Below, in pieces: positions 1-64,000 of a DNA stretch of 64,000 nt (within the stretch, counting starts at the first letter, position 1; each line of letters begins with the position of its first letter). The stretch is taken from NCBI RefSeq assembly GCF_024300625.1, contig NZ_CP101322.1:509992-573991 (forward strand). Reading direction: 5' to 3'. Origin of the DNA: Halovivax gelatinilyticus (GTDB lineage Archaea > Halobacteriota > Halobacteria > Halobacteriales > Natrialbaceae). The notes beneath the pieces are model-generated. The model was not told the origin of the DNA, ran no database searches, and worked only from the letters and a program-made list of their open reading frames with translations. The translations under genes were made by a program, and so were the position numbers.

Positions 1-124
1 GTAACACGCGTATATGTCGGCCGTCGAGTGAGTATCGGACGCCGCACGCGCCGGAGATGGCGGTGGCGCCGTTTCGACCGCCTGCGTTTTCCCCACCGCG
101 GCCGGATACTCACCTCTCGACCCG

Positions 125-655
125 TTACGGCGGCCCACCATCCGACCCGTCGGAGCCATGATCGATCGACGAGTGCTCGAGCAGGACGGTGAAACAGGCG
201 GCGAACGTCGCTCCGAACACCGCGAGACCGACGAGGGACGGCCGATGCACGTAGGGGAACGGACGGGACGCGCCGTGGACGACATCCATCCAGACGGGGA
301 TCCCGACTGCTACCGCGACGACCCAGACGACGACACCGAATCCGACGCCGAGGGCGACGCCGGTCAGGACGACCCAGGGGGCGGCCTCGAGGCCGACGCT
401 CGACGCGAGGCCGGACGGCGAAACGACCGTCGCGAGGAGCGCGAACCCGGCGCCGGCGACCACGCTGTGACCGAGGTGTAACACCCATCCGGATGCCGAC
501 CCGTGAAAGCCGTAGAGGTTGGCTACGGACTCCATCAAACCCGTCGCGTGGAGATAGACGCCGAGGACGACGCCCGCGAACAGGCTGGCGACGATCGTCA
601 CCGGCAGGACGGGGCCGGCGTTCCGTACGGTCGGCCGCGCGCGTTCGACACCCAT
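125..655 (-). CDS. Hypothetical multi-pass membrane protein
   Basis: This 176-residue protein has about four hydrophobic segments, roughly at residues 14-36, 58-80, 91-115 and 145-162. A His-containing stretch (HLGHS) sits near residue 60, and a short acidic tail rich in Asp, Ser and Gly ends the protein. I chose the internal ATG at 655 because the upstream in-frame extension is Arg-rich and non-hydrophobic, and a TATA-like TACTATG lies about 20-25 bases upstream of this ATG. That spacing is compatible with a leaderless transcript. I do not recognise the family. It points away from the next gene, so the two are transcribed divergently. The reading frame is well supported; the function is unknown. 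Confidence 0.6.
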   Translation of the reverse strand: MGVERARPTVRNAGPVLPVTIVASLFAGVVLGVYLHATGLMESVANLYGFHGSASGWVLHLGHSVVAGAGFALLATVVSPSGLASSVGLEAAPWVVLTGVALGVGFGVVVWVVAVAVGIPVWMDVVHGASRPFPYVHRPSLVGLAVFGATFAACFTVLLEHSSIDHGSDGSDGGPP

Positions 656-811
656 CACGACGGTCGACGCCGGCGAGACACATAGTACGGGTGGACCAGT
701 TTCGGAGAGAGCGAGGTCGTCTCGAACGGAGTCGGTCGAGGCGGTCGTGACACCGGGCGGGTGACGCGACGTGCGCGGACGCCGACGGCCAGTGTACCGC
801 CCCATCGCGGG

Positions 812-821
812 CGATTACTTA
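812..821 (+). promoter_or_regulatory. TATA-like box for the methyltransferase-kinase fusion gene
   Basis: The A/T-rich TTACTTATCC stands out in GC-rich surroundings about 35-40 bases before the GTG start at 856. It fits an archaeal TATA element followed by a short leader. Confidence 0.4.
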
Positions 822-855
822 TCCGTCGCGCCGTGGCGCGAACGTACCAACCCGG

Positions 856-2736
856 GTGTTGATCATCTCGACCTGTCCGTTGTGTCTGAGCGGAGACCGA
901 ACCGAAGCGGGCTGTCGCGCCTGTGGACGGACCGTTCGAACGCGAAACGGCGTCCCCAGCGTCTCCAAATCGGTGCGAACCGGTTCGCGCGACGAACAGC
1001 GTCGCGAACTCGCCGAGCTCGACGTTTCCGGATCGCTCGAACCGGTGTTCCGGGCCCACCGCGAGGGCCGGCTCGACGCGGACGTCGTCGATCGTTTCTT
1101 CGAGCGACGGACGGTCGGATGGCGGGTGGAGCTCGAGGCACACGCGCGCGGTCGAGGGCTCGTGATCGGCGACCACGACGAGTGTGTCCCGCTGGCGTTC
1201 GCAGAACTGCTCGAGTCAGTCTGGGTGGCGGACACGAACCTCGCATCGCTCGAAGCCCTCGATGCCGTCGGTGAGATGGAATCCCTCGACGTCAATCCCG
1301 TCCACGCGACGATCCCGGACCTTCCGTTCCCGTCGCGGTCGTTCGACCTCGTCGTCCTCACGTGTGCCGCGAGCGAGCTACCCCAACACCTCCCGCACGT
1401 GACGCACCTGCTCGCGCCGGAGGGCCGGCTCGCCCTGGTCGTCGACGGGTGGACCCGCGAGCTGGGACTCGCATCGATGCTCGGAGTCGCGCCGCCGGCA
1501 GAAGTCGCCACCAGGGAACGAATCGGTCGGACGTGGCGATCGATGCCCACGGCGGTGACGAGACGCGTTCGTCGCAACGGTCTCGCGGTCGAACGCTCCG
1601 CGGCGTTGCTCACCCGGGGCAGACACGAGAACGAACTCGCGTTCGACGTCCGAAGCGACGAGGCCGTGTCCTGGGTGTGCGCCGAACTCGGAGCGGCCGC
1701 GGGCGATCGGTTCGAACTCCTGCGGACGCTGGCCCGTCTCGGCCAGCGGATCGGCGTGCTGTCCAGGTGTTACCCCCGATACCTGTACGTTTGTCGACGG
1801 GAGCGGGATTCGATCAACGGCGACGGTGAACCCGAAGACGGCGAACCGGCGGACGACGTGATCATCGCCGGGAAGAACCGGACGACGGTGTTGTCGCTCG
1901 ACGAAGGGGAGCTCGACCACGTACGCAAGGTACCGAACAGCCGCCGACAGGCCGTCACGAACGAGGTGGCCCGCCGGGCGACGACCGTCGCTTCGGCACA
2001 GTCGTCGATCGGCGAGACGATTCCGGATTCGACCCGCCGGCGAACGGCGTTCGGACCGGTCAGGGTCTCCCAACCCGTCTCCGGCACGCCGCTCGATCGG
2101 GTGCTCGACGGCGACGTCGAACGATTCGAACGGGTCGTAGACGCCGCGTTCTCCTGGCTGGAACGGCTCCAGTCAGAGACGGCGACGGAGCGGGTAGAGA
2201 ACCGACCGTCCGACGTCGTCGACGAACTCACCGACGAGCGATTCGGTCTGACGGACCCTCCCCGGGTCGAGAAGCCGGTCGAGGTTCCGCAGGTCCTCGT
2301 CCACGGCGATTACTTCGGTTCGAACGTCTACCTCGGACGGTCGGGCGAAACGATTTCCGTCACCGGCGTCATCGATTGGGAGTGGGCGAGTCCGTCCGGC
2401 AATCCGATCGTCGACGCCGGGTTCTTCTCGTTGCAAGTCGCCGAGGCGATCGGTCGGGACTTCGAGGCCGGATTCGATCGAATATTCGTCTCGAATACGC
2501 CGCACTCACGAGCGCTGTACGATCGGATGGAGATCTACCTGTCGAGCATCGGCATCGATCCCGCGGCGATGGCGACCTACCTGCCGATCGGATACGTAGA
2601 GCGATCGCGGCGGGACGTCGAGTTGAACGGTCGGCTCGACGTCGACTGGCCGGGACGGGTTCGCTACATCTGGGATCGTCACGACGAGGTTAGTCGCCGG
2701 CTCAGCGACGCGTCGCCGGCGGCGCAGATCGGGTGA
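856..2736 (+). CDS. Methyltransferase-like / aminoglycoside-phosphotransferase-like kinase fusion protein
   Basis: The 626-residue protein starts at GTG. Its N-terminus carries a zinc-ribbon-like CPLC...CRAC motif (residues 7-23). A degenerate class I SAM-methyltransferase-like region follows (about 95-260), with the strand FDLVVLTCA. The C-terminal third is an APH/choline-kinase-type domain. It has the catalytic loop HGDYFGSN (His483, Asp485, Asn490) and a metal-binding IDWEW (Asp507), and both catalytic positions are intact. A central segment (about 310-370) is charged and probably a linker. The APH fold usually phosphorylates small hydroxylated substrates. Beside glycosyltransferases this suggests modification of a sugar, lipid or glycan, which is an inference. 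Its 3' end overlaps the convergent glycosyltransferase gene by 35 bases. The kinase domain is confident; the methyltransferase label is moderate. Confidence 0.75.
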   Translation: MLIISTCPLCLSGDRTEAGCRACGRTVRTRNGVPSVSKSVRTGSRDEQRRELAELDVSGSLEPVFRAHREGRLDADVVDRFFERRTVGWRVELEAHARGRGLVIGDHDECVPLAFAELLESVWVADTNLASLEALDAVGEMESLDVNPVHATIPDLPFPSRSFDLVVLTCAASELPQHLPHVTHLLAPEGRLALVVDGWTRELGLASMLGVAPPAEVATRERIGRTWRSMPTAVTRRVRRNGLAVERSAALLTRGRHENELAFDVRSDEAVSWVCAELGAAAGDRFELLRTLARLGQRIGVLSRCYPRYLYVCRRERDSINGDGEPEDGEPADDVIIAGKNRTTVLSLDEGELDHVRKVPNSRRQAVTNEVARRATTVASAQSSIGETIPDSTRRRTAFGPVRVSQPVSGTPLDRVLDGDVERFERVVDAAFSWLERLQSETATERVENRPSDVVDELTDERFGLTDPPRVEKPVEVPQVLVHGDYFGSNVYLGRSGETISVTGVIDWEWASPSGNPIVDAGFFSLQVAEAIGRDFEAGFDRIFVSNTPHSRALYDRMEIYLSSIGIDPAAMATYLPIGYVERSRRDVELNGRLDVDWPGRVRYIWDRHDEVSRRLSDASPAAQIG

Positions 2737-3826
2737 GCCCCGCCAGCACCTCAGTCGTTCGCGAAACCGTCTCCTCCCAGGATCGGTTCGCTTCGCCCGA
2801 CGACATCGTAGACTCGTCGTTACGTGGGTCTCCAGCCAACACGTCGTCGAGCGCCGCGGCGAATCCGTCGACGTCTCCGTTCGGTACTAGTCGGTCGCGA
2901 TCGGTGACCGCCGGACGAATCTGGGCCAGGTCCGAAGCGACGACGGGAACGCCGGTCGCCTGTGCCTCCAACACCGTTCGCGGGACGCCTTCGGCTCGAC
3001 TGGGAAGCACCAGCGCGTCCGCGCTGCGATAGAGCGTCGGCATCTCGTCGTAGGAAACCTGTCCGAGGAATCTAACGTCTGCGCCCAGGGCCTCCGCGTG
3101 TTCTTCGAGTCCCTCGCGCAACGGACCGGTCCCGCACACGTACAGCGTGGCGTTCGGTCGGTTCGTCCGAATCCGATCGATCGTCTCGAGTGCGACCCGT
3201 GGCCGTTTTCCCTCGACGAGACGGCCCACGAACAGAACCACCTCCCCGTCGGCGTCGACCAGATCGCTCTCGGGACCGTCCGGCGTGAACCGCTCGACGT
3301 CGATTCCGTTCGGAACGACGGCGACTCGCGAACGAACGCCGTACGCTCGCAATCGGGTCTCGTCTACGTCCGTATAACAGAAGACGACGTCGGCCCGATC
3401 GAACGCCCACCGACCGACGGTTCGCAGGTACCGGTCGAACACCCACGCCGGCGCGTTCTGAGAGAACAGCCCGTGATTCGTGATTGCGAGCGGCGTCTCG
3501 TCGAACCGGCGTTTTACCGCCGCGAGTACGGTCGCGACGTAGAGGTGTGAGTGGGCGTGGACGACGTCGTACGAATTCGCGCGGGAGAGGAGGCGAGCGA
3601 GGTCGAGAGAGACGTCGTTACCGACGGGACGTACAGTCGGATCGAACCGACGCACCGTGTAGCCGTCACGACGCTCGACCTGCGGCGACCGGGGGTCGTG
3701 ACGTATCGTCAGCACCGTCACGTCGTGGCCCATCGTCGCCTGGTCGCGACTCATCGCGTGTACGTGGTAGGGGCCACCGCCGTCGATCTCGGGGTAGACC
3801 TTGTGAGCGACGCGGAGGATTCGCAT
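2702..3826 (-). CDS. GT4-family glycosyltransferase
   Basis: This 374-residue GT-B glycosyltransferase starts with MRILRVAHKVYPEIDGGG, the usual N-terminal loop of GT4 enzymes. The donor-binding half has VVPNGIDVERF, then VLFVGRLVEGKR, then the E-x7-E region SRAEGVPRTVLEAQATGVPVVAS. These enzymes transfer a sugar from a nucleotide donor to a lipid-linked or glycan acceptor at the cytoplasmic face. A much longer upstream extension is open, but it is Arg-rich shadow sequence, so I start at the ATG at 3826. The upstream sugar-transferase gene ends only 11 bases away, so the two probably form an operon that builds an exopolysaccharide or glycoprotein glycan. The exact sugar cannot be read from the sequence. 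Confidence 0.9.
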   Translation of the reverse strand: MRILRVAHKVYPEIDGGGPYHVHAMSRDQATMGHDVTVLTIRHDPRSPQVERRDGYTVRRFDPTVRPVGNDVSLDLARLLSRANSYDVVHAHSHLYVATVLAAVKRRFDETPLAITNHGLFSQNAPAWVFDRYLRTVGRWAFDRADVVFCYTDVDETRLRAYGVRSRVAVVPNGIDVERFTPDGPESDLVDADGEVVLFVGRLVEGKRPRVALETIDRIRTNRPNATLYVCGTGPLREGLEEHAEALGADVRFLGQVSYDEMPTLYRSADALVLPSRAEGVPRTVLEAQATGVPVVASDLAQIRPAVTDRDRLVPNGDVDGFAAALDDVLAGDPRNDESTMSSGEANRSWEETVSRTTEVLAGLTRSAPPATRR

Positions 3827-3837
3827 CGATGGTGGAG

Positions 3838-5319
3838 TTACGAGCGCCAGCGACGAGTACGTTGGTGGATGAGTTCGCCGACGTCCGCGAGGACGATCCA
3901 GACCTGTCTCGCGATGATTCGCAGGTCGAGCGCGAACGAGTGATTCGTGACGTATCCGAGATCCAGTTCGAGTTTTCGCCCGCCCGCCGTGCTGGTCACG
4001 TCGTTGACCTGCGCGAGTCCGGTGAGACCGGGTTTGACGTGCCAGCGCGTTCGCCAGCCGTCCACGTCGCCCTCCAGGAGCCGTTCTTCGTCGATCCAGG
4101 TGGCGCGCGGTCCGACGACGCTCATATCTCCGAGGAGGACCGACCACAGCTGCGGGATCTCGTCGACGTGCGTCTTGCGGAGTACCCGTCCAACTCGCGT
4201 GATACGATCGTTCTCGACGTCTTCTTGCGGTTCGGGATCCTCGCTTCCGGGGGTCATCGTTCGAAACTTCAGGACGTGAAACCGTTCGCCGAACGCCGAC
4301 GTTCTCGTCTGCCTGTACAGTACCGGTCCGGACGAGTCGAGTTTGATGGAAACGGCGATGGGGAACGCGAGCGGCGCGAGCACGAGGAGTCCCACCGCGG
4401 CGAACGCGACGTCGAAGACTCGTTTTGTGACGTGGGTGTACCACGGCCACGGATCGACCTCCGCGCGAGCGAGTTCGTCCCCGTCTTCGGAGACGAGCAC
4501 GTTGTCGGCGAGCGACGCGTGAACGAAGACGTCCATCCCGTACTCGTGGGCGACTTCCAGCGCGCCGAAGAACTCGCCGCGATCGGCGTCGCGAAACGCG
4601 AGCGCCAGCGTGTCCACGTCGTACCGTCGCACCAGGCGACGGAGTCGAACGAGGCCGCCGAGTCGATCGATCCCACCGAGCGAGAGGATGCCGTCGTACG
4701 GCGAACGGGCGAGCGTGCCGCTGCCGTCGGTCACGGCGAGCGAATCCGTCCCGCTGGCGCTCGTACCGGGTTCCCGCGGCACTCCTATCGGTCTCGGGAC
4801 CTCCCGATCGATCGGCGCCCGTCGTCGGTTCCCCACGCCAGCAGCCGCGTCGCCGTCGACCTCGACTCGCGGTGAGGCGAACCCGATGGGATCGGCGGGA
4901 AGTTCGCCGACGATCGATTCGATCGCGTCCGGATCGTCACCGACGACCAACACGCGCGTCGGTTCCGGTCGCCGACGGAGCCCCACGTAGAATAGGGGTA
5001 ACGCCGTTGCGAGTCCGACGCCGATCCCCGCGACCGTTGCGGACGAACCCAGGGCGGGCGTAACGGTCGCACCGAGAATAACGAGGACGGCGCAGGCCAG
5101 GAGAACGCGCCGGAGCGTCGCGGAGACGAGCGTCGACGTGCGCCAGGGTCGCGGTCGGTACATCGGTCGCATCGACGGACCGACGACGAGCGCGACGAGT
5201 GCCAGCGCGAGGAGCGACGACTCGCGCCCCGTTGCGGCGAACGAGATGCTGGCTACGGCGACCGCCAGCCAGACGGTGCCCGCGAAGCTCACCGCCCGGT
5301 ACCGCCACCCATCGAGCAT
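3838..5319 (-). CDS. Polyprenyl-phosphate sugar-1-phosphate transferase (bacterial sugar transferase family)
   Basis: The 493-residue membrane enzyme has four N-terminal hydrophobic segments, a central nucleotide-binding-like region (RVLVVGDDPDAI) and a C-terminal catalytic domain. A membrane anchor (VFDVAFAAVGLLVLAPLAF) precedes the hallmarks KFRTM, RVGRVLRKTHVDEIPQ, GDMSVVGPR and KPGLTGLAQV. Such enzymes load the first sugar phosphate onto a polyprenyl phosphate carrier. An in-frame GTG at 5382 would lengthen it. I prefer the ATG at 5319 because GTTATTAGCC, a good TATA box, lies 22-31 bases upstream. A Gly/Ala/Arg-rich insertion at about residues 140-190 looks like a linker. It is probably the first gene of a two-gene operon with the GT4 enzyme. 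Confidence 0.88.
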   Translation of the reverse strand: MLDGWRYRAVSFAGTVWLAVAVASISFAATGRESSLLALALVALVVGPSMRPMYRPRPWRTSTLVSATLRRVLLACAVLVILGATVTPALGSSATVAGIGVGLATALPLFYVGLRRRPEPTRVLVVGDDPDAIESIVGELPADPIGFASPRVEVDGDAAAGVGNRRRAPIDREVPRPIGVPREPGTSASGTDSLAVTDGSGTLARSPYDGILSLGGIDRLGGLVRLRRLVRRYDVDTLALAFRDADRGEFFGALEVAHEYGMDVFVHASLADNVLVSEDGDELARAEVDPWPWYTHVTKRVFDVAFAAVGLLVLAPLAFPIAVSIKLDSSGPVLYRQTRTSAFGERFHVLKFRTMTPGSEDPEPQEDVENDRITRVGRVLRKTHVDEIPQLWSVLLGDMSVVGPRATWIDEERLLEGDVDGWRTRWHVKPGLTGLAQVNDVTSTAGGRKLELDLGYVTNHSFALDLRIIARQVWIVLADVGELIHQRTRRWRS

Positions 5320-5339
5320 CGTCAGTGGATGGCCCCAGC

Positions 5340-5350
5340 GGCTAATAACG
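5340..5350 (-). promoter_or_regulatory. TATA-like box for the sugar-transferase operon
   Basis: On the minus strand this reads CGTTATTAGCC, about 25 bases before the ATG at 5319. The spacing fits a leaderless haloarchaeal transcript and was used to choose that start. Confidence 0.45.
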
Positions 5351-5682
5351 ACGCTCCGTCGTTTCGTTCGAAAAAGTTCCACTACCCCGCAGGAATCGAT
5401 TCGGCGGGAACCGCCGGTCGGCGGAGGCGTTGCTTACAGCGTCGGATCCGATAGCCCACCCGGACGCTTTCTGCGTCACCGCATCCCCGGAGGGAACGGC
5501 TACCGCCGAGCGCCGGGTCGACTCGGCCGCGGTAAACGCACATTAGCTACCTGCACCGGCCGATCGATCGAATCGACCGGGGTATCAGCGCGAGGATGGT
5601 GATATATTCCAGACTCTCTCGAGTCACGGACCATCCCTACGACCAGTCGCTGGCGCAACTGTAGATCGAGTTCAGTTACCCG

Positions 5683-5730
5683 CGGTATCACAGTCACGAA
5701 CGACCAGATCGACGGTATCACAGTCACGAA
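5683..5730. repeat. Two-copy 18-bp direct repeat with 30-bp period
   Basis: CGGTATCACAGTCACGAA occurs perfectly at 5683-5700 and 5713-5730. The region 5320-5840 between the divergent sugar-transferase and small membrane-protein genes otherwise shows no credible gene. The pair could be a local duplication or a tandem regulator site. Two copies are not enough to call an array. Confidence 0.6.
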
Positions 5731-5840
5731 GGTTGAAGAGTGCATCCAGGACCGATCCAGTTCGTCGCGAAGCGATCGGTCAGTTTCGGTCGTTCTGTAC
5801 CCGAACACCCAACTTCCTTCGGAACCGAACGTCTCGTACG

Positions 5841-6194
5841 ATGATAGACAGTCTCGTCGTCTTCCTCGTCAGCCTGCTAATCGGCGCGCTCGGCATCCAC
5901 GTCGGTGCGATCGTCATCGCCGACGTCAGTAACTACACCTACGCGGTGTTCACCGCTCTGATCGGAGCCATCGTCTGGGGACTGGTCGGCTTCCTCTTCG
6001 GTTGGCTTCCGTTTCTCGGACCGGCGATCGTCCTCCTCGCGTACCTGGCGATCGTGAAGTGGCGATATCCCGGCGGCTGGATCGACGCGGCCGGCATCAC
6101 GCTGGTCGCCTGGATCGCCGTCCTCCTCGTCCTGTACGTCCTGGCCGCCGTCGACGCGACGACGTTCGACGCCGTCGGCGTACCCGGGACGTGA
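5841..6194 (+). CDS. Small hydrophobic membrane protein
   Basis: This 117-residue protein is nearly all hydrophobic, with about four membrane segments starting at its N-terminus (MIDSLVVFLVSLLIGALGIH). The start at 5841 removes a basic, non-hydrophobic in-frame extension. Gly-rich helices and few charges suggest a compact membrane bundle with no visible catalytic motif. It is followed on the same strand by another small membrane protein and by the sugar-nucleotide transferase. I do not recognise the family beyond a likely conserved haloarchaeal membrane protein. Confidence 0.65.
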   Translation: MIDSLVVFLVSLLIGALGIHVGAIVIADVSNYTYAVFTALIGAIVWGLVGFLFGWLPFLGPAIVLLAYLAIVKWRYPGGWIDAAGITLVAWIAVLLVLYVLAAVDATTFDAVGVPGT

Positions 6195-6242
6195 GCGTAC
6201 CCGATACTGAAAGGCCGAATCAGCTCGGCGACGCAGGGACCG

Positions 6243-6253
6243 CCTTATTATTC
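6243..6253 (+). promoter_or_regulatory. TATA-like box for the BofA-like gene
   Basis: CCTTATTATTC stands 24-34 bases before the ATG at 6277. This is the spacing expected for a leaderless haloarchaeal mRNA. Confidence 0.4.
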
Positions 6254-6276
6254 CCCTGGCCGACCACCGCCCACCC

Positions 6277-6546
6277 ATGCCCACGACGGCCCTCGGGATC
6301 CTCGTCCTGCTGATCGTCTTCGCGTTCGCGTTCGGCGCGTACCGCATCATCCGCACGATCAGGCCGTTCATCGTCAACGCGGTCGTCGGCCTGCTCGTGT
6401 TGCTCGGCCTGGGATGGTTCGGCTTCGGCGTCGAGATAACGCCGCCCGCGGTCCTCGTCGTCGCGATCGGCGGTATTCCGGGGGCGATTCTGGTCGTCCT
6501 GCTCGCCTACCTCGGTATCGTCTTCACGCCGGTCGGAACCGTCTGA
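6277..6546 (+). CDS. BofA-like small membrane protein
   Basis: The 89-residue protein has two to three membrane helices. Its middle and C-terminal sequence VNAVVGLLVLLGLGW, then GGIPGAILVVLLAYLGI, matches the pattern of the pro-sigma-K-processing inhibitor BofA family (Asn-Ala...Gly, then Gly-Gly-x-Pro-Gly). In Bacillus BofA holds an intramembrane protease inactive. Archaeal members have no known function, so only the family call is made. A TATA-like box sits at leaderless distance. Confidence 0.7.
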   Translation: MPTTALGILVLLIVFAFAFGAYRIIRTIRPFIVNAVVGLLVLLGLGWFGFGVEITPPAVLVVAIGGIPGAILVVLLAYLGIVFTPVGTV

Positions 6547-6592
6547 GCCGAGTGCGGCCATCGACGTGGCGACCACGAACGTGCAGGTTCCA

Positions 6593-6624
6593 GTTTTAAC
6601 CGCAGATTCCGGGTAGCATAGGAG
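6593..6624 (+). promoter_or_regulatory. TATA box and Shine-Dalgarno for the sugar-nucleotide transferase gene
   Basis: TTTTAACC at about 6593-6600 is followed by TAGGAGAT just before the ATG at 6627. Both a TATA element and a purine-rich ribosome-binding site are therefore present, supporting this start. Confidence 0.45.
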
Positions 6625-6626
6625 AT

Positions 6627-7439
6627 ATGAAAGCCGTGGTTCTGGCCGCCGGAACGGGAACGCGATTGCGACCGCTCACCGACGACAAGCCGAAGGCGCT
6701 CGTCGAGATCGGCGGCAAACCCATCGTCGAGGACGTCTTCGACAAGCTCATCGACGTCGGCGCGAGCGAGCTGATCGTCGTGGTCGGCCACCTCAAAGAG
6801 CAGATCATCGACCGCTACGACGACGAGTATCGCGGCGTGGCGATCACCTACGCCCACCAGCGCGAGCAGCTGGGTCTCGCCCACGCAATCTTGCAAGCCG
6901 AACCCTACGTCGACGACGACTTCGCGCTGATGCTCGGTGACAACGTATTCAGAGCGAACCTTCGCGACGTCGTCCGCCGACACGCCGAGGATAGAACCGA
7001 CGCGGCCTTCCTGGTCGAACGCGTGCCGATGGAGGAGGCCTCCCGGTACGGCGTCCTCGATACGAACGGCTACGGCGAAGTCGTCGAGGTGGTAGAAAAG
7101 CCGGACGATCCGCCGTCGAATCTCGTGATGACCGGCTTTTACACCTTCACGCCGGCGATCTTCCACGCCTGTCACCTCGTCCAGCCCTCCGATCGCGGCG
7201 AATACGAGCTTCCCGACGCGATCGACCTGCTGATCCAGTCCGGTCGAACCATCGACGCCATCCGGATGGACGGCTGGCGCGTCGACGTCGGCTATCCGGA
7301 CGACCGCGACCGCGCGGAAGCGCTGTTGGCCGACCAGCCGGCCGACGCGGGTACACTGAATACGACCGAAACTGACCCGACGGAAACGCAAAACCCGCGT
7401 TCGGACGTGACCGAGTCGACAGAAACTCGTACCGACTAA
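6627..7439 (+). CDS. Sugar-1-phosphate nucleotidyltransferase (AglF/RmlA-like)
   Basis: This 270-residue enzyme begins with the nucleotidyltransferase signature AVVLAAGTGTRLRPLT plus the Lys of KPKALVEIGG. It continues with the metal/nucleotide residues in MLGDNVF and with VVEKPDDPPSNL, GFYTF and a C-terminal GWRVDVGYPDD. It would make UDP- or dTDP-hexose from a hexose-1-phosphate and NTP. The closest family by eye is the haloarchaeal AglF-like glucose-1-phosphate uridylyltransferases that supply N-glycosylation. The last 30 residues are Thr-rich and low-complexity, beyond the normal fold. It lies a few kilobases from the glycosyltransferase operon, so it may supply its donor; substrate specificity is inferred. 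Confidence 0.87.
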   Translation: MKAVVLAAGTGTRLRPLTDDKPKALVEIGGKPIVEDVFDKLIDVGASELIVVVGHLKEQIIDRYDDEYRGVAITYAHQREQLGLAHAILQAEPYVDDDFALMLGDNVFRANLRDVVRRHAEDRTDAAFLVERVPMEEASRYGVLDTNGYGEVVEVVEKPDDPPSNLVMTGFYTFTPAIFHACHLVQPSDRGEYELPDAIDLLIQSGRTIDAIRMDGWRVDVGYPDDRDRAEALLADQPADAGTLNTTETDPTETQNPRSDVTESTETRTD

Positions 7440-7509
7440 TTCTCGACCGACGGGGGAACCACCGGTGGGCGAGCATCGCGGCTCTGACCGTTAATTCTCC
7501 GGATAGCGC

Positions 7510-7569
7510 GACTTTCACGGACGTCGAACGGTTATCCGTCCGCACTTAACGGCAAAATCTGTGAAAGTC
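7510..7569. repeat. Nested inverted repeat in the intergenic region
   Basis: GACTTTCAC (7510-7518) and its exact complement GTGAAAGTC (7561-7569) flank a 42-base spacer. The spacer contains a second inner dyad, CGGAC (7518-7522) and GTCCG (7538-7542). It lies between two same-strand genes in a 350-base gap that shows no gene. It could be an RNA fold, a terminator or a protein-binding dyad. Confidence 0.5.
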
Positions 7570-7789
7570 ACCACTTACCGCTGACCGGGATTCACGTGGC
7601 GGTGTGTCCGACGAGACGACCGGATCACCACGCTGTACACTACCCGGGGCCACCATCGTCGGTGGACTCCACTCACTGGACCGAATCTCACCGCCGCATT
7701 CGACACCGAAGCCGGTTCGGCCGAGCGGCTACGGTGAGGGCTGCTACGGCGGCGTGCAGTAACGGTCGAGACTCCACACGGGTATTCAG

Positions 7790-8242
7790 ATGACCGACCC
7801 CGACGACCCCTCCCCTTCCGCATCCACGGCCCCCGCTGACGTCCCTTCGGCCCTCCTCCCGCTGACGCGCTGGGGTCCGGTCATCGCCGTTCTCGCCGTG
7901 ATCGTCGCCGGTTCGATCACGACGTCCGTTCCGACCGTTCCGGGCGCTGATTGGATCCCGATCGACGTCTCCGACGTGCGACACCTCGCCGCGTACGCGA
8001 CGCTCGCCGTCGCCGTTTCGTGGGCCACACGTTCGACGATTCGCTCGCACGTTCGTCTCCTCGTCGCGGCGTTCGCCCTCGTCGTCGCCGTCGGGGTGAT
8101 GATCGAACTCCTCCAGTCGACGCTTCCCCACCGAACCGCGAGCGTGCGCGACGTCGGCGTGAACGCGCTCGGCGCGACGATCGGACTCGGCGGCTACACC
8201 GTGCTCGTCGGCCTCCGTTCGCGGCTGTCGGCGTCGTCCTGA
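7790..8242 (+). CDS. VanZ-family membrane protein
   Basis: The 150-residue protein has a short acidic, Ser/Pro-rich N-terminus followed by four hydrophobic segments. VanZ-like hallmarks are present: the Asp/His pair in DVSDVRHLAAYATLA, then MIELLQSTLPHRTASVRDVGVNALGATIG. The IELLQ...R...D...N...G pattern is typical of the family. VanZ proteins sit in the membrane, and in bacteria they affect glycopeptide sensitivity or are fused to other membrane enzymes; the archaeal role is unknown. It converges with a PAP2 phosphatase gene only 4 bases away. Confidence 0.82.
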   Translation: MTDPDDPSPSASTAPADVPSALLPLTRWGPVIAVLAVIVAGSITTSVPTVPGADWIPIDVSDVRHLAAYATLAVAVSWATRSTIRSHVRLLVAAFALVVAVGVMIELLQSTLPHRTASVRDVGVNALGATIGLGGYTVLVGLRSRLSASS

Positions 8243-8246
8243 TCGC

Positions 8247-8948
8247 TCACCCGACGGTCGCGTACCAGACCCGCTGGACGGCTGGTTGCGTCGACACCCA
8301 CCATCCCAGCGCGGCTCCGGCGCTCCCGACGAACGCGACAACGCCGTCGGCGTTCGCGCCGGTCGCCACGAGGGCAACGACGCCGAGGACGACCGCGAGC
8401 GAGAACGACCGACGTGGATCTCCGTCCAGGAACGCCCGCGCCGCGAGCAGGAAGGCGAGCCCGAACGCGACCGACGCGAGGACGTCGACGAGATAGTGTA
8501 CGCCGAGTGCGAGTCGTGAGAGTCCGACCAGCGCGACGAGCGCGACCGCCACGATCGTTCGCGACCGCTGCGTCCCGGCGTCGCTCCAGTAGGCGAGCGC
8601 TCCCCACAATACCGTCGCCGCCATGGTGTGGCCGCTGGGAAAGCCGTTTCCCTCCCGGCCGACGGCCTGTAACTCGGCCGGCGGACGCGGCGCGTCGATC
8701 ACCGTCTTTACGATCAGCGTCAGCGCGAGCCCGGCGCCGATCACGCCGACGACGAAGGCCGTCCGACGCGAGAGGATCGTTCCGTCCGCTCGCTCGCGTG
8801 ACCGCCAGACGTCGGCGACGACGAGTATCCCGATCACCGCCCCGACGACGAGCAGGTCGCCGGCCATCGCGGCGAGTTCGAAGAACGGAATCGTCCAGTC
8901 GGGGAGGGCGGATCGGATCGCGTCGGTGACGCCGAGGTCGCGGTTCAT
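8247..8948 (-). CDS. PAP2-superfamily membrane phosphatase
   Basis: This 233-residue integral membrane protein contains the three type 2 phosphatidic acid phosphatase motifs. These are K...RP in KTVIDAPRPP, SGH in FPSGHTMAAT, and the SR...H...D motif in LSRLALGVHYLVDVL. All catalytic residues are intact. The family dephosphorylates lipid phosphates such as phosphatidic acid or polyprenyl diphosphate. A role in recycling the polyprenyl carrier is possible here, because a polyprenyl sugar transferase is nearby, but this is inference. The ATG at 8948 is preferred to one ten codons upstream because the protein then begins directly with a short hydrophilic leader. Confidence 0.87.
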   Translation of the reverse strand: MNRDLGVTDAIRSALPDWTIPFFELAAMAGDLLVVGAVIGILVVADVWRSRERADGTILSRRTAFVVGVIGAGLALTLIVKTVIDAPRPPAELQAVGREGNGFPSGHTMAATVLWGALAYWSDAGTQRSRTIVAVALVALVGLSRLALGVHYLVDVLASVAFGLAFLLAARAFLDGDPRRSFSLAVVLGVVALVATGANADGVVAFVGSAGAALGWWVSTQPAVQRVWYATVG

Positions 8949-9110
8949 CGAAGTCGTACGCAGTACTTTCACGGGCAAGCCCTATCAATCACGTCGAATC
9001 TCACTCGACAGATCGCAATGAAGACCCGGAAGCTGACCTGCGTGATCGCTCGACGGACCGGGACCGTTCAACAGCGAGAAAAGAGCGTCGACGTCGAGAT
9101 GATTGAGGTT

Positions 9111-9250
9111 TTATAATCCGACCCCTCTCCCTCGATATTTCCGATTTGAATAAGACCACCCCCAAGTGGGCAATAAAACATAAGTTATTTTTCGCCAATA
9201 CCTTCGTTTCGAAGATTGAGAGAGATCACAAGGGAAACCTTTACCCGCTG
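9111..9250 (+). promoter_or_regulatory. A/T-rich upstream region of the purine permease
   Basis: The gap 8949-9275 holds no gene. It contains A/T-rich stretches (GGTTTTATAATCC, ATAAAACATAAG) and a short dyad CTTCGTTTCGAAG around 9201-9213. This is probably promoter and operator DNA. No riboswitch fold was recognised. Confidence 0.35.
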
Positions 9251-9275
9251 GTCTGAGTAGCCGTCGCTGACTACG

Positions 9276-10766
9276 ATGGCAGGCTCCGGGTCGACCGACG
9301 AACGCGACGTATCGACACGTATCGCCGACTTCTTCGGCTTCGGCGAACACGAAACGAACTTCCGCACCGAGACGATCGCCGGATTGACGACCTTCCTGGC
9401 GATGGCGTACATCATCGTCGTGAATCCGAGCATTCTCGCCCCGGCGATAATGGGCGAGTTCCCCGAAAACATCGAAGACGGGGCGACGACGACCATCGCC
9501 GGCGACACCTATTCGTACACCGAGGTCGTCCAGATGTTGACCGTCGTCACCATCCTCGCGTCGGTGATCGCGATCCTGGTGATGGCGCTGTACGCCAAAC
9601 GACCGTTCGGCCTGGCGCCGGGTATGGGACTCAACGCCTTCTTCACGTTCACCGTCGTGCTCATCCTGGGCGTTCCGTGGGAAGTCGCCCTCGCCGCGGT
9701 GTTCGTGGAGGGAATCATCTTCATCCTGCTCACGGCCGTCGGCGCGCGCCGGTACATCATCGAACTCTTCCCGGAACCCGTCAAGTTCGCCGTGGGAGCC
9801 GGTATCGGTGTCTTCTTGCTCTTCCTGGGACTCCAGGAGATACAACTCGTCGTCGCCTACGACGGCACCCTCGTCCAGATGGGTAACGTTCTGGAGACGC
9901 CCGTCGCCGTCGCCGGTCTCGCCGGGCTCACGCTCACACTGTTGCTCTGGGCGCGCGGCGTCACCGGCGCGATCGTCATCGGCATCCTGACCACCGCGCT
10001 CGCCGCCTGGGGTGCAACGTTCGCCGGGCTCGTCGAGCGCGGAACGATCACGCCCGGATCCGAGGAGGTCACCACCAGCGCGCAGTACGACTTTACGCCG
10101 CTGTTCTGGGGATTCATCGAGGGACTCGGACAGATCCCTGAGGATCCGCTCGTCTTCCTCCTGGTGGTCTTTACGTTCTTCTTCGTCGACTTCTTCGACA
10201 CCGCCGGAACCCTCATCGGCGTCTCTCAGATCGGCGGCTTCCTCGACGAGAAGGGTGACCTCCCCGAGATGGAAAAGCCGCTGATGGCAGACGCGGTCGG
10301 GACGACCGCGGGCGCCGCGATGGGGACCTCGACGGTGACGACCTACATCGAGTCCTCGACCGGCATCGAAGAGGGCGGAAAGACCGGATTCACCGCTCTC
10401 GTCGTCGGTGGACTGTTCGCGCTCTCGCTACTCGCCGTCCCCCTGGTTACGGCGATTCCGACCTTCGCCACCTACATCGCGCTCGTCGTGGTCGGGATCA
10501 TCATGCTACAGGGTGTCGCCGACATCGACTGGCAGGACCCCGCGTGGGCGATCGCCGGCGGACTAACGATCACGATCATGCCGCTTACCGCCTCGATCGC
10601 GAACGGGCTCGCGGCGGGAATCATCAGTTATCCGCTCATCAAGGCCGCGATGGGCGAGCGACGAGACGTCTCGCTCGGACAGTGGATCCTCGCCGTCGCG
10701 TTCGTCGCCTACTTCGTCATCTACTTCGCCGTGGAGGCGGGTCGGATCGGCGAGATCGCGTTCTAA
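9276..10766 (+). CDS. NCS2-family purine permease (AzgA/PbuG-like)
   Basis: This 496-residue transporter has about 12-14 membrane segments. It begins with the AzgA-type leader FFGFGEHETNFRTETIAGLTTFLAMAYIIVVNP. Further landmarks are GLAPGMGLNAFFTF in the first half and the second-repeat motif FFFVDFFDTAGTLIGVS, then TTAGAAMGTSTVTTYIESSTGIEEGG. These are characteristic of hypoxanthine/guanine/adenine:proton symporters in the cytoplasmic membrane. The upstream 320 bases are unusually A/T-rich for this genome and contain a CCTTTACCC box at leaderless distance. Nucleobase specificity cannot be assigned from the sequence. Confidence 0.92.
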   Translation: MAGSGSTDERDVSTRIADFFGFGEHETNFRTETIAGLTTFLAMAYIIVVNPSILAPAIMGEFPENIEDGATTTIAGDTYSYTEVVQMLTVVTILASVIAILVMALYAKRPFGLAPGMGLNAFFTFTVVLILGVPWEVALAAVFVEGIIFILLTAVGARRYIIELFPEPVKFAVGAGIGVFLLFLGLQEIQLVVAYDGTLVQMGNVLETPVAVAGLAGLTLTLLLWARGVTGAIVIGILTTALAAWGATFAGLVERGTITPGSEEVTTSAQYDFTPLFWGFIEGLGQIPEDPLVFLLVVFTFFFVDFFDTAGTLIGVSQIGGFLDEKGDLPEMEKPLMADAVGTTAGAAMGTSTVTTYIESSTGIEEGGKTGFTALVVGGLFALSLLAVPLVTAIPTFATYIALVVVGIIMLQGVADIDWQDPAWAIAGGLTITIMPLTASIANGLAAGIISYPLIKAAMGERRDVSLGQWILAVAFVAYFVIYFAVEAGRIGEIAF

Positions 10767-10891
10767 TCGCCGCCGACAGCGATTCGGTGTTCGGCACGTC
10801 AACGGCGCTCGGTCCGGCTTCGATCGACACACAACCGTTTCAGCCTACCGCAACCGCGCCACTCTTGGGTCTGTCGCCACAATCGCCTCCA

Positions 10892-11146
10892 ATGGCAGAC
10901 ATCACGTACTACGAACTTCCAGGCTGTCCGTTCTGTGCGAAAGTGCGGACCAAACTCGACGAACTCGATCTCGCCTACGAGACGGTCGAAGTGCCGGCGG
11001 CCCACCACGAGCGAACCGAGGTCGAAGCGGTGAGCGGCCAGACCGGCGTCCCCGTCATCACCGACGAGAACACCGACGTCGAGGGAATGGCAGAAAGCAG
11101 CGAGATCGTCGCGTATCTCGAAGAGACGTACGGAAACGGACGATAG
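10892..11146 (+). CDS. Glutaredoxin-like thiol-disulfide protein
   Basis: The 84-residue protein has the thioredoxin-fold dithiol motif CPFC at residues 10-13, right after a beta-strand ending in ELPG. The cis-proline loop TGVPVI and the C-terminal GMAESSEIVAYLEETYG are also present, as in glutaredoxins and GST N-terminal domains. It would reduce disulfides using small thiols in the cytoplasm. The frame is open well upstream, but only the ATG at 10892 gives the standard domain. It runs convergently toward the cysteine synthase-like gene. Confidence 0.85.
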   Translation: MADITYYELPGCPFCAKVRTKLDELDLAYETVEVPAAHHERTEVEAVSGQTGVPVITDENTDVEGMAESSEIVAYLEETYGNGR

Positions 11147-11164
11147 AGAGCAGTTTCACGGATT

Positions 11165-12130
11165 TTAGCAGAGACAGAACGTCGATCCGCAGAGTCCGTC
11201 GTAGATCCCGTCGGAGAGGTACTTCAGTCCCGTATCGCAGGCGACCGTGACGACGGTTTCGTCCGGGTCGCGCTCGGCGGCGACGCGTCGGGCCGCGGCG
11301 ACGTTCATTCCCGTGCTCGTCCCCACGAGCAGGCCGTCCTCGCGAGCGATCTCGCGAACGCAGTCGACGCCCTCCTCGGTCGGAAGCGTCACGACGCGAT
11401 CGAACGCGTCGGCGTCGACGAGCGGCGGCGAGCCGACGATAGCCGTTCCCTGTACGGCGTGGGAACCGGCACAGCCGTCCGAGATGACGGGAGACGCTTC
11501 GGGCTCGACGGCCGTGATCGTCACCTCCGAGGCCAGCTCGGCCAGCGTCCGGGCCGTCCCCATCGCGGTGCCGCCCGTGCCGACGATCATGACGAACTCC
11601 GCCACGTCGGGACACTCGTCGACGATCTCTCGGCCGAGCGCCGCGTAGCCGGATAGCTGGTCTGTATTCGTAAACTGGTCGGTGAAGTAGGCGCCCGTCT
11701 CGTCGCGGATCCTGACTGCCTCCTCACGCAGATCATCGAAGAGCCCGTCGTACGCACAGCCATCGGGCGTCTCGACCACCGCCAGCTCGGCGCCGAGGGC
11801 GCGCATCGAGGCGATCTTCTCCTCGGCGACGCAGTCGGCCGTGACGACCGACAGCGGGTGACCGTAGACGGCGCAGACGAACGCCAGACTCGACCCCGTC
11901 GACCCGCCGGTGAACTCGACGACCGGATCGCCAGGTTCGAGGTCGCCGCGCGAACGCGCCTCCTCGATCATCGCACGCGCCATGCGGTCTTTCAGGCTGC
12001 CAGTCGGGTTCGCCCCCTCCCACTTGACGGCGATCGAGGCGCCGCCGGCCGGCCGGACGGAGGGGAGTTCGACGAGCGGCGTCTCACCGATCGCATCGAG
12101 CGAAGAAGTCGCGACGGACTGTCGGGCCAT
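11165..12130 (-). CDS. PLP-dependent cysteine synthase / cystathionine beta-synthase family enzyme
   Basis: This 321-residue fold-type II PLP enzyme has the PLP-lysine in NPTGSLKDR and a substrate loop EFTGGSTGSS in place of the classical TSGNTG. The phosphate-binding GTGGTAMG and the C-terminal ACDTGLKYL are also present. The family makes cysteine from O-acetylserine, O-phosphoserine or similar donors. The protein ends in CGSTFCLC, giving three cysteines in the last eight residues, which is not part of the catalytic fold and could bind metal or form a disulfide. It starts at ATG 12130. A glutaredoxin gene converges on it. The exact substrate is uncertain. Confidence 0.85.
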   Translation of the reverse strand: MARQSVATSSLDAIGETPLVELPSVRPAGGASIAVKWEGANPTGSLKDRMARAMIEEARSRGDLEPGDPVVEFTGGSTGSSLAFVCAVYGHPLSVVTADCVAEEKIASMRALGAELAVVETPDGCAYDGLFDDLREEAVRIRDETGAYFTDQFTNTDQLSGYAALGREIVDECPDVAEFVMIVGTGGTAMGTARTLAELASEVTITAVEPEASPVISDGCAGSHAVQGTAIVGSPPLVDADAFDRVVTLPTEEGVDCVREIAREDGLLVGTSTGMNVAAARRVAAERDPDETVVTVACDTGLKYLSDGIYDGLCGSTFCLC

Positions 12131-12287
12131 TCTTATCGATCACAGATCACACCGACCGAGTTAGTCTTTTAGATCGACGTGAACGGCCGCGTCAAAAACT
12201 GCCGGTATAGATGGCTCTCGAACCGATTCGGCCTCCCGGTCGAGAGCGAATTAGGCGCCGGGAGCGAACACGAGACCGAAAACTCAC

Positions 12288-13256
12288 TCAGGCAGCTTCG
12301 GTCCGTTCGACACGCTCGCGAATAACGGTGTGTAACTCTTCGGCCTCGTCCATCGCTTCCAATTCTTCGCGTTCGACGAGCGCGGTGGCGTCGACCGACT
12401 CGCGCTTGGCTCGCTCGACGACGTAGACCGAGCGGGTGCCGGCGACCTCGCCGATCGAGGACATGATACGGGCGCGCTTCTCGGCGGCCTTCGTAAACGC
12501 CGAGTGGCCGGTCAACACCGGTCGCTCCTCGCGGTCGTCTTCGGTGCTGACGGCCTTGAACGGCGAGCGAACCGTCGGATGGACCGTAAAGCCGGTGCGG
12601 ACCAGCGTCGCGACGACGTCCTCGTCGTCGGGGTCAGCGTCCGGGTCGTCGGGCATCGGGTCGGCGTCGCGAACCTCCTCGGCGCCCGAGAGGACGTCGA
12701 CCGGACTCGTCAGGGCGTTCGCGAAGAGTTCCTCGAGCGCCATCGCGACCTCGACGGAGGCGTTCATCCCGTCTTCGTACTTCGAGACGGTCCGACGGGA
12801 GACGCCGAGTTCCGAAGCCAGCCGGCCGAGACTCCAGTCTCGCTTCTCGCGCTCGTCGGCGAGCAGATCGCCGTCGATGTTGACGTACAATCCGCCCGGT
12901 GCGGCGTAGATCAGCGGCGGAACGTCCTCGATGAAGAGGTTGTAGGCGGTGTCGGGACTGAACACCGGCACACCGTGTCTGAAGTAGACCACGTCCGGTT
13001 TCAGATCCTCGTCACGGCTGCGCAGACCGATCACGAGCGGGGTCGCCCGCAGGTGCGTGCCGAGTCGTCGCATCTCGTGGCCGGTCGCCTCGTTGAACGC
13101 GTCGATGTTACCGAGGATTTTCACGAGGATGAGATCCTCGCCCCGCCGGGCGGCCACGTCGAAGCTCTTCGGTCGGATCGCACAGCGGTCGCTCACCACG
13201 AATCCGGCATCAGCTAACATCGCAGTGACATTTCCCACCAGTGCGGACCGAGACAT
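12288..13256 (-). CDS. XRE-type (HTH_3) transcriptional regulator, archaeal family
   Basis: The 322-residue protein has an N-terminal nuclease-like or sensor-like region (about 1-120). This contains [22 protein letters not shown], resembling a restriction-endonuclease fold core. A lambda-repressor-type helix-turn-helix follows (about 125-185): [28 protein letters not shown]. An acidic linker leads to a C-terminal domain of unknown function. This is the architecture of the conserved archaeal putative HTH-type regulatory proteins. It is divergently placed next to tiaS with a 204-base gap, so it may control itself, tiaS or both; that is inference. Confidence 0.82.
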
Positions 13257-13460
13257 GGTGGGATCTAGCGATTCATCCTATAAATGCTTTTCCCAGATTC
13301 TACCTCGCTTGCTTGCGGTTTCGTCCGGCCAGTCGCCGATTACGCACGCCTCACTCGACCGGAACTGACTACAGCGGTGAATTACCACGAGATCGGCGGT
13401 CCGCTCACCACCGTGGCGCACTTCGAAACGCGTACCACGATCCGAGGGCTACGGGCGACC

Positions 13461-14828
13461 ATGACCATCGTCGGGCTCGACGACACCGACTCGCGGACCG
13501 AGGGCATGTGCACGACGTACGTCGCCGCCCGACTCGCCGATCGTCTCCGTACCGAAGGTGACGTCGATCGGCTCATGCTGATTCGGCTCAACCCGGCCGT
13601 CGAACACAAGACCCGCGGCAACGCCGCGCTCGCCGTCCAGACGTCGGTCGACCCCGACCGGGCGTTCGATCTCGGCCGCGAGACGCTCGAATCGCTGGCG
13701 ATCTCCGAGGAGTCCGCTACCAATCCCGGCCTCGTGGTCGCCGACCATCGGGCGTCACCGACGACACTGCCAGACGAATCACGGTCGACCGAACGCGATG
13801 GAGGCGACGACGCGATACAGTCTGTACGCAACGAGCGAGCGGGTTCCATTCCGGCGGACGTCGCCGCATTCACCTGGGCAGCCGTGCGCGACCACCACAC
13901 CATCGCGGACGCCGAGCGCCTGATCGACGAATACGGCTACCGGAGCGCCCACCTGGGTAACGGACGCGGGCGAATCGGAGCGTTGGCGGCGATCGGCGCG
14001 CAGGCTGCCTTCGAGGAGTGGACCTACGAGCACATCGCGTACCGCGAGAGAGACCGGTGGGGAACTCCCAGGACGGTCGACGCCGAGTCGGTGTTCGGGG
14101 CGGCGGACGGGGCCTCCCCCGACGTCTGGGACACCGTCGACAGGGAGGCCGGCGAACTCGTCTGCGTTCCGCACACGCCGGGTCCGGTGCTGTTCGGCAT
14201 CCGCGGCGACCGATCGGCCGCCGTCGACCGCGTGGCCTCCCAAATCGAGGGCGAACCGATCGAACGCCGTGCGCGGTTTCTCACGAACCAGGGGACGGAC
14301 GTCCACCTTCGCGACGCCCGCTTTGGCGGCGGCGAAACGCTCGAGAACGGTCGCGCCTACCGGATCGACGGCGTGGTCGACGGAGAACCGAAGACCCGCC
14401 GAGGGGGCCACGTCTTCGTCCCGCTACTGGCTCCCGACGGGACCGACCGAATCGATTGCGTCGCGTTCGAACCGACCAAGCGGTTTCGCGACCGAGTCCG
14501 CGCTCTGCGGCCCGGCGATCGACTCACCGCCTGCGGCGAACTGGCTCGCGGTACGCTCAAGCTGGAGAAGTTCGCCGTCAGGGAACTGGTCCGTACCGAC
14601 CGCCGAACGCCGCGGTGTCCATCGTGTGACCGAACGATGGAGAGCGCCGGCCGGAACCAGGGCTATCGCTGTCGAGACTGCGAGACGAGTACCGACGGGA
14701 GAGAACGGGTGACGATCGAGCGATCACTGGCGGTCGGCTGGTACGAAGTGCCGCCGCGAGCCAGACGCCACGTCGCGAAACCCCTCGTGCGGGGCGGATT
14801 CGACGCGCCAGTTCACCCGGAACGCTGA
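13461..14828 (+). CDS. tiaS: tRNA(Ile2) 2-agmatinylcytidine synthetase TiaS
   Basis: This 455-residue protein begins MTIVGLDDTDSRTEGMCTTY, the TiaS signature. Later it has GNGRGRIGALAAIGAQ, then an OB-fold segment, then a C-terminal zinc ribbon CPSCDRTME...YRCRDC. TiaS attaches agmatine to C34 of the AUA-reading tRNA-Ile in an ATP-dependent reaction, an archaea-specific essential modification. I start at ATG 13461; the longer upstream open frame lacks family resemblance. Length and domain order match the family. A Ser/Thr-rich insertion lies around residues 95-125. Confidence 0.93.
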   Translation: MTIVGLDDTDSRTEGMCTTYVAARLADRLRTEGDVDRLMLIRLNPAVEHKTRGNAALAVQTSVDPDRAFDLGRETLESLAISEESATNPGLVVADHRASPTTLPDESRSTERDGGDDAIQSVRNERAGSIPADVAAFTWAAVRDHHTIADAERLIDEYGYRSAHLGNGRGRIGALAAIGAQAAFEEWTYEHIAYRERDRWGTPRTVDAESVFGAADGASPDVWDTVDREAGELVCVPHTPGPVLFGIRGDRSAAVDRVASQIEGEPIERRARFLTNQGTDVHLRDARFGGGETLENGRAYRIDGVVDGEPKTRRGGHVFVPLLAPDGTDRIDCVAFEPTKRFRDRVRALRPGDRLTACGELARGTLKLEKFAVRELVRTDRRTPRCPSCDRTMESAGRNQGYRCRDCETSTDGRERVTIERSLAVGWYEVPPRARRHVAKPLVRGGFDAPVHPER

Positions 14829-14851
14829 CATCGCAGCGACGGGCCCGACCG

Positions 14852-15115
14852 TCACTCGCCACCCATCTCGACGCGAGTGAGTAAGTGGACCTCGTCGTAG
14901 CGAACGCCTTTTCCGTCGGGCGACTCGCCGTCGATCTCGAGGTAGCCGTGCTGGAACCCGGTGATCGTCCCGCGGACGTCATCCGGCGTTTCGCCAACCT
15001 CGTCGGTCGTCTGTCGCGACTGGACGTCGACGACGGCGCCCTCGTCGATGAACTCCGTTATCAGGTCGTACGCCGTCGATTCGTCCGCCTCCGGAGGGAT
15101 TTCGAGTTCGGTCAC
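14852..15115 (-). CDS. Conserved small acidic protein, unknown function
   Basis: This 87-residue acidic protein begins at GTG 15115 (MTELEIPPEADESTAYDLI). It contains a predicted small beta-rich region (RGTITGFQHGYLEIDGE) that resembles an Sm/OB-like short barrel, but I cannot assign a family. It is convergent with tiaS, with a 23-base gap. Codon bias matches its neighbours, supporting a real gene. Confidence 0.6.
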   Translation of the reverse strand: MTELEIPPEADESTAYDLITEFIDEGAVVDVQSRQTTDEVGETPDDVRGTITGFQHGYLEIDGESPDGKGVRYDEVHLLTRVEMGGE

Positions 15116-15174
15116 GCCCCTATCGTCACCGTCGAGCCCTATAATGGTCGTCCGTGAATACAGCAGACGGGACG

Positions 15175-15357
15175 TTACGTCCCGTCAGTGACGGAATACT
15201 CCGCCTTCGCGTCGGCGAACTCGTCCGGAATCTCCTCGACGCAACCGGCCTGCATCACCGTCCTGATGTGATAATCCTTCTCTCGGGGGTCCTCGGCCGC
15301 GAGCGCACGTTCGAGGTGGGTCCGACACTCCTCACTGAGTTGGCTCAGCCGTCGCAT
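15175..15357 (-). CDS. Small conserved hypothetical protein
   Basis: The 60-residue protein is largely alpha-helical and charged, starting MRRLSQLSEECRTHLERALA. It contains DPREKDYHIRTVMQAG, which looks like a helical-hairpin segment. It starts at ATG 15357 just downstream of an A/T-rich stretch (GAATATTAAACT around 15381-15392) that can serve as promoter. It precedes the 87-residue gene on the same strand by 59 bases. No function is assigned. Confidence 0.6.
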   Translation of the reverse strand: MRRLSQLSEECRTHLERALAAEDPREKDYHIRTVMQAGCVEEIPDEFADAKAEYSVTDGT

Positions 15358-15902
15358 GGTGTGACCGATGGGTTTCGGTTAGAATATTAAACTATTTCCA
15401 TCGTTCACAGATCGCGCGACGGGAAATGGCGCATTTCCTGGATCGATCAGGGATCACCATCAATCGACTGACGCCGTCGAAACGGGCGAATCGTCGCTGA
15501 TCCGATCGGTACGAGCCGAAGGACTCGCCGGGAGTCGGCACGCTATGCGGGTAACAGAACACAGTACACCGATCCAGAACGCATCGCCAGGATATCGGCG
15601 AGGGTATTGGTCGAGCCCCCTGTCGGCAACGACAGTAGCAGCCCCTCGCCAGCAGCAAATCCGACGGCCCGCGTGTTAGCTCTACTGGCCGCGTGAGAAC
15701 CGGGAGTTCGTGAAATCGCCCGAAACTCAGCGAGGCGAACTACGAGGGCAGCCTGTCACGGTCCAGTCCATCGGCAAAATTCTCAATCGGCGAACAGAAA
15801 CGAGGGTCAGGAAGTGTTCATACGTGGTGACGTCGACACTCCGAGCGTGAGTCGAACGCTCATTCGATCGGATCACGACCGCCCACCACGAGGTATCTTC
15901 GC
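15358..15902. other. Intergenic gap, no gene seen
   Basis: These 545 bases hold only Arg- and Ser-rich or low-complexity frames without the local codon pattern. The first 40 bases on the minus strand probably carry the promoter of the 60-residue gene. Nothing else was recognised. Confidence 0.5.
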
Positions 15903-16736
15903 GTGACCGACGAACGGTCGCCGGCCACCGACGACGAATCACGAACCACAGACGGGTTGAACCTCGGCATCGGAACGTACGACGTCGATCCGGACCGCTG
16001 CGAAGCCGCCGTCGCGACCGCCCTGGCGTGTGGCTACCGCCACGTCGACACGGCCGAGATGTACGACACCGAGACCGCGGTCGGGCGCGCCCTCGAACGA
16101 GCGGACGTTCCGCGCGAGTCGGTGGTCGTCGCGACAAAAATCCACTCACAGAACCTGGAGTACGACAGCGTCATCGAGCACGCGCGAGCCTGTCGCGATC
16201 GTCTCGGACTCGACGCCATCGACCTGCTCTACGTCCACTGGCCCATCCGCAGCTACGACCCAACGGAGACGCTCGCCGCTTTCGACGAGCTGTACGACCG
16301 AGGAGCGATCCGCAACGTCGGCGTTTCGAACTTCAGACCTGCACAGCTAGAAACGGCGATCGACATCCTCGAGGCGCCGCTTTTCGCCCATCAGGTCGAG
16401 TGTCATCCCTTGCTTCCCCAGGACGAACTCCGTCGATTAGCCCGCGCGTACGATCACCACCTCGTCGGCTACTCACCGCTGGCGAAGGGGCGAGTACTGG
16501 AACTGGCCGAGTTGGACGAGATCGCGAGCGCGTACGACGCGACACCCGCTCAGATCTCGCTCGCGTGGCTGGAGGCGAAGGGCGTCGTCCCCATCCCGAA
16601 ATCGACCAGCGAAGCCCACATCCGGGAAAACATCGCGGCGCGATCGATCGAACTCGATCGGGACGACGTCGACCGCATCGATCGCATCGATCGAACCGAA
16701 CGCGTCGTCGACTTTCCTGACGCACCGTGGAATTGA
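15903..16736 (+). CDS. Aldo/keto reductase family oxidoreductase
   Basis: This 277-residue TIM-barrel NAD(P)H enzyme carries the complete AKR catalytic tetrad. Asp and Tyr are in HVDTAEMYDTE, Lys is in VVATKIHSQ and His is in LLYVHWPI. Cofactor-region motifs are present too (VGVSNFRPAQL, then VPIPKSTS...I..N). The family reduces aldehydes and ketones in the cytosol. It starts at GTG 15903, with a hydrophilic leader of about 17 residues before the first strand LNLGIGTYDV. The C-terminal run DRIDRIDRTERV is a small internal repeat. No operon partner is evident. Confidence 0.88.
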   Translation: MTDERSPATDDESRTTDGLNLGIGTYDVDPDRCEAAVATALACGYRHVDTAEMYDTETAVGRALERADVPRESVVVATKIHSQNLEYDSVIEHARACRDRLGLDAIDLLYVHWPIRSYDPTETLAAFDELYDRGAIRNVGVSNFRPAQLETAIDILEAPLFAHQVECHPLLPQDELRRLARAYDHHLVGYSPLAKGRVLELAELDEIASAYDATPAQISLAWLEAKGVVPIPKSTSEAHIRENIAARSIELDRDDVDRIDRIDRTERVVDFPDAPWN

Positions 16737-16783
16737 GTCGGAGTCACTTCGTCTCGTAGGCGGACTCGGTACGTCGCGACTCG

Positions 16784-17212
16784 TCAGTTCGTCTCGTAGG
16801 CCGGCTCGCGGTCGTCACTTCGGTCCGTCCCAGCGCGCTCTACGTAGGCCGAAGCTTCGTCAAGCGACTCCGTCGAAAGCAGCCGTTCGAGTCGGCGCTC
16901 GAACTCTTCGTCGGTGAGCTCGCCGGTCGCGTACCGACGCCGGAGCGTTTCGAGGGCGTCCTCGCGCTCGCTCTTTCGGGCGGCGGCTGCGTCCCGCCGG
17001 CGCTTTCGCTCGTAGAGTTCGACACCCCCGAGCGCCATCGGCAGGACGCCGGCGAAGCCCACGACGAACACCACCCAGAAGAACCCGACACCGGCGAACA
17101 TCAAGGCGAATCCGGTCAGGAGCGTCAACCCGACGATCGCCCCGGAAACCATCTCCTGCAGCGGCGTCTCCTCGTCGCCGTCCCACTCGTCCGTTCGCTC
17201 CTCGGTCGCCAT
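16784..17212 (-). CDS. SHOCT-domain membrane protein
   Basis: The 142-residue protein has an acidic N-terminus and two adjacent membrane helices (about residues 24-70: MVSGAIVGLTLLTGFALMF, then GFFWVVFVVGFAGVLPMAL). A basic coiled segment follows, then a C-terminal SHOCT-type helical hairpin (LRRRYATGELTDEEFERRLERLL). SHOCT domains are short oligomerisation modules attached to membrane or phage-related proteins. I chose ATG 17212 because a further nine upstream codons add nothing conserved. Confidence 0.8.
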   Translation of the reverse strand: MATEERTDEWDGDEETPLQEMVSGAIVGLTLLTGFALMFAGVGFFWVVFVVGFAGVLPMALGGVELYERKRRRDAAAARKSEREDALETLRRRYATGELTDEEFERRLERLLSTESLDEASAYVERAGTDRSDDREPAYETN

Positions 17213-17275
17213 AGCTAGTCCCAGTCGACGCGGTGACATAATGGTTGTCTCGGGATCGTCACTAATCGGCTATAG

Positions 17276-17488
17276 TCACGCGAGTGAGAAGGCGTCTGAT
17301 CGGAGAAGTGAAAGCGACCGATTCAATCGAAAGGGCGGATGCTGATCAAGTCGGATCTTCGTATCGCAGTTGTAACAGCGGTGAACCCGGTTTCGCTCGT
17401 CCCCGCACCCGCGCCGGAACTCAGGGGTGACGTGAGAGCCGCATTTCAGACAGCAGTTGACCCCAGCCGAGGGGTTCCACCGCTGCAT
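17276..17488 (-). CDS. Small zinc-ribbon-like protein (haloarchaeal CGSHVTPxF type)
   Basis: This short Cys-rich protein has CCLKCGSHVTPEFRRGCGDE followed by CYNCDTK, two CxxC-type knuckles able to bind one zinc. The CGSHVTP(E/D)F core is a recognisable pattern of tiny haloarchaeal zinc proteins that often sit alone or beside accessory genes. The 20-residue C-terminal tail is unusual for this type and may reflect a frame extension into non-homologous sequence. The start is placed at ATG 17488 (70 residues); an upstream ATG adds nine residues. Confidence 0.6.
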   Translation of the reverse strand: MQRWNPSAGVNCCLKCGSHVTPEFRRGCGDERNRVHRCYNCDTKIRLDQHPPFRLNRSLSLLRSDAFSLA

Positions 17489-17535
17489 CAGTGGCACACC
17501 TCGCGAGCGTCGCAACTGTCGAAATCAGGCAGTAG

Positions 17536-17556
17536 AACCGGCAAAACGTGCCGGTT
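17536..17556. terminator. Hairpin downstream of tRNA-Pro
   Basis: AACCGGC (17536-17542) pairs with GCCGGTT (17550-17556) across a 7-base loop just beyond the tRNA 3' end. It is flanked by a T-rich stretch on the plus strand. It may help end or process the tRNA transcript. Confidence 0.35.
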
Positions 17557-17571
17557 TACTTTTATATCGTA

Positions 17572-17642
17572 TGGGACCGCCGAGAGTCGAACTCAGGTCC
17601 TACGGACCCCATCCGCAGAGGATACCACTACCCCACGGTCCC
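17572..17642 (-). tRNA. tRNA-Pro (anticodon GGG)
   Basis: The minus strand folds into a 71-nt cloverleaf. The acceptor stem is GGGACCG paired with CGGTCCC. The anticodon stem TGCGG pairs with CCGTA around the loop ATGGGGT, giving anticodon GGG. The T-arm is CTGAG-TTCGACT-CTCGG, and the discriminator base is A. CCA is not encoded. A/T-rich GCTTAAACG about 25-35 bases upstream is a plausible promoter box. No intron is seen. Confidence 0.93.
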
Positions 17643-17690
17643 GTACACAAATCGATGGCCGGTTCGCGTTTAAGCCTGTCGTTTGAACGG

Positions 17691-18755
17691 TCACTCGCGC
17701 GGGGCGACGAGGGGTCCCTCGTCGCGAACCGCCAGGCTCGTCACCGGATCGTTCTCGTAGCAGACGGTGTTCGCTCGGCCGAGGACGTAGCCGTCGTGGT
17801 CGACGGGGATCGTCTCGAGCGGATCGCCGTGCGGGCTGACGAGCGTCGCCAGTTCGTCGCCGGCTTCGAACGCCTCGCCGGCTTCCAAGTGATGCCGACA
17901 GATGCCCGCACGTGGCGCGTTTGGCCCGCGAAACCGACGCACCGGGAAGTCGACCGGTGGATCGATCGAGCGGGCGTCGACTCGTTCGGGAACCGCCTCG
18001 AGCATCCCGAGGTGAACCATCGTCCGGTAGACTGCGGCGACGCCGGCCGCACGATTCGCCTCCTCGACGACCCCGTAGCTCCCGAGTTCGAGCGTTAGCG
18101 AGGGAATGCCGGCGCGGTTGAGCACGGCACCGGCCGCGGAGCGATCCAGGTTGCGGTCGACGTACTCCTCGGCCGGGTACTCGTTGATCACCGGCAGTCC
18201 GATCGCGTCGGCGAACGCGTCGAGGCGGTCGGCGAGCTCGCGCGCCTGCGACTCGGTTCGATCGCCGTCTTCGTCGTACAACACCCGATCGCGAATGACG
18301 AACGGAACGGAGCCGACCTGCGCGGTGTGGACGTCGACCAGCGCGTCCGCTGAGGCGACGATCAGCTCGTAGAGGCGCGTCCCGATCAGCTCCTGGACGC
18401 GGGGATCGTCGCCCTCGTCCGGCTCCTCGGCGGGGAAGTACCGGTTCGGGTCGTCGCCGTGGTAGTACGAGGTGCGCTCGACGCGACGCAACCCCGACGG
18501 ACTGACGATCGGAACGCAGACCACCGTTCCGCACAATCCCGCCGGCACGCCGTCGGCCAGCACGTCCTGGACCGTCGCCACGCCCGTCAGTTCGTTCCCG
18601 TGGACGCCGCCGGTCACCCAGAGCGTCGGCCCGTCGGACTCGCCTCGAGCGATCACGACCGGCAGGCGCTCCGACCCGCCCGTCGGTACCCCCGTCATCT
18701 CGAGATATCCCGTCGCTCGTTCGCCCGGCCCCGCCGATGCTGACCCGAGTTGCAT
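17691..18755 (-). CDS. Succinylglutamate desuccinylase/aspartoacylase family zinc hydrolase
   Basis: This 354-residue protein has the M14-like zinc site of the AstE/ASPA family. His and Glu are in TGGVHGNELTG and a third ligand is in VDVHTAQ. Also present are a substrate Arg in SGLRRVERTS, NPxRYFP-like DPNRYFP, and the catalytic Glu in SLTLELGSYG. The C-terminal 90 residues form the beta domain typical of these deacylases. It would cleave an N-acyl amino acid or similar amide in the cytoplasm. The ATG at 18755 lies 25-31 bases after a TATA-like CCTTTAGCC, favouring it over the GTG at 18764. Substrate is unknown. Confidence 0.87.
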   Translation of the reverse strand: MQLGSASAGPGERATGYLEMTGVPTGGSERLPVVIARGESDGPTLWVTGGVHGNELTGVATVQDVLADGVPAGLCGTVVCVPIVSPSGLRRVERTSYYHGDDPNRYFPAEEPDEGDDPRVQELIGTRLYELIVASADALVDVHTAQVGSVPFVIRDRVLYDEDGDRTESQARELADRLDAFADAIGLPVINEYPAEEYVDRNLDRSAAGAVLNRAGIPSLTLELGSYGVVEEANRAAGVAAVYRTMVHLGMLEAVPERVDARSIDPPVDFPVRRFRGPNAPRAGICRHHLEAGEAFEAGDELATLVSPHGDPLETIPVDHDGYVLGRANTVCYENDPVTSLAVRDEGPLVAPRE

Positions 18756-18819
18756 ACGATCCACTCTCGATGCGGATGGCTAAAGGATCACGACCGATGA
18801 CGACGGACTCTCCGTCGAA

Positions 18820-19851
18820 TCAGTGCCCTCGCCCGTGCCAGGTCAGCATCGACGCCGACCAGGTGTAGCCCGTACCCGCCGCGAGGAGACAGACGAGGTC
18901 GCCGGGTTCGAGCCGGCCATCGCGGCGAGCCTCCTCGAGTGCAAGCACCTGATCTGCGCTCTGGACGTGACCCAACTCGTCCAGGTAGTAGCCGTCCGCC
19001 TCGTGGTCGAGCCCGAGTTCGTCGAACAGGAGCTCGTGGAACGACCGCTTCATGTGGGTGACCGCGACGAAGTCGAGATCCGACCGTTCGAATCCGGACC
19101 GCGCAAGGGCCGTGTCGGCAACATCGAGGTAGTTCGGCAGCGAGACGGGCGCGAGTCGCTCTTTCATCCCGTCCGGGTCGGGAACGTCGAGCGTGTGCCG
19201 GCCCGCCTCGACGCTCTCGCGGCTCGGCGGTTCCTTCGAACCCCCGGCGGGCATGATCACGTCCTCGGCGAACGAACCGTCGGTGATGGCCGCGCTCTCG
19301 TGGACCGTCGCGCGGGCCCGATCGCCCGGATCAGACTCCAGTACCATCGCGCTCGCGCCCGACCCGAAGTTGAACATGAACGACGATCGCTCGTTCGTAT
19401 AGTCGATCAGACTCTCCTCGCGACTCGCGGCGACGAGCAGGACGCGATCGAGGTGATCGACCTGCAGCTGGGCCGCCGCCTGTCTGACGGCGATCGGTGC
19501 GCTCGCACAGAGCGTGTGACTCTCGGTCGCGAACGCGTTCTCGGCACCCAGGCGTTCGGCGATATCGGCTGCTGCCGACCAGACGACGTAGTCTTTGAAC
19601 TCGCTGCCGTGGTAGAGTACCATGTCGAGGTCGGCCGCCCGTACCCCCGCGTCGTCGAGCGCCTCCTCGGCCGCGCCGACCGCCATATCGGTGACGTGAT
19701 CCTCGCCCGGTCGGCAGACGCGCTTTTCTACGAGGCCCATCTTCTCGATCACGACCGATTCGGGAATCTCGCTCTCGGCGGCTATCTCCTCGCCGGTCAG
19801 GACGGTCTCCGGGAGGTAGCGCCCGTACCCGGTGAGCCCGACCGTCGTCAT
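18820..19851 (-). CDS. 3-oxoacyl-ACP synthase III-like (FabH/HMG-CoA-synthase superfamily) enzyme
   Basis: The 343-residue thiolase-fold protein starts MTTVGLTGYGRYLPE. It has the nucleophilic cysteine at Cys115 (HTLCASAP) and the His at His266 (VAVTHMKR). The third FabH position, normally Asn, is His295 in LGHVQSADQVLALE, so the Cys-His-Asn triad reads Cys-His-His. The fold and glycine loop (FNFGSGASAMVLE, AAGTGYTWSAS) are intact. The family condenses or transfers acyl groups between CoA or ACP partners. Its start overlaps the acyl-CoA ligase stop by ATGA, indicating translational coupling. Likely activity is a Claisen-type condensation or acyl transfer; the direction is inferred from the catabolic neighbours. 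Confidence 0.85.
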   Translation of the reverse strand: MTTVGLTGYGRYLPETVLTGEEIAAESEIPESVVIEKMGLVEKRVCRPGEDHVTDMAVGAAEEALDDAGVRAADLDMVLYHGSEFKDYVVWSAAADIAERLGAENAFATESHTLCASAPIAVRQAAAQLQVDHLDRVLLVAASREESLIDYTNERSSFMFNFGSGASAMVLESDPGDRARATVHESAAITDGSFAEDVIMPAGGSKEPPSRESVEAGRHTLDVPDPDGMKERLAPVSLPNYLDVADTALARSGFERSDLDFVAVTHMKRSFHELLFDELGLDHEADGYYLDELGHVQSADQVLALEEARRDGRLEPGDLVCLLAAGTGYTWSASMLTWHGRGH

Positions 19852-21365
19852 CGGGTCTCGCCTCCGTTTCCAGCGATCGGTTCGGATTCGCCGTGTGCCT
19901 CCGCCAACGCCTCGCGATCCAGCTTTCCTGGCCCGCTCCTCGGAAGTTCGTCCACGAACGCGTACGCAGATGGCCGTGCGTATCCCGGAAGTCGGTCTCG
20001 AGCGAAGGCGTCGAGCGTTTCGGTGAGATCCGAGGGCGGCCCGGCGGCTCCGGCCGGCACGACCACCGCCTTCGGTGTCGTCCCCCAGCGCTCGTGTGGA
20101 ACGCCGATCGCGCCCACCTCCTCGATGGCGTCGTGGTCGTCTAACGCGTTCTCGATCTCCTCCGGGTAGACGTTCTCGCCGCCGCTGACGAACATGTTGT
20201 CCGTTCGACCGGTGATCGAGACGTCGCCGTCGTCGTCTTCCACCGCCAAGTCGCCCGTCGAGACCCACTCGCCGTCGAAGGTGCCGTCGCTCGTCGCGAG
20301 GTATCGATCGGCCGCGACCGGCCCGCGGAGTTCGAGTTCACCGATCGTCCCCGGCTCCACGGTGTCGCCGACGTCGTCGACGATGCGCACCTCACAGTCC
20401 GGAAACGGGCGACCGACCGTCTCTGCCTTCTCGGCGGCGTCGGTACGGGTCGGATCGACGAAGAGGTTGTTCGGGCCGCCCTCGGTGAGCCCGTAGCCCT
20501 GGCTGAAGTGAATCCCCCGGTCACGGTACGTCTCCTGGAGTGAGGGAGGCGTCGGACCGCCTCCGCTCATACACCACTCCAGGCTGGAGAGATCAGCCGC
20601 TTCGAACGACTCGCAGTCGGCGATCGCACGGAAGATCGCCGCGACGGCGAACAGTTTCGTCGCCCGGTACCGCTCGACGATCTCGACGACCTCGTCGGGA
20701 TCGAACTCCCGCTGTACGACGACCTCGCCGCCGACGTACAGCGAGGGAAGCGTGAGCAGGTTCCAGCCGCCGGTGTGAAAGAGCGGTAAGACGAGCGGGA
20801 TCGTCTCGTCGCGACCGAGATCCCAGGCGACGGCCTCGGTGATGCAATTCCACTCCAGCTGACGCTCGGTGCAGACGACCACTTTCGGGATGCCGGTCGT
20901 CCCGCCCGTGTGGAGATACAGCAGGGGCTCCTCGGGATCTCGATCGACCGTCGAAGCGCGGCCCGTACCAGCTACCCCGTCGATGCGTTCGTCGAACTCG
21001 GTCAGCGATTCGCGCTCGACTCCCTCGGGAATCAGATCCTCGAACCGAGATTCGTAGAGACAGATCGTCGGCTCGATCCGATCGAGAAGCGACTCGACGG
21101 TCGAGGCGACCAGCCGGTGGGAGATCGGAGCGAGCGTCGCGCCGAGTCGGCGGACGGCGAAGAAAAGCGAGAAGAACGCGGGTCGGTTCCGCGAGACGAC
21201 CGCGACGACGTCGTCGCGACCGACGCCCGCGTCGGTCAGGCCGGCCGCCGTCTCGTCGGCCCACTCGTCCAGTTCCGCGTAGGTCCACTCCGTTTGCGCC
21301 GCGTGGTCGACGAGCGCTCGACTGGATTCCCAGTGTGTCGCCCGCCGCCCGAGTGAGAGCGTCAT
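19848..21365 (-). CDS. AMP-forming acyl-CoA synthetase
   Basis: This 505-residue ANL-superfamily enzyme has the P-loop-like LHTGGTTGIPK, the acyl/aryl-binding QGYGLTEGGPN, and the hinge YLATSDG...WVSTGDLAVEDDDG. The C-terminal catalytic Lys is in PRSGPGKLDREAL. It activates a carboxylate with ATP to an acyl-adenylate and then to an acyl-CoA. ATG 21365 is chosen over an upstream ATG at 21377. It is the first gene of a two-gene operon with the KAS III-like enzyme and lies 133 bases from the end of the Liv importer operon on the same strand, suggesting a shared pathway. Confidence 0.93.
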   Translation of the reverse strand: MTLSLGRRATHWESSRALVDHAAQTEWTYAELDEWADETAAGLTDAGVGRDDVVAVVSRNRPAFFSLFFAVRRLGATLAPISHRLVASTVESLLDRIEPTICLYESRFEDLIPEGVERESLTEFDERIDGVAGTGRASTVDRDPEEPLLYLHTGGTTGIPKVVVCTERQLEWNCITEAVAWDLGRDETIPLVLPLFHTGGWNLLTLPSLYVGGEVVVQREFDPDEVVEIVERYRATKLFAVAAIFRAIADCESFEAADLSSLEWCMSGGGPTPPSLQETYRDRGIHFSQGYGLTEGGPNNLFVDPTRTDAAEKAETVGRPFPDCEVRIVDDVGDTVEPGTIGELELRGPVAADRYLATSDGTFDGEWVSTGDLAVEDDDGDVSITGRTDNMFVSGGENVYPEEIENALDDHDAIEEVGAIGVPHERWGTTPKAVVVPAGAAGPPSDLTETLDAFARDRLPGYARPSAYAFVDELPRSGPGKLDREALAEAHGESEPIAGNGGETR

Positions 21366-21497
21366 TACCCGATACATTCTAGACGGAGCTACTTCATGGG
21401 CGACGTTGATATGCTGACGTCGAAGACTGACATATCAGGTATGCGTTCGCAGTGGGAGAACCACGGACTCGACGAACGACCGAGAAAAATGTGCCGA

Positions 21498-22895
21498 TCA
21501 GCGGCGGTACCGGTCTAGCACCGACGGCAGCTGCTTCGACACCGTTCCGCCGATCCGATCTCTGACCGAACCCAGGAGCCCGTTCGGGACGAACAGAACG
21601 AACAGCACGAAGACGATCCCGAGGTAGAGCGGAGCGCGGCCATCGATGACCGAGTTGATGACGATCGATTCGCCGACGAGGTCGCGCAAGAACGGCGCGA
21701 GGCCGCCCTGTTCGGACGAGAGGATGTCCTCTAGCCACTCGAAGAACACCGAACCGAAGAGCGGGCCGGCGAGCGTGCCGATTCCGCCGACGATCGTTAC
21801 GATCAGCGCGTCAGCGGTGTGCAGGAAGTAGAACGTCTCGTCGGGCGAGGCGTTCCCCCTGAACCCGGCGAAGAGCGCGCCGGCGATCCCCGCGAAGAAC
21901 CCGCTGAATCCGAACGCCACCATCTTGTACCAGAAGACGTTGTAGCCGATGGCGCGAGCCCGCTCTTCGTTTTCGCGGATGGCGATCATCACGCGTCCGA
22001 ACGGCGAGTGGATAATCCGTTGCATCGCGAAGTAACAGAGCAGGACGATCAACCCGATCGCCCAGTAGGATACCTCGGTCGCCGAGAGGTCGATCCCCAG
22101 GCCGAGAACGTTCTCGAACTCCGTCCCCGCAAGTCGGCCGATGCTGACCGAGAGCGAGTCGACGAACGGGATTCCGATTTCCGGCGTCGAACCCTGGTGG
22201 GTCGGGCCCTCCTGTGGATTGGCCGCGACGTAATCCCAGTTTCTGACGAGTTCGTAGATCACCTGAGCGACCCCGAGCGTGATCATCGCGAAGTAGACGC
22301 CGGTCAACCGGAACGAGACGAGTCCGATGGCCAGCGCCAGCGCGAACGCCAGCAGACCTCCGAGGACCATCGTCACCACGAACGGCGTCTCCGCCGGCAA
22401 TACCGGGACGTCACCGTTCGCGATCAGGATGATCGTGTACGCCCCGACGCCGTAGAACGCCGCGTGCCCGAACGAGAGGTAGCCGGTGTAGCCGCTGATG
22501 AAGTCGAAGCTCATCGCGAACAGCCCGAGGAACAACATCGCGATGACGAACGTCATCGCGGGCATGAAGGCGTCGAAGAACGCGCCGAAGTCCACGGTCG
22601 CGACCATCAGATCCACACGCGGCAAGCCGGCCATCGACGAGTAGATGAACGGGTACAACGCGAAGACGGCGACGACCAACCCGTGGGCGACGTGATCGCG
22701 TGCGTACTGGCGGAGCCAGTGGTCGCCGTCGGCTGACGACGAGGTCGCATCGCCCGCCCGTTCCGTTGTCGTCTCGCGCCCGTCGGGCGCGTCCGTCTCG
22801 GGCTCCTCGCTCACGGCCGAGTCGCCGCCGTCGGTTCGAAGGGGCCGCCCGCGCTCGCGATCGAGGTCGCGGGGAACGCGAGGACTAATGGCCAC
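21498..22895 (-). CDS. Branched-chain amino acid type ABC transporter permease LivM
   Basis: The 465-residue permease has a disordered acidic leader of about 70 residues followed by about ten membrane segments. It carries the LivM landmark GYTGYLSFGHAAFYGVGAY and the cytoplasmic EAA-like loop RENEERARAIGYNVFWYKMVAF, then GGIGTLAGPLFGS. With LivH it forms the channel of a HAAT-type importer, a family that also takes up amides, urea and aromatic or dicarboxylic acids. It overlaps livH by 11 bases. Substrate is unknown; the acyl-CoA ligases nearby argue for a carboxylic acid. Confidence 0.92.
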   Translation of the reverse strand: MAISPRVPRDLDRERGRPLRTDGGDSAVSEEPETDAPDGRETTTERAGDATSSSADGDHWLRQYARDHVAHGLVVAVFALYPFIYSSMAGLPRVDLMVATVDFGAFFDAFMPAMTFVIAMLFLGLFAMSFDFISGYTGYLSFGHAAFYGVGAYTIILIANGDVPVLPAETPFVVTMVLGGLLAFALALAIGLVSFRLTGVYFAMITLGVAQVIYELVRNWDYVAANPQEGPTHQGSTPEIGIPFVDSLSVSIGRLAGTEFENVLGLGIDLSATEVSYWAIGLIVLLCYFAMQRIIHSPFGRVMIAIRENEERARAIGYNVFWYKMVAFGFSGFFAGIAGALFAGFRGNASPDETFYFLHTADALIVTIVGGIGTLAGPLFGSVFFEWLEDILSSEQGGLAPFLRDLVGESIVINSVIDGRAPLYLGIVFVLFVLFVPNGLLGSVRDRIGGTVSKQLPSVLDRYRR

Positions 22896-23967
22896 CCACC
22901 TCCTCGACGCCGTACAGCCCCTGCGGTTTCACGACGAGCGTGATCACCAGGAGCAAGAACACCGTTACCTCGGGGAGTCCCGGGAAGGTCACGATACCCG
23001 TGTGGAACAGCCACGTCGTGAACGAGTCGGCGAGGCCGACGACGAGGGCGGCCACGATCGTCCCCTTGAACGAACCGAGGCCGCCGATGACGACGACCAC
23101 GAACGCGTACAGCAGAACGTCGATGTTGAGGAGGACGCTCGGTCCCCACGTCGGATCCCACATCAAGAACACGCCGCCGAGCGCAGCCAGGCCGGTCCCG
23201 AGGCCAAACACGACCGTGAAGGCCCGTCTGACGTCGACGCCGAGTGCCTCGACCATCTCCGGGTCTTCGCTGCCCGCACGGATGTAGAGTCCGTACAGCG
23301 TTCGCGTCAGAAAGAGCCAGACGGCGGTCGCGACGAGCACCCCGCCCGCCGCGGCGAACAGGTAGAACGCCCTGACGTTGACCCCGAGGGTCTCCTGGAT
23401 GATCCCGATCGGATTCTGGAAGGCTCCCGGAATCGTCCCCGCCGCCGCAGACCACGTCGGCTCCGGTTGGATTCCCTGGAACGTCGCGACGATCCGCGCG
23501 AGTTCTTCTAAGATGAGCCCGATCCCGAACGTCAGCAGGATCTGGTACATCGGCGTCCGGTCGTAGATCGGCCTGACGAGCTTCGTCTCGACGAGCGCGC
23601 CGAAGGCCGTCATGGCCGCCATCACGACCGCTGCAACGGCGACGAACAGTGCGATCCGGGCGATCGGTCCCGAGCCGGCGGAGATAGCGACGACCATCAA
23701 TATGCCGCCGAGGTACGCTCCGATCATCGCGAACGCCCCGTGGGCGAAGTTGAGTACGCCCATCAGACCGAAGACGAGCGTCAACCCGACCGCGATGATG
23801 AAGTAGATCGCCGCCTTGCCGAGCCCCTCGACCACGATGCGAACGAGGGTGCTCGGCTGCAGCAACCGATCGAGGAAGTTGAGGAACCCCTCGTAAAATA
23901 ACGGCAGTTCCACGAAACCGGGGACGACGGCCATCGAGGTCACGATAGTCGAAAGGAATCCCGTCAT
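22885..23967 (-). CDS. Branched-chain amino acid type ABC transporter permease LivH
   Basis: The 360-residue permease has about eight to nine membrane helices. LivH motifs are present: GLMGVLNFAHGAFAMIGAY, the coupling loop IRAGSEDPEMVEALGVDV, and VVVIGGLGSFKGT. It pairs with LivM in the membrane. Its start overlaps the stop of the livF gene as ATGA, so the operon order is livG, livF, livH, livM after the binding protein. Confidence 0.92.
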   Translation of the reverse strand: MTGFLSTIVTSMAVVPGFVELPLFYEGFLNFLDRLLQPSTLVRIVVEGLGKAAIYFIIAVGLTLVFGLMGVLNFAHGAFAMIGAYLGGILMVVAISAGSGPIARIALFVAVAAVVMAAMTAFGALVETKLVRPIYDRTPMYQILLTFGIGLILEELARIVATFQGIQPEPTWSAAAGTIPGAFQNPIGIIQETLGVNVRAFYLFAAAGGVLVATAVWLFLTRTLYGLYIRAGSEDPEMVEALGVDVRRAFTVVFGLGTGLAALGGVFLMWDPTWGPSVLLNIDVLLYAFVVVVIGGLGSFKGTIVAALVVGLADSFTTWLFHTGIVTFPGLPEVTVFLLLVITLVVKPQGLYGVEEVGGH

Positions 23968-24662
23968 GCAGAGAGATACCTCCGGATCCGTTCGTCGTCG
24001 GCGCGCACGCCCTCGGTCGGTCCGGATTCGACCACGGTGCCGTGATCGAGCAAGTAGAACCGGTCGGCGAGGTCCATCGCGAGCGGGAAGTTCTGCTCGA
24101 CCAGCACCATCGTCGTCTCGGCGGATGCTTCGCGGAGCGCTTCGACGACCTGTTCGACGATCATCGGCGCCAGTCCCTCGCTCGGCTCGTCGACGAGTAA
24201 CAGGTCGTTGTCACCGACCATGCCTCGTGCGATCGCGAGCATTTGCTGTTGTCCGCCGCTCAGATTGCGCGCCTCCTGATCGCGAAAGCGCTCCAGGTCG
24301 GGAAACAGGTCGAAGACGTACTCACGAAGCGGTTCGTAGGCCTGATCGGGCCCGACCGAGACGCGAACGTTCTCTTCAACCGTGAGGTACCCAAACATCC
24401 GTCGGTCTTCCGGAACCCATCCGATACCGCGATTTGCAACCTCGCTCGTCGCCAGTCCGGTGACGTCCTCGCCCGCGAAGCGGACGACTCCCTCTCGCGG
24501 CGGCGTGAGTTGCAGGATCGACCGAAGCGTGGTCGTCTTCCCGACCCCGTTGCGCCCGAGAAGCGCGACGATCTCCCCCTCCTCGACGTGGAGGTCGACA
24601 CCCTGGAGAATGTGACTCTCTCCGTAATAGGTGTGAACGCCGTCGAGTTCCAGCAGGCTCAT
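23964..24662 (-). CDS. Branched-chain amino acid type ABC transporter ATPase LivF
   Basis: This 232-residue ATPase has Walker A GRNGVGKTTT, a Q-loop region, signature LSGGQQQMLAIARG, Walker B LLLVDEPSEGLAP and the switch His in VLVEQNF. The EPSEGL sequence and short length are typical of LivF rather than LivG. It energises import with LivG at the cytoplasmic face. Both ends overlap neighbours by ATGA (livG upstream, livH downstream), showing tight translational coupling. Confidence 0.93.
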   Translation of the reverse strand: MSLLELDGVHTYYGESHILQGVDLHVEEGEIVALLGRNGVGKTTTLRSILQLTPPREGVVRFAGEDVTGLATSEVANRGIGWVPEDRRMFGYLTVEENVRVSVGPDQAYEPLREYVFDLFPDLERFRDQEARNLSGGQQQMLAIARGMVGDNDLLLVDEPSEGLAPMIVEQVVEALREASAETTMVLVEQNFPLAMDLADRFYLLDHGTVVESGPTEGVRADDERIRRYLSA

Positions 24663-25600
24663 CCGGCGGACACCCCGGACTCGGAGCCACCCGATTCGAC
24701 GTCGCGGTTCGAACCGTCGTATCCCCCGAGATACGCCCGCTGGACGGCCTCGCTCTCTCGAACGGCGGCCGGTTCGCCGTCGGCGATCAGCTCGCCTTGA
24801 TTCAGGACGGCGACCCGGTCGCTGATGTCCATCACGACGTCCATGTTGTGTTCGATCAGCATGACGGCGTGGTCGTCGGCGACGTCTTCGATGATGTCCG
24901 TGACCGTTTCGACGTCCTCGCTCGAAACGCCTGCGGTGGGCTCGTCCAGCAGGAGGACGTCCGGTCGTCCAGCGAGCGCGATGCCGATCTCGAGTTTTCG
25001 TTTCTCCCCGTGGCTCAGGTTCTGTGCGAGTTCGTCGGCCGCCTCTGCGAGGCCGATTCTGGCGAGGATCGATTCGGCCTCGGCTACGTGCTCGTCGAAG
25101 GCGTTGACGTTTCGCCAGAAGTGCCAGGAATCCCGGCCACGGTGGGCCTGAACGGCGATGCGTACGTTCTCCAGGACCGAGACGGTCGGGAATATATTAG
25201 TTATCTGGTACGAACGGTGCAACCCGAGCAGCGCGGTCCGGTGGGGCGAGTGCTCCGTGATGTCGATCGGATCCAGCCAGGGATCGATCGCCGCGGTCGA
25301 CTCCGCACCGCGCTCGATCGCCTCGACGAGCGCGTTCGGCTCGGCGTACCGGTCGGCCAGCGCTTCGTCCGTCTCGATCGCCTCGGCCGCGGCGCCGGCT
25401 CTGAGCGACCGCGGTGCGAACTCGATTCGGCCACGGGTGGGTTCGAGGACTCCGGTGAGTAAATTGAAGAAGGTCGTCTTTCCCGCGCCGTTCGGGCCGA
25501 TCACCGAGCATAGCTCGCCGATCTCGAGACCGAAGTCGACGCCGTCGACCGCGGTGATCGCATCGAACTCCTTCGTCAGGTTGTGGGTCGAGAGGAGCAT
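24659..25600 (-). CDS. Branched-chain amino acid type ABC transporter ATPase LivG
   Basis: The 313-residue ATPase has Walker A GPNGAGKTTF, signature LSHGEKRKLEIG, Walker B VLLLDEPTAGVS and switch His in LIEHNMDVVM. These identify LivG. Between Walker A and the Q-loop (HRSYQITNIFP) there is an unusual insertion of about 50 residues (roughly 62-113), acidic and Ala-rich. Normal LivG has only a short strand pair there, so the protein is longer than the usual 250-260 residues. It starts just 6 bases before the end of the binding-protein gene. Confidence 0.92.
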   Translation of the reverse strand: MLLSTHNLTKEFDAITAVDGVDFGLEIGELCSVIGPNGAGKTTFFNLLTGVLEPTRGRIEFAPRSLRAGAAAEAIETDEALADRYAEPNALVEAIERGAESTAAIDPWLDPIDITEHSPHRTALLGLHRSYQITNIFPTVSVLENVRIAVQAHRGRDSWHFWRNVNAFDEHVAEAESILARIGLAEAADELAQNLSHGEKRKLEIGIALAGRPDVLLLDEPTAGVSSEDVETVTDIIEDVADDHAVMLIEHNMDVVMDISDRVAVLNQGELIADGEPAAVRESEAVQRAYLGGYDGSNRDVESGGSESGVSAG

Positions 25601-25605
25601 GTGGC

Positions 25606-26958
25606 TCAGAGTGAACAGCTCGATTCGTCGGCCGGAACCATCACCTCGTCGGCGTCGAACGTCTCGATCGGCTCGCCCGGCATGACGGCGGCGTCCCAGG
25701 TGTCTGCGTATTCGTCGCTCGTTGGGACCGGCCAGGCGACCGTCATGGCCGACGCCGCCTGGTTGTTGTGCTCCTGGAACGTGTACGCGTTCTCGCCCTT
25801 CGGCGTGTACTCGACGGTCATCCCACGCATCTCGGCGGCGATGTCCCCCGCGTCGAGCGATCCGGTCTCGTCGATCGCCTGGCCGACGGCGGAGCCGCCC
25901 ACGAACGTCCCCGCACTGAAGAGGTCCGGGACGATGTCGTAGGCGTCGACGTGCATCTCGATGAACGCATCGTTGATCTCGTTGTCGTACTGGTTCCAGT
26001 GATAGCGGGTGGTGAACGGACCCAACTCCGCGTCCTGGATGTCCTCCGCGGTGAAGCCCTCTCCGAGGGTCGCTTCGATCACTTCGCCGATCACCTGGTT
26101 CGTCACGAGTTCGGCGAAGCCACCGAACGCCTGTATCTCGTCGTACTGCATCGCCGTCGGGAGGAACTGCGGAAGCGTCGCGAACGTAAAGCCGCCGACG
26201 ACGCCGTCGGCACCCTGTTCGAGCGCCTCGTCGAACAGCCCGCCGAACTCGCTGTAGCCCTGCTCGACGAACCGCGGTTCGAGCACCTCGATTCCCTCGG
26301 CTTCGAGGACCTCCTGGTACCCGTTCGCGACCCCCTCGCCGAACGCGCCCTCGGCGGCGAAGATCGCGACCGTCGAGACGTCTCCCTGCTGTGCGACGTA
26401 GCGCCCGCCGGCGCGGGCGTCCATCGCCGTGTGCTCGCTCGCCCGGAACATCCGTTCGTGACAGTGGTCGCTGGAGACGGTGATGTCCGCGTCGGCGGCC
26501 GGCCCGACGACGAACGGCACGTCCGTCTCGTCCAGTACGCTTCCGGCGATCAATCTGGCCGAGTCTGAACTCGACGTGCCGAACAGGAGGTCGACCTCCT
26601 CGTCGATGATCAGATCTTCGGCGACGTTCTGCGCCGTCGTGGGGTCGAACTGCGTGTCCTGGACGACGAACTCGAACGTCGGCCCGTCGTCGGTCTCCAT
26701 CTCGTGAGTGCCGGTCGACATGCTCGCTACCGGATCGGCGTCGTACCGGTAGGCGAGACCCGAGTAAAAGCCCATCAGGCTGATCTGGCCGTAGTACTCG
26801 AGGTCGCCCGAGGTCGGCTGAAGGACGCCGATTCTGAACGTTTCACCCTCGACGCCGCTCTCGCCGTCGTCGATACATCCGGCGAGGGTCGCCACCCCGG
26901 CGGCCCCCAGCGCGCCTGTTCCCCGCAGCACGGTCCGTCTGCTGTGACGTTTTACCAT
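25606..26958 (-). CDS. Liv-type substrate-binding lipoprotein
   Basis: This 450-residue extracellular binding protein begins MVKRHSRRTVLRGTGALG. The twin-arginine motif is followed by a hydrophobic core and the lipobox TLAGC, so it is predicted to be a Tat-exported lipid-anchored protein. The rest is a type I periplasmic-binding fold (FRIGVLQPTSGDLEYYGQ, then LFGTSSSDSARLIAGSVL). It is the receptor of the ABC importer encoded downstream. The ATG at 26958 is clear because it gives an exact signal peptide. The ligand is unknown. The presence of acyl-CoA ligases on both sides suggests an organic acid rather than an amino acid. Confidence 0.92.
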   Translation of the reverse strand: MVKRHSRRTVLRGTGALGAAGVATLAGCIDDGESGVEGETFRIGVLQPTSGDLEYYGQISLMGFYSGLAYRYDADPVASMSTGTHEMETDDGPTFEFVVQDTQFDPTTAQNVAEDLIIDEEVDLLFGTSSSDSARLIAGSVLDETDVPFVVGPAADADITVSSDHCHERMFRASEHTAMDARAGGRYVAQQGDVSTVAIFAAEGAFGEGVANGYQEVLEAEGIEVLEPRFVEQGYSEFGGLFDEALEQGADGVVGGFTFATLPQFLPTAMQYDEIQAFGGFAELVTNQVIGEVIEATLGEGFTAEDIQDAELGPFTTRYHWNQYDNEINDAFIEMHVDAYDIVPDLFSAGTFVGGSAVGQAIDETGSLDAGDIAAEMRGMTVEYTPKGENAYTFQEHNNQAASAMTVAWPVPTSDEYADTWDAAVMPGEPIETFDADEVMVPADESSCSL

Positions 26959-27273
26959 ACTATACTGTTTAAGGACACTAGGTCTGCAAAGTCGGCCGGG
27001 TTGATATACGAACCACGAAACCCGTTTTTCACACCGAATCGAAAGACGGCGACCGTTTGGGAAGCCGCTTAGGTCCACCTGACTTCGACGGCGCGACGAA
27101 AGCAGGCTCGACGACGCGATACCAGCGGATTCCTCGAATTACTACCGAACGTCTCCGACGGGTCGCTTCCCGACTCGTGACGGACGTGCGAGGAATACGC
27201 TCCTCGCGGTGGGGTAAGAGGAGATCCACCTGAAGAGGGTAAGCCGACCAGTCGACACGACGTTCACACCGAC
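26959..27273. promoter_or_regulatory. Upstream region of the Liv operon
   Basis: No gene is supported in these 315 bases. On the minus strand CGTATATCAACC and CCTTAAACAGTATAGT lie within about 55 bases of the binding-protein start and probably form its promoter. The rest has no recognised structure. Confidence 0.35.
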
Positions 27274-27984
27274 TCAGCCGACGTCCTCGATCGACTCCAT
27301 GGCGTCGACGACGCGCTTTAGAATCTTGCGCTCGGCCCGACGGACGTTCTTCGAAACGGCGGTGTCAGAGACGTCGAATTCGTTGGCGAGCATCTGTAGC
27401 GTCGCCCCGCGCGGCTGATCGAAGTAGCCTTTCTCGGCGGCGACGACGAGCGTTTGCCGCTCGGTTTCCGAGAGCGTCCGACAGGCTTCGAGCAGCGTCT
27501 CGGCGGCATCCGAGTTGTAGAGCAAGTCGAACATCGGATCGAGTTCGAGGCTCGAGCGCCGTTCGACGGTGAACTCGTTGTTGACCTCGAGTTCGGCGAG
27601 CGTGTCGTCGGCGGTTCGCTCGTCGTCGAAGCCGACTTCCCACCGTTCGGTCCCGGCTTCGATCTCGAACGGACCGGTGATGAATCCGTCGTTGTTTCGG
27701 ATTACGCGCATCGCATTCGTCTCTGCGATCGTCGTCCGGATCAACGCGATCCCCTCGTGCTTTTTGAACAGGTCACACTCGTGCATGTTCGAGTGATTCT
27801 GCAGGGCCGAGAGGCCGGATTCGAGCGTTCCGCGGTCGTCTCCCTCGACCATCATCCGCGTCTCGAGTTCGCGCCGATCGGAATCGAAGTCCCACTGGAG
27901 CGTCCGAAACGAGACGTCGTGGTCGTCCGTCGTCTCGATGAACGGACAATCGTACTGTTCCATGTCCAGTGTGACGTCGATCAT
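27274..27984 (-). CDS. Bacterio-opsin-activator type HTH_10 transcriptional regulator
   Basis: This 236-residue protein ends with the HTH_10 domain LSETERQTLVVAAEKGYF, then QMLANEFDVSDTAVSKNVRRAERKIL, the DNA-binding signature of Bat-like haloarchaeal regulators. The N-terminal 170 residues resemble the bacterio-opsin activator sensor region but lack an obvious PAS/GAF segment. It stands between the Liv operon and the second acyl-CoA ligase operon on the same strand, so it is the best candidate regulator of both. A ligand, if any, is unknown. It starts at ATG 27984. Confidence 0.87.
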   Translation of the reverse strand: MIDVTLDMEQYDCPFIETTDDHDVSFRTLQWDFDSDRRELETRMMVEGDDRGTLESGLSALQNHSNMHECDLFKKHEGIALIRTTIAETNAMRVIRNNDGFITGPFEIEAGTERWEVGFDDERTADDTLAELEVNNEFTVERRSSLELDPMFDLLYNSDAAETLLEACRTLSETERQTLVVAAEKGYFDQPRGATLQMLANEFDVSDTAVSKNVRRAERKILKRVVDAMESIEDVG

Positions 27985-28052
27985 CGTCGTTCGTGTTCGT
28001 TCTCGTCACTCATAACGATGCGTGACGGTTGTTCGTCCAAACGGCCTTGATC

Positions 28053-29609
28053 TTAGGGATCATGTGAAGTGGTTCCAAACTCGTCTACGATCGCTTCCCG
28101 GTCCAGCTTCGAGGGGCCGCTCGTGGGCATCTCGTCGACGAACGCGAGGTGAGCCGGAATCTTGAACCTGGCGAGCGTGCCGTCGAGAAATGCCTCGAGT
28201 TCCCCGTGCGTCAGCGACTCGTCGCCCTCGACGACCGCCTTCCCGACCGTTCCCCACCGCTCGTCCGGAACGCCGACGACGATCACCTCCTCGACGGCCG
28301 GGTGGTCGGCGATGGCGTCCTCGACTTCGGGCGGATAGACGTTCTCGCCGCCGCTTACGAACATGTTCTTCTTTCGGCCCTCGATGTGGTAGAACCCGTC
28401 CTCGTCGACGCGAGCGAGATCGCCGGTCGACACCCAGCCCTCGCCGAACGTTGCCGCAGTCTCCGTCTCGTTTCCCCAGTAGCCGGACGCCGCGTGCGGG
28501 CCGGCGAGTTCGAGTTCGCCGATCTCGCCAGCGTCGACGGCTTCCCCGTCTTCGCTGACGATTCGGGTGTCGACGTGCAGAGCCGGTTTCCCGACGCTCG
28601 CAACCTTCTCCGCTGGGAACTCATCAGGCATCGCGAAGTTGTTCGGCCCGATCTCGGTCAGGCCGTAGCCCTGCGTGAGGTCGACGTCCCGGTCGCGCCA
28701 GGCCCGAACGATCGAGTCCCGACAGGGTCCGCCACCGCTCTTGGCGAATCGAAGCGTCGAGAGGTCCGTCGCCTCCCAGTCGTCGTGGTGAGCCATCGCT
28801 CGCAACACCGCGGGGACGGCCACGAGCACCGTCGCACCGTGGTCTTCGACTTGCGTCAGGACGCAACCGGGATCGACCTCTCGATCGATGACGAGGGTCC
28901 CACCGACGCTCATAATCGGCAGCGTCAGGACGTTCCAGCCGCCGGTGTGAAACGCCGGAAACACCATCGGTGCGACGTCGTCGGGTCTGAGCCCCCAGGC
29001 GGTGATCGTGTTGAAGCTGTTCCAGTAAATCGACCCGTGGGTTATCGTCGTCTCCTTCGGCGTCCCGGTCGAGCCGCCGGTATGTAAGAGCAGGTGCGGA
29101 TCCGAGAGCGAACGGTCGACCGGCACCACAGGAGCGCCGTCGACGGGAACCTCGTCCGCGTACCGATCCCAGCCACCGGCCGGTTCGGCTGTCTCGAGTT
29201 CGACAACTGGCGGTTCGATCGACGACCGCGCGATGGCGTGTTCGAGCCGCTCGACGAACGGCGACTCGATGACGAGCAGATTCGGGTCGATCAGCTCGAT
29301 CAGTTCCGCCAACTCCGGCGGCGCGAGTCGGTACGAAAGCGGCGCCAACACCCCACCGGTCTTCCCCGCCGCACAGAAGAGATCGATCGTCTCGATCCGA
29401 TTCCGGGAGACGAGCGCAACCCGCTCGCCGTCTGCGACGTCGTAGGCGTCGAGGAGTCGGGCGGTCCGGTTCGCCCGCCGATCGAGGTCGGCGTACGTGA
29501 ACGATTCTCCCGTTCCCTCGTCGACGATCGCGGTCCGATCGGGCGAGAGCGATGCGCGCCGACCGCTCCAATCGCCGACCCACTCGTACGCCGGATCGCC
29601 CCACTTCAT
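28053..29609 (-). CDS. AMP-forming acyl-CoA synthetase (second copy type)
   Basis: The 518-residue ANL-superfamily enzyme has LLHTGGSTGTPKETTITHGS, TQGYGLTEIGPNN, the hinge YWGNETETAATFGEGWVSTGDL, and the catalytic Lys in PTSGPSKLDREAI. It resembles the ligase at 19848-21365 in length and motifs, so the two are likely paralogues. It should activate a carboxylic acid to its CoA thioester. Its stop is 69 bases from the regulator's start region. Its start overlaps the hydrolase stop by ATGA, so hydrolase and ligase are co-translated. Confidence 0.93.
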   Translation of the reverse strand: MKWGDPAYEWVGDWSGRRASLSPDRTAIVDEGTGESFTYADLDRRANRTARLLDAYDVADGERVALVSRNRIETIDLFCAAGKTGGVLAPLSYRLAPPELAELIELIDPNLLVIESPFVERLEHAIARSSIEPPVVELETAEPAGGWDRYADEVPVDGAPVVPVDRSLSDPHLLLHTGGSTGTPKETTITHGSIYWNSFNTITAWGLRPDDVAPMVFPAFHTGGWNVLTLPIMSVGGTLVIDREVDPGCVLTQVEDHGATVLVAVPAVLRAMAHHDDWEATDLSTLRFAKSGGGPCRDSIVRAWRDRDVDLTQGYGLTEIGPNNFAMPDEFPAEKVASVGKPALHVDTRIVSEDGEAVDAGEIGELELAGPHAASGYWGNETETAATFGEGWVSTGDLARVDEDGFYHIEGRKKNMFVSGGENVYPPEVEDAIADHPAVEEVIVVGVPDERWGTVGKAVVEGDESLTHGELEAFLDGTLARFKIPAHLAFVDEMPTSGPSKLDREAIVDEFGTTSHDP

Positions 29610-30424
29610 GCGTCCACCGGCGAGATCGCTCCCAGGAACGTTCGAAGTCGATCCGTCACCGCCTCGGCCTCCTCGATGAAGAAGAGGTGGTGGGCGCCGT
29701 CGAACGGTTCGAACGTCGCGTTCGGGATCGACTCGGCCAGCAAGCGACCGTTCTCGACGGGGAGAACGCGATCGGCCGTCCCGTGGGCGACGAGCGTCGG
29801 GATCGAGATCCGGTCTAGCTCGTCGCTCGCGTCGAACGCCATCACGGCCGCCGCCTGGGCCGCTCGCGCGGCCTCGCTGGCGTCGCTTTCGAGACGCCAG
29901 TCGACGATTCGGGAGACGAGATCGGGGTCGTCCTCGTAGAACGTCGGCGAGACGGCCACCGCCATTCGGTGTTTGATCGCCTCGCGCTCGTCGGCAGACT
30001 CGGGCACCGAGACCAGCACTTCCTGGGTCTCCTCGGGAATCGGTTCGGCGTCCGGGCCGCCCGGCGAACTACACAGAAGCGAGAGCGTCGCCGCTCGATC
30101 GTACTCGATCGCGTAGCGCTGGGCGATCATTCCGCCCATGCTCGCGCCGACGACGTGCGCACGAGCGATCCCCTCCGCGTCGAGCACCGCCTCGACGTCG
30201 GCGGCCATCTCGTCGATCGAGTACGGGCCCTCCGGTTCGTCGGAGTCGCCCGCACCCCGGTTGTCGATTCGGATCGTCCGGTGCGAATCGGCGAGGGCGT
30301 CCCGCTGGAATCGCCACATCCAGCGACCGTAGCCCAGCCCCGAGAGAAATACCACCGGCTCGCCGTCGACCGGTCCGTCGACGTCGTACGCCAGCTCGGT
30401 TCCGTCGCGTGTGACCGTCTGCAT
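29606..30424 (-). CDS. Alpha/beta-fold hydrolase
   Basis: This 272-residue protein starts MQTVTRDGTELAYDVDG. It has the oxyanion-region FLSGLGYGRW, the nucleophile elbow GASMGG (Ser), an acid in VAHGTADRVLPVEN and the catalytic His in FDGAHHLFFIEE. The order Ser-Asp-His is complete. It resembles 3-oxoadipate enol-lactonase or carboxylesterase-like members, which cleave esters, lactones or C-C bonds. It is operonic with the acyl-CoA ligase (ATGA overlap), so it may release the carboxylate that the ligase activates; this is inference. Start ATG 30424 is favoured over ATG 30475. Confidence 0.87.
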   Translation of the reverse strand: MQTVTRDGTELAYDVDGPVDGEPVVFLSGLGYGRWMWRFQRDALADSHRTIRIDNRGAGDSDEPEGPYSIDEMAADVEAVLDAEGIARAHVVGASMGGMIAQRYAIEYDRAATLSLLCSSPGGPDAEPIPEETQEVLVSVPESADEREAIKHRMAVAVSPTFYEDDPDLVSRIVDWRLESDASEAARAAQAAAVMAFDASDELDRISIPTLVAHGTADRVLPVENGRLLAESIPNATFEPFDGAHHLFFIEEAEAVTDRLRTFLGAISPVDA

Positions 30425-30513
30425 ATCCACCACGTTTCTCCCGAGCGGAAAAGTACCACACCGTTCGAGTATCAACCCCCAGGTACAGGCCGGGTCGACG
30501 AAAAGTACTGTAC

Positions 30514-30933
30514 ATGCCAGCAGCCAGCCCCGGAGACGTCGCCACGGCGAGCCGAACGGCGACTCGCGACCGCATCGAACGGTTCGCCGAGGTCACCGGA
30601 GATGACAATCCACTGCACGTAGACGAACGCTACGCCGGAGGCGGCTTTTTCGGCGAGCCGGTCGCCCACGGCATGTTCGCCGCCGGCGTGGTCTCTAGCG
30701 CGCTCGCCTCGCTCGACGGCGACGTCATCTACGTCTCACAGGACCTCCAGTTTCTCGCCCCCGTCTACGTGGATCAGACCGTCACCGCGACAGTCGAAGT
30801 GAGCGAGAATCTGAGTGGCGACCGACTGCGCGTCGAAACTATCGCCGAAACGGACGAAGAGACCGTCGTCACCGGCGAAGCGGTCATCCTCTCGCTCGAA
30901 CGCGAGGGAGGCGGTCGCCTACCCAGTCGGTAG
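30514..30933 (+). CDS. MaoC-family (R)-specific enoyl-CoA hydratase
   Basis: This 139-residue hot-dog-fold protein has the hydratase signature FAEVTGDDNPLHVDERYA (catalytic Asp and His) and GEPVAHGMFAAGVVSSAL. It hydrates trans-2-enoyl-CoA to (R)-3-hydroxyacyl-CoA. It is divergent from the hydrolase-ligase operon with an 89-base shared promoter region, so co-regulation with acyl-CoA metabolism is plausible. Its size is that of single-domain MaoC/PhaJ proteins. Confidence 0.9.
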   Translation: MPAASPGDVATASRTATRDRIERFAEVTGDDNPLHVDERYAGGGFFGEPVAHGMFAAGVVSSALASLDGDVIYVSQDLQFLAPVYVDQTVTATVEVSENLSGDRLRVETIAETDEETVVTGEAVILSLEREGGGRLPSR

Positions 30934-30935
30934 CC

Positions 30936-31862
30936 TCACACCAGCACGCGTTCTAACTCGACGACGGTCCCCGACTCGGCGTCGGGGTCGCCGACGAGCC
31001 GACCCAGACAGATGGCCGACCCCTCCGGCGTGTAACAGGCGACGAGCGGGGCCTCCGTCGAACCGTCGGCCGTCGATTCGTCGACCCCCTCGACCGCGAG
31101 GACGCCCGGCGCGTACACCGGCGCGCCGTTGGCCACCTCGCGGGCCGCACTCTCGGCGATCGTTACCGACGGCAGGTCGACGAGCACCCGTTCGGCCGGA
31201 TCGACCACCTCGGACACCGCCTCCGGCTCGTCGTCTTCGAGCCAGAACGCGAGCGCGTCGATCAGGTCCGTGGCGCTGACGAGGTCTCGGTCGTCGAACG
31301 GGTCGGTCGCCGTCCGTCTGAGATCGCCCATGTGACCACCAGTGCCGAGCGCCAGACCGATGTCGTGACAGAGTTTTCGTACGTAGGTGCCACTCTCACA
31401 CCGAATTCGAAGCAGGACCCGGCGATCGTCGACTTCGAGCGCCTCCAGTGCGTAGATCTCCCGGACGCGGAGGCGACGGGAGACGGCGCTCTTTCGCGGC
31501 GGTTTCTGGTAGATCGGTCCTTCGAACTCCGCGAGGACCGTCTCGACGTCGGTCGGCACCGGCGCGTGACACTCCAGGACGGCGACGTACTCCTTTTGCC
31601 CCTCCAGAAAGACCGGCGCGAGCCTGGTCGCGTCACCGAGCATGACCGGTAGACAGCCGGTCACCTTCGGATCGAGCGTCCCGGCGTGGGCGGCCCGTTC
31701 GATCGGCGAATCGCCCGCCGCAGAGAGCGTCTCGTCGACGGCGTCTCTGATCCAGGCGCTCACCTGGTGCGAGGAGGGGCCGGCCGGCTTATCGAGGTTG
31801 ACGACGCCGAATTCGAGTAGTTCTGCCGGCGATCGGTCGTCCGGTGGGGGGCGAAGTGTCAT
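30936..31862 (-). CDS. cbf5: H/ACA RNA-guided pseudouridine synthase catalytic subunit Cbf5
   Basis: The 308-residue protein has the TruB/Cbf5 catalytic core NLDKPAGPSSHQVSAWIRD, then AAHAGTLDPKVTGCLPV with the catalytic Asp. QKEYVAVLECHA and a C-terminal PUA domain (about 225-300) complete it. Archaeal Cbf5 works with Nop10, Gar1 and L7Ae and guide RNAs to modify rRNA, and can act alone on tRNA U55. It lies directly downstream of the CMP kinase (11-base gap), the conserved archaeal gene order. It converges on the MaoC gene with only 2 bases between the two stops. Confidence 0.94.
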   Translation of the reverse strand: MTLRPPPDDRSPAELLEFGVVNLDKPAGPSSHQVSAWIRDAVDETLSAAGDSPIERAAHAGTLDPKVTGCLPVMLGDATRLAPVFLEGQKEYVAVLECHAPVPTDVETVLAEFEGPIYQKPPRKSAVSRRLRVREIYALEALEVDDRRVLLRIRCESGTYVRKLCHDIGLALGTGGHMGDLRRTATDPFDDRDLVSATDLIDALAFWLEDDEPEAVSEVVDPAERVLVDLPSVTIAESAAREVANGAPVYAPGVLAVEGVDESTADGSTEAPLVACYTPEGSAICLGRLVGDPDAESGTVVELERVLV

Positions 31863-31873
31863 CGTTCGACGAG

Positions 31874-32449
31874 TTACAGCTCGATTGCCAGTTCGATGGG
31901 GACTTTCCCTTCGTCTCCGACGGGGTCGTACTCCTCGACCGCCGTGACGAGCATGTCGAGTACGGCGTCGGGTTCCCAGCGGGCCGTGTTGACCGAGAGG
32001 TCGTACGGCTTGAGATCCTCGATGTCGATCCCGTAGTACTCCTCGTATCGTTGTGCCTCACTCGCTTCGCGGGCGCGCGTCTCTTCAGTAGCGTTGACGG
32101 GATCTTTGTCCTCGCGGTCGGCGATCCGCTCGCCGCGGACGGCCGCCGGCGCGTCGAGCCAGAAGCGAAAGTCGGCGTGCTCGCCGGCGAGCCACCCGGC
32201 CAGGCGCGACTCCAAGACGAGGCCGTCACGCTCGATGGCCACCTCTCGCAGCCGACGGTCGAGGTCGCGATCGATCCCCTCGTTCTCCTCGGCGAGCTTG
32301 TTGAACTCGAGCGGGGTGTAGCCACGCTCGTCGGCGAGTTCGCGGAAGATGTCGCCACCGCTCACGTGCTCGAGTTCGAAGTGCTCGGCGAGCAACGCGG
32401 CCGTGGTGCTCTTTCCGCTCCCTGGCGGACCGGAGACGGTGAGTAACAT
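31874..32449 (-). CDS. cmk: Cytidylate kinase, archaeal type
   Basis: This 191-residue P-loop kinase starts [17 protein letters not shown] (Walker A). The NMP-binding [16 protein letters not shown] and the archaeal Cmk elements [11 protein letters not shown] and [17 protein letters not shown] follow. It phosphorylates CMP and dCMP to the diphosphates. Length and motif order match archaeal Cmk. The neighbours DUF106 upstream and cbf5 downstream match the usual archaeal cluster. Confidence 0.93.
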
Positions 32450-32521
32450 ACCGGGAGTGTATCGGCGCCGGTAAAAGGGGTTTTGAATTAGACGCCGAGA
32501 GGGCGTTCGACGGTGGCCGGC

Positions 32522-33481
32522 TCAGCTCGAATCCGGGCTCAGATTGATGTTGAGCGCCTTCCGGAGCAACTGGGAGAAGCCCAGCGAGCACAGGAAGTAC
32601 CAGACGATCCAGCCGGGCATCGGACCGATTATTCCCGAACTGAGCGTCACCTCGCCGGCCAGCGGCATCACCATCTGCTGTTCGACGCCGGTGAGCGCGT
32701 CGGCGTGATTCCCGTGGAGTTTCCAGTACATCCAGAGGAACAGCGGGATGACGAAGAGCATGACCCAGACCATCATCCGGAACTGATCTTTGAACATGCC
32801 GAGGTTCTCGGCCATCGCTTCCATCTGTTCTTCCTGGACGCGATCGAGTTCGTTCTCCAGGCGCTCGATCTCCGCCTCGGGTGCCTCGCGCTCTTCGGCC
32901 TCTTTCAAGGCCTTCTGAGCTTCCTTTCGCTTATCGCCCATCGCTTTCATCCGCTTTTGATACTTGCCCATGCGCTCTGGGTCCATCACGACGGACTGGA
33001 TCAGGGCGGACCACAGTCCGGTGATGAGCGCGACCGAGAGGATGACCGCGTAGAACGGCAACGCGGCGTCGAGCGGCGCGACGAGGAAGTTGATCGAACT
33101 GCCGACGGCGTCGCGGACGGTGTCGGTCCAGTAGCCGAACATCAACAACAGCGAGATGACGCCGGCGAGTTTGTCCCACTGGGTCCACTTCGAGGCGTCG
33201 GTGTCGATCTCGACGCCGCCGATCGGTCCGTCATCCCCGTCGCCATCTAACGCCTCGTCGTAGGCTTCCCGGTCGGCGATCTCGAAGCCCTCGTCGCCGT
33301 CGACGAGGACGCCTTTCTCGATGATTCTGCCCCACTGGCCACTGGTGAGGTCGTCGCTGACGTCCGCCCAGTCGACCTCGCCCCCGTTCTCGTCTGCGCG
33401 CTCGCGGATTGACTCGAGGGCCGCCTCCATCTCCTCGTCTTCGCGAAGGAGCGTACTCACTTTCTCCGCCGTGCGCGTCAT
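32522..33481 (-). CDS. DUF106/EMC3-TMCO1-like membrane insertase-family protein
   Basis: The 319-residue membrane protein has a cytoplasmic acidic N-terminus (about 1-110) and a first helix WDKLAGVISLLLMFGYW. A core of three helices follows around a charged coiled coil (MGDKRKEAQKALKEAEEREA). This is the DUF106 pattern of archaeal Ylp1/EMC3-like relatives of YidC/Oxa1, which help insert membrane proteins. It heads the cmk-cbf5 cluster, 72 bases upstream. The long N-terminal extension is common in halophiles. Confidence 0.9.
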   Translation of the reverse strand: MTRTAEKVSTLLREDEEMEAALESIRERADENGGEVDWADVSDDLTSGQWGRIIEKGVLVDGDEGFEIADREAYDEALDGDGDDGPIGGVEIDTDASKWTQWDKLAGVISLLLMFGYWTDTVRDAVGSSINFLVAPLDAALPFYAVILSVALITGLWSALIQSVVMDPERMGKYQKRMKAMGDKRKEAQKALKEAEEREAPEAEIERLENELDRVQEEQMEAMAENLGMFKDQFRMMVWVMLFVIPLFLWMYWKLHGNHADALTGVEQQMVMPLAGEVTLSSGIIGPMPGWIVWYFLCSLGFSQLLRKALNINLSPDSS

Positions 33482-33637
33482 TCAACTCGAAGGTAGCCAC
33501 CTTCGGTATACAAGCCTTTTTCTTCTGTTCCGTCCCGACCCGCGTCGCCGATCGGCCCGACTACCCGCTCCGAGCGAAGCCTTCGGGTGAGAGCGCATCT
33601 GGCAAACTGTTTCAATGGGGGACCAGTAGTGGCGAGC

Positions 33638-34570
33638 ATGGAGAAGCTAAATCGGATGGCGATCGAGCTGGTCGACGAGGCCCTCGAGTACGCCGCGGAG
33701 CTCAACGTCGGTGCGACCCAGCTCGATTCTGAGGCCACGATTCTGGACTTCGGACTCGAATTCGACGGCGGCATGGAAGCCGGACTCCTCTGTACGGAGA
33801 TACAGACGGCCGGCCTGGCGACGGTTCGGCGCCAACTCGGAACCATCGGAACCGCGACCATTCCCTACGTCGAACTCTCGACGGATCAACCCGCGCTCGC
33901 GTTGCTCGGCTCGCAGAAGGCCGGCTGGGAACTGACGGCTGAGGACTTCGAAGGGCTCGGAAGCGGTCCCGCCCGCGCGCTCGTCGCCGGCGAGGATATC
34001 TACCAGCGAATCGGCTACAGCGAGCACTTCGATCTGACCGCGCTGGCCGTCGAGACCGACGTGGAACCGACCGACGCCGCGGCCGAACAGGTCGCCGCCT
34101 TCGCCGGAGTCGAACCCAGCAGCGTCTTTCTCGTCGCCTTTCCCACCGCGAGCGTCGTCGGCAGCGTGACCAACGCCGCCCGGGCCGCCGAGGTGGCGAC
34201 CTACCAGCTCTGTGAACTCGGCTACGATCCACTCGACATCGTCTCGGCGAACGGCCGCGCGCCAGTCGCCCCGATCGCCGCCGACGAACGGACCGGAATC
34301 GCCCGAACGACCGATGCCCTCGCCTACGGCGGACGCGCCCACCTCGTCGTCCGCGAATCCTTCGACCGCTTCGAGGAGATTCCCTCGACCGCCGGCGAGG
34401 AGTACGAGAGCCCGTTCGCCGAGATCTACGACGAGATGGAGTGGTCGTTCGAGGAACTGCCGGCCGGGCTGTTCGGCCCCGCGACCGTGACGGTCGACGT
34501 GATGGGCGGCGAGACGCACACCTTCGGCGAGACCGACGAGGAGCTGCTAATCGAGTCGTTCGGGCTGTAG
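33638..34570 (+). CDS. mch: Methenyltetrahydromethanopterin cyclohydrolase
   Basis: This 310-residue protein starts MEKLNRMAIELVDEALEYA. It contains FGGG-like FDGGMEAGLLCTEI, YIQRIGYS-like DIYQRIGYSEHFD, and VAFPTASVVGSVTNAARAAE, all typical of Mch. The enzyme interconverts methenyl- and formyl-tetrahydromethanopterin. Haloarchaea lack methanogenesis and use such C1 enzymes with folate-type or pterin carriers in biosynthesis. I use ATG 33638 since a longer frame to 33587 adds unrelated residues. It is divergent from the DUF106 gene. Confidence 0.93.
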   Translation: MEKLNRMAIELVDEALEYAAELNVGATQLDSEATILDFGLEFDGGMEAGLLCTEIQTAGLATVRRQLGTIGTATIPYVELSTDQPALALLGSQKAGWELTAEDFEGLGSGPARALVAGEDIYQRIGYSEHFDLTALAVETDVEPTDAAAEQVAAFAGVEPSSVFLVAFPTASVVGSVTNAARAAEVATYQLCELGYDPLDIVSANGRAPVAPIAADERTGIARTTDALAYGGRAHLVVRESFDRFEEIPSTAGEEYESPFAEIYDEMEWSFEELPAGLFGPATVTVDVMGGETHTFGETDEELLIESFGL

Positions 34571-34589
34571 CCGCGGGCCTCGACACCAT

Positions 34590-35084
34590 ATGCAATTCAA
34601 ACCGATTCCCGAGCCGCCGTCCGATCCCACGGAGACGATCGAATCAGTTCGGAACGCCCTGCCGGCGGAGTCGGATTCGGAACTCGACTGCTGTGCGCGC
34701 GTGATCGACGACACATGGATCGAGACGCGCGAGGTGGCGAGCGAGTGGATCACCTTTCTCCGGGCGCTCGAACTGGCCGTCTCCGAACCCGATGGCTACC
34801 GCCGGGCGTCGAGAAACGAGACCCACGCGGGCGAGGCTTTCCGGCGCCGAGTCGTCGGCGTCGACGCCGTCCTCGGCGCGCTGGAGGTGGCGGACGAACC
34901 GCTCACCGCCGCCGAAGTCGACGACAGTCTCGCCGCCCGCGGCGAACGGTCACGGGGGACCGGCCGACGCACCGGCGACGGCGCGGACTCGGGAGTCGTC
35001 GATCGCATCGACCGGATTCTCGCGTGGGCCGAGGTGTTCGAGCTGGTCGACCGTCGCGATGGTCGGTACCGCCTCCGGTCGTGA
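34590..35084 (+). CDS. Haloarchaeal hypothetical protein with possible winged-helix end
   Basis: The 164-residue acidic protein lies 19 bases after mch on the same strand. It contains an N-terminal helical region (SEWITFLRALELAVSEPDG) and a C-terminal VDRIDRILAWAEVFELVDRRDGRYRL. That C-terminal segment looks like a short helix-turn-strand winged-helix tail. The linker around residues 110-130 is Gly/Arg-rich. I do not recognise the family; the gene is supported by codon bias and context. Confidence 0.65.
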   Translation: MQFKPIPEPPSDPTETIESVRNALPAESDSELDCCARVIDDTWIETREVASEWITFLRALELAVSEPDGYRRASRNETHAGEAFRRRVVGVDAVLGALEVADEPLTAAEVDDSLAARGERSRGTGRRTGDGADSGVVDRIDRILAWAEVFELVDRRDGRYRLRS

Positions 35085-35085
35085 T

Positions 35086-36081
35086 TCACACCGACAGGTC
35101 CTCGACCCACGCGTAGCCGTCGTCGGTCGCCTCGATCGTCCCCTCGGCGAACCAGTCGTCGACGATTGCATCGATACCGTCCTCGTAGGTCGGGTACGTC
35201 GGCGTCCAGTCGGTGACAGCTCGAAGCCGATCGGCGCTCGTCGGCATCGAGTTCGTGAGGAGGAGAACGGTGTCCCGACCGACGACGAATCGCGCGAGCC
35301 ACCCGGGCACGCGTCTCGGGTTCGACGCACCGAGTCGATCCGCGAGCAACCCGATGAAGTCGGCGAACGTCACTGGTCGCTCGTCGACGACGTGGTAGGT
35401 TCCCGTCAGGCTCGCTTCGACCGCCGCCGCGTACGCGGCAGCCGCGTCGTCGGCGTGAACGATCGAGAGCGCGGCGTCCGTCCGACCGAGGAGGCCGCCG
35501 CCGACGATCGGCAGTCGTCCAGCGAGGAGTCCCTCGCCAAACTGGCGGGTGTGGGCCGCGTCGGGCGCGTAGAACCAGCCGCCGCGGAGCACGCAGGTGT
35601 GGATGTTGGAATCCCTGGCGACGTTCTCGAGAAACCGCTCGGCTTCGAGGGCCGACTCGGTCGTTCGATCCGGGTTCGGCGGCGACCCCTCGTCGAACGG
35701 TTCGCCGTCCGGCTGTCGGGCGAGCCAGACGACGCTCTGGAAGATGAACTGGTCGACATCTGCCGCTTCGGCGGCGGCCCACAGATTCTTCGTTCCCTCC
35801 GTCCGGATACGGTCGTTACGTTCCCAGTCGTCGGCAGACGGCCTGTTCGCCGTCGGGATGGCCGTCGCCGCGTGGATCACGACATCGGCGTCGTCGACGG
35901 TGTCGAGAAGCCCCTCCCGATCGAGGACGTCGCCGTACGCGGGCGTCCCGCCCCGGGAACGGACCGCCCGCTCGCCGACGTCGTCCCTGACGAGGCCGAC
36001 CACGTCGTGGCCGCGGTCGGTCAGTTGATCCACGAGTCGTCGCCCGAGAACACCGGTGGCACCGGCGACGAAGAGGTTCAT
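35086..36081 (-). CDS. NAD(P)-dependent epimerase/dehydratase (extended SDR)
   Basis: This 331-residue SDR has the Rossmann motif FVAGATGVLGRRLV at the N-terminus and DVVIHAATAIP. The usual YxxxK segment is replaced by a divergent TESALEAERFL, so catalytic tyrosine is not obvious. Homologues are annotated as sugar epimerases or atypical SDRs that bind NADP. It starts at ATG 36081, and a nine-codon upstream extension is not conserved-looking. It is convergent with the hypothetical at 34590, with a 1-base gap. Reaction unknown. Confidence 0.85.
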   Translation of the reverse strand: MNLFVAGATGVLGRRLVDQLTDRGHDVVGLVRDDVGERAVRSRGGTPAYGDVLDREGLLDTVDDADVVIHAATAIPTANRPSADDWERNDRIRTEGTKNLWAAAEAADVDQFIFQSVVWLARQPDGEPFDEGSPPNPDRTTESALEAERFLENVARDSNIHTCVLRGGWFYAPDAAHTRQFGEGLLAGRLPIVGGGLLGRTDAALSIVHADDAAAAYAAAVEASLTGTYHVVDERPVTFADFIGLLADRLGASNPRRVPGWLARFVVGRDTVLLLTNSMPTSADRLRAVTDWTPTYPTYEDGIDAIVDDWFAEGTIEATDDGYAWVEDLSV

Positions 36082-36153
36082 GTCGGCAAGTTTACTGACA
36101 GAGTACAAAAGTGTATCCCGCGTGCCGATCTCCGTCGGCCGCGCGGAGGATCG

Positions 36154-37302
36154 TCAGCTCGCCCGGAAAACGACGTGCTCTCGTCCCGTCGCGACGCGGT
36201 CGACTCGATCGAAGACGCTCGCGTGTTCGCTCAGATCGAGACTGCGGTGGTGAACGAACCAGCACTCTCCGTCCGGCGTGAGTACGTCGGCCGCTCCTGA
36301 GAACAGCGACGACAGGACGCCGTCACCGGCGTGCGTCGGCGGGTTACAGAGGACGATATCGAACCGCCGTCCGTCGACGCCGCGAAGGCAGTCCGCCGTA
36401 ACGACCCGCGGCGTCCCGTTCTCACGGGGAGTTCGCTCGACCGTACGTTCGGCACACCAGGAAGCCAGCCGACACTCGTCGGTGAGCCAGACATCACAGT
36501 TGGTCGCCGCGGCGACGTAGGCGCCGATCGGGCCACAGCCACAGCACAGATCCAGGACCCTGCCGTCGGTGGGAAGCGACGGGGTGACCGTCTCCAGCAA
36601 CAGACGAGTGCCGAGATCGAGTTCCGACGCGGCGAACGTCCCCGGAAGCGTAACGAGTTCGAGGTCGACATCGCAGACGGTCGGCCGGAGGACGGTCGGC
36701 GTGACGTGACGCTCGAAATCGACGGCGTCGGGTCGCTCCGCGCGAAGCACGCGAACGTCCCCGGTTCGAGCGATTCGCTCGACGTCCGCACAGCGGGATT
36801 CGAGGGCGGACCGGTACCGGCCGAGGCCGCTTCGCTTCGACGCGGCGAGGAACAGCAGTCCGCCGGGGGAAAGCGTCGCGAGCGCGCTCACAAGGTGCTG
36901 GACGCCGACGTCGAGCGGCGTGTAGGCCTTCGGCGCGTAGACGACGACGTCGAATCGCTCCTCCAGTGTAGAGACGTCGGCTACCACCTGGACGGCGGCG
37001 TCGACGCCGTTTTCGGTCGCGTTCTGTCGGCAGAGTCGCGCGGCGCGGGCGCTCGTCTCGGTCATGGTGACGCGCTCCGCCCGCGACGCCAGGAGCGTCC
37101 CGGCGACGCCGTAATTGGCCTCAAGCACGCAGAGACGGTCGGTCGTCCGCTCCCAGCACGCCTCGGCGAGGGCGAGTTCCGCGGGCCGGAACGCGTCGGG
37201 CGAGACGACGCCGTCGACGGTCCGAAATCGGTAGACGTCGGGCCCACGCTCGACGTGCGATTCGAGCCGGAGGTCGCGGGTGGCTGCGTTCACGGCGACC
37301 AC
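36154..37302 (-). CDS. RsmC-like class I SAM-dependent methyltransferase
   Basis: The 382-residue protein has two Rossmann halves. The N-terminal half (about 60-190) is degenerate. The C-terminal half has the SAM motif VLDLCCGCGPIGAYVA and the N-x-P-P catalytic motif LCNPPTHAG, then FVHHRSLDLS. This duplicated layout matches RsmC/RlmG-type rRNA (guanine-N2) methyltransferases. The start is GTG 37302 (a second GTG three codons downstream is possible). It lies just upstream of the epimerase on the same strand. The target base is inferred from the family. Confidence 0.83.
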   Translation of the reverse strand: MVAVNAATRDLRLESHVERGPDVYRFRTVDGVVSPDAFRPAELALAEACWERTTDRLCVLEANYGVAGTLLASRAERVTMTETSARAARLCRQNATENGVDAAVQVVADVSTLEERFDVVVYAPKAYTPLDVGVQHLVSALATLSPGGLLFLAASKRSGLGRYRSALESRCADVERIARTGDVRVLRAERPDAVDFERHVTPTVLRPTVCDVDLELVTLPGTFAASELDLGTRLLLETVTPSLPTDGRVLDLCCGCGPIGAYVAAATNCDVWLTDECRLASWCAERTVERTPRENGTPRVVTADCLRGVDGRRFDIVLCNPPTHAGDGVLSSLFSGAADVLTPDGECWFVHHRSLDLSEHASVFDRVDRVATGREHVVFRAS

Positions 37303-38050
37303 CCCCAGAACGGCTGGATGGCGTGCTGACGATCGGTCGGGCGACCAGGTCCCGCGCTCGGGACGATCCGGTCGTGGGCGAATCGAGACCGACGCAACCG
37401 GGTCGATCGCGGTCGTAATTCCCGTTCGGACGCCGCCGTCCAGAGACGGGCGGTCGGCATCGACGGCGGTTCGAGATGGGTTCGGCGACCGCTGGGGTCG
37501 GTCGGCCGGGTCGGTTCGTCGTGGCGATTCGTTCGGGCTGTGGTGTGTATAGGTGGGTTCTGCATCGACGCGGATTCGGCGGCTCGCTCGGTTCGATGAC
37601 GAGACGAGCGCTTCGCTCGCGACGACGCGGACCGCAGAACGGACGACCGAGGCGTGAGACCCGACGATCGGGAGTCGATGGAATATCCACTCCCGACGAG
37701 CGAGACCACCTCACCGACGGATCGAAGAAGGCGAGCCCACGCGCCGCTGCGCGAAGCGCGACCCTGGTACCGAACAGCGTGACGACCGTCGGGGAGCCGA
37801 TCGCGTCAGATCGGACCCGACGAGCGCCCACAGCCGGCGAGCCGGCCGAACCACTGATCCCGACACCGGCGCGAGCCGTCGACGCCGGCGGCGCGGACCC
37901 GTCAGTTCGACCCCGAGGCCTTGTTCAACGTATCTCGCCGTTGTGAGTGCGAGGGCAAAAAGATTCGGTCCGCCTCGACGACGATCGGACTGGGAGAACA
38001 CCACGAGCCGATAGAAAACTTATTTGCTAACACTTTGATTGGTCGAACGA
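37303..38050. other. Intergenic gap with promoter of the PQQ-propeller gene
   Basis: About 750 bases hold several open frames, all Arg- or Ser-rich with implausible composition, so I call no gene. The last 40 bases turn A/T-rich, and AAACTTATTT (38016-38024) sits about 27 bases before ATG 38051 as a good TATA box. Confidence 0.5.
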
Positions 38051-39451
38051 ATGTCCCCTGATCAGTCCCCTCGGTTCACCCGCCGAACAGCCCTCTCCAT
38101 GCTCGGGACAGTTGGTGCGTTCGCCGCCGCCGGCTGTACCGCCCCGGGTGCTCGCACGAACGAAACTAACACCAGTGCAGGTAGTGAACCAAAGGAAACG
38201 GCTCCGACCGAACCTCCCGATGATCCGCCGGCCGACTACGACGACTGGCCGGATCCACCCTGTACGGATTGCACCGTCGACTTCTCGACACCGCCAGCGT
38301 ACGATGACGACAACTGGCGGATGTTGGGCTACGACCCCGGGAACTCGTTCGTCAATCCGCACGCGGACGGACCGTCCGACGATCCCAGCGTGCAGTGGAC
38401 GTTCGAACGCAACTTTCTATCGATGGGCGCATCGCGCTTTCACCACCCGTTGATCGTCGACGGAACCGTTTACACGACGCAAGTGATCGAACGGCTGAAT
38501 CGAGACCAGCGCGGTCACTGGAAATTCATCGCCATCGATGCGGCGACCGGTGAGGCCGAGACGGTCTTCGAAGCGAATAGCTCGATATGGCGTCCAACGA
38601 TCGCAAACGGGATCGTCTACGCGGCCATCGGCCGTGAGGTCCACGCATACGATCTGGAAACGGGGTGTGTCTGCTGGAAATCTGAGGAGATACTCGGCGC
38701 TCCGTCCGCGATTCGTCGGGTGGGCGACGTCGTCGTTGCGACTGATAGCGCCTTCCGACGAAAATTGGAAACGTGGGAACCGGTTCCACAATTACACGTC
38801 CTTCACGCAGAAACCGGAGACAAACTGTGGGAAGCCCAAGGCGACAATAACGGTTGGGACATCCCCAGAATGCCAATTATCGACAATGAAGTGGTTAATT
38901 TTCCCAATACAAAAAGACGGCTTGACCCCCCCACTGGTGAAGAATTGGAGCCACTACCAGTTCGAGCACGCTATCCAGTGCAAACCAATGGTGCGTACTA
39001 CGGACTCACCGACATCGATGACGAAACTGTCCTCACTACGTACGACTGGGAGACAGGCGATCACCGGTGGACGTACAATCCGGAAGGAGAGAACGTGCGT
39101 GCTGGGTGGCCCGTCGTCATCGGTGACACCGTGGTCGTGAGTGAAACGAAAGGATTGGTTTCCGGCGTCGATCGAACGACGGGCGAGCGGCTCTGGCGAA
39201 TCGAGCCGTGGACGCACTTCGACGGCGTCGATAGCTTTCTCGGGTCCATGTTCCGCGTCGCGACGAGCGACACCGTCTACATCGTTCACGACGGCGGCGC
39301 GGTGACCGCCGTCGATCCGACCGACGGTACCATCGAGTGGCAGTTGAAGACCGACGAGATGAACTGGACCGCGACTCGTGGAGGTTGCGCGCTGGCCGGT
39401 GATCTGCTGATCACCGTCGGCGAAGGTGGAACCCTGTACGCCATCTCCTGA
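38051..39451 (+). CDS. Secreted PQQ-binding-like beta-propeller lipoprotein
   Basis: The 466-residue protein has a twin-arginine signal (RRTALSMLGTVGAFAAAGC), where the Cys makes a lipobox. A low-complexity linker follows (about 30-75). A beta-propeller of repeated blades comes next, with the PQQ-like pattern Ala-x-Asp-x-x-(T/D)-G-x-x-x-W, for example AIDAATGEAETVF, HAETGDKLWEAQ, VDRTTGERLWRIE and VDPTDGTIEWQLK. It is predicted to be Tat-exported and membrane-anchored on the outside. Haloarchaeal genomes hold many such proteins of unknown role. The stretch at about 38,780-38,990 is clearly more A/T-rich than the flanks. Function is unassigned. Confidence 0.88.
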   Translation: MSPDQSPRFTRRTALSMLGTVGAFAAAGCTAPGARTNETNTSAGSEPKETAPTEPPDDPPADYDDWPDPPCTDCTVDFSTPPAYDDDNWRMLGYDPGNSFVNPHADGPSDDPSVQWTFERNFLSMGASRFHHPLIVDGTVYTTQVIERLNRDQRGHWKFIAIDAATGEAETVFEANSSIWRPTIANGIVYAAIGREVHAYDLETGCVCWKSEEILGAPSAIRRVGDVVVATDSAFRRKLETWEPVPQLHVLHAETGDKLWEAQGDNNGWDIPRMPIIDNEVVNFPNTKRRLDPPTGEELEPLPVRARYPVQTNGAYYGLTDIDDETVLTTYDWETGDHRWTYNPEGENVRAGWPVVIGDTVVVSETKGLVSGVDRTTGERLWRIEPWTHFDGVDSFLGSMFRVATSDTVYIVHDGGAVTAVDPTDGTIEWQLKTDEMNWTATRGGCALAGDLLITVGEGGTLYAIS

Positions 39452-39587
39452 GCGTCAACCGGTGGCCGCGGCGAGCACCCATCTCCTGGCCAGCGTGACG
39501 TTCCTCGGCGCTTCGTCGCTCCGATTCACCCGTTCATTTCAGTCACACACCAGTAACTATATTATTGTCCGCGATAACTGTCAGAAC

Positions 39588-39661
39588 GGAAGCCACCCTC
39601 CAGAACGAGTGGGGCATACGTGAAATGCCCCGGGTGTTGGCCCACCCGAGGCGTGGCTTCC
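39588..39661. ncRNA. Folded element: outer stem enclosing two hairpins (possible ncRNA or transposon end)
   Basis: GGAAGCCAC (39588-39596) pairs perfectly with GTGGCTTCC (39653-39661), extendable by CCTC/GAGG across a one-base bulge. Inside lie a hairpin GGGGCAT (39611-39617) with ATGCCCC (39625-39631), and a second, CGGGTG (39631-39636) with CACCCG (39643-39648). The set makes a three-way junction in a 368-base gap with no gene. It may be a structured RNA or the remnant of an IS200/IS605-type end, which also carry subterminal hairpins. The region just upstream is A/T-rich. Confidence 0.45.
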
Positions 39662-39819
39662 AAATCCGCCGAGGATTCAGTTGCCATGTTCCGATACAAA
39701 CCTCCGAGACAAAAAGGTCTCGCACGTCAGCCGTACCGCCAGCGAACGCTTCATTCAGCCGTTCTAGCGATTACGCAGAGTACGTCGCTCGCAAGGATAC
39801 TCGACTCGGAGGAGCCCCA

Positions 39820-40122
39820 ATGAGTCGCCCGCCGGATCCGCCGATCTGCTACCGGTGTGGCGACCGCCTCTCTGAGTCCCACTGGATTCGACTTTCGACG
39901 GCTCATCAGGGGCCCGCCGCGTCGACCTACCGCGACGTCGACCGGCCGATCTGTCCGGACTGCCTGGCCGCGATCGGGCTGCTCGAAATCGTGAAACGGA
40001 CGCAAAACAGTCACGAGGCGGCGGAGAACGGTACCGACCAGTCACCGCCGCCTGCGAAGCACGACGCGGTCGATCCTCCCTGGAAGACGCTCCGACGGAC
40101 CGTGACGAACGTGGAGCGCTGA
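39820..40122 (+). CDS. Small zinc-binding protein
   Basis: This 100-residue protein has CYRCGD at residues 9-14 and CPDC near 47-50, giving four cysteines that can bind one zinc. Between them is a charged segment with HWIRLSTAHQ. The C-terminal half is hydrophilic. The start at ATG 39820 is supported by a strong Shine-Dalgarno (GGAGG, about 5-9 bases upstream). It resembles tiny haloarchaeal zinc-ribbon proteins; function unknown. The longer frame upstream is not coding-like. Confidence 0.7.
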   Translation: MSRPPDPPICYRCGDRLSESHWIRLSTAHQGPAASTYRDVDRPICPDCLAAIGLLEIVKRTQNSHEAAENGTDQSPPPAKHDAVDPPWKTLRRTVTNVER

Positions 40123-40283
40123 TCGAACCGTCGACGGCAAACCGTGAGTGCCAAATGTATGTTGACGTACGGGGACGAACGATGAACGGTGGGACTGAGT
40201 GGTTTCGACTCGCCCCGTGCATAATTATCCAACGTTCCACAACACGAGGGAACGGAACTCCGTCGACAACGACGGGGAAATGG

Positions 40284-40352
40284 TCATTCCACGGGCGAAA
40301 CGTCGGTCACCATCCCCACGCCTTTGCTCCGACCCTCGCGGAAGACGAACGC
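40284..40352 (-). pseudogene. Fragment of a GTPBP1-like GTPase gene 3' end
   Basis: On the minus strand the frame reads FVFREGRSKGVGMVTDVSP followed by VE and a stop. It is almost identical to the last 21 residues of the intact GTPase at 47367-49004 (FVFREGRSKGVGTVTDVSP...VE). The DNA also matches over this span. Upstream of the fragment the similarity stops, so only a gene end remains. It is a dead copy or a partial duplication, lying next to a transposase remnant. Confidence 0.75.
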
Positions 40353-40390
40353 TATCCTCGATCTCCACATCACACGATCCACTAGCATGA

Positions 40391-40721
40391 TACACAATCG
40401 CCAAGTCACTCATCAACCGCAACACAGCTGAAGTCGAAGTTCTGCTCGGTGACAAGGGGTACGACGATCAGCAGATTCGAGCAGCGGCCCAACAGGAACG
40501 AGATTCGTCCACCTCTCAATCACCGTGAGTTTTCCTCACATCAGAAAGCGTGGAACGCTCGACTGGATGCCGACATCTCCGCTCAATGGTACCAGAGCGA
40601 AACGGTGAACTCTCGACTCAAGCGTAAGTACGGTGCGTTCGTGCGGTCACAACCCTGGTGGAAGCAGTTTCGTGGACTCGCCCTTGCATATATCGTCTAC
40701 AATCTCGACCGATTCTTCTAG
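40391..40721 (+). pseudogene. IS5-type (ISH) DDE transposase remnant, frameshifted and 5'-truncated
   Basis: The first frame gives TIAKSLINRNTAEVEVLL, then GDKGYDD, the second catalytic region of IS5-like DDE transposases. After a single frame change near 40,500 a second frame continues RPPLNHREF and ends YQSETVNSRLKRKYG...WWKQFRG...IVYNLDRFF, the usual C-terminal E-region. The N-terminal half, including the first Asp, is missing. No intact terminal repeats were seen. It is a decayed insertion sequence. Confidence 0.8.
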
Positions 40722-40943
40722 CGTATAGTACAGGTGACGCATGTAGTAGCTGCACCCGAACGAAGTGAGCGTGGTTCTCCGACGGCGTGGCCGAAGGCCG
40801 AACCTTCTGCCTTTTCATCGAAGTTTTTGCGTCGAGCGGTCCCGCGCATCGCGCGGAATCCAGAGGCGGAAAAATTCGGTGTCGCGCATATTGGTTCACA
40901 ACCTCAATTTGATATTATGGCCAAGTTGAGTATAGTTAGCCCC

Positions 40944-40953
40944 GATAATTTAT
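40944..40953 (+). promoter_or_regulatory. TATA-like box for the universal stress protein gene
   Basis: ATAATTTATC lies 25-34 bases upstream of the ATG at 40978, consistent with a leaderless haloarchaeal start. Confidence 0.45.
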
Positions 40954-40977
40954 CAGGTGAGCCTACCTGGTTATCTT

Positions 40978-41418
40978 ATGAATGAGTCAGAAGAGGACTC
41001 ACAGCACGAGTTACTTGCCCACGTTCTCGTTCCGGTCGCACATGAAGAGGATGCGCTGAAGACAGCGAACGCACTTGCACCCTATAATCCGAATCGAGTG
41101 ACAGCCCTTCACGTCGTCGAAAAAGCCGGTGGCGCACCCGACAAAACGCCTGTTGAACAATCCGAGGAGGTAGCCGCGGAAGCGTACGCGGCCGTTCGCA
41201 CGATCTTTTCTGATGCTCAAACGCAGACAGCATACGCGAGGGATATTGTTGGGGCCATCTTCGAGACAGCTGACGAAGTCGGTGCCAGCGCAATCGCCTT
41301 TCGATCCCGAGGAGGTAATCGGATCATGCACTTTCTCTCTGGCGACTTGTCATTAAAACTCGTCACCGAAGCTGATCGGCCCGTCATTGCACTTCCCCAC
41401 ATCGAATCTGAGGAGTGA
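40978..41418 (+). CDS. Universal stress protein UspA family
   Basis: The 146-residue protein has an alpha/beta UspA fold: HVLVPVAHEEDALKTANALA at the start and TADEVGASAIAFRSRGG near the end. The final strand is ADRPVIALP. The ATP-binding glycines (G-x2-G-x9-G) are only partly kept (SRGGNRIMHFLSGDLS), so it may belong to the non-ATP-binding class. ATG 40978 lies about 25-32 bases after ATAATTTATC, a TATA box, so it is probably leaderless. It begins the transport/stress module that follows. Confidence 0.85.
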   Translation: MNESEEDSQHELLAHVLVPVAHEEDALKTANALAPYNPNRVTALHVVEKAGGAPDKTPVEQSEEVAAEAYAAVRTIFSDAQTQTAYARDIVGAIFETADEVGASAIAFRSRGGNRIMHFLSGDLSLKLVTEADRPVIALPHIESEE

Positions 41419-41474
41419 TGTCTATCGATTGGAGTAGTCAACAATTTGGATAGGTTACCCGTCTTTCGGGACTG

Positions 41475-41657
41475 CTATTCAGAGTCCTCGCGGAAGAAAT
41501 ACGTCGCCATTTCTGAGGAACCGCATACAGTGCAGCGGTCGCGGTTCTCGTCGTAGTTCGAGCCACAATGGCGACACTCGTGGAGCATAATTGAGCCACA
41601 CGAGGTCTTTGGGTCGGTATTGAACAGTAAATCAGAAAGAAATTTCGGAAGACGCAT
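41475..41657 (-). CDS. Small zinc-ribbon protein
   Basis: The 60-residue protein has a short hydrophobic-basic N-terminus (MRLPKFLSDLLFN). A single zinc ribbon follows: HECRHCGSNYD, then DRCTVCGSSEMATYFF. This layout is common in tiny haloarchaeal zinc proteins. The ATG at 41657 is preferred; a GTG two codons upstream overlaps the stop of the regulator gene, so the two are coupled. It probably binds zinc for a protein or nucleic-acid contact; function unknown. Confidence 0.75.
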   Translation of the reverse strand: MRLPKFLSDLLFNTDPKTSCGSIMLHECRHCGSNYDENRDRCTVCGSSEMATYFFREDSE

Positions 41658-41662
41658 TAGCA

Positions 41663-42454
41663 CTATGCCGGTACTGTAGAATCCGAGTCATCTGTTTTCT
41701 TGAAGGGGTCTATAGTCGGTTGCTTTTCTCCATGAGGCGAGAACAGCGTGACGATGTCGTTCGATTGAATTACCGTGTCCCCATGTGGAGTCATTGTCTC
41801 GTCACCACGTTCAATTGCGATCAGTAACGTATCATCATCGAGTAGTCTCGCTTCGACGGCCTCCTGAATGGTCCGTCCAACAATCGGTGCTTCCTCTTCG
41901 ACGGTGATATCGACGACCTCTGCGCCGCCCGATAGTGAAATCGAGTCCGCGAGTCGCACGTCCTGACCGTTGTCGGGGCCGAAGGGGGCGTAGGGGTGGT
42001 GTTTCTCGTCTTGAACAAGCATTTCATCTTCGATTTCAAGCCCGAGATTCGAGAGCTGGCGCCCGATTCGACGCAACTCCGTCGTGTCCTCGCCGACCGC
42101 AAGAACATGCATGTTCGTCCGACCCCCCATCAGTTCGCGGACGTTGACGATGCCTGGGATCGTGCCGGCCTGCGCTGTGATTCGCTCGATGTCGGGGAAC
42201 GGAACGTTACACAGAAACAGGTTCGTCAGTCGACCGTCGGCTCGCTCGAAGTTGACTTCTGCGTGGTAACCCGTAATGATACCGTGATCCTCAAGGCGAG
42301 CAATTCGGTTGCGGATTGTCGCCGGTGAGACATTGACGTGCTCGGCAATCTCGGGTGCGGACGTCGTACGCGCGTCGTCCATTAGAGCGTAGAGTATTCG
42401 TCGATCGATTTCGTCTAAACGATATTCATCCGCTGACCCCGAGTCGGACACCAT
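41663..42454 (-). CDS. Lrp/AsnC-type transcriptional regulator fused to an RCK-C (TrkA-C) domain
   Basis: The 263-residue protein has an N-terminal AsnC helix-turn-helix (LDEIDRRILYALMDD, then VSPATIRNRIARLEDHGIITGYHA). A RAM-like middle follows (about 75-150). The C-terminal RCK-C/TrkA-C domain (about 180-250) reads VVDITVEEEAPIVGRTIQEAV, then DTVIQSNDIVTLFSP. RCK-C domains bind small ligands such as cyclic di-AMP in other proteins, so this regulator may sense a nucleotide or ion state. It is divergent from the permease gene next to it, with 181 bases between, making that gene and the TrkA channel its likely targets. Confidence 0.87.
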   Translation of the reverse strand: MVSDSGSADEYRLDEIDRRILYALMDDARTTSAPEIAEHVNVSPATIRNRIARLEDHGIITGYHAEVNFERADGRLTNLFLCNVPFPDIERITAQAGTIPGIVNVRELMGGRTNMHVLAVGEDTTELRRIGRQLSNLGLEIEDEMLVQDEKHHPYAPFGPDNGQDVRLADSISLSGGAEVVDITVEEEAPIVGRTIQEAVEARLLDDDTLLIAIERGDETMTPHGDTVIQSNDIVTLFSPHGEKQPTIDPFKKTDDSDSTVPA

Positions 42455-42635
42455 GATCGTACTCTGATTTTTTCCTCGGTAGTAATAGTACCCCCACATT
42501 TTCGACCCGCTAAATTGATCCGGTGAAGATACTGATTCCGTAATCAATTCGTAGGTTCTATATGTCTTTCCCGGGCAAGTGGAGACAGACCTCGGCGTCT
42601 CTCGATGAATCGAGAGTGCGAAACAAACGAAAGCC
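42455..42635. promoter_or_regulatory. Divergent promoter region between Lrp-RCK regulator and permease
   Basis: This 181-base A/T-rich spacer separates the divergent regulator and permease genes. It contains several A/T runs (GTAGTAATAGTACC and TTCTATATG) suited to promoters for both. No repeat was certain. Confidence 0.4.
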
Positions 42636-44906
42636 ATGTCAGAAGAACTAGAACGCGACCTCGGACTGGCCTCAGTCGTGGCCATTAGTATGGGGGCGAT
42701 GATCGGCAGCGGAATCTTCATTCTGCCCGGGTTGGCCATGGCCGAGGCTGGTCCGGCGGTCATCCTAGCGTTCGTCGTTGCTGCCGTTCTCGTCCTCCCG
42801 GCAGCGGTCAGTATCGCCGAACTTGGTACGGCGATGCCCGAAGCGGGCGGCGATTACATCTTCATCGAGCGTGGCATGGGTCCAGGCGCAGGGACGATTG
42901 CAGGCCTCGGAACGTGGCTGATGTTGATGTTCAAAGGAGCACTCGCGCTCGTCGGCGGGATGTTGTATATTGGTCCGATTTTCGACCGAGTCGGGCTCGA
43001 AGTGACGGGTGTGTTCCTCGAACTCGGCATTATCCAGATCACGCAACTCGAACTGCTGGCAGTTGTGATCGGTATCCTGTTGATCACCGTCAACATGATC
43101 GGTGTCAAGCAGACCGGTGGCCTCCAGAAGATCCTCGTCCTCATCATGCTGTTCATCCTCGGCGGATTCGTCGCACTCACGGGCGGGAACGTCGAGGGAG
43201 GAAGCTACGCAGGGTTCTTCGATGAAGGTGCAGTCGGGTTGTTCGCCGCGACCGCGATGGTGCTGATATCATACGGCGGCGTCACGAAGGTCGCTGCTGT
43301 CGCCGAAGAAATCGAGAATCCCGGCAGAAATCTCCCGCTCGGCTTGTTGCTCTCACTAGGCCTCACGACAGGTCTGTACGCGCTGATCGTGTTCGTGCTC
43401 GTAGGCACCATCGATGCGGCCACACTGGAGGGGTCAGAGATTCCGATGGTGGACGGGGTCGATCCGTTCTTTGGATTCGTCGGCGTCGTCTTGATCGTAA
43501 TCGCCGCCATGTTCGCGTTGATTAGCACGGCCAACGCTGGTATCCTTACTGCCTCACGATACCCCTTCGCGCTAAGCCGTGACAACCTGCTCCCGGATCA
43601 GTTTGCAACGGTCAGCAGCCGCTTTCGAACGCCGACGACTGCGATACTCACGACTGGTGGTGCGATGCTGCTCATCATCGTCACCCTCCCGGTTGACGAG
43701 ATCGCAAAGACTGCAGGAGCCTTTCAGATCGTGGTCTATATCCTGGTCTGTCTTTCTCTGATCGCGTTTCGCCGTCGTGACCCGGAGTGGTACGAACCCG
43801 ATTTCCGGTCGCCGCTGTATCCGTGGATTCAGTGGTTTGGCGTCGTCGCTGGACTCGGAATCCTCACGCAGATGGACACACTCCCACAGGTCGGCGGCGT
43901 CGGCATCGCGCTCGTGGGGGCGCTCTGGTACTGGTTCTACGGCCGACCGCGGGTTGACCGAACTGGACTCGTCGGCGAGGCGATGATCGACGCGGTCGAA
44001 CCAGCACCGGAAGGGGACGATGAGACACCGTACCGAGTCGTTGTTCCAATAGCGAACCCAACAACCCAACGGCAACTCCTTCGATTGGCCGCAGCGAGCG
44101 CGGCGAACGAGGACGATGCGGAACTAGTCGTCACGAATGTCATCACAGTCCCCGACCAGACATCGCTCGCCCAGGAGGTCGAATACGAGGAAGAACGGAT
44201 CAAACGACAGCAGGAACTCCTCGCAGAGGCGGAGGATATTGCCCAAGAACTCGGCATCGGACTCCGTACCCGGGCGATTGTCGGTCGAGACGTCGGGGAA
44301 ACTATCTTGCACGTGATCGAGCAGGAGGACGCTGACGATGTCGTGATGGGGTGGTCGGGAACGCGGAAGCGCCGCGAACGTGTCCTCGGCTCGAACATCG
44401 ACAAGATCATCGAGCGTGCCCCGTGTGAAGTCACCCTGGTGAGACAGGGTGACGACGAATCCGTCGGGGATGTCGTCGCATTCGTTGGCGAAGGGCCGTA
44501 CTCGTCGGTCGCCGTCCGGAAGGCGGCGGCGTTCGTCCGAGCCGAGGCGGGTGCGTCGCTTACGCTGGTGAACGTCCAGCCATCCGTTGAGGATGAAGAT
44601 CCAACGGATGCAGTCGAACGCGGCCGCGCTCTCATCGAGGAAACCGCCCGCACGGCCGGCGTCGAAGAATACGACTCAGATGTCGTCATCAGCGAGAACA
44701 TCGAGTCGGAACTTGTTTCGATCGCCAGTGAATACGAGGCGACCGTTCTCGGCGTCTCGCGGGTGAATTCCATCGAACGGTTCCTCTCGGGCGCAATACC
44801 AGAGACCATCGGCGAACAGGTATCGGGGACGATTGTCCTCGTCCGGAGCGGCGAGAAGACCCGCCGCTCGCTCCGATCTGCGATCATCCAACGACTCTCG
44901 TCCTGA
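42636..44906 (+). CDS. APC-superfamily amino acid permease with two C-terminal UspA domains
   Basis: The 756-residue protein starts with the APC motif GAMIGSGIFILPG and has about 12 membrane helices to residue 440. Two universal-stress-protein domains then follow in the cytoplasm. The first is about 465-610 (VVVPIANPTTQRQLLRLAA, then DVVMGWSGTRKRRERVLGSNID), the second about 620-750 (VAFVGEGPYSSVAVRKAAAF, then ATVLGVSRVNSIERFLSGAIPE). The UspA half likely senses ATP or stress and gates transport. It is followed by the TrkA-channel gene one base after its stop, so they form an operon. The substrate, an amino acid or other amine, cannot be told. Confidence 0.92.
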   Translation: MSEELERDLGLASVVAISMGAMIGSGIFILPGLAMAEAGPAVILAFVVAAVLVLPAAVSIAELGTAMPEAGGDYIFIERGMGPGAGTIAGLGTWLMLMFKGALALVGGMLYIGPIFDRVGLEVTGVFLELGIIQITQLELLAVVIGILLITVNMIGVKQTGGLQKILVLIMLFILGGFVALTGGNVEGGSYAGFFDEGAVGLFAATAMVLISYGGVTKVAAVAEEIENPGRNLPLGLLLSLGLTTGLYALIVFVLVGTIDAATLEGSEIPMVDGVDPFFGFVGVVLIVIAAMFALISTANAGILTASRYPFALSRDNLLPDQFATVSSRFRTPTTAILTTGGAMLLIIVTLPVDEIAKTAGAFQIVVYILVCLSLIAFRRRDPEWYEPDFRSPLYPWIQWFGVVAGLGILTQMDTLPQVGGVGIALVGALWYWFYGRPRVDRTGLVGEAMIDAVEPAPEGDDETPYRVVVPIANPTTQRQLLRLAAASAANEDDAELVVTNVITVPDQTSLAQEVEYEEERIKRQQELLAEAEDIAQELGIGLRTRAIVGRDVGETILHVIEQEDADDVVMGWSGTRKRRERVLGSNIDKIIERAPCEVTLVRQGDDESVGDVVAFVGEGPYSSVAVRKAAAFVRAEAGASLTLVNVQPSVEDEDPTDAVERGRALIEETARTAGVEEYDSDVVISENIESELVSIASEYEATVLGVSRVNSIERFLSGAIPETIGEQVSGTIVLVRSGEKTRRSLRSAIIQRLSS

Positions 44907-44907
44907 T

Positions 44908-46593
44908 ATGAGCACCAGCACGTTACCGATCGACGAGGAGACGAACTGGCGACAACGCATTGCACTGACGGTAATCGGTATCGCCGCAATCCTTGTCCTG
45001 TACACGTTACTCTACCAGTGGGCGTCGAGCGCGTTCACCGGGCAGGAGATTTCGTTCGCCCAGGCGCTCCAGAAGGTCGTCGAGATCGTCACCACCGCAG
45101 GGTTCGGTGGTGATACTGACGTGTGGGAACAGAGCGATCGGTTCGCTCTGATGATTGTGTTCATGAACCTCTCGGCTGTGCTCCTGGTCTTCGTCGCCAT
45201 TCCGCTGTACGCCGTACCGCTGTTCCGGCAGGCAATGAAAACTCGGCCGCCGACGACCAGCGATCTGACTGATCACGTAATCATCTGTGGCTACTCCGCC
45301 CAGGACGAGGTGTTGCGTAAGGAGCTTCAGGCGGTCGATATCCCGTATCTGTACGTCGAACCAGACCCCGAACTGGTGATGGAGTTGAACGAGCGAGGGC
45401 TCAACGCAATCATGGGCGATCTGGAGTCGGCCGACACCTATCGCGCGGCCAACGCCACTCACGCACAAGCTCTCGTGGCTGACATCGACGACGAGACGAA
45501 TCCCACCGTGATCCTTTCGGCCAACCAAGTTAATCCCGACCTGCGAACAATCAGCGTTATTAAAGAACTGGAAGTTGAGACCTATCACCGCTACGCGGGG
45601 GCCGACGATATCGTCTCAACTCGACAACTGTTAGGGAAAAGCCTCGGGCTGCGTGCGGCGGGTACCTATGCGGAAAAGCTTCAGCAAGCGATCGAGGTCG
45701 AGAGCGACCTCCAGATCACAGGGGTGTTAGTCGAGAAGGGGAGCGACCTCGTCGGCCAGACATTAAGAGAATCCAGGGTCTTCGATCGGATGGGCGTCAC
45801 GATCGTTGGTGCCTGGATCGGCGGGAAGTTCGTCGTCACCCCTGATCCGGACACCGTAATCGAGGAGAACACGATCCTTCTAATCACCGGCGAGCACGAT
45901 GACTTCGAGGATTTGCAGACCCGAAAGATTCCGGCACACGATGAGCACGAGCCACGGGTGGTCGTCTGTGGTTTCGGGACGGTCGGTCAATCAGTCGTCG
46001 AAACGTTGCAAGCGGAGGGACTCCAAGTAGAGTCGATCGACATCGAACCCAAAGACGGTGTAGATATCATCGGCGACATAACAGACCCGGAGACATTGGA
46101 GCGAGCAAACGTCGAGGACGCGCGTGCCGTGGTCCTCTCGATTGACGAGGATACGACCACGATTTACGCAACGCTAATTCTCAATCAACTCGCACCGGAC
46201 ACCGAGATCGTCGCCCGCGCTGGCGGCGACGATAGCGTGCAGAAACTCTACAACGCCGGCGCTGACTTTGTGCTCTCACTCTCTCACTTGACCGGTGAGA
46301 GCCTGGCGTCGTTGCTAATAGAGGAGTCGGAGATCCTGACTCCTGACGTCAACTTTGAATTCATCCGGGCGTCAGTGCCGACGTTTATTGGACAGAGTCT
46401 GGGTGAACTCGATTTGCGAAATCAAACCGGCTGTACGGTCGTTGCGGTCGAGCACAACGGCGAGGTATTGACAGACATCGGCGCGAACTTCACGATCGAA
46501 GGAGACGATGTGCTCATTGTTGCTGGCAGCAAGGCATCGCGGAATCGATTCCACCAGTTAGTCACAGAGATGGAAAAGAACGATACTAGCTGA
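44908..46593 (+). CDS. TrkA/RCK ion-channel protein (two membrane helices, two RCK pairs)
   Basis: This 561-residue protein has two membrane helices flanking a pore-like loop (EIVTTAGFGGDTDVWEQSDRF) in its first 110 residues. Then come two RCK units. RCK-N 1 (HVIICGYSAQDEV) and RCK-C 1 (VGQTLRESRVFDRMGV) occupy about 125-340. RCK-N 2 (RVVVCGFGTVGQSVVETL) and RCK-C 2 (IGQSLGELDL) occupy about 345-555. The loop TTAGFGGD differs from the usual T-V-G-Y/F-G-D potassium filter, so selectivity is uncertain. It is co-transcribed with the permease, 1 base after its stop. A role in ion homeostasis under control of the Lrp-RCK regulator is inferred. Confidence 0.9.
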   Translation: MSTSTLPIDEETNWRQRIALTVIGIAAILVLYTLLYQWASSAFTGQEISFAQALQKVVEIVTTAGFGGDTDVWEQSDRFALMIVFMNLSAVLLVFVAIPLYAVPLFRQAMKTRPPTTSDLTDHVIICGYSAQDEVLRKELQAVDIPYLYVEPDPELVMELNERGLNAIMGDLESADTYRAANATHAQALVADIDDETNPTVILSANQVNPDLRTISVIKELEVETYHRYAGADDIVSTRQLLGKSLGLRAAGTYAEKLQQAIEVESDLQITGVLVEKGSDLVGQTLRESRVFDRMGVTIVGAWIGGKFVVTPDPDTVIEENTILLITGEHDDFEDLQTRKIPAHDEHEPRVVVCGFGTVGQSVVETLQAEGLQVESIDIEPKDGVDIIGDITDPETLERANVEDARAVVLSIDEDTTTIYATLILNQLAPDTEIVARAGGDDSVQKLYNAGADFVLSLSHLTGESLASLLIEESEILTPDVNFEFIRASVPTFIGQSLGELDLRNQTGCTVVAVEHNGEVLTDIGANFTIEGDDVLIVAGSKASRNRFHQLVTEMEKNDTS

Positions 46594-46814
46594 TTGTCCC
46601 AAAATCACCATATAATACATCGAACATTATCTGTTTGAACGTGTTCTAACCCACCTATTACCTCTATCGGTAACATCACGACCCAGCAACACTCACTTCA
46701 CCTACACCGGTCGATCCGGACATTCCACAATCGACCAAACTCTCGGCTGCATTCGCGCTATCTATTCAACACGGTACGATGGATTTCAGTGTAATCTGAC
46801 AACGATTCTGGCGC
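46594..46814. other. A/T-rich intergenic DNA
   Basis: Downstream of the channel gene the sequence is A/T-rich for this genome and shows no gene, repeat or fold that I can support. Confidence 0.4.
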
Positions 46815-47072
46815 TCACTTCGCATGTGTAGTGAATGGAGTTTCATGGAAACAGTTTACTAAAGAAGGAGATTTCAACAGAGCCTTACAGGAACCAGTTC
46901 CGGTGAGGTATTTCATATGATCCTGTGGGACACGCCCCCATTTGATTTTCCGTTCCCAATCGTTGATTCGACTGAAGCCACGCTTCGCGAGGTCGGGGTT
47001 GTGGTGTTTGATGCGCTCCTGATCGTTATAGACTGCCGGATGAATTCGATATCGACTCGGCGCGTTCGGCAC
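46815..47072 (-). CDS. Small hypothetical ORF, possibly half of a broken gene
   Basis: An 85-codon frame starts at GTG 47072 just after the stop of the next small frame. It contains DQERIKHHNPDLAKRGFSRINDWERKI, a plausible helical segment. Composition differs from the genome (more Lys, Asn, less Asp), suggesting acquired DNA. No family was recognised. Taken with the 56-residue ORF beside it, it may be one gene split by a frameshift. Confidence 0.3.
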   Translation of the reverse strand: MPNAPSRYRIHPAVYNDQERIKHHNPDLAKRGFSRINDWERKIKWGRVPQDHMKYLTGTGSCKALLKSPSLVNCFHETPFTTHAK

Positions 47073-47074
47073 GG

Positions 47075-47245
47075 TTACGTGTCGCGTTCGAAGCCAATCT
47101 TGGCTGCCAGCTCCTCAACAGTAAGGAAGGGTTCGTCTTCACTTTCCTCGGAATCGCCGCCCCGTTCGGTAATGACTTGCCGCTCATCGGGCAACATGTC
47201 GTCTTCGGGTTCAGACGAATTTGCCGCATCGGGACGTCCAGCCAT
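47075..47245 (-). CDS. Short hypothetical ORF, 56 residues, possibly the N-terminal part of a DNA-binding protein
   Basis: The frame starts at ATG 47245, about 36 bases after the TATA-like TTTATAACG on the minus strand. It encodes an acidic linker followed by FLTVEELAAKIGFERDT, which reads like the first helices of an HTH. It then stops at 47075, which looks premature for a full domain. It could be a truncated regulator, part of the same decayed gene as the frame that follows. Confidence 0.4.
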   Translation of the reverse strand: MAGRPDAANSSEPEDDMLPDERQVITERGGDSEESEDEPFLTVEELAAKIGFERDT

Positions 47246-47277
47246 GTCCTATTGGATAACTGGGGACGGTAAAAATC

Positions 47278-47286
47278 GTTATAAAT
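47278..47286 (-). promoter_or_regulatory. TATA-like box upstream of the 56-residue ORF
   Basis: On the minus strand TTTATAACG lies about 35 bases before ATG 47245. It is one of the clearest A/T boxes in the area and suggests that the short ORF is or was expressed. Confidence 0.4.
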
Positions 47287-47366
47287 GTGAGGCCGTTTAC
47301 CTGTTTTCCAGAGTACACAATCGGCACGTAATGCGTAATCGGTGTTAACAACCGCGTCAAATCCCG

Positions 47367-49004
47367 TCACTCCACCGGCGACACGTCCGTCACCGTTCCC
47401 ACGCCCTTGCTCCGGCCCTCGCGGAAGACGAACTTCTGGCCCTCTTCGACGAGGTAGGGGCGGAATTTGAAGCGAACGCGCGTCGTCCCGGTGTCGCCGG
47501 GAAGCAGCCGCCCGTCGTCGGGGTGGAAGGCGGCGGCCTCGCCGATCGTCTCCAGGTGGACGACGGGTTCGTAGCCGTCGCCGATGCGCGTCGGGTGGTT
47601 CAGGACCATCACCTCGGCTTCGAACTCGCGAACGGGGTCGGGATCGGCGTCGGCCGGCAGGAGGACCATCCCCCGTTCCAGGGCTGACTCCTTGATCCCT
47701 TTCAGCGCGATGCCGACGATGCGGCCAGACCGGGCGTGGTCGACGCGGTGGTAGTGCATCTCGATCGAGCGCACCTCGACCTCGCGAAAGCGGCCGTCGG
47801 GCATCGGCCCGACGAGGAGTTCGTCGCCGGCTTCGACCTCGCCCGACTTGATCGTCCCCGAGGCGACCGCGCCGACGCCGGTGACCGAGTAGGATCGATC
47901 GACGTACATCCGGAACTCGCCGTCGTCGTCGGCCGTCTTCGGCAGGCGATCGAACAGCTCGTCGAGGACGTCCAGGCCCTCCATCGTGACGGCGCTCGTT
48001 TGAACGATCGGGACGACGGTGTCGCTCACCTCCTCGACGGCGGCGTCGACGCCGTGTCTGGAGACCGACAGCGGCGACTTCTCGACGTCGCGCAGCAGGC
48101 GCTCGACCTCGCGTTCGACTTCGGCAACCCGCGCCGGGTCGACCGCGTCGGTCTTCGTGATCGCGACGATCGTCGGCAGCTCCGTCGCGAGCAGGACGCC
48201 CAGGTGCTCTCGAGTGACGCGCGTCGGTCCGTCCTCGGCCTCGACGACGAGCAGGCCGTAATCTAACTTCTGTCCGACGAGCCCGCGGATCGTGGTCCGC
48301 AACCAGGGTTCGTGACCGACCGTGTCGACGAACGAGACCAGCCGGTCTGCGTCCTCGACGACGGCCGCGCGATCTTCCTTCCGGTTCGGATTGCGGACGT
48401 GGACCGGCCCGTCGTCGTCGAACCCGTAGACGGCGTAGGAGAGGTCCGCCGAGAGGCCGCGCTCGACCTCGTGAGGTTTGACGTCCAGAAACGCGCGGGT
48501 TCCGCCGTCGCCGTCGTCGGCCCGACCGGTGACGAGCGAGCCGACCAGCGTCGACTTGCCGTGGTCGACGTGGCCGGCCGTTCCGATGACGATGTGTTCG
48601 TCGTCGGTCTCCAGGACGGCGCCGTCACAGACGGTCGCGACGCCGACGAGGCCGTCGTCGCCCGCGCCGTTTCGCGAGACGCCCGCTTCGCGGTCGACGC
48701 CCCAGGTCTGGACGTCGTCGATGTGCGCGCCGGCCTCCTCGGCGAGCAACGAGAGGACGTCCATCGACTCGGAGAACGCTTCGTGGGAGATACCCGCGAG
48801 GCCGCCGTCGTCGGTCACGCCCACGACGTACGTCGCCTCGCCGTCGCCCGAAAGCACGCGGTGGCGAAGCTGGGCCGCTAGACTCTCCCGGCGACCCTCT
48901 GCCAGGTGAACGTTCCGGGAGAGTCGCTCCTTGAACTCGACGTTGCCACCGTCCTCCTCGCCTCGGTCCAGGGCCCGCTGCAACAGGGCCCGGTCACGGG
49001 ACAT
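47367..49004 (-). CDS. GTPBP1-like translational GTPase
   Basis: This 545-residue protein has an N-terminal domain of about 135 residues. An EF-Tu-like G domain follows: P-loop GTAGHVDHGKST, DTVGHEPW and ITKTDAVD. Two beta-barrel domains complete it, with VTGVGAVASGTIKSGEV and ending FVFREGRSKGVGTVTDVSP. This matches the archaeal/eukaryotic GTPBP1/GTPBP2 group, related to EF-1alpha and thought to act on mRNA or ribosome rescue. Role inferred. The start is ATG 49004. A copy of its last 21 residues is found near 40,300. Confidence 0.9.
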   Translation of the reverse strand: MSRDRALLQRALDRGEEDGGNVEFKERLSRNVHLAEGRRESLAAQLRHRVLSGDGEATYVVGVTDDGGLAGISHEAFSESMDVLSLLAEEAGAHIDDVQTWGVDREAGVSRNGAGDDGLVGVATVCDGAVLETDDEHIVIGTAGHVDHGKSTLVGSLVTGRADDGDGGTRAFLDVKPHEVERGLSADLSYAVYGFDDDGPVHVRNPNRKEDRAAVVEDADRLVSFVDTVGHEPWLRTTIRGLVGQKLDYGLLVVEAEDGPTRVTREHLGVLLATELPTIVAITKTDAVDPARVAEVEREVERLLRDVEKSPLSVSRHGVDAAVEEVSDTVVPIVQTSAVTMEGLDVLDELFDRLPKTADDDGEFRMYVDRSYSVTGVGAVASGTIKSGEVEAGDELLVGPMPDGRFREVEVRSIEMHYHRVDHARSGRIVGIALKGIKESALERGMVLLPADADPDPVREFEAEVMVLNHPTRIGDGYEPVVHLETIGEAAAFHPDDGRLLPGDTGTTRVRFKFRPYLVEEGQKFVFREGRSKGVGTVTDVSPVE

Positions 49005-49130
49005 ATAGTTCGCTACCCACTCACACAGGAAAAGCCTTCTCTAGTGCTAGATGGTAGCATGTAACTATTTGCTGGCCGCGCTATACGATTTCGGGGCGGC
49101 TTTGAAGCCGCTTCGGCTCGAAGTCACCGT

Positions 49131-49307
49131 ATGAGCGTCAGCGGCCTCTGTCAGATCTGCGAATCGCGGCCCGCCCAGGAGCGCTGTGACAACTGCGGCG
49201 CGCTCGTCTGCGAGGAGCACTTCGAACGAGGACTCGGCCTGTGTGCCACCTGCGCCGCCCAGGCGGATCCGGGCCGGGACGAAGAGACCGACATACACCG
49301 GTTTTGA
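49131..49307 (+). CDS. Tiny HIT-type zinc-finger protein (58 aa)
   Basis: From ATG 49131 to TGA 49307 a 58-residue frame reads MSVSGLCQICESRPAQERC, then DNCGALVCEEHFERGLGLCATCAA. Its seven or more Cys plus His match the HIT/B-box-like zinc-finger spacing (CxxC...C..C...C..H...C..C). It is a likely zinc-binding protein of the kind that mediates protein contacts. It is followed 15 bases later by a hypothetical gene on the same strand. Confidence 0.8.
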   Translation: MSVSGLCQICESRPAQERCDNCGALVCEEHFERGLGLCATCAAQADPGRDEETDIHRF

Positions 49308-49322
49308 GCCACCACCGTACCC

Positions 49323-49592
49323 ATGACCACCATCAGAAAGTTGTTCGGCGACGCCGTCGGGTTCGGCGAACGCCACTGCCTCGATCTCCGCACAGACGAC
49401 GGTGATCTCGTCGCGCAGAATCCGAACGAGAACTGCCCCGTCGAGATTCTCGTCTCCGAAGGACTCGACGAACTATCCGAGAAACCACCCGGCCATCCGG
49501 TCTACGTCGAGATTCAACGCGAGTTCGTCGGCGATCGGGTCGTCGGTCGAGTGATCTCAGCTACCTGCCCGGACGAAGAACAAACGCCCTAG
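49323..49592 (+). CDS. Conserved small haloarchaeal hypothetical protein
   Basis: The 89-residue acidic protein starts MTTIRKLFGDAVGFGERHCLDLR and ends with a hydrophilic tail. It looks like a small beta-rich domain (VYVEIQREFVGDRVVGRVIS). It lies just after the HIT-type zinc-finger gene, so they may be co-transcribed. No function is assigned. Confidence 0.65.
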   Translation: MTTIRKLFGDAVGFGERHCLDLRTDDGDLVAQNPNENCPVEILVSEGLDELSEKPPGHPVYVEIQREFVGDRVVGRVISATCPDEEQTP

Positions 49593-49595
49593 GTG

Positions 49596-50420
49596 TCACT
49601 CCTCGCGATACTGGTTCAGGCGCGCTTTCAGGCGCTTTGCGGCCCGACCGGCCGCGGTGGCGAAGGCGTCGCCGGTCGCGTCTTCGCCGGCGAAGATAAT
49701 TCCGCGCGAGGAGTTGACGAGGCCGACGCCGCCGGCCAGACCGTACTCGACGGCCGCCTCGGCGTCGCCGCCCTGGGCGCCCACCCCGGGGACGAGGAAG
49801 GGGAGATCCGGCACCTGTTCGCGCAGCGACTCGAGTTCGTCCGGGTTGGTCGCGCCGACGACGAGTCCGACGTTGTCGTTTTCGTTCCACAGATCGGCGA
49901 GCGCCGCGACCCTCTCGTAGACCGCCTCACCGGTCTCGAGTTCGAGGTCCTGCAGATCGGCGCCGCCGGGGTTGGACGTGCGACAGAGGACGAAGACGCC
50001 GGCCTCTTCGTTCGCCAGAAACGGCTGCAACGAGTCGCGGCCCATGTACGGATTGACGGTGATCGCGTCGGCCGTCGGTCCCGGCGCGTCCGGGTTGACG
50101 AGTTCGGCGTACTGACGGGTCGTGTTGCCGATGTCAGCGCGTTTGGCGTCGAGCAGGACGGGCACGTCCTTGCCGTGGGCGTAGGCGATGGTCTCCGCCA
50201 GCGCCCGCCAGCCGTCGGGATCCTCGTAGAAGGCCGCGTTCGGCTTGTAGACGGCCGCGTGTTCGTGCGTGGCATCGATGATCCGGCGGTTGAACGCCCA
50301 CCGCGGCAGGTCGTGATCCTGGAGGTGAGCCGGAATTCGCGAGAGATCCGGATCCAGGCCAACCGAGACGACGCTGTCGACCGTGACGATACGGTCGTGC
50401 AACCGATCGAAGAAGTTCAT
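49596..50420 (-). CDS. pyrF: Orotidine 5'-phosphate decarboxylase
   Basis: The 274-residue TIM-barrel enzyme has VSVGLDPDLSRIP, the catalytic DAKRADIGNT (Lys-x-x-Asp of OMP decarboxylases), GVFVLCRTSNPG and PFLVPGVGAQGGD. It performs the last step of UMP synthesis. ATG 50420 is preferred over an upstream start at 50474. It resembles the long PyrF type (about 270 residues) found in halophiles and some bacteria. It is convergent with the small gene at 49323. Confidence 0.94.
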   Translation of the reverse strand: MNFFDRLHDRIVTVDSVVSVGLDPDLSRIPAHLQDHDLPRWAFNRRIIDATHEHAAVYKPNAAFYEDPDGWRALAETIAYAHGKDVPVLLDAKRADIGNTTRQYAELVNPDAPGPTADAITVNPYMGRDSLQPFLANEEAGVFVLCRTSNPGGADLQDLELETGEAVYERVAALADLWNENDNVGLVVGATNPDELESLREQVPDLPFLVPGVGAQGGDAEAAVEYGLAGGVGLVNSSRGIIFAGEDATGDAFATAAGRAAKRLKARLNQYREE

Positions 50421-50542
50421 ATTCCCGGCTGAGCGGTCGACCGCCGAAAGGGTTGCTATCGACGGCGGGACCACTCCGGCGCTGAAACAACGTCACAGCG
50501 CCGCGACGGCCGAGAGGCCCCCGACCGCGGGAACGTCCCCGG

Positions 50543-50911
50543 TCACTCACCCGGATACGCCATCGTCGAGAGGAGGGCGTTCTCCGCCTGCCGGGAGTCG
50601 AGTCGCGTGTGCTGGCAGACGACCGGGACGTCCGATTCGATCACGGTCGCGAAGTCCGCACCCGTCGGAATCGGCTCGGGTTCGTCGAAGTCGTTGAATC
50701 GGAAGTGGCTCGTCCGGCGGGCCGGCACGGTTTTCTCGTACGGGCCGACCGGGTCCCGATCCGAGAAGTAGACGGTGATCTCGAGCGTCGCCTCCTCGTC
50801 GCCCGCGTTCAGCACGCAGAGCGTCTCGTGGCTCTCCATCTCCGGCTCCGGGCCGGTGCTTTCTTCCGGAATGTACCCCTCGGGAATCGCCCACGTACGC
50901 GTACCAATCAT
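50543..50911 (-). CDS. Anabaena sensory rhodopsin transducer (ASRT)-family protein
   Basis: This 122-residue protein matches the ASRT pattern almost end to end. TWAIPEGYIP at the start is followed by SHETLCVLNAGDEEATL, VYFSDRDPVGPYEKTVPARR, and QHTRLDSRQAENALLSTMAY. In the cyanobacterium Anabaena ASRT is a soluble tetrameric partner of sensory rhodopsin. The fold is a cupin-like beta sandwich and homologues occur in genomes without rhodopsin, where they may bind sugars or DNA. No rhodopsin gene is in this window. Cytoplasmic, no signal peptide. Confidence 0.85.
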   Translation of the reverse strand: MIGTRTWAIPEGYIPEESTGPEPEMESHETLCVLNAGDEEATLEITVYFSDRDPVGPYEKTVPARRTSHFRFNDFDEPEPIPTGADFATVIESDVPVVCQHTRLDSRQAENALLSTMAYPGE

Positions 50912-51049
50912 CCTCGATCACCCGGGTTGGCCCTCTACGAACGGCCGAATAACCTCGCGGCTTGTACCCTCAGGTCGTGACGAGGGTGGGCCTACGTAGC
51001 CGTCGAAACGAACCGACAGTGCTCGAGCGAGTCTATCGAAACGGCAGCG

Positions 51050-51078
51050 TTTTAGGTATGTATATGATATGAATTTGT
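51050..51078 (+). promoter_or_regulatory. Promoter/possible operator of the AbrB-MazF pair
   Basis: The 29 bases before the ATG at 51079 are highly A/T-rich. They hold a TATA-like TTTTAGG and three nearby repeats of TATG/TATATG/ATATG. Such a site could be a TATA box and an autoregulatory binding site for the AbrB-type antitoxin. Confidence 0.4.
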
Positions 51079-51342
51079 ATGGCTGAGACACGACGCGTCG
51101 GGGAACGGGGCCAGGTAACGCTCCCGAAACGACTCCGGGAGTCGTTCGACATAAGCGGCGGCGACGAAGTCGAAATTCGCGAAGAGGGTGGCAAGATCGT
51201 CATCGAGAAACCGATTACACGCGACGAACTCGCCGCAGGATACCGAAACCGCGCCGACCGAGACGGGAAACTCGCGGACGCCTTCGACGGGACGTCTCGC
51301 GAAGCCACGGAGTACCTCGGCGACGCGCCGGAGTGGGAGTGA
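51079..51342 (+). CDS. AbrB/MazE-type antitoxin
   Basis: The 87-residue protein begins with a SpoVT-AbrB swapped-hairpin DNA-binding domain: RRVGERGQVTLPKRLRESF, then GDEVEIREEGGKIVIEKP. A charged C-terminal tail of about 35 residues (YRNRADRDGKLADAFDGT) would contact the toxin. It is directly followed by a MazF-type toxin gene with one base between stop and start. It is expected to neutralise the toxin and repress its own promoter. Confidence 0.88.
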   Translation: MAETRRVGERGQVTLPKRLRESFDISGGDEVEIREEGGKIVIEKPITRDELAAGYRNRADRDGKLADAFDGTSREATEYLGDAPEWE

Positions 51343-51343
51343 C

Positions 51344-51703
51344 ATGCACGTCCGCCGCGGCGATATCGCGATCGTCGAACTAGAGCCGACTCGCGGATCG
51401 GAACAGCGCGGGACGCGGCCGTGTCTCGTCGTGCAAAACGATATCGGGAACGAAAACGCACCGACGACCGTCGTCGTCCCGTTTTCGACGTCGTTCGGGG
51501 ATCGGCTGTACCCGTTCGAAGTGCTCGTTTCCGCCGATGAATGCGCGCTTCGATCGGATTCGGTCGCGATCTGTAGTCAGATTCGAACTGTCTCGACCGA
51601 GCATCGGATCCGAGACGTCGTCGGATCGGTTCCGGACGAGCGACTGGACGAGGTAGAGACGGCCCTCGAGTACAGTCTCGGCTTGCGTTCGCCCGCTCGA
51701 TAG
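51344..51703 (+). CDS. MazF/PemK-type endoribonuclease toxin
   Basis: The 119-residue protein begins VRRGDIAIVELEPTRGSEQRGTRPCLVVQND, the hallmark of MazF toxins, which cleave RNA at short sequence motifs. VVVPFSTSF and SQIRTVSTEHRI also match. Its ATG at 51344 follows the antitoxin stop by one base, so the two are translationally coupled. Together they form a type II toxin-antitoxin pair. Confidence 0.88.
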   Translation: MHVRRGDIAIVELEPTRGSEQRGTRPCLVVQNDIGNENAPTTVVVPFSTSFGDRLYPFEVLVSADECALRSDSVAICSQIRTVSTEHRIRDVVGSVPDERLDEVETALEYSLGLRSPAR

Positions 51704-51808
51704 AAGCGTCTCCCCGAAACTACGAGGATGGCAACAACCGCCGGATAGCCACCCAGGTGAACCGCTCGGAGACCCCCAACACTCAATCTGGCTCCCGGTG
51801 GATGCTCG

Positions 51809-52456
51809 ATGATGAGCCCCGACGAAACAAACTCGGTGATCGAGATTCCCGTCGACGGGGTCGCGCTCGAGGGCGAACTCGTGATTCCTCCGGGGGCGTC
51901 CGGGCTGGTCGTCTTCGCCCACGGGAGCGGCAGTAGTAGACACAGTCCGCGCAACAACGCAGTCGCCGAGACGCTGCGCGAACGCGGGCTGGCAACCCTG
52001 CTGTTCGACCTGCTCACCGAAGCCGAGGATCGCGACCGGGCGACGCGATTCGACATCCAGTTGCTCACAGATCGCCTCGTCGCGACGACGGGCTGGCTCC
52101 GCAACCGTCCGGAGACGAGCGCCCGCTCAATCGGCTACTTCGGGTCGAGCACGGGCGCCGCGGCGGCCCTCCGCGGCGCGGCGAGGCCGGAGGCAGAAAT
52201 CGACGCGGTCGTCTCGCGCGGCGGCCGGGTGGACATGGCCGAGGCGGTACTCGACGACGTGACCGCGCCGACCCGACTGATCGTCGGGGGAGACGACGAG
52301 TCGGTGCGCGAGTTGAACCGGGCGGTCTACGACCGGCTCTCGTGCGAGAAATCGGTAGAGATCGTCGAGGGCGCGGGCCACCTCTTCGACGGACCGGGGG
52401 AACTCGACGAAGTCGCCGACCTCGCTGCGGACTTGTTCTCGACGCACCTCGGGTAA
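51809..52456 (+). CDS. Dienelactone-hydrolase/alpha-beta hydrolase-like protein
   Basis: The 215-residue protein has an N-terminal beta-strand, VVFAHGSGSSRHSPRN, and the nucleophile elbow GYFGSSTGAAAAL (Ser). An acid follows in LIVGGDDESVREL and the His in VEGAGHLFDGPG. These fit the small alpha/beta hydrolase family (DLH or COG2945-like). The likely reaction is hydrolysis of an ester or lactone; substrate unknown. The start is the first of two tandem ATGs. Confidence 0.83.
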   Translation: MMSPDETNSVIEIPVDGVALEGELVIPPGASGLVVFAHGSGSSRHSPRNNAVAETLRERGLATLLFDLLTEAEDRDRATRFDIQLLTDRLVATTGWLRNRPETSARSIGYFGSSTGAAAALRGAARPEAEIDAVVSRGGRVDMAEAVLDDVTAPTRLIVGGDDESVRELNRAVYDRLSCEKSVEIVEGAGHLFDGPGELDEVADLAADLFSTHLG

Positions 52457-52522
52457 CCCCCCGAGAAGGGCTCGTTCGTCGCGCGGCCAACGCTCTTTGA
52501 CCTCGGGGGCGAGCGATCGAGT

Positions 52523-53035
52523 ATGGACGTCACCGACGCGATCGAAACGCGGATCGAACTCAGGGAGTTCGCCGACGAGGCCGTCGACGACGGGACGAAG
52601 CGGGCGATTCTCGAGGCGGGACGACTCGCCCCGAGCGGCAAGAACACCCAGCACTGGCGTTTCGTCCTGATCGACGACGTGGACGATCTCGCGGCCCTGG
52701 CCGAGGAATCGCCGACCGCCGGCTGGGTGGCCGGAGCCGACTTCGCCATCGCCATCTGTACCGACCCTCGGCGCTCGTTCAACGAGATCGACGCCGGCCG
52801 CGCGGCGACGCACATGCAACTGGTCGCCTGGGAACGCAACATCGGCTCGTGTCTGTTCACGGGCGATCGGCCCCCGATTCGGCAGCTACTCGAGGTCCCC
52901 GACGAGAGCGACCTCACCGCGTTTCTCGGCTTCGGCCATCCGATCCGCGAGATTCGCGGGGAGAAAGACCGCGAGCCGCTGGACGCGGTGGCGTTTCACG
53001 GGACCGTCGGTCGACAGCTCGAGCTCGACGGCTGA
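52523..53035 (+). CDS. Nitroreductase-family flavoprotein
   Basis: This 170-residue protein has the nitroreductase FMN motif LEAGRLAPSGKNTQHWRFVLI near its N-terminus, and FLGFGHPIREIRGEKDREPL at its C-terminus. Members reduce nitro compounds, quinones or flavins using NAD(P)H with FMN as cofactor. It follows the hydrolase on the same strand by 66 bases. Physiological substrate unknown. Confidence 0.87.
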   Translation: MDVTDAIETRIELREFADEAVDDGTKRAILEAGRLAPSGKNTQHWRFVLIDDVDDLAALAEESPTAGWVAGADFAIAICTDPRRSFNEIDAGRAATHMQLVAWERNIGSCLFTGDRPPIRQLLEVPDESDLTAFLGFGHPIREIRGEKDREPLDAVAFHGTVGRQLELDG

Positions 53036-53039
53036 GCCC

Positions 53040-53711
53040 TCAGAACAGCCGGACGGTCGGGCCGCTCGCCGTAACCTCGTCTTTGAACGCCTCGGCGTCG
53101 GTTTCGATGGCCTCGAACGTATCGTAGTGGACCGGCAACACGAGATCGGGATCGATCCGCTCGACGAGCGAGGCGGCTTCGTGGCGATCCATGGTGTAGT
53201 GACCGCCGATCGGCGGGAGCAGGACGTCCGCGGAGACGGATTCGTGTTCGTCGAGAACGTCCGAATCGCCGACGTAGTACGCGGTCACGTCGCCAATGGA
53301 GAGGACTACTCCGATCCCGTCACCCTCGGCGTGGAACGGCTCGCCGTCGTCGTCGACGTGGTCGCCGTCCGATCGGTTGTACGCGGCCACGGCGCGAACC
53401 TCGATACCGGAGACGGCGAGTTCCCCGCCGACCGACACCGACCGGACCGACGCGTCGCCGTCGAGGTCGTCGGTGTCGACGCCCTCGAAGACGACCACCG
53501 CGGTGTCGTCGGCCGAAACTGCAGCGATCGCGTCGGGATCGTAGTGATCGAAGTCGTCGTGAGTCACGAACACCAGGTCGGCGTCGTGGGGTTCGCCGTC
53601 TATGACTTCTTCCCACGGATCGACGTAGACGATCCGGCCGTCCGGCGTTTCGATCCGGACGCTCGCGTGGCCCAGTCGCTCGAACGTGACCGCTTCGTAT
53701 TCGACGCTCAT
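53040..53711 (-). CDS. MBL-fold metal-dependent hydrolase (UlaG-like)
   Basis: This 223-residue beta-lactamase-fold protein has FERLGHASVRIETPDG and VFVTHDDFDHYDPDAI in place of the classical HxHxDH, so one metal ligand is altered. DSDVLDEH, then GGHYTMDRHEAA and VLPVHYDTFEAI supply the later metal-binding His/Asp. It resembles the UlaG/YtkL-type family. The reaction may be hydrolysis of a lactone, phosphoester or nucleotide. The gene is convergent with the nitroreductase gene with a 4-base gap. Confidence 0.85.
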   Translation of the reverse strand: MSVEYEAVTFERLGHASVRIETPDGRIVYVDPWEEVIDGEPHDADLVFVTHDDFDHYDPDAIAAVSADDTAVVVFEGVDTDDLDGDASVRSVSVGGELAVSGIEVRAVAAYNRSDGDHVDDDGEPFHAEGDGIGVVLSIGDVTAYYVGDSDVLDEHESVSADVLLPPIGGHYTMDRHEAASLVERIDPDLVLPVHYDTFEAIETDAEAFKDEVTASGPTVRLF

Positions 53712-53801
53712 ACGCCCCGTCCACCGACGGGGAACTTAAATCCTGTTCGACTGGTGTGACGAGACGGTTCTGGTCGAGGTGAACGGAGAACGAACTGGTG
53801 G

Positions 53802-54431
53802 TCACGACTCGGTATCGAGGTAGGCAATCGCTTCGGCGTCGGTCACCTGTCCGAAATCGCGGTAGAACTGACCCACGGCGCGGAAGTGAGACGGGGTCTC
53901 GAGGGCGATCACCGCGTCGGCTTCGGCCTCGAGCTGAGCGAGCGACGTCGGCGAGCCGACGGGGACGGCGAGGACGACGCGCTCTGCGCCGGCGTCTCGA
54001 ACCTGCCGGAGACACGCGATCGCGGTCGCCCCGGTCGCGACGCCGTCGTCGACCACCACGACCGTCCGTCCAGCGAGTTCGGGCAGTCGCCCGTCATCCC
54101 GGTACTGCATCGCTTTCTGATACGCTGCGTCCGCTTCGACTTCCCGCTGGCGCTCGACGTACTCCGAAGAGACGCCGAGTTCATCGACGAAATCGTCGTT
54201 GAGCCAGAGGCTGCCGTCGCTGGCTGCGGCGCCGATCGCCAGCTCCGGATTGCCCGGCGCACCCAGTTTCGAGGCAACCACGACGTCGAGCGGCGCGTCG
54301 AGGGCGTCCGCGACCGGCCGGGCGACCGGGAGCGCCCCGCGCGGAATGCCGAGGACGATATCGGCGTCGACGCCCTCGGCCGCCAACCGCTCGCCCAGCC
54401 GGGTTCCGGCCTCGGTTCGATCGTCGAACAT
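53802..54431 (-). CDS. Phosphoribosyltransferase-family protein
   Basis: The 209-residue protein starts MFDDRTEAGTRLGERL and has GIPRGALPVARPVADAL plus the PRPP-binding motif VVVVDDGVATGATA. This is the type I PRTase pattern in the small orphan class found beside dienelactone hydrolases in bacteria. The last region has no hood-domain hint of substrate. It should bind PRPP and a base or other acceptor. ATG 54431 is preferred to a long upstream frame that is Arg-rich. Confidence 0.86.
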   Translation of the reverse strand: MFDDRTEAGTRLGERLAAEGVDADIVLGIPRGALPVARPVADALDAPLDVVVASKLGAPGNPELAIGAAASDGSLWLNDDFVDELGVSSEYVERQREVEADAAYQKAMQYRDDGRLPELAGRTVVVVDDGVATGATAIACLRQVRDAGAERVVLAVPVGSPTSLAQLEAEADAVIALETPSHFRAVGQFYRDFGQVTDAEAIAYLDTES

Positions 54432-54525
54432 GGTCGCTAGGTGTAAGCCTGACGAGCGTTTGGGCCTGTCGCCTGCGAGTGACGAACGCGGTGCGGGCAC
54501 GGTTCGGTCCGCTAGCTTCCGACCG

Positions 54526-55488
54526 TCACTCGAACGACGAAAGCACGTCTTCGGCGAACGCGTCGACGAACGCGGCCTGGTTGGTGTTGACGTTGTGGAG
54601 GTAGACCCGGTCGGCGATCTCGCGGTCGCGCTCGATCCACTCGACGTGGTCGTCGAGATCGGCGGAGACGCGGACGTTCTCCTCGACGTGTTCTTCGTGG
54701 ATCTCCGCGCCGAGTTCGTCGAACTCCTCGGGCGTCCGTAGCTGCTGGGTGACCGGACCCGGCACGCAGTTTGTTCGCCACTGGTCCGTGGCACCCATCA
54801 GGGCCGCGTCGTCGTCTTCGTCCCACGAGAGCTGCGTCTTCAGGTAGACGTCCTTCGCGGGAGCGTGCTCGCGGTAGGCCTCGACGCGGGCCGCGTCCGC
54901 CTCGTGATCGGGCGTTCCGAGCGTGATCATCCCGTCGACCCAGTCGGCCCGACCGAGCCAGCTCGCCGTCTCCTCGGAGAGGGCGGCCCCGACGACCGGA
55001 GGCGGTGAGTCTGGCCGCGTCCACAGCGTCGCGCGCTCGACCGTCACGTGGCCGTGATGGGTCACCTCCTCGCCGTCCCAGAGTCGCTGCATTATCTCCG
55101 TCGACTCGGCGAGGCGCTCGTTTCGCTGTTCCTTGACCGGCCAGTCGGTTCCCGTGATTCCCTCGTTCAACAGCTGGCCGCTCCCGACGGCGAACCAGAG
55201 GCGCTCGGGAAACATCTCGCGGAGCGTCGCGGCCGCCTGCGCGATGATCGCCGGGTGGTACCGGTATCCGGGCGCGTTGACCGTCCCGTAGGTCATCGAG
55301 GTGTTCGCCATCGCCGCACCCAGCCAGGACCAGACGTGGCCGGACTCGCCCTGGCGCTCGCTCCAGGGATGGAAGTGATCGGATGCGAGCACGTGCTCGA
55401 ACCCGCGCTCGTCGGCGCGCTCGACCAGGGCGAGGAGCTCGCTCGGTGGGAACTGCTCGTGGGAAGCGTGGTAGCCGAGATCGGTCAT
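54526..55488 (-). CDS. F420-dependent LLM-class oxidoreductase (TIGR03557-like)
   Basis: This 320-residue luciferase-like TIM barrel starts MTDLGYHASHEQFPPSELL. It contains VLASDHFHPWSERQGESGHVWSWLGA and RLWFAVGSGQLLNEGITG, as in F420-dependent glucose-6-phosphate dehydrogenase-like enzymes. F420 is a normal cofactor in haloarchaea. The likely role is hydride transfer between F420 and a sugar phosphate or other alcohol; not proven. ATG 55488 is chosen because it gives the usual N-terminus. Confidence 0.9.
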   Translation of the reverse strand: MTDLGYHASHEQFPPSELLALVERADERGFEHVLASDHFHPWSERQGESGHVWSWLGAAMANTSMTYGTVNAPGYRYHPAIIAQAAATLREMFPERLWFAVGSGQLLNEGITGTDWPVKEQRNERLAESTEIMQRLWDGEEVTHHGHVTVERATLWTRPDSPPPVVGAALSEETASWLGRADWVDGMITLGTPDHEADAARVEAYREHAPAKDVYLKTQLSWDEDDDAALMGATDQWRTNCVPGPVTQQLRTPEEFDELGAEIHEEHVEENVRVSADLDDHVEWIERDREIADRVYLHNVNTNQAAFVDAFAEDVLSSFE

Positions 55489-55720
55489 CGGCGCCCTCCG
55501 GGTGACTGCTCGTAAGCGTACGGTCGTTCGGGACTCACGCTCGCGTGCTCGACGACCGGAACCGTAATTCACCGGGCTGGGTGTGCATGGTCGGCAGATG
55601 GCGGCCACTCCCTCGCCAGTTGCGAGACGCTACGATCAGGATCGGGCGACCATCCGTCCGTTCGATACGGACGTTTTTGTCCGTCGGCGTGGTACGTCTC
55701 CCGATTCACCGACCGCTCAC

Positions 55721-57730
55721 ATGACCACCGAGTACCTACCCATCGACGCCTACGGTGCGATCGGCAACGACAATCGCTGCGCGCTCGTCGGCCGGAACGG
55801 CTCCGTCGACTGGTGTCCGTTCCCACACGTCGAGTCGCCGAGCGTCTTCACCGCGATCCTAGATTCCGACGAGGGCGGACGGTTTCGTATCGAACCGACC
55901 GACGAGTACGACGCCGAGCAGTCCTACGTCGACGGGACGAACGTCCTGCGAACGAGGTTCGAGACCGACGCCGGAACGGCCGTCGTCACCGACTTCATGC
56001 CCGTCAGGGAGGGCGAAGCGCCGGACGAACGGTTCCAGCAGTCGCTCTACCGAAAGGTCGAGGTCCTAGAGGGAAGCGTCGAACTGGGCGTCGAGTTCGC
56101 GCCTCGCTTCGACTACGGCCGCGCCGAGACGACGCTCGAACGCACCGACGAGGGCGACCTGCTCGCGCGAGCTGGCGACGGCCACCTCGCAGACGGCGAC
56201 ACCGACGACCGCGCGCCAGCGGGCGGGAACGAGCAACCCGACGGAGCTCAGGACAGTGAACCCGCCGACGTGGCGGCTGAGGATCTCGACCGCGAGAGTG
56301 ACGTGCTCTACCTCCACGGCGTCGACCTCGATCGCGTCGACGAAGCGGACGCAACGGCGACGAAGACGGTCACGATGGACGCGGGCGCCGTCCGCTGGTT
56401 CTGCTGTCAGTACGGCGCGCCCGATCACCGCTCGACCGACGACTACCAGACCATCCTCGAAGAGACGATCGACTACTGGCGTACCTGGCTCGAGGGCTGC
56501 AGAGAGGGCGGCGCAGACCTGCTCTCGTTCGAAGACGAGTGGCAGGAGGGACTCACCCGCTCCGCGCTCGTTCTCAAGCTCCTGATTCACGAGGAGACCG
56601 GCGCCATCCCGGCAGCCCCGACCACCTCGCTTCCCGAGGAACTGGGCGGCGAGCTAAACTGGGACTACCGGTACAACTGGATACGGGACGCGAAGTTTAC
56701 CGTCCAGGCGCTGTACATGGTCGGCCAGGAGCGCGAAGCCCGGAAGTATTTCGAGTGGTTTCGCGACATCGGTCACGAAGATCCGGCGGAGATCCAGCCG
56801 CTGTACGACCTCCACGGCGGCACCGACATCGACGAGGAGATCCTCGACCACCTCTCGGGCTACCGCGACTCCACGCCCGTCCGGATCGGTAACGCCGCCG
56901 CCGGGCAGAAGCAACTCGACATCTACGGGACGATCGTTCAGGGCATCTACGAGACGGTTCGCTACGAGGACGGGCTCACCGACGAGGACTGGGACTCGGT
57001 GCGCGCGCTCGCCGATCACGTCTGCGACCACTGGGACGAGAAGGGCGAGAGTATCTGGGAGTTTCGCGACCTCCACGAGCACTTCGTCCACTCGAAACTG
57101 CTCTGCTGGGTCGCCCTCGACCGGGCGCTCCGACTGGCCGAGGAGTACGATCGCGACGGGCCGTTCGATCGATGGGAGGGAGAACGAGCCGAGATCCGCG
57201 AGGCGATCGAGACGCGCGGGTACGACGAGGAGGAAGGGACGTTCCGACAGTTCTTCGGCGCCGACGAGGCGCTCGACGCGACGGCGCTGCTCATCCCGCT
57301 CTACGACTTCCTGCCCGCAGACGACGAGCGAGTGCTGGGAACGATCGACGCGGTCATCGACGAGCTGACCACCGACGACGGGCTGGTCGTCCGCTTCGCG
57401 AACAGCCCCGCTCGCCCCCGCGAATCCGGCGGGTTCGTCCTCTGTGGGTGCTGGCTGATCGACGCGCTCGTACTCGCTGGACGGGTCGAGGAGGCGCGCG
57501 AGTACTTCGACGCCCTACTCGAGTACGCCTCGCCGCTCGGCCTCTACTCGGAGATGATCCACACCGACGACGGATCCCATCTCGGAAACTACCCGCAGGC
57601 GTTCAGTCACATCGGGATCATAAACAGTGCGATCTACCTCGCGAGCGAGGACGAAGCGATCCGCGACGTCCTCCCCGACGACCTGGAAGCCGGCGACGTC
57701 GCCCCGCTGTTCAGACAACACGACGGGTAG
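55721..57730 (+). CDS. Glycoside hydrolase family 15 (glucoamylase/trehalase-like)
   Basis: The 669-residue protein begins with the GH15 N-terminal beta-sandwich domain (IDAYGAIGNDNRCALVGRNGSVDW). An (alpha/alpha)6 barrel follows, with the family signature LNWDYRYNWIRDAKFT and the acid Glu in EIQPLYDLHGG. The late region has GGFVLCGCWLIDALVLAGR and HIGIINSAIYLA. GH15 enzymes hydrolyse glucose from starch, dextrin or trehalose. No signal peptide is seen, so it probably acts inside the cell. An acidic Gln/Asp-rich insertion lies around residues 150-190. It lies head-to-head with the oxidoreductase gene. Confidence 0.92.
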   Translation: MTTEYLPIDAYGAIGNDNRCALVGRNGSVDWCPFPHVESPSVFTAILDSDEGGRFRIEPTDEYDAEQSYVDGTNVLRTRFETDAGTAVVTDFMPVREGEAPDERFQQSLYRKVEVLEGSVELGVEFAPRFDYGRAETTLERTDEGDLLARAGDGHLADGDTDDRAPAGGNEQPDGAQDSEPADVAAEDLDRESDVLYLHGVDLDRVDEADATATKTVTMDAGAVRWFCCQYGAPDHRSTDDYQTILEETIDYWRTWLEGCREGGADLLSFEDEWQEGLTRSALVLKLLIHEETGAIPAAPTTSLPEELGGELNWDYRYNWIRDAKFTVQALYMVGQEREARKYFEWFRDIGHEDPAEIQPLYDLHGGTDIDEEILDHLSGYRDSTPVRIGNAAAGQKQLDIYGTIVQGIYETVRYEDGLTDEDWDSVRALADHVCDHWDEKGESIWEFRDLHEHFVHSKLLCWVALDRALRLAEEYDRDGPFDRWEGERAEIREAIETRGYDEEEGTFRQFFGADEALDATALLIPLYDFLPADDERVLGTIDAVIDELTTDDGLVVRFANSPARPRESGGFVLCGCWLIDALVLAGRVEEAREYFDALLEYASPLGLYSEMIHTDDGSHLGNYPQAFSHIGIINSAIYLASEDEAIRDVLPDDLEAGDVAPLFRQHDG

Positions 57731-57773
57731 GAAAACCGGCGGCCCGAGTCGGTCTCGCCGATTCGTTCGCCGC

Positions 57774-60059
57774 TCAGGCCGGTACCGATTTCGGATCACG
57801 ATCCCAGTGTCGATGGGCGGCGATGGCGTCGACGAACGCCTCGACGAACGCGTCGAGGTCGTCGTTGCGACAGGTTACGACGCCGGCATCGGCGACGAGT
57901 TCGCCATCGCCGGCGATTTCCGTGTCCGGCAGGTCGACGTCCTCGAACAGGGTCGTTCCCTCGCCCAGGGCGGCGATCGGCTTGTAGTGCTTGAACGCCT
58001 CGGCGACGAAGTGTTTGGGATCTCCCTGCTGGCGCATGGCGTCGACGCTCTCGCGCCCGCCGGGAACGACGATCGCGTCGAACGCGACCGAGGCCGCCGC
58101 GACGTGGTGCTGGTCGGGTTCGGCGGTCTCGCCGTCTGTCCCCGATTTCTCGCCGAGGAGTTTCGAGATAACCTTGACCCGGGCGCCCTCGTCCTCCAGG
58201 GCCGACCGGAGCGTCGAGACGTGGTCGTCGTCGAACCCGTCGTCGACCAGCATCGCGATCTTTCGGGTCTCGATCGTGTCCGGCGTCCGGTTTTCCATGC
58301 TGAGCGAGGGATCCTCCCTGTCGTGGTCCGGCAGGTCGTCGCCCGGTTGCTCCGGCGGTTCGACGCCGATTCCTTCGGCGACGCGTTTTGCGAACTCGTG
58401 GTCGACGTTGTTGAAGAGATCGTGGACCATCCGTTCGCGAATCTCCATCCGGTCGACCTTGCCGAGTTCGAAGTGGGCGGCGTCGACGATGTTCCGTTTT
58501 TCGGGCTCGGACGCGCTGTTCCAGAACAGCCGCGCCTGCGTGAAGTGGTCCTCGAAGCTGTCGCTTCGGTTTCTGATTTTCTCCCCGGAGATCTTTTCCG
58601 CGAAGTGTTCGTAGCCCCCTTCCGCTTCGGGGACCTCTCGCGGGTCGTCGTCGCCGATCGAGTTCGGTTTGTACGATACCTTCCCCTGATTGATCTCCTG
58701 GCGCATGAAGCCCGCACGCTGATTGTTGTGCCGCTCGGCGAGCGGGCGGTTGATCGGAATCTCGTCCCAGTTGGCGCTGTTGAAGCGGTTGAGCTGGGTG
58801 TCCTGGTACGAGAAGAGCCGACCCTGCAGCAGCGGATCGTTCGAGAAGTCGATTCCGGGGACGACGTTTCCGGGGTGAAACGCGACCTGTTCGACCTCGG
58901 CGAAGAAGTTGTCGGGCGTCTCGTTCAACACCATCTTTCCGATCGGTCGTACCGGAACCTCCGTCTCGGGAACGATCTTGGTCGGGTCGAGCACGTCGAA
59001 GTCAAAGGCCTCGGCCTGCTCCTCGTCGAAGAGCTGGATCCCGAGTTCCCACTCCGGTTCGTAGCCTTCCTCGATGACGTCGTACAGGCCCTTCCGGTTG
59101 AAATCTGAACTCTTGCCCCAGAGCTTCGTCGTCTCGTCCCAGACGAGCTGGTGGGTGCCGAGTTTCGGCGTCCAGTGGAACTTGACGAACACCGACTCGC
59201 CGTCGGCGTTGACCAGCCGGAACGTGTGGACGCCGAATCCCTGCATCATCCGGTAGGCCCGCGGGAGGGCGCGACCGGAGAGCACCCACATGATCATGTG
59301 CGTGATTTCGGGCTTGAGCGAGGCGAAGTCCCAGAACGTGTCGTGGGCCGCAGAGGCTTGCGGGATTCCGTCGTCGGGTTCGGGTTTGATCGCGTGGACC
59401 AGATCCGGGAACTCCATCGCGTCCTGGATAAAGAAAGGCGGCATATTGTTTCCGACGAGATCCCAGTTTCCCTCCTCGGTGTAGAACTTCGTCGCGAAAC
59501 CGCGGACGTCCCGGACGGTGTCTGAGGACCCCCGGGAGCCGACGACCGTCGAAAAGCGGACGAACACGGGCGTCTTCTGGTCGGCATTGGTCAGCACCGT
59601 CGCCTTCGTCACCTCCTCGAGATCGTCGTACTCGTCGCCGAGATCGGGATCCTCGTAGGGCTGGAAGTAACCGTGGGCGCCCGTCCCGCGGGCGTGGACG
59701 ACCCGTTCCGGGATCGACTCGTGGTCGAACTGGGTCATCTTCTCCCGGAAGTGAAAGTCCTCCATGATCGTCGGACCATGCTCGCCCGCCTTCAGGGAGT
59801 CGTCCGTGTCGCTGATCTTGACGCCGTGATCGCTCGTCAACTGCTCGCCCTCCGGGTTCTCGCGAACCTCGTCGAGCTGGTCGCGCTTGCTCCGGTCGTC
59901 GACATCCTCACCGTGGCCCGTTCCCTCCCGGCCGTCGTCGGTGACCGGTTCGTCCTCGAGGTCGGGTTCGTCGTCGTGAGCGAGGTCGTCAATCGGTTCG
60001 TTGTCGTGAGAGTCGGTCGATTCGTCGTCGTGAGCGTCGTCTGGTGTGTGCGGTGTCAT
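57774..60059 (-). CDS. katE: Large-subunit heme catalase (HPII/KatE type) with DJ-1/PfpI-like C-terminal domain
   Basis: This 761-residue protein has a very acidic N-terminal extension (about 1-60). The catalase core carries the distal His in [11 protein letters not shown], the [19 protein letters not shown] motif, the Asn in GNNMPPFF, and the proximal heme Tyr in RLFSYQDTQ. From about 590 a flavodoxin-like DJ-1/PfpI domain follows ([14 protein letters not shown], then [13 protein letters not shown]), as in E. coli KatE. It converts hydrogen peroxide to water and oxygen. All key residues are present. It converges with the GH15 gene. Confidence 0.94.
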
Positions 60060-60667
60060 GGCTAGTTCTGGTCGAGGTGGATTCGGTGATGTTGCGATGC
60101 AGCCGAGACTGCGTCGACGGTCACGGGACTCGCTTCCACGAACGATGGGGTAAAACTGCCACCCCGTCGAGCCCCCGACCGTTCAGGCTTGCGAGTTGGT
60201 TTGTGACGCCACGGATCTTGTGACAAATGTGAAACGTTGTTTCGATCCGGACGCGATATCGCCGAGAAGGGGGTTGATTTCGATGTTCGAACATCACCCC
60301 CTCAAATTGACACTATTCGTTCGTTCGTCGGTTCCTCCGGACGGTCACGTCGATCGGACTACCCACCGTCGAGTGCAACCGTTCGTTGGCGCGTGTAGCC
60401 TCAGCAAAACCCGTTCAATTCGACACCAGTTTCGTCACAACGATCGCTGAAGCGCCATCCAGGTCGATCGATTTCGACGGATCGCCGTCGGGAGTCGTGA
60501 TGGCCGCTCGCCCCGACGAGCGTAATGGTGTGTTTCTAGGGACGCCGGACACTCGTGGCCTTCTGAGAGAATTTGGGTGCCAACACGTCACACACAAAAT
60601 GGCCCCTTGCCCCGTGAAATCGTTGGCCCGCTTTAACCGGGTCGCCGTCCAGCCAACACGTCGAGGC
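60060..60667. promoter_or_regulatory. Divergent intergenic region between catalase and acidic repeat protein
   Basis: This 608-base spacer holds no supported gene. It contains a perfect 14-base palindrome GATGTTCGAACATC at 60282-60295 and CTTTAACC (60631-60638) about 30 bases before ATG 60668, a plausible TATA box for the acidic protein. The palindrome could be an operator for either divergent gene. Confidence 0.45.
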
Positions 60668-62158
60668 ATGAGCGACAACAAACTGATAGCCGTAACACTA
60701 GCCGTGATAATGCTGTGTTCGGGCTTCGCCGCGGTCGGCGCGGCCGCCCCGGGCGCATGGAGCGTAAGCGACGAACACGACGTGGACGAAGACGGAGAAC
60801 TCCACGTTACGATCGATGACGCCACCGTCTTCGTCGTCCACGACGAGGACGACGTCCCGGTGGACGACCCGGACGAGAACGACGTCGATGATGAAGACGC
60901 ACCCGCGGACGACGAAAATGGGGTAGATGACGAGGACACCGTTGACGACGAGGAGAACGGTGTTGACGACGAAGCCCCGGCCGAAGATGAAGACGATGCA
61001 CCGCCGGCTGACGACGATAACGGTGTCGACGATGAAGACACCCCCGCAGACGATGAAAACGGGGTAGATGACGACAACGGCGTTGACGACGAAGACGCAC
61101 CCGCTGACGAGGATGACGACACGCCCGCTGACGACGAACACGACGAGATGGACGATGCCGAGTTCGACCGGTACGACAACGTCCAGCTCGACGTGACCAT
61201 CCAACAGGCCGACATGGTCGACCTCGGCGAGGACCCGATGAACGGGTACGACGACGCTGACGACAACGGCGTCGACGACGAGGACAACGGTGTCGACGAT
61301 GAAGACGCCCCCGCAGACGATGAGAACGGCGTTGACGACGAGGACAACGGCGTCGATGACGACGAAATGATGGACACCCAGCAGGTGTCGATCGATCAGG
61401 CCGTCGTCTTCGTCGTCCTCGACGACGATGACGCGACCGAGAACGGTGACGAACTCGACGACGAGCAGCTCGAACGCGCCACGATCTTCGTCTTCATCGG
61501 CGACGATACCGTCGACGACATGAACGACAACGGTGTCGACGACGAGGAGGCCGGTGTCGATGACGAAGAGAACGGCGTTGACGATGAAGACGCCCCAGCT
61601 GACGACGAAAACGGCGTCGATGATGAGAACGGCGTTGACGACGAGATGGACGACCACGAGGTCACCATCTCCGACGCCACGATCTTCGTCTACACCCAGC
61701 AGTCACTCGACGAACTGATGGATGACGACGTCCATGACGACGAGAACGGGGTAGATGACGAAAACGGCGTTGACGACGAGGACAACGGCGTCGACGATGA
61801 AGACGCCCCAACTGACGACGAAAACGGCGTTGACGACGAAGACGCACCAGCCGAAGAGGATGACGACGCACCGGTAGACGATGACGACGAACACACCGAC
61901 GACGAGTCGATGAGCGTCACCATCGAACAGGCGACGATCTTCGTCTACGAACACGAAGACGTCGACGACGAGCCTGTCGATGACGAAGACGACCACACCG
62001 ACGACGAAGACGCGACAACTGACGACGAAGACGACCACACTGACGACGAGAACGGCGTCGACGATGACGAGAACGGCGTCGGCGATGACGAGGACGTCGG
62101 CGAGGACGACGAGGAGGCTGACGACGCCCAGCCCGCGACGACCCACTGCACCTGCTAA
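60668..62158 (+). CDS. Secreted highly acidic repeat protein (NGVDD repeats with beta cassettes)
   Basis: The 496-residue protein has a Sec-type signal peptide (about 1-28: KLIAVTLAVIMLCSGFAAVGAAA). The mature part is dominated by Asp and Glu. About 18 copies of NGVDD occur within blocks such as DDENGVDDEDAPADDEN. Six short cassettes interrupt the acid blocks, each a strand-like V-T-I-x-x-A-x-I/V-F-V: about residues 45-58, 173-187, 239-252, 268-278, 330-343 and 416-429. It ends THCTC. The spacing D-x-N-G-x-D-D resembles calcium-binding loops, but this is only a resemblance. It has no known family. ATG 60668 is preferred because it precedes the signal peptide and a TATA box. Confidence 0.85.
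   Translation: MSDNKLIAVTLAVIMLCSGFAAVGAAAPGAWSVSDEHDVDEDGELHVTIDDATVFVVHDEDDVPVDDPDENDVDDEDAPADDENGVDDEDTVDDEENGVDDEAPAEDEDDAPPADDDNGVDDEDTPADDENGVDDDNGVDDEDAPADEDDDTPADDEHDEMDDAEFDRYDNVQLDVTIQQADMVDLGEDPMNGYDDADDNGVDDEDNGVDDEDAPADDENGVDDEDNGVDDDEMMDTQQVSIDQAVVFVVLDDDDATENGDELDDEQLERATIFVFIGDDTVDDMNDNGVDDEEAGVDDEENGVDDEDAPADDENGVDDENGVDDEMDDHEVTISDATIFVYTQQSLDELMDDDVHDDENGVDDENGVDDEDNGVDDEDAPTDDENGVDDEDAPAEEDDDAPVDDDDEHTDDESMSVTIEQATIFVYEHEDVDDEPVDDEDDHTDDEDATTDDEDDHTDDENGVDDDENGVGDDEDVGEDDEEADDAQPATTHCTC
60890..62110 (+). repeat. In-frame DNA repeats encoding the NGVDD units
   Basis: The coding DNA holds many degenerate 21- to 45-base repeats of the form GAC-GAC-GAA-AAC-GGC-GTT-GAC, varying at third positions. 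They lie in blocks separated by the beta-cassette coding parts. Variable copy number through slippage or recombination would be expected. Confidence 0.6.
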
Positions 62159-62342
62159 GGGTCGCTGCAGTCGCGGTATTTTTTCGACGGACGACGGATT
62201 CGATAGCGGCGGTACTGGCTCCGTAGGGAGTCGACACCGATCCCGTCGAGAGCGCCAGTGTCACGAACCTCGCGCCCACCATCGCTGTAGGCGCGGAATT
62301 CGCGTCGTCCTTTGACGGTACTCCGCGGTGTATACGGGTTCT

Positions 62343-63347
62343 ATGCGCACACCGTACCTCGTACTCGGAACGATCGTTCTCGTCGCGACCGTCGTCGACA
62401 TCCTCTGGACGACCCTCTGGGTCGACGGCGGCTCGGGTCCGCTCTCGGGTCGCCTGACGACCGGCGTCTGGCGTGGACTCAGATGGGCGAGCCGCGAGGA
62501 GACGCGACTGTTGAGCGTCGCGGGGCCGCTGATCCTCGTCGCCACGCTGGTGATGTGGATCGCCGGCCTCTGGGTCGGCTGGAGCCTCCTGTTCGCCGGC
62601 GACCGAACCGCCCTGCTGAGTACCCACACCGGCGAACCGGCCGACTGGACGGGTCGCGTTTACTACGTCGCCTACACGATGTTCACGAACGGAAACGGCG
62701 ACTACACGCCGACGAGCGGCGGCTGGGAGATCGCCAGCGCGCTGACGACTGCCACCGGGATGGCCTTGGTCACCCTCGGCGTCTCCTACGTCCTGACGGT
62801 CCTCTCTGCGGTCTCCGAAAAGCGGTCGTTCGCCAGCACCGTCACCGGCCTCGGCGAGCGAAGCGAGGCCTTCGTCCGGGCGGGGTACACCGAACGGGAC
62901 GGATTCGACGGACTCGACCTCCCGCTCGAATCGCTCGCGAATCAGCTCAGCGTACTCGCTGACCAGCATCAGGCCTACCCGATTCTACACTACTATCACA
63001 GCGAGCAGTCGGGAAACGCGTCGGCCGTCGCCGTCGCGATCCTCGACGAGGGACTCACGCTCGCCCGTTACGGCGTGGCAGCGAACGTCCAGCCGAAGCC
63101 GACGCTCGTCCGGACGGCCCGCTCGAGTACGGACCAGTACCTGGACACCCTCGGGTCGGCGTTCATCGACCCCGCCGAGCGAACCCCGCCGCCGCCGAAC
63201 CTCGATCGCCTTCGCGAAGAGGGGATCGAGACCGTCTCCGACGAGCGATTCGCGGAGGTGCTCGACGCAAAACGAGAACGCCGACGGAAACTCCTCGGCG
63301 TGGTCGAGGGCGACGCCTGGGAGTGGCCGCCGGTCGAGGAGGGATGA
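62343..63347 (+). CDS. Ion-channel-family membrane protein with atypical filter
   Basis: The 334-residue protein has four hydrophobic segments in its first 170 residues and a pore-like loop VAYTMFTNGNGDYTPTSGGWE. This resembles a potassium-channel T-x-G-Y-G-D filter but reads T-N-G-N-G-D-Y. The cytoplasmic C-terminal half (170-334) is alpha-helical and charged, with an unusual AERTPPPPNLDRL stretch. It probably forms an ion or small-solute channel. ATG 62343 starts it. It lies 184 bases after the acidic repeat protein on the same strand. Confidence 0.8.
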   Translation: MRTPYLVLGTIVLVATVVDILWTTLWVDGGSGPLSGRLTTGVWRGLRWASREETRLLSVAGPLILVATLVMWIAGLWVGWSLLFAGDRTALLSTHTGEPADWTGRVYYVAYTMFTNGNGDYTPTSGGWEIASALTTATGMALVTLGVSYVLTVLSAVSEKRSFASTVTGLGERSEAFVRAGYTERDGFDGLDLPLESLANQLSVLADQHQAYPILHYYHSEQSGNASAVAVAILDEGLTLARYGVAANVQPKPTLVRTARSSTDQYLDTLGSAFIDPAERTPPPPNLDRLREEGIETVSDERFAEVLDAKRERRRKLLGVVEGDAWEWPPVEEG

Positions 63348-63577
63348 CCCTCTCCGACCAGTCCAGATTTGATTGGACCATCATCGACGAGTCGGTCGAC
63401 GGTTAGACCGGAACCGTCTTCAGTTCGCTTAGAATGATGAGGCGTCGTTCCCACTCAATTAGTGTGGGACCGCTCCGCCAGTTCGTCGGCTCGTCATGTC
63501 AGCCCACATTTCGTTCGATCAGGCTATTTCGGCACGCATCCGTATCATCTATCACGCGAGAATCCGTTCCGAGCCGT

Positions 63578-63802
63578 ATGACGTCCGAAGATCCGCCCAT
63601 GGAAACGACAGTCAGTGATCGGGGAATGGTAGCGATCCCGGCATCCCTTCGCCGACGACTGGACATCGAAGCCGGGGACAAGATCCGATGGGACGTCGAC
63701 GAGGACGGGACGCTCTCCGTCGAGGTCGTTCGCCAGCGCTACGGCGCGTTCGAAGACGACGACCTGAAGGCCGCGATGGGCGGCGACGGTCCCGAAACGT
63801 AG
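63578..63802 (+). CDS. AbrB/SpoVT-type DNA-binding protein
   Basis: This 74-residue protein has an AbrB swapped-hairpin domain: TVSDRGMVAIPASLRRRLDIEAGDKIRWDVDEDG. A short acidic tail (AFEDDDLKAAMGGDGPE) follows. It resembles antitoxins of the MazE or VapB type, but no toxin gene is visible beside it in the window. A start at ATG 63599 would remove seven residues. It may be an orphan regulator or antitoxin. Confidence 0.75.
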   Translation: MTSEDPPMETTVSDRGMVAIPASLRRRLDIEAGDKIRWDVDEDGTLSVEVVRQRYGAFEDDDLKAAMGGDGPET

Positions 63803-63855
63803 CTCGCTAGGGGTTCGCCGATACGTATTCCCGCACGGTCGCCATACCGCAGACC

Positions 63856-64000
63856 ATGCCCGAGTACTACGAGGATATCTCGATCGGCGACACGAGAGAG
63901 TTCGGCGAGCGAACGGTCACCAAGGACGAGATCGTCGAGTTCGCGGAGAAGTACGATCCGCAGCCGATCCACGTCGACGAGTCGGCGGCCGAAGCGACCA
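63856..64000 (+). CDS. MaoC-family dehydratase, partial at window end
   Basis: The frame starts at ATG 63856 and runs off the window at 64000 without a stop. It reads MPEYYEDISIGDTREFGERTVT, then FAEKYDPQPIHVDES, the N-terminal hydratase motif with the conserved Asp/His (D-x-Q-P-I-H-V-D-E). It would be a hot-dog-fold enoyl-CoA hydratase. Only the first 48 residues are visible. Confidence 0.8.
   Translation, partial: MPEYYEDISIGDTREFGERTVTKDEIVEFAEKYDPQPIHVDESAAEAT

Follow-up and report, generated by a model that had tools for sequence, protein, structure and literature searches.

A probably transferred haloarchaeal gene module that may couple amino-acid transport to potassium flux under a divergent Lrp-RCK_C regulator

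The 64,000-nucleotide stretch of Halovivax gelatinilyticus DNA analysed here (the window; positions 509,992 to 573,991 of NZ_CP101322.1, a genome of a single 3.70 Mb contig) contains five genes that, on balance, we believe constitute a transferred haloarchaeal module coupling amino-acid or organic-solute transport to K+ flux under a divergent Lrp-RCK_C regulator. The five genes are likely to form a functional unit. Relatives of the regulator lie beside K+-uptake or amino-acid transport genes in most of the sampled haloarchaeal loci, and the regulator therefore probably ties K+ balance to the transport of amino acids. Haloarchaea balance molar KCl, and the open-licence literature yielded no description of a transcription factor controlling their Trk, permease or channel genes. 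If correct, the proposal identifies a candidate regulator whose relatives occur in almost every sampled genome of the class, together with its DNA site and types of target, and opens K+ sensing by a transcription factor to direct tests in haloarchaea that can be manipulated genetically.

Organization of the Module

The module spans positions 40978-46593 in the order Usp / zinc ribbon-regulator / permease(Usp)2-channel. A single-domain Usp protein is encoded on the plus strand at 40978..41418 (Pfam Usp, E=2.9e-7); its ATP motif is degenerate by eye. The minus strand carries a small zinc-ribbon protein with two CxxC pairs at 41475..41663, identified by a weak Zn_Ribbon_1 match below the cut-off, and the Lrp/AsnC-type regulator at 41663..42454, the end of which shares one base with the zinc-ribbon gene. 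Divergent from the regulator, on the plus strand, is an APC-family permease at 42636..44906, whose transport part (approximately residues 1-440) continues into two fused Usp domains (approximately residues 460-756); the assignment, AA_permease with two Usp stretches, comes from Pfam and NCBIfam. A single base separates its stop from the start of a GsuK-like channel at 44908..46593 (plus strand), which has two transmembrane helices, the filter TTAGFGGD and two tandem RCK domains (two TrkA_N and two TrkA_C matches). A sequence-only reading of this DNA had named four of these genes at the same coordinates, with the one-base spacing and the divergent regulator, and all four are confirmed at those places; the single-domain Usp gene and the RAM domain of the regulator had been overlooked.

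On the right, the module adjoins an EF-Tu/SelB-like translational GTPase of normal G+C (47367-49004, minus strand). On the left lies a small open reading frame (40449-40721, plus strand) that looks like a transposase remnant from its C-terminus, SRLKRKYGAFVRSQPWWKQF...; a check of this origin found no Pfam family and one weak paralogue in the genome.

The Regulator Has Two Potential Sensing Domains

The regulator combines an AsnC-type HTH (residues 15-56; E=9.5e-14) with a C-terminal TrkA_C domain (RCK_C, residues 171-239; E=4e-11), as assigned by Pfam. An AlphaFold2 model built with 46 relatives (mean pLDDT 83.7, pTM 0.51) predicts a complete RAM fold, β-α-β-β-α-β, at residues 76-146 between the two, and thus the succession of HTH and RAM that defines Lrp/AsnC (FFRP) proteins. 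The linker that precedes RCK_C is the low-confidence part of the model, and the low pTM fits a flexible connection between domains. Foldseek matched the model to the Lrp/FFRP structures PH1519, AldR and Lrp and, separately, its RCK_C to the C-terminal domain of TM1088B (3jxo, a TrkA C-terminal domain; TM-score 0.81 normalised by target). Residues L210, R216, T222, P223, G225 and D233 of RCK_C are invariant. The regulator has two potential sensing domains, a RAM of the amino-acid type and an RCK_C of the TrkA type.

The same architecture, with a TrkA-C domain at the C-terminus, characterizes Trh2 (VNG1285G) of Halobacterium salinarum, and it is by architecture that the two proteins are likened. 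As far as the available portion of the published account goes, Trh2 is an Lrp/FFRP protein whose architecture is restricted to Halobacteriaceae, with a DNA motif distinct from those of other FFRPs, a proposed role in K+/NAD+ sensing and a deletion phenotype without a clear growth defect (PMC4236453). The same portion argues that the Trh2 RAM domain is non-functional, in contrast with the fold predicted to be complete in the window regulator, and a Trk and Usp-fused permease context is not described in it.

Genomic Neighbourhood Across Haloarchaea

Of the 242 genomes of the class, 241 contain homologues of the regulator (E<=1e-8), the presence of both domains being shown for the higher-scoring ones only. 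Members of the family are present in Haloferax species, among others. A scan for close relatives with a single protein returned none; an alignment-based scan found relatives. One hundred regulator loci of ~14.7 kb each were sampled, with neighbours scored within ~7 kb, and 40 channel-centred loci of ~17.6 kb each served as control. When all neighbours were clustered unsupervised, with no families named beforehand, APC-Usp, TrkH, TrkA, Usp and the zinc ribbon ranked at the top. The APC-Usp fusion lies near the regulator in 52/100 loci vs 3/40 control loci (Fisher P 3e-7), TrkH in 48/100 vs 3/40 (P 2e-6), Usp in 46/100 vs 1/40 (P 7e-8), TrkA in 45/100 vs 4/40 (P 4e-5) and the zinc ribbon in 16/100 vs 0/40 (P 3e-3), P values that serve only as guides because the regulator and control loci are phylogenetically non-independent. 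The control loci are themselves centred on K+ genes, and any bias favours the control. Eighty further named loci, from species that partly overlap the first set, contain APC-Usp in 50, Usp in 40, TrkA in 32 and TrkH in 30; transport and Usp neighbours are absent from 18 of the 100 regulator loci.

The channel is a rarer companion, present near the regulator in 7/100 loci vs ~0.65 expected from an estimated 1.6 copies per genome. A general linkage of channel and regulator was rejected, most channel relatives being located elsewhere. The entire set of five genes recurs in the window order in one locus, L224, from a metagenome-assembled genome (MAG) of a Halobacteriaceae archaeon. Two close variants are L045, with Usp, regulator, permease and channel, and L213, from a Halovenus MAG, with regulator, zinc ribbon, permease and channel. 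The recurrence in L224 and the frequency of APC-Usp place the arrangement beyond chance. Together with the variants, they bear out the earlier proposal of one transport unit with a linked regulator, which would have fallen had the genes been scattered and unrelated in relatives; the search of other genomes found them to be neither.

The Lrp-RCK_C architecture (Trh2) and the Usp-fused permeases are already known. The features that appear to be new are the operator, the conserved K+/amino-acid context and, as a mobile variant, the set that includes the channel. The available portion of a large study of haloarchaeal osmoadaptation (PMC4230888) does not mention this regulator beside Trk, and a search of the open-licence literature found no report of the combined K+/amino-acid gene context.

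The neighbourhoods also bear on a different account, in which an amino acid sensed through RAM is the regulator's main signal and the permease its target, the K+ genes being passengers and RCK_C only a dimerisation domain. The predicted RAM fold is intact, and the gene that diverges from the regulator within 600 bp is more commonly Usp (22) or APC-Usp (19) than TrkA (6), TrkH (2) or the channel (1), as such an account would have it; the accessible part of PMC4236453 likewise assigns amino-acid effectors to most H. salinarum Trh proteins. Passenger genes are nevertheless hard to reconcile with TrkH or TrkA close to the regulator in nearly half of the loci, and a mere dimerisation domain with six invariant residues. 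With the case made against the RAM of Trh2 added to these, we regard this account as unlikely and favour a regulator that links potassium balance to amino-acid transport.

The Permease and Its Usp Domains

The best solved relatives of the permease transport domain are GkApcT (5oqt/6f34) and the cationic amino-acid (CAT) transporters. The window permease has the sequence GSGIF, and 91 of 94 relatives retain the GxGIF motif of amino-acid APC transporters. A K+ importer of the KimA type (KimA/KUP) was considered and rejected: amino-acid transporters are present among the solved-structure matches and KimA is absent to E=1. The permease would carry an amino acid or another organic solute, with the Usp domains as its cytosolic regulatory part. 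Haloarchaeal APC-UspA fusions and their adjacency to Usp genes were reported in 2011 (PMC3102087); the window permease has the architecture of those fusions, and the channel operon and divergent Lrp-RCK regulator are absent from that account.

By direct reading, Usp1 of the window permease carries an ATP-type motif, G-2x-G-9x-G-S. The motif is absent in 62 of 94 permease-Usp relatives, and ATP sensing is therefore not a property of the family. The earlier suggestion that the UspA domains sense ATP is thus plausible only for Usp1 of the window copy. In two loci, a formate/nitrite transporter-Usp fusion adjoins the regulator (L087:7784-9640 and L085:7781-9772).

The Channel, RCK_C Domains, and c-di-AMP

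The channel matches GsuK (4gx0/4gx5) over nearly its entire length at E ~1e-50. GsuK is a multi-ligand K+ channel of Geobacter (PMC3510474) and shares with the window channel two transmembrane helices, two tandem RCK domains, a phenylalanine in the filter and a GxGxxG motif in RCK2. In the window channel the motif reads GFGTVG in RCK2_N, and RCK1_N is devoid of it; its filter, TTAGFGGD, sets it apart from GsuK. The RCK2 of GsuK binds ADP and NAD+, and the phenylalanine in its filter is proposed to reduce K+ selectivity (PMC3510474). The channel, whose filter is read from its sequence, would pass K+ under the control of ligands bound to the RCK ring: RCK2_N would take a nucleotide, and RCK2_C possibly c-di-AMP.

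The sequence-only reading suggested that one small molecule, such as c-di-AMP, might act on both the regulator and the channel. A diadenylate cyclase (DAC) domain gene is present in the genome, and the last RCK_C of the channel (RCK2_C) has as its best solved match the c-di-AMP-bound RCK_C of BusR (7b5u, E=8e-8). The pocket of BusR is formed by I153, G154, N157, H160, A164, T165, G180 and P181 (PMC8517857), and at these eight positions the window channel has L, G, D, N, C, T, G and A. Among 49 channels, D stands at the position of N157 in 40, and T165, G180 and P181 are kept in 46, 36 and 31, respectively. In contrast with the D of the haloarchaeal channels, GsuK, for which we know of no c-di-AMP binding, has R at BusR position 157. 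Some of the motif is shared by GsuK and so belongs to the consensus of RCK_C domains in general.

The regulator differs. The best solved matches of its RCK_C are TrkA-type domains (3jxo, 3l4b); the only c-di-AMP binders among its matches are KhtT, weakly at E=0.044, and the antiporter RCK_C entries 5f29 and 4ys2 (CpaA), at E ~0.5. BusR and KtrA, sought among the solved-structure matches of this domain, are absent. A hand alignment places a 2-residue insertion in its pocket helix, which is without the G154, N157 and H160 positions, and neither the matches nor the alignment reveal a BusR pocket signature in it. The 7b5u match, the pocket residues in the 49 channels and the R of GsuK make the channel RCK2_C, and not the regulator RCK_C, the better candidate by sequence for c-di-AMP binding, and hence a candidate archaeal target of the molecule. 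The earlier claim is supported in part, by the cyclase gene and the channel match, and is not supported for the regulator.

The stronger form of that claim makes the regulator the archaeal equivalent of BusR and places the whole set in a single c-di-AMP regulon. Both regulators have a DNA-binding head and an RCK_C sensor, and BusR regulates an osmolyte transporter (PMC8517857); the fold of the regulator model matches BusR with low TM-scores, the pocket residues of RCK2_C are common across the channel family, and Haloferax volcanii produces c-di-AMP (PMC6741144). BusR, in contrast, has a GntR-type HTH and a coiled coil, whereas the window regulator has an HTH of a different family, a RAM in place of the coiled coil and a TrkA-type RCK_C that departs from the pocket helix of BusR. 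With the channel motif also partly generic, we consider a common c-di-AMP regulon even more doubtful than control by amino acids through RAM.

Horizontal Transfer of the Channel-Bearing Variant

The window regulator groups with those of L224 and L045 in a single clade (support 0.995). L224 is 80% identical to the window in the regulator, 78% in the permease and 71% in the channel, and its single-domain Usp, in the equal position, is 73% identical. The module has a G+C content of 57% vs 65% in its surroundings. A search of four congeners found no module at comparable identity, their best regulator matches having E values of 1e-29 to 1e-67 vs 1e-173 for the window's own copy. The low G+C and the far weaker matches in the congeners indicate that the module was likely acquired by horizontal transfer.

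The permease and channel genes overlap by 4 bp in L213 and L224, and the DNA of this pair is 99.8% identical over 3,969 bp between them (L213:7511-11478 and L224:1878-5845), with other neighbours differing. This shared DNA indicates either a recent transfer of the permease-channel pair or a MAG assembly error. The regulators that accompany the pair in L213 and L224 share only 60% identity, so that the pair would be separable from its regulator if the assembly of these two MAGs is sound. That the genes merely share a mobile low-G+C island without common function, as the composition, the congeners and the different regulators of L213 and L224 might allow, is highly improbable given a family-wide association that far exceeds the control, the 4-bp overlap and the retention of the set in diverged genomes, where regulator, permease and channel are still 71-80% identical.

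A Candidate Operator

Counting of dyads upstream of the regulators revealed the palindrome TTTTCGN3CGAAAA, perfect in 7 of 102 regions and 0 in shuffles. In the sister clade of the window's regulator clade, it precedes the regulator start by ~75-77 bp. The palindromes occur in pairs, 8 of them spaced at exactly 30 bp, 4 at 29 bp and 3 at 31 bp, against a null mean of 0.02 per spacing (mean-score z=10.7); the paired sites of BusR, in comparison, are spaced 22 bp apart (PMC8517857). The scan threshold gives ~37 chance matches over the set, and weight is therefore placed only on high-scoring pairs. In L053, L056, L219, L221, L223 and L226, similar paired boxes precede Usp or APC-Usp genes located 3-5 kb away from the regulator; these loci amount to fewer than six independent cases, since L053/L219, L056/L221 and others come from the same or closely related species.

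In the window, the proximal candidate operator is TTTTCGACCCGCTAA at 42499..42513, with two mismatches to TTTTCGNNNCGAAAA; at 8.4 bits it is the best intergenic site. A candidate second operator, very degenerate, lies exactly 30 bp from it at 42529..42543 and scores -2.1 bits; its box, GATTCCGTAATC, is conserved in L224 and scores 7.0 there. L045 has no palindrome site above threshold, and imperfect single-site matches over the whole window are in no excess above chance. Across 11 genomes, paired sites occur genome-wide at near-chance levels (reversed-pattern control, 3) except at the regulator promoter, which accounts for 4 of 12 places. This scarcity elsewhere suggests a local regulator. A broad genomic regulon is unsupported, single perfect sites elsewhere preceding apparently unrelated genes.

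Most likely, the regulator itself would bind the promoter region that it shares with the permease-channel operon, at two palindromic boxes spaced by 30 bp, and would adjust transcription of its own gene as well as of the operon. A more ambitious extension, possible but tentative, is that of a dual-sensor family, in which RAM would read an amino-acid signal and RCK_C the potassium or nucleotide state, and operators spaced by 30 bp would jointly control Trk, Usp-fused permeases and GsuK-like channels, so that one switch ties nitrogen or organic-solute transport to the salt-in strategy.

Two other dyads were observed. A perfect inverted repeat, CTCTCGAT-GA-ATCGAGAG, lies close 5' of the permease start at 42598-42616, and by eye none is seen at the corresponding place in L224 or L045. 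The second, ATTACT-N5-AGTAAT, is present in five upstream regions of regulators in other clades and 0 in shuffles, and is perhaps the operator of another regulator subclade.
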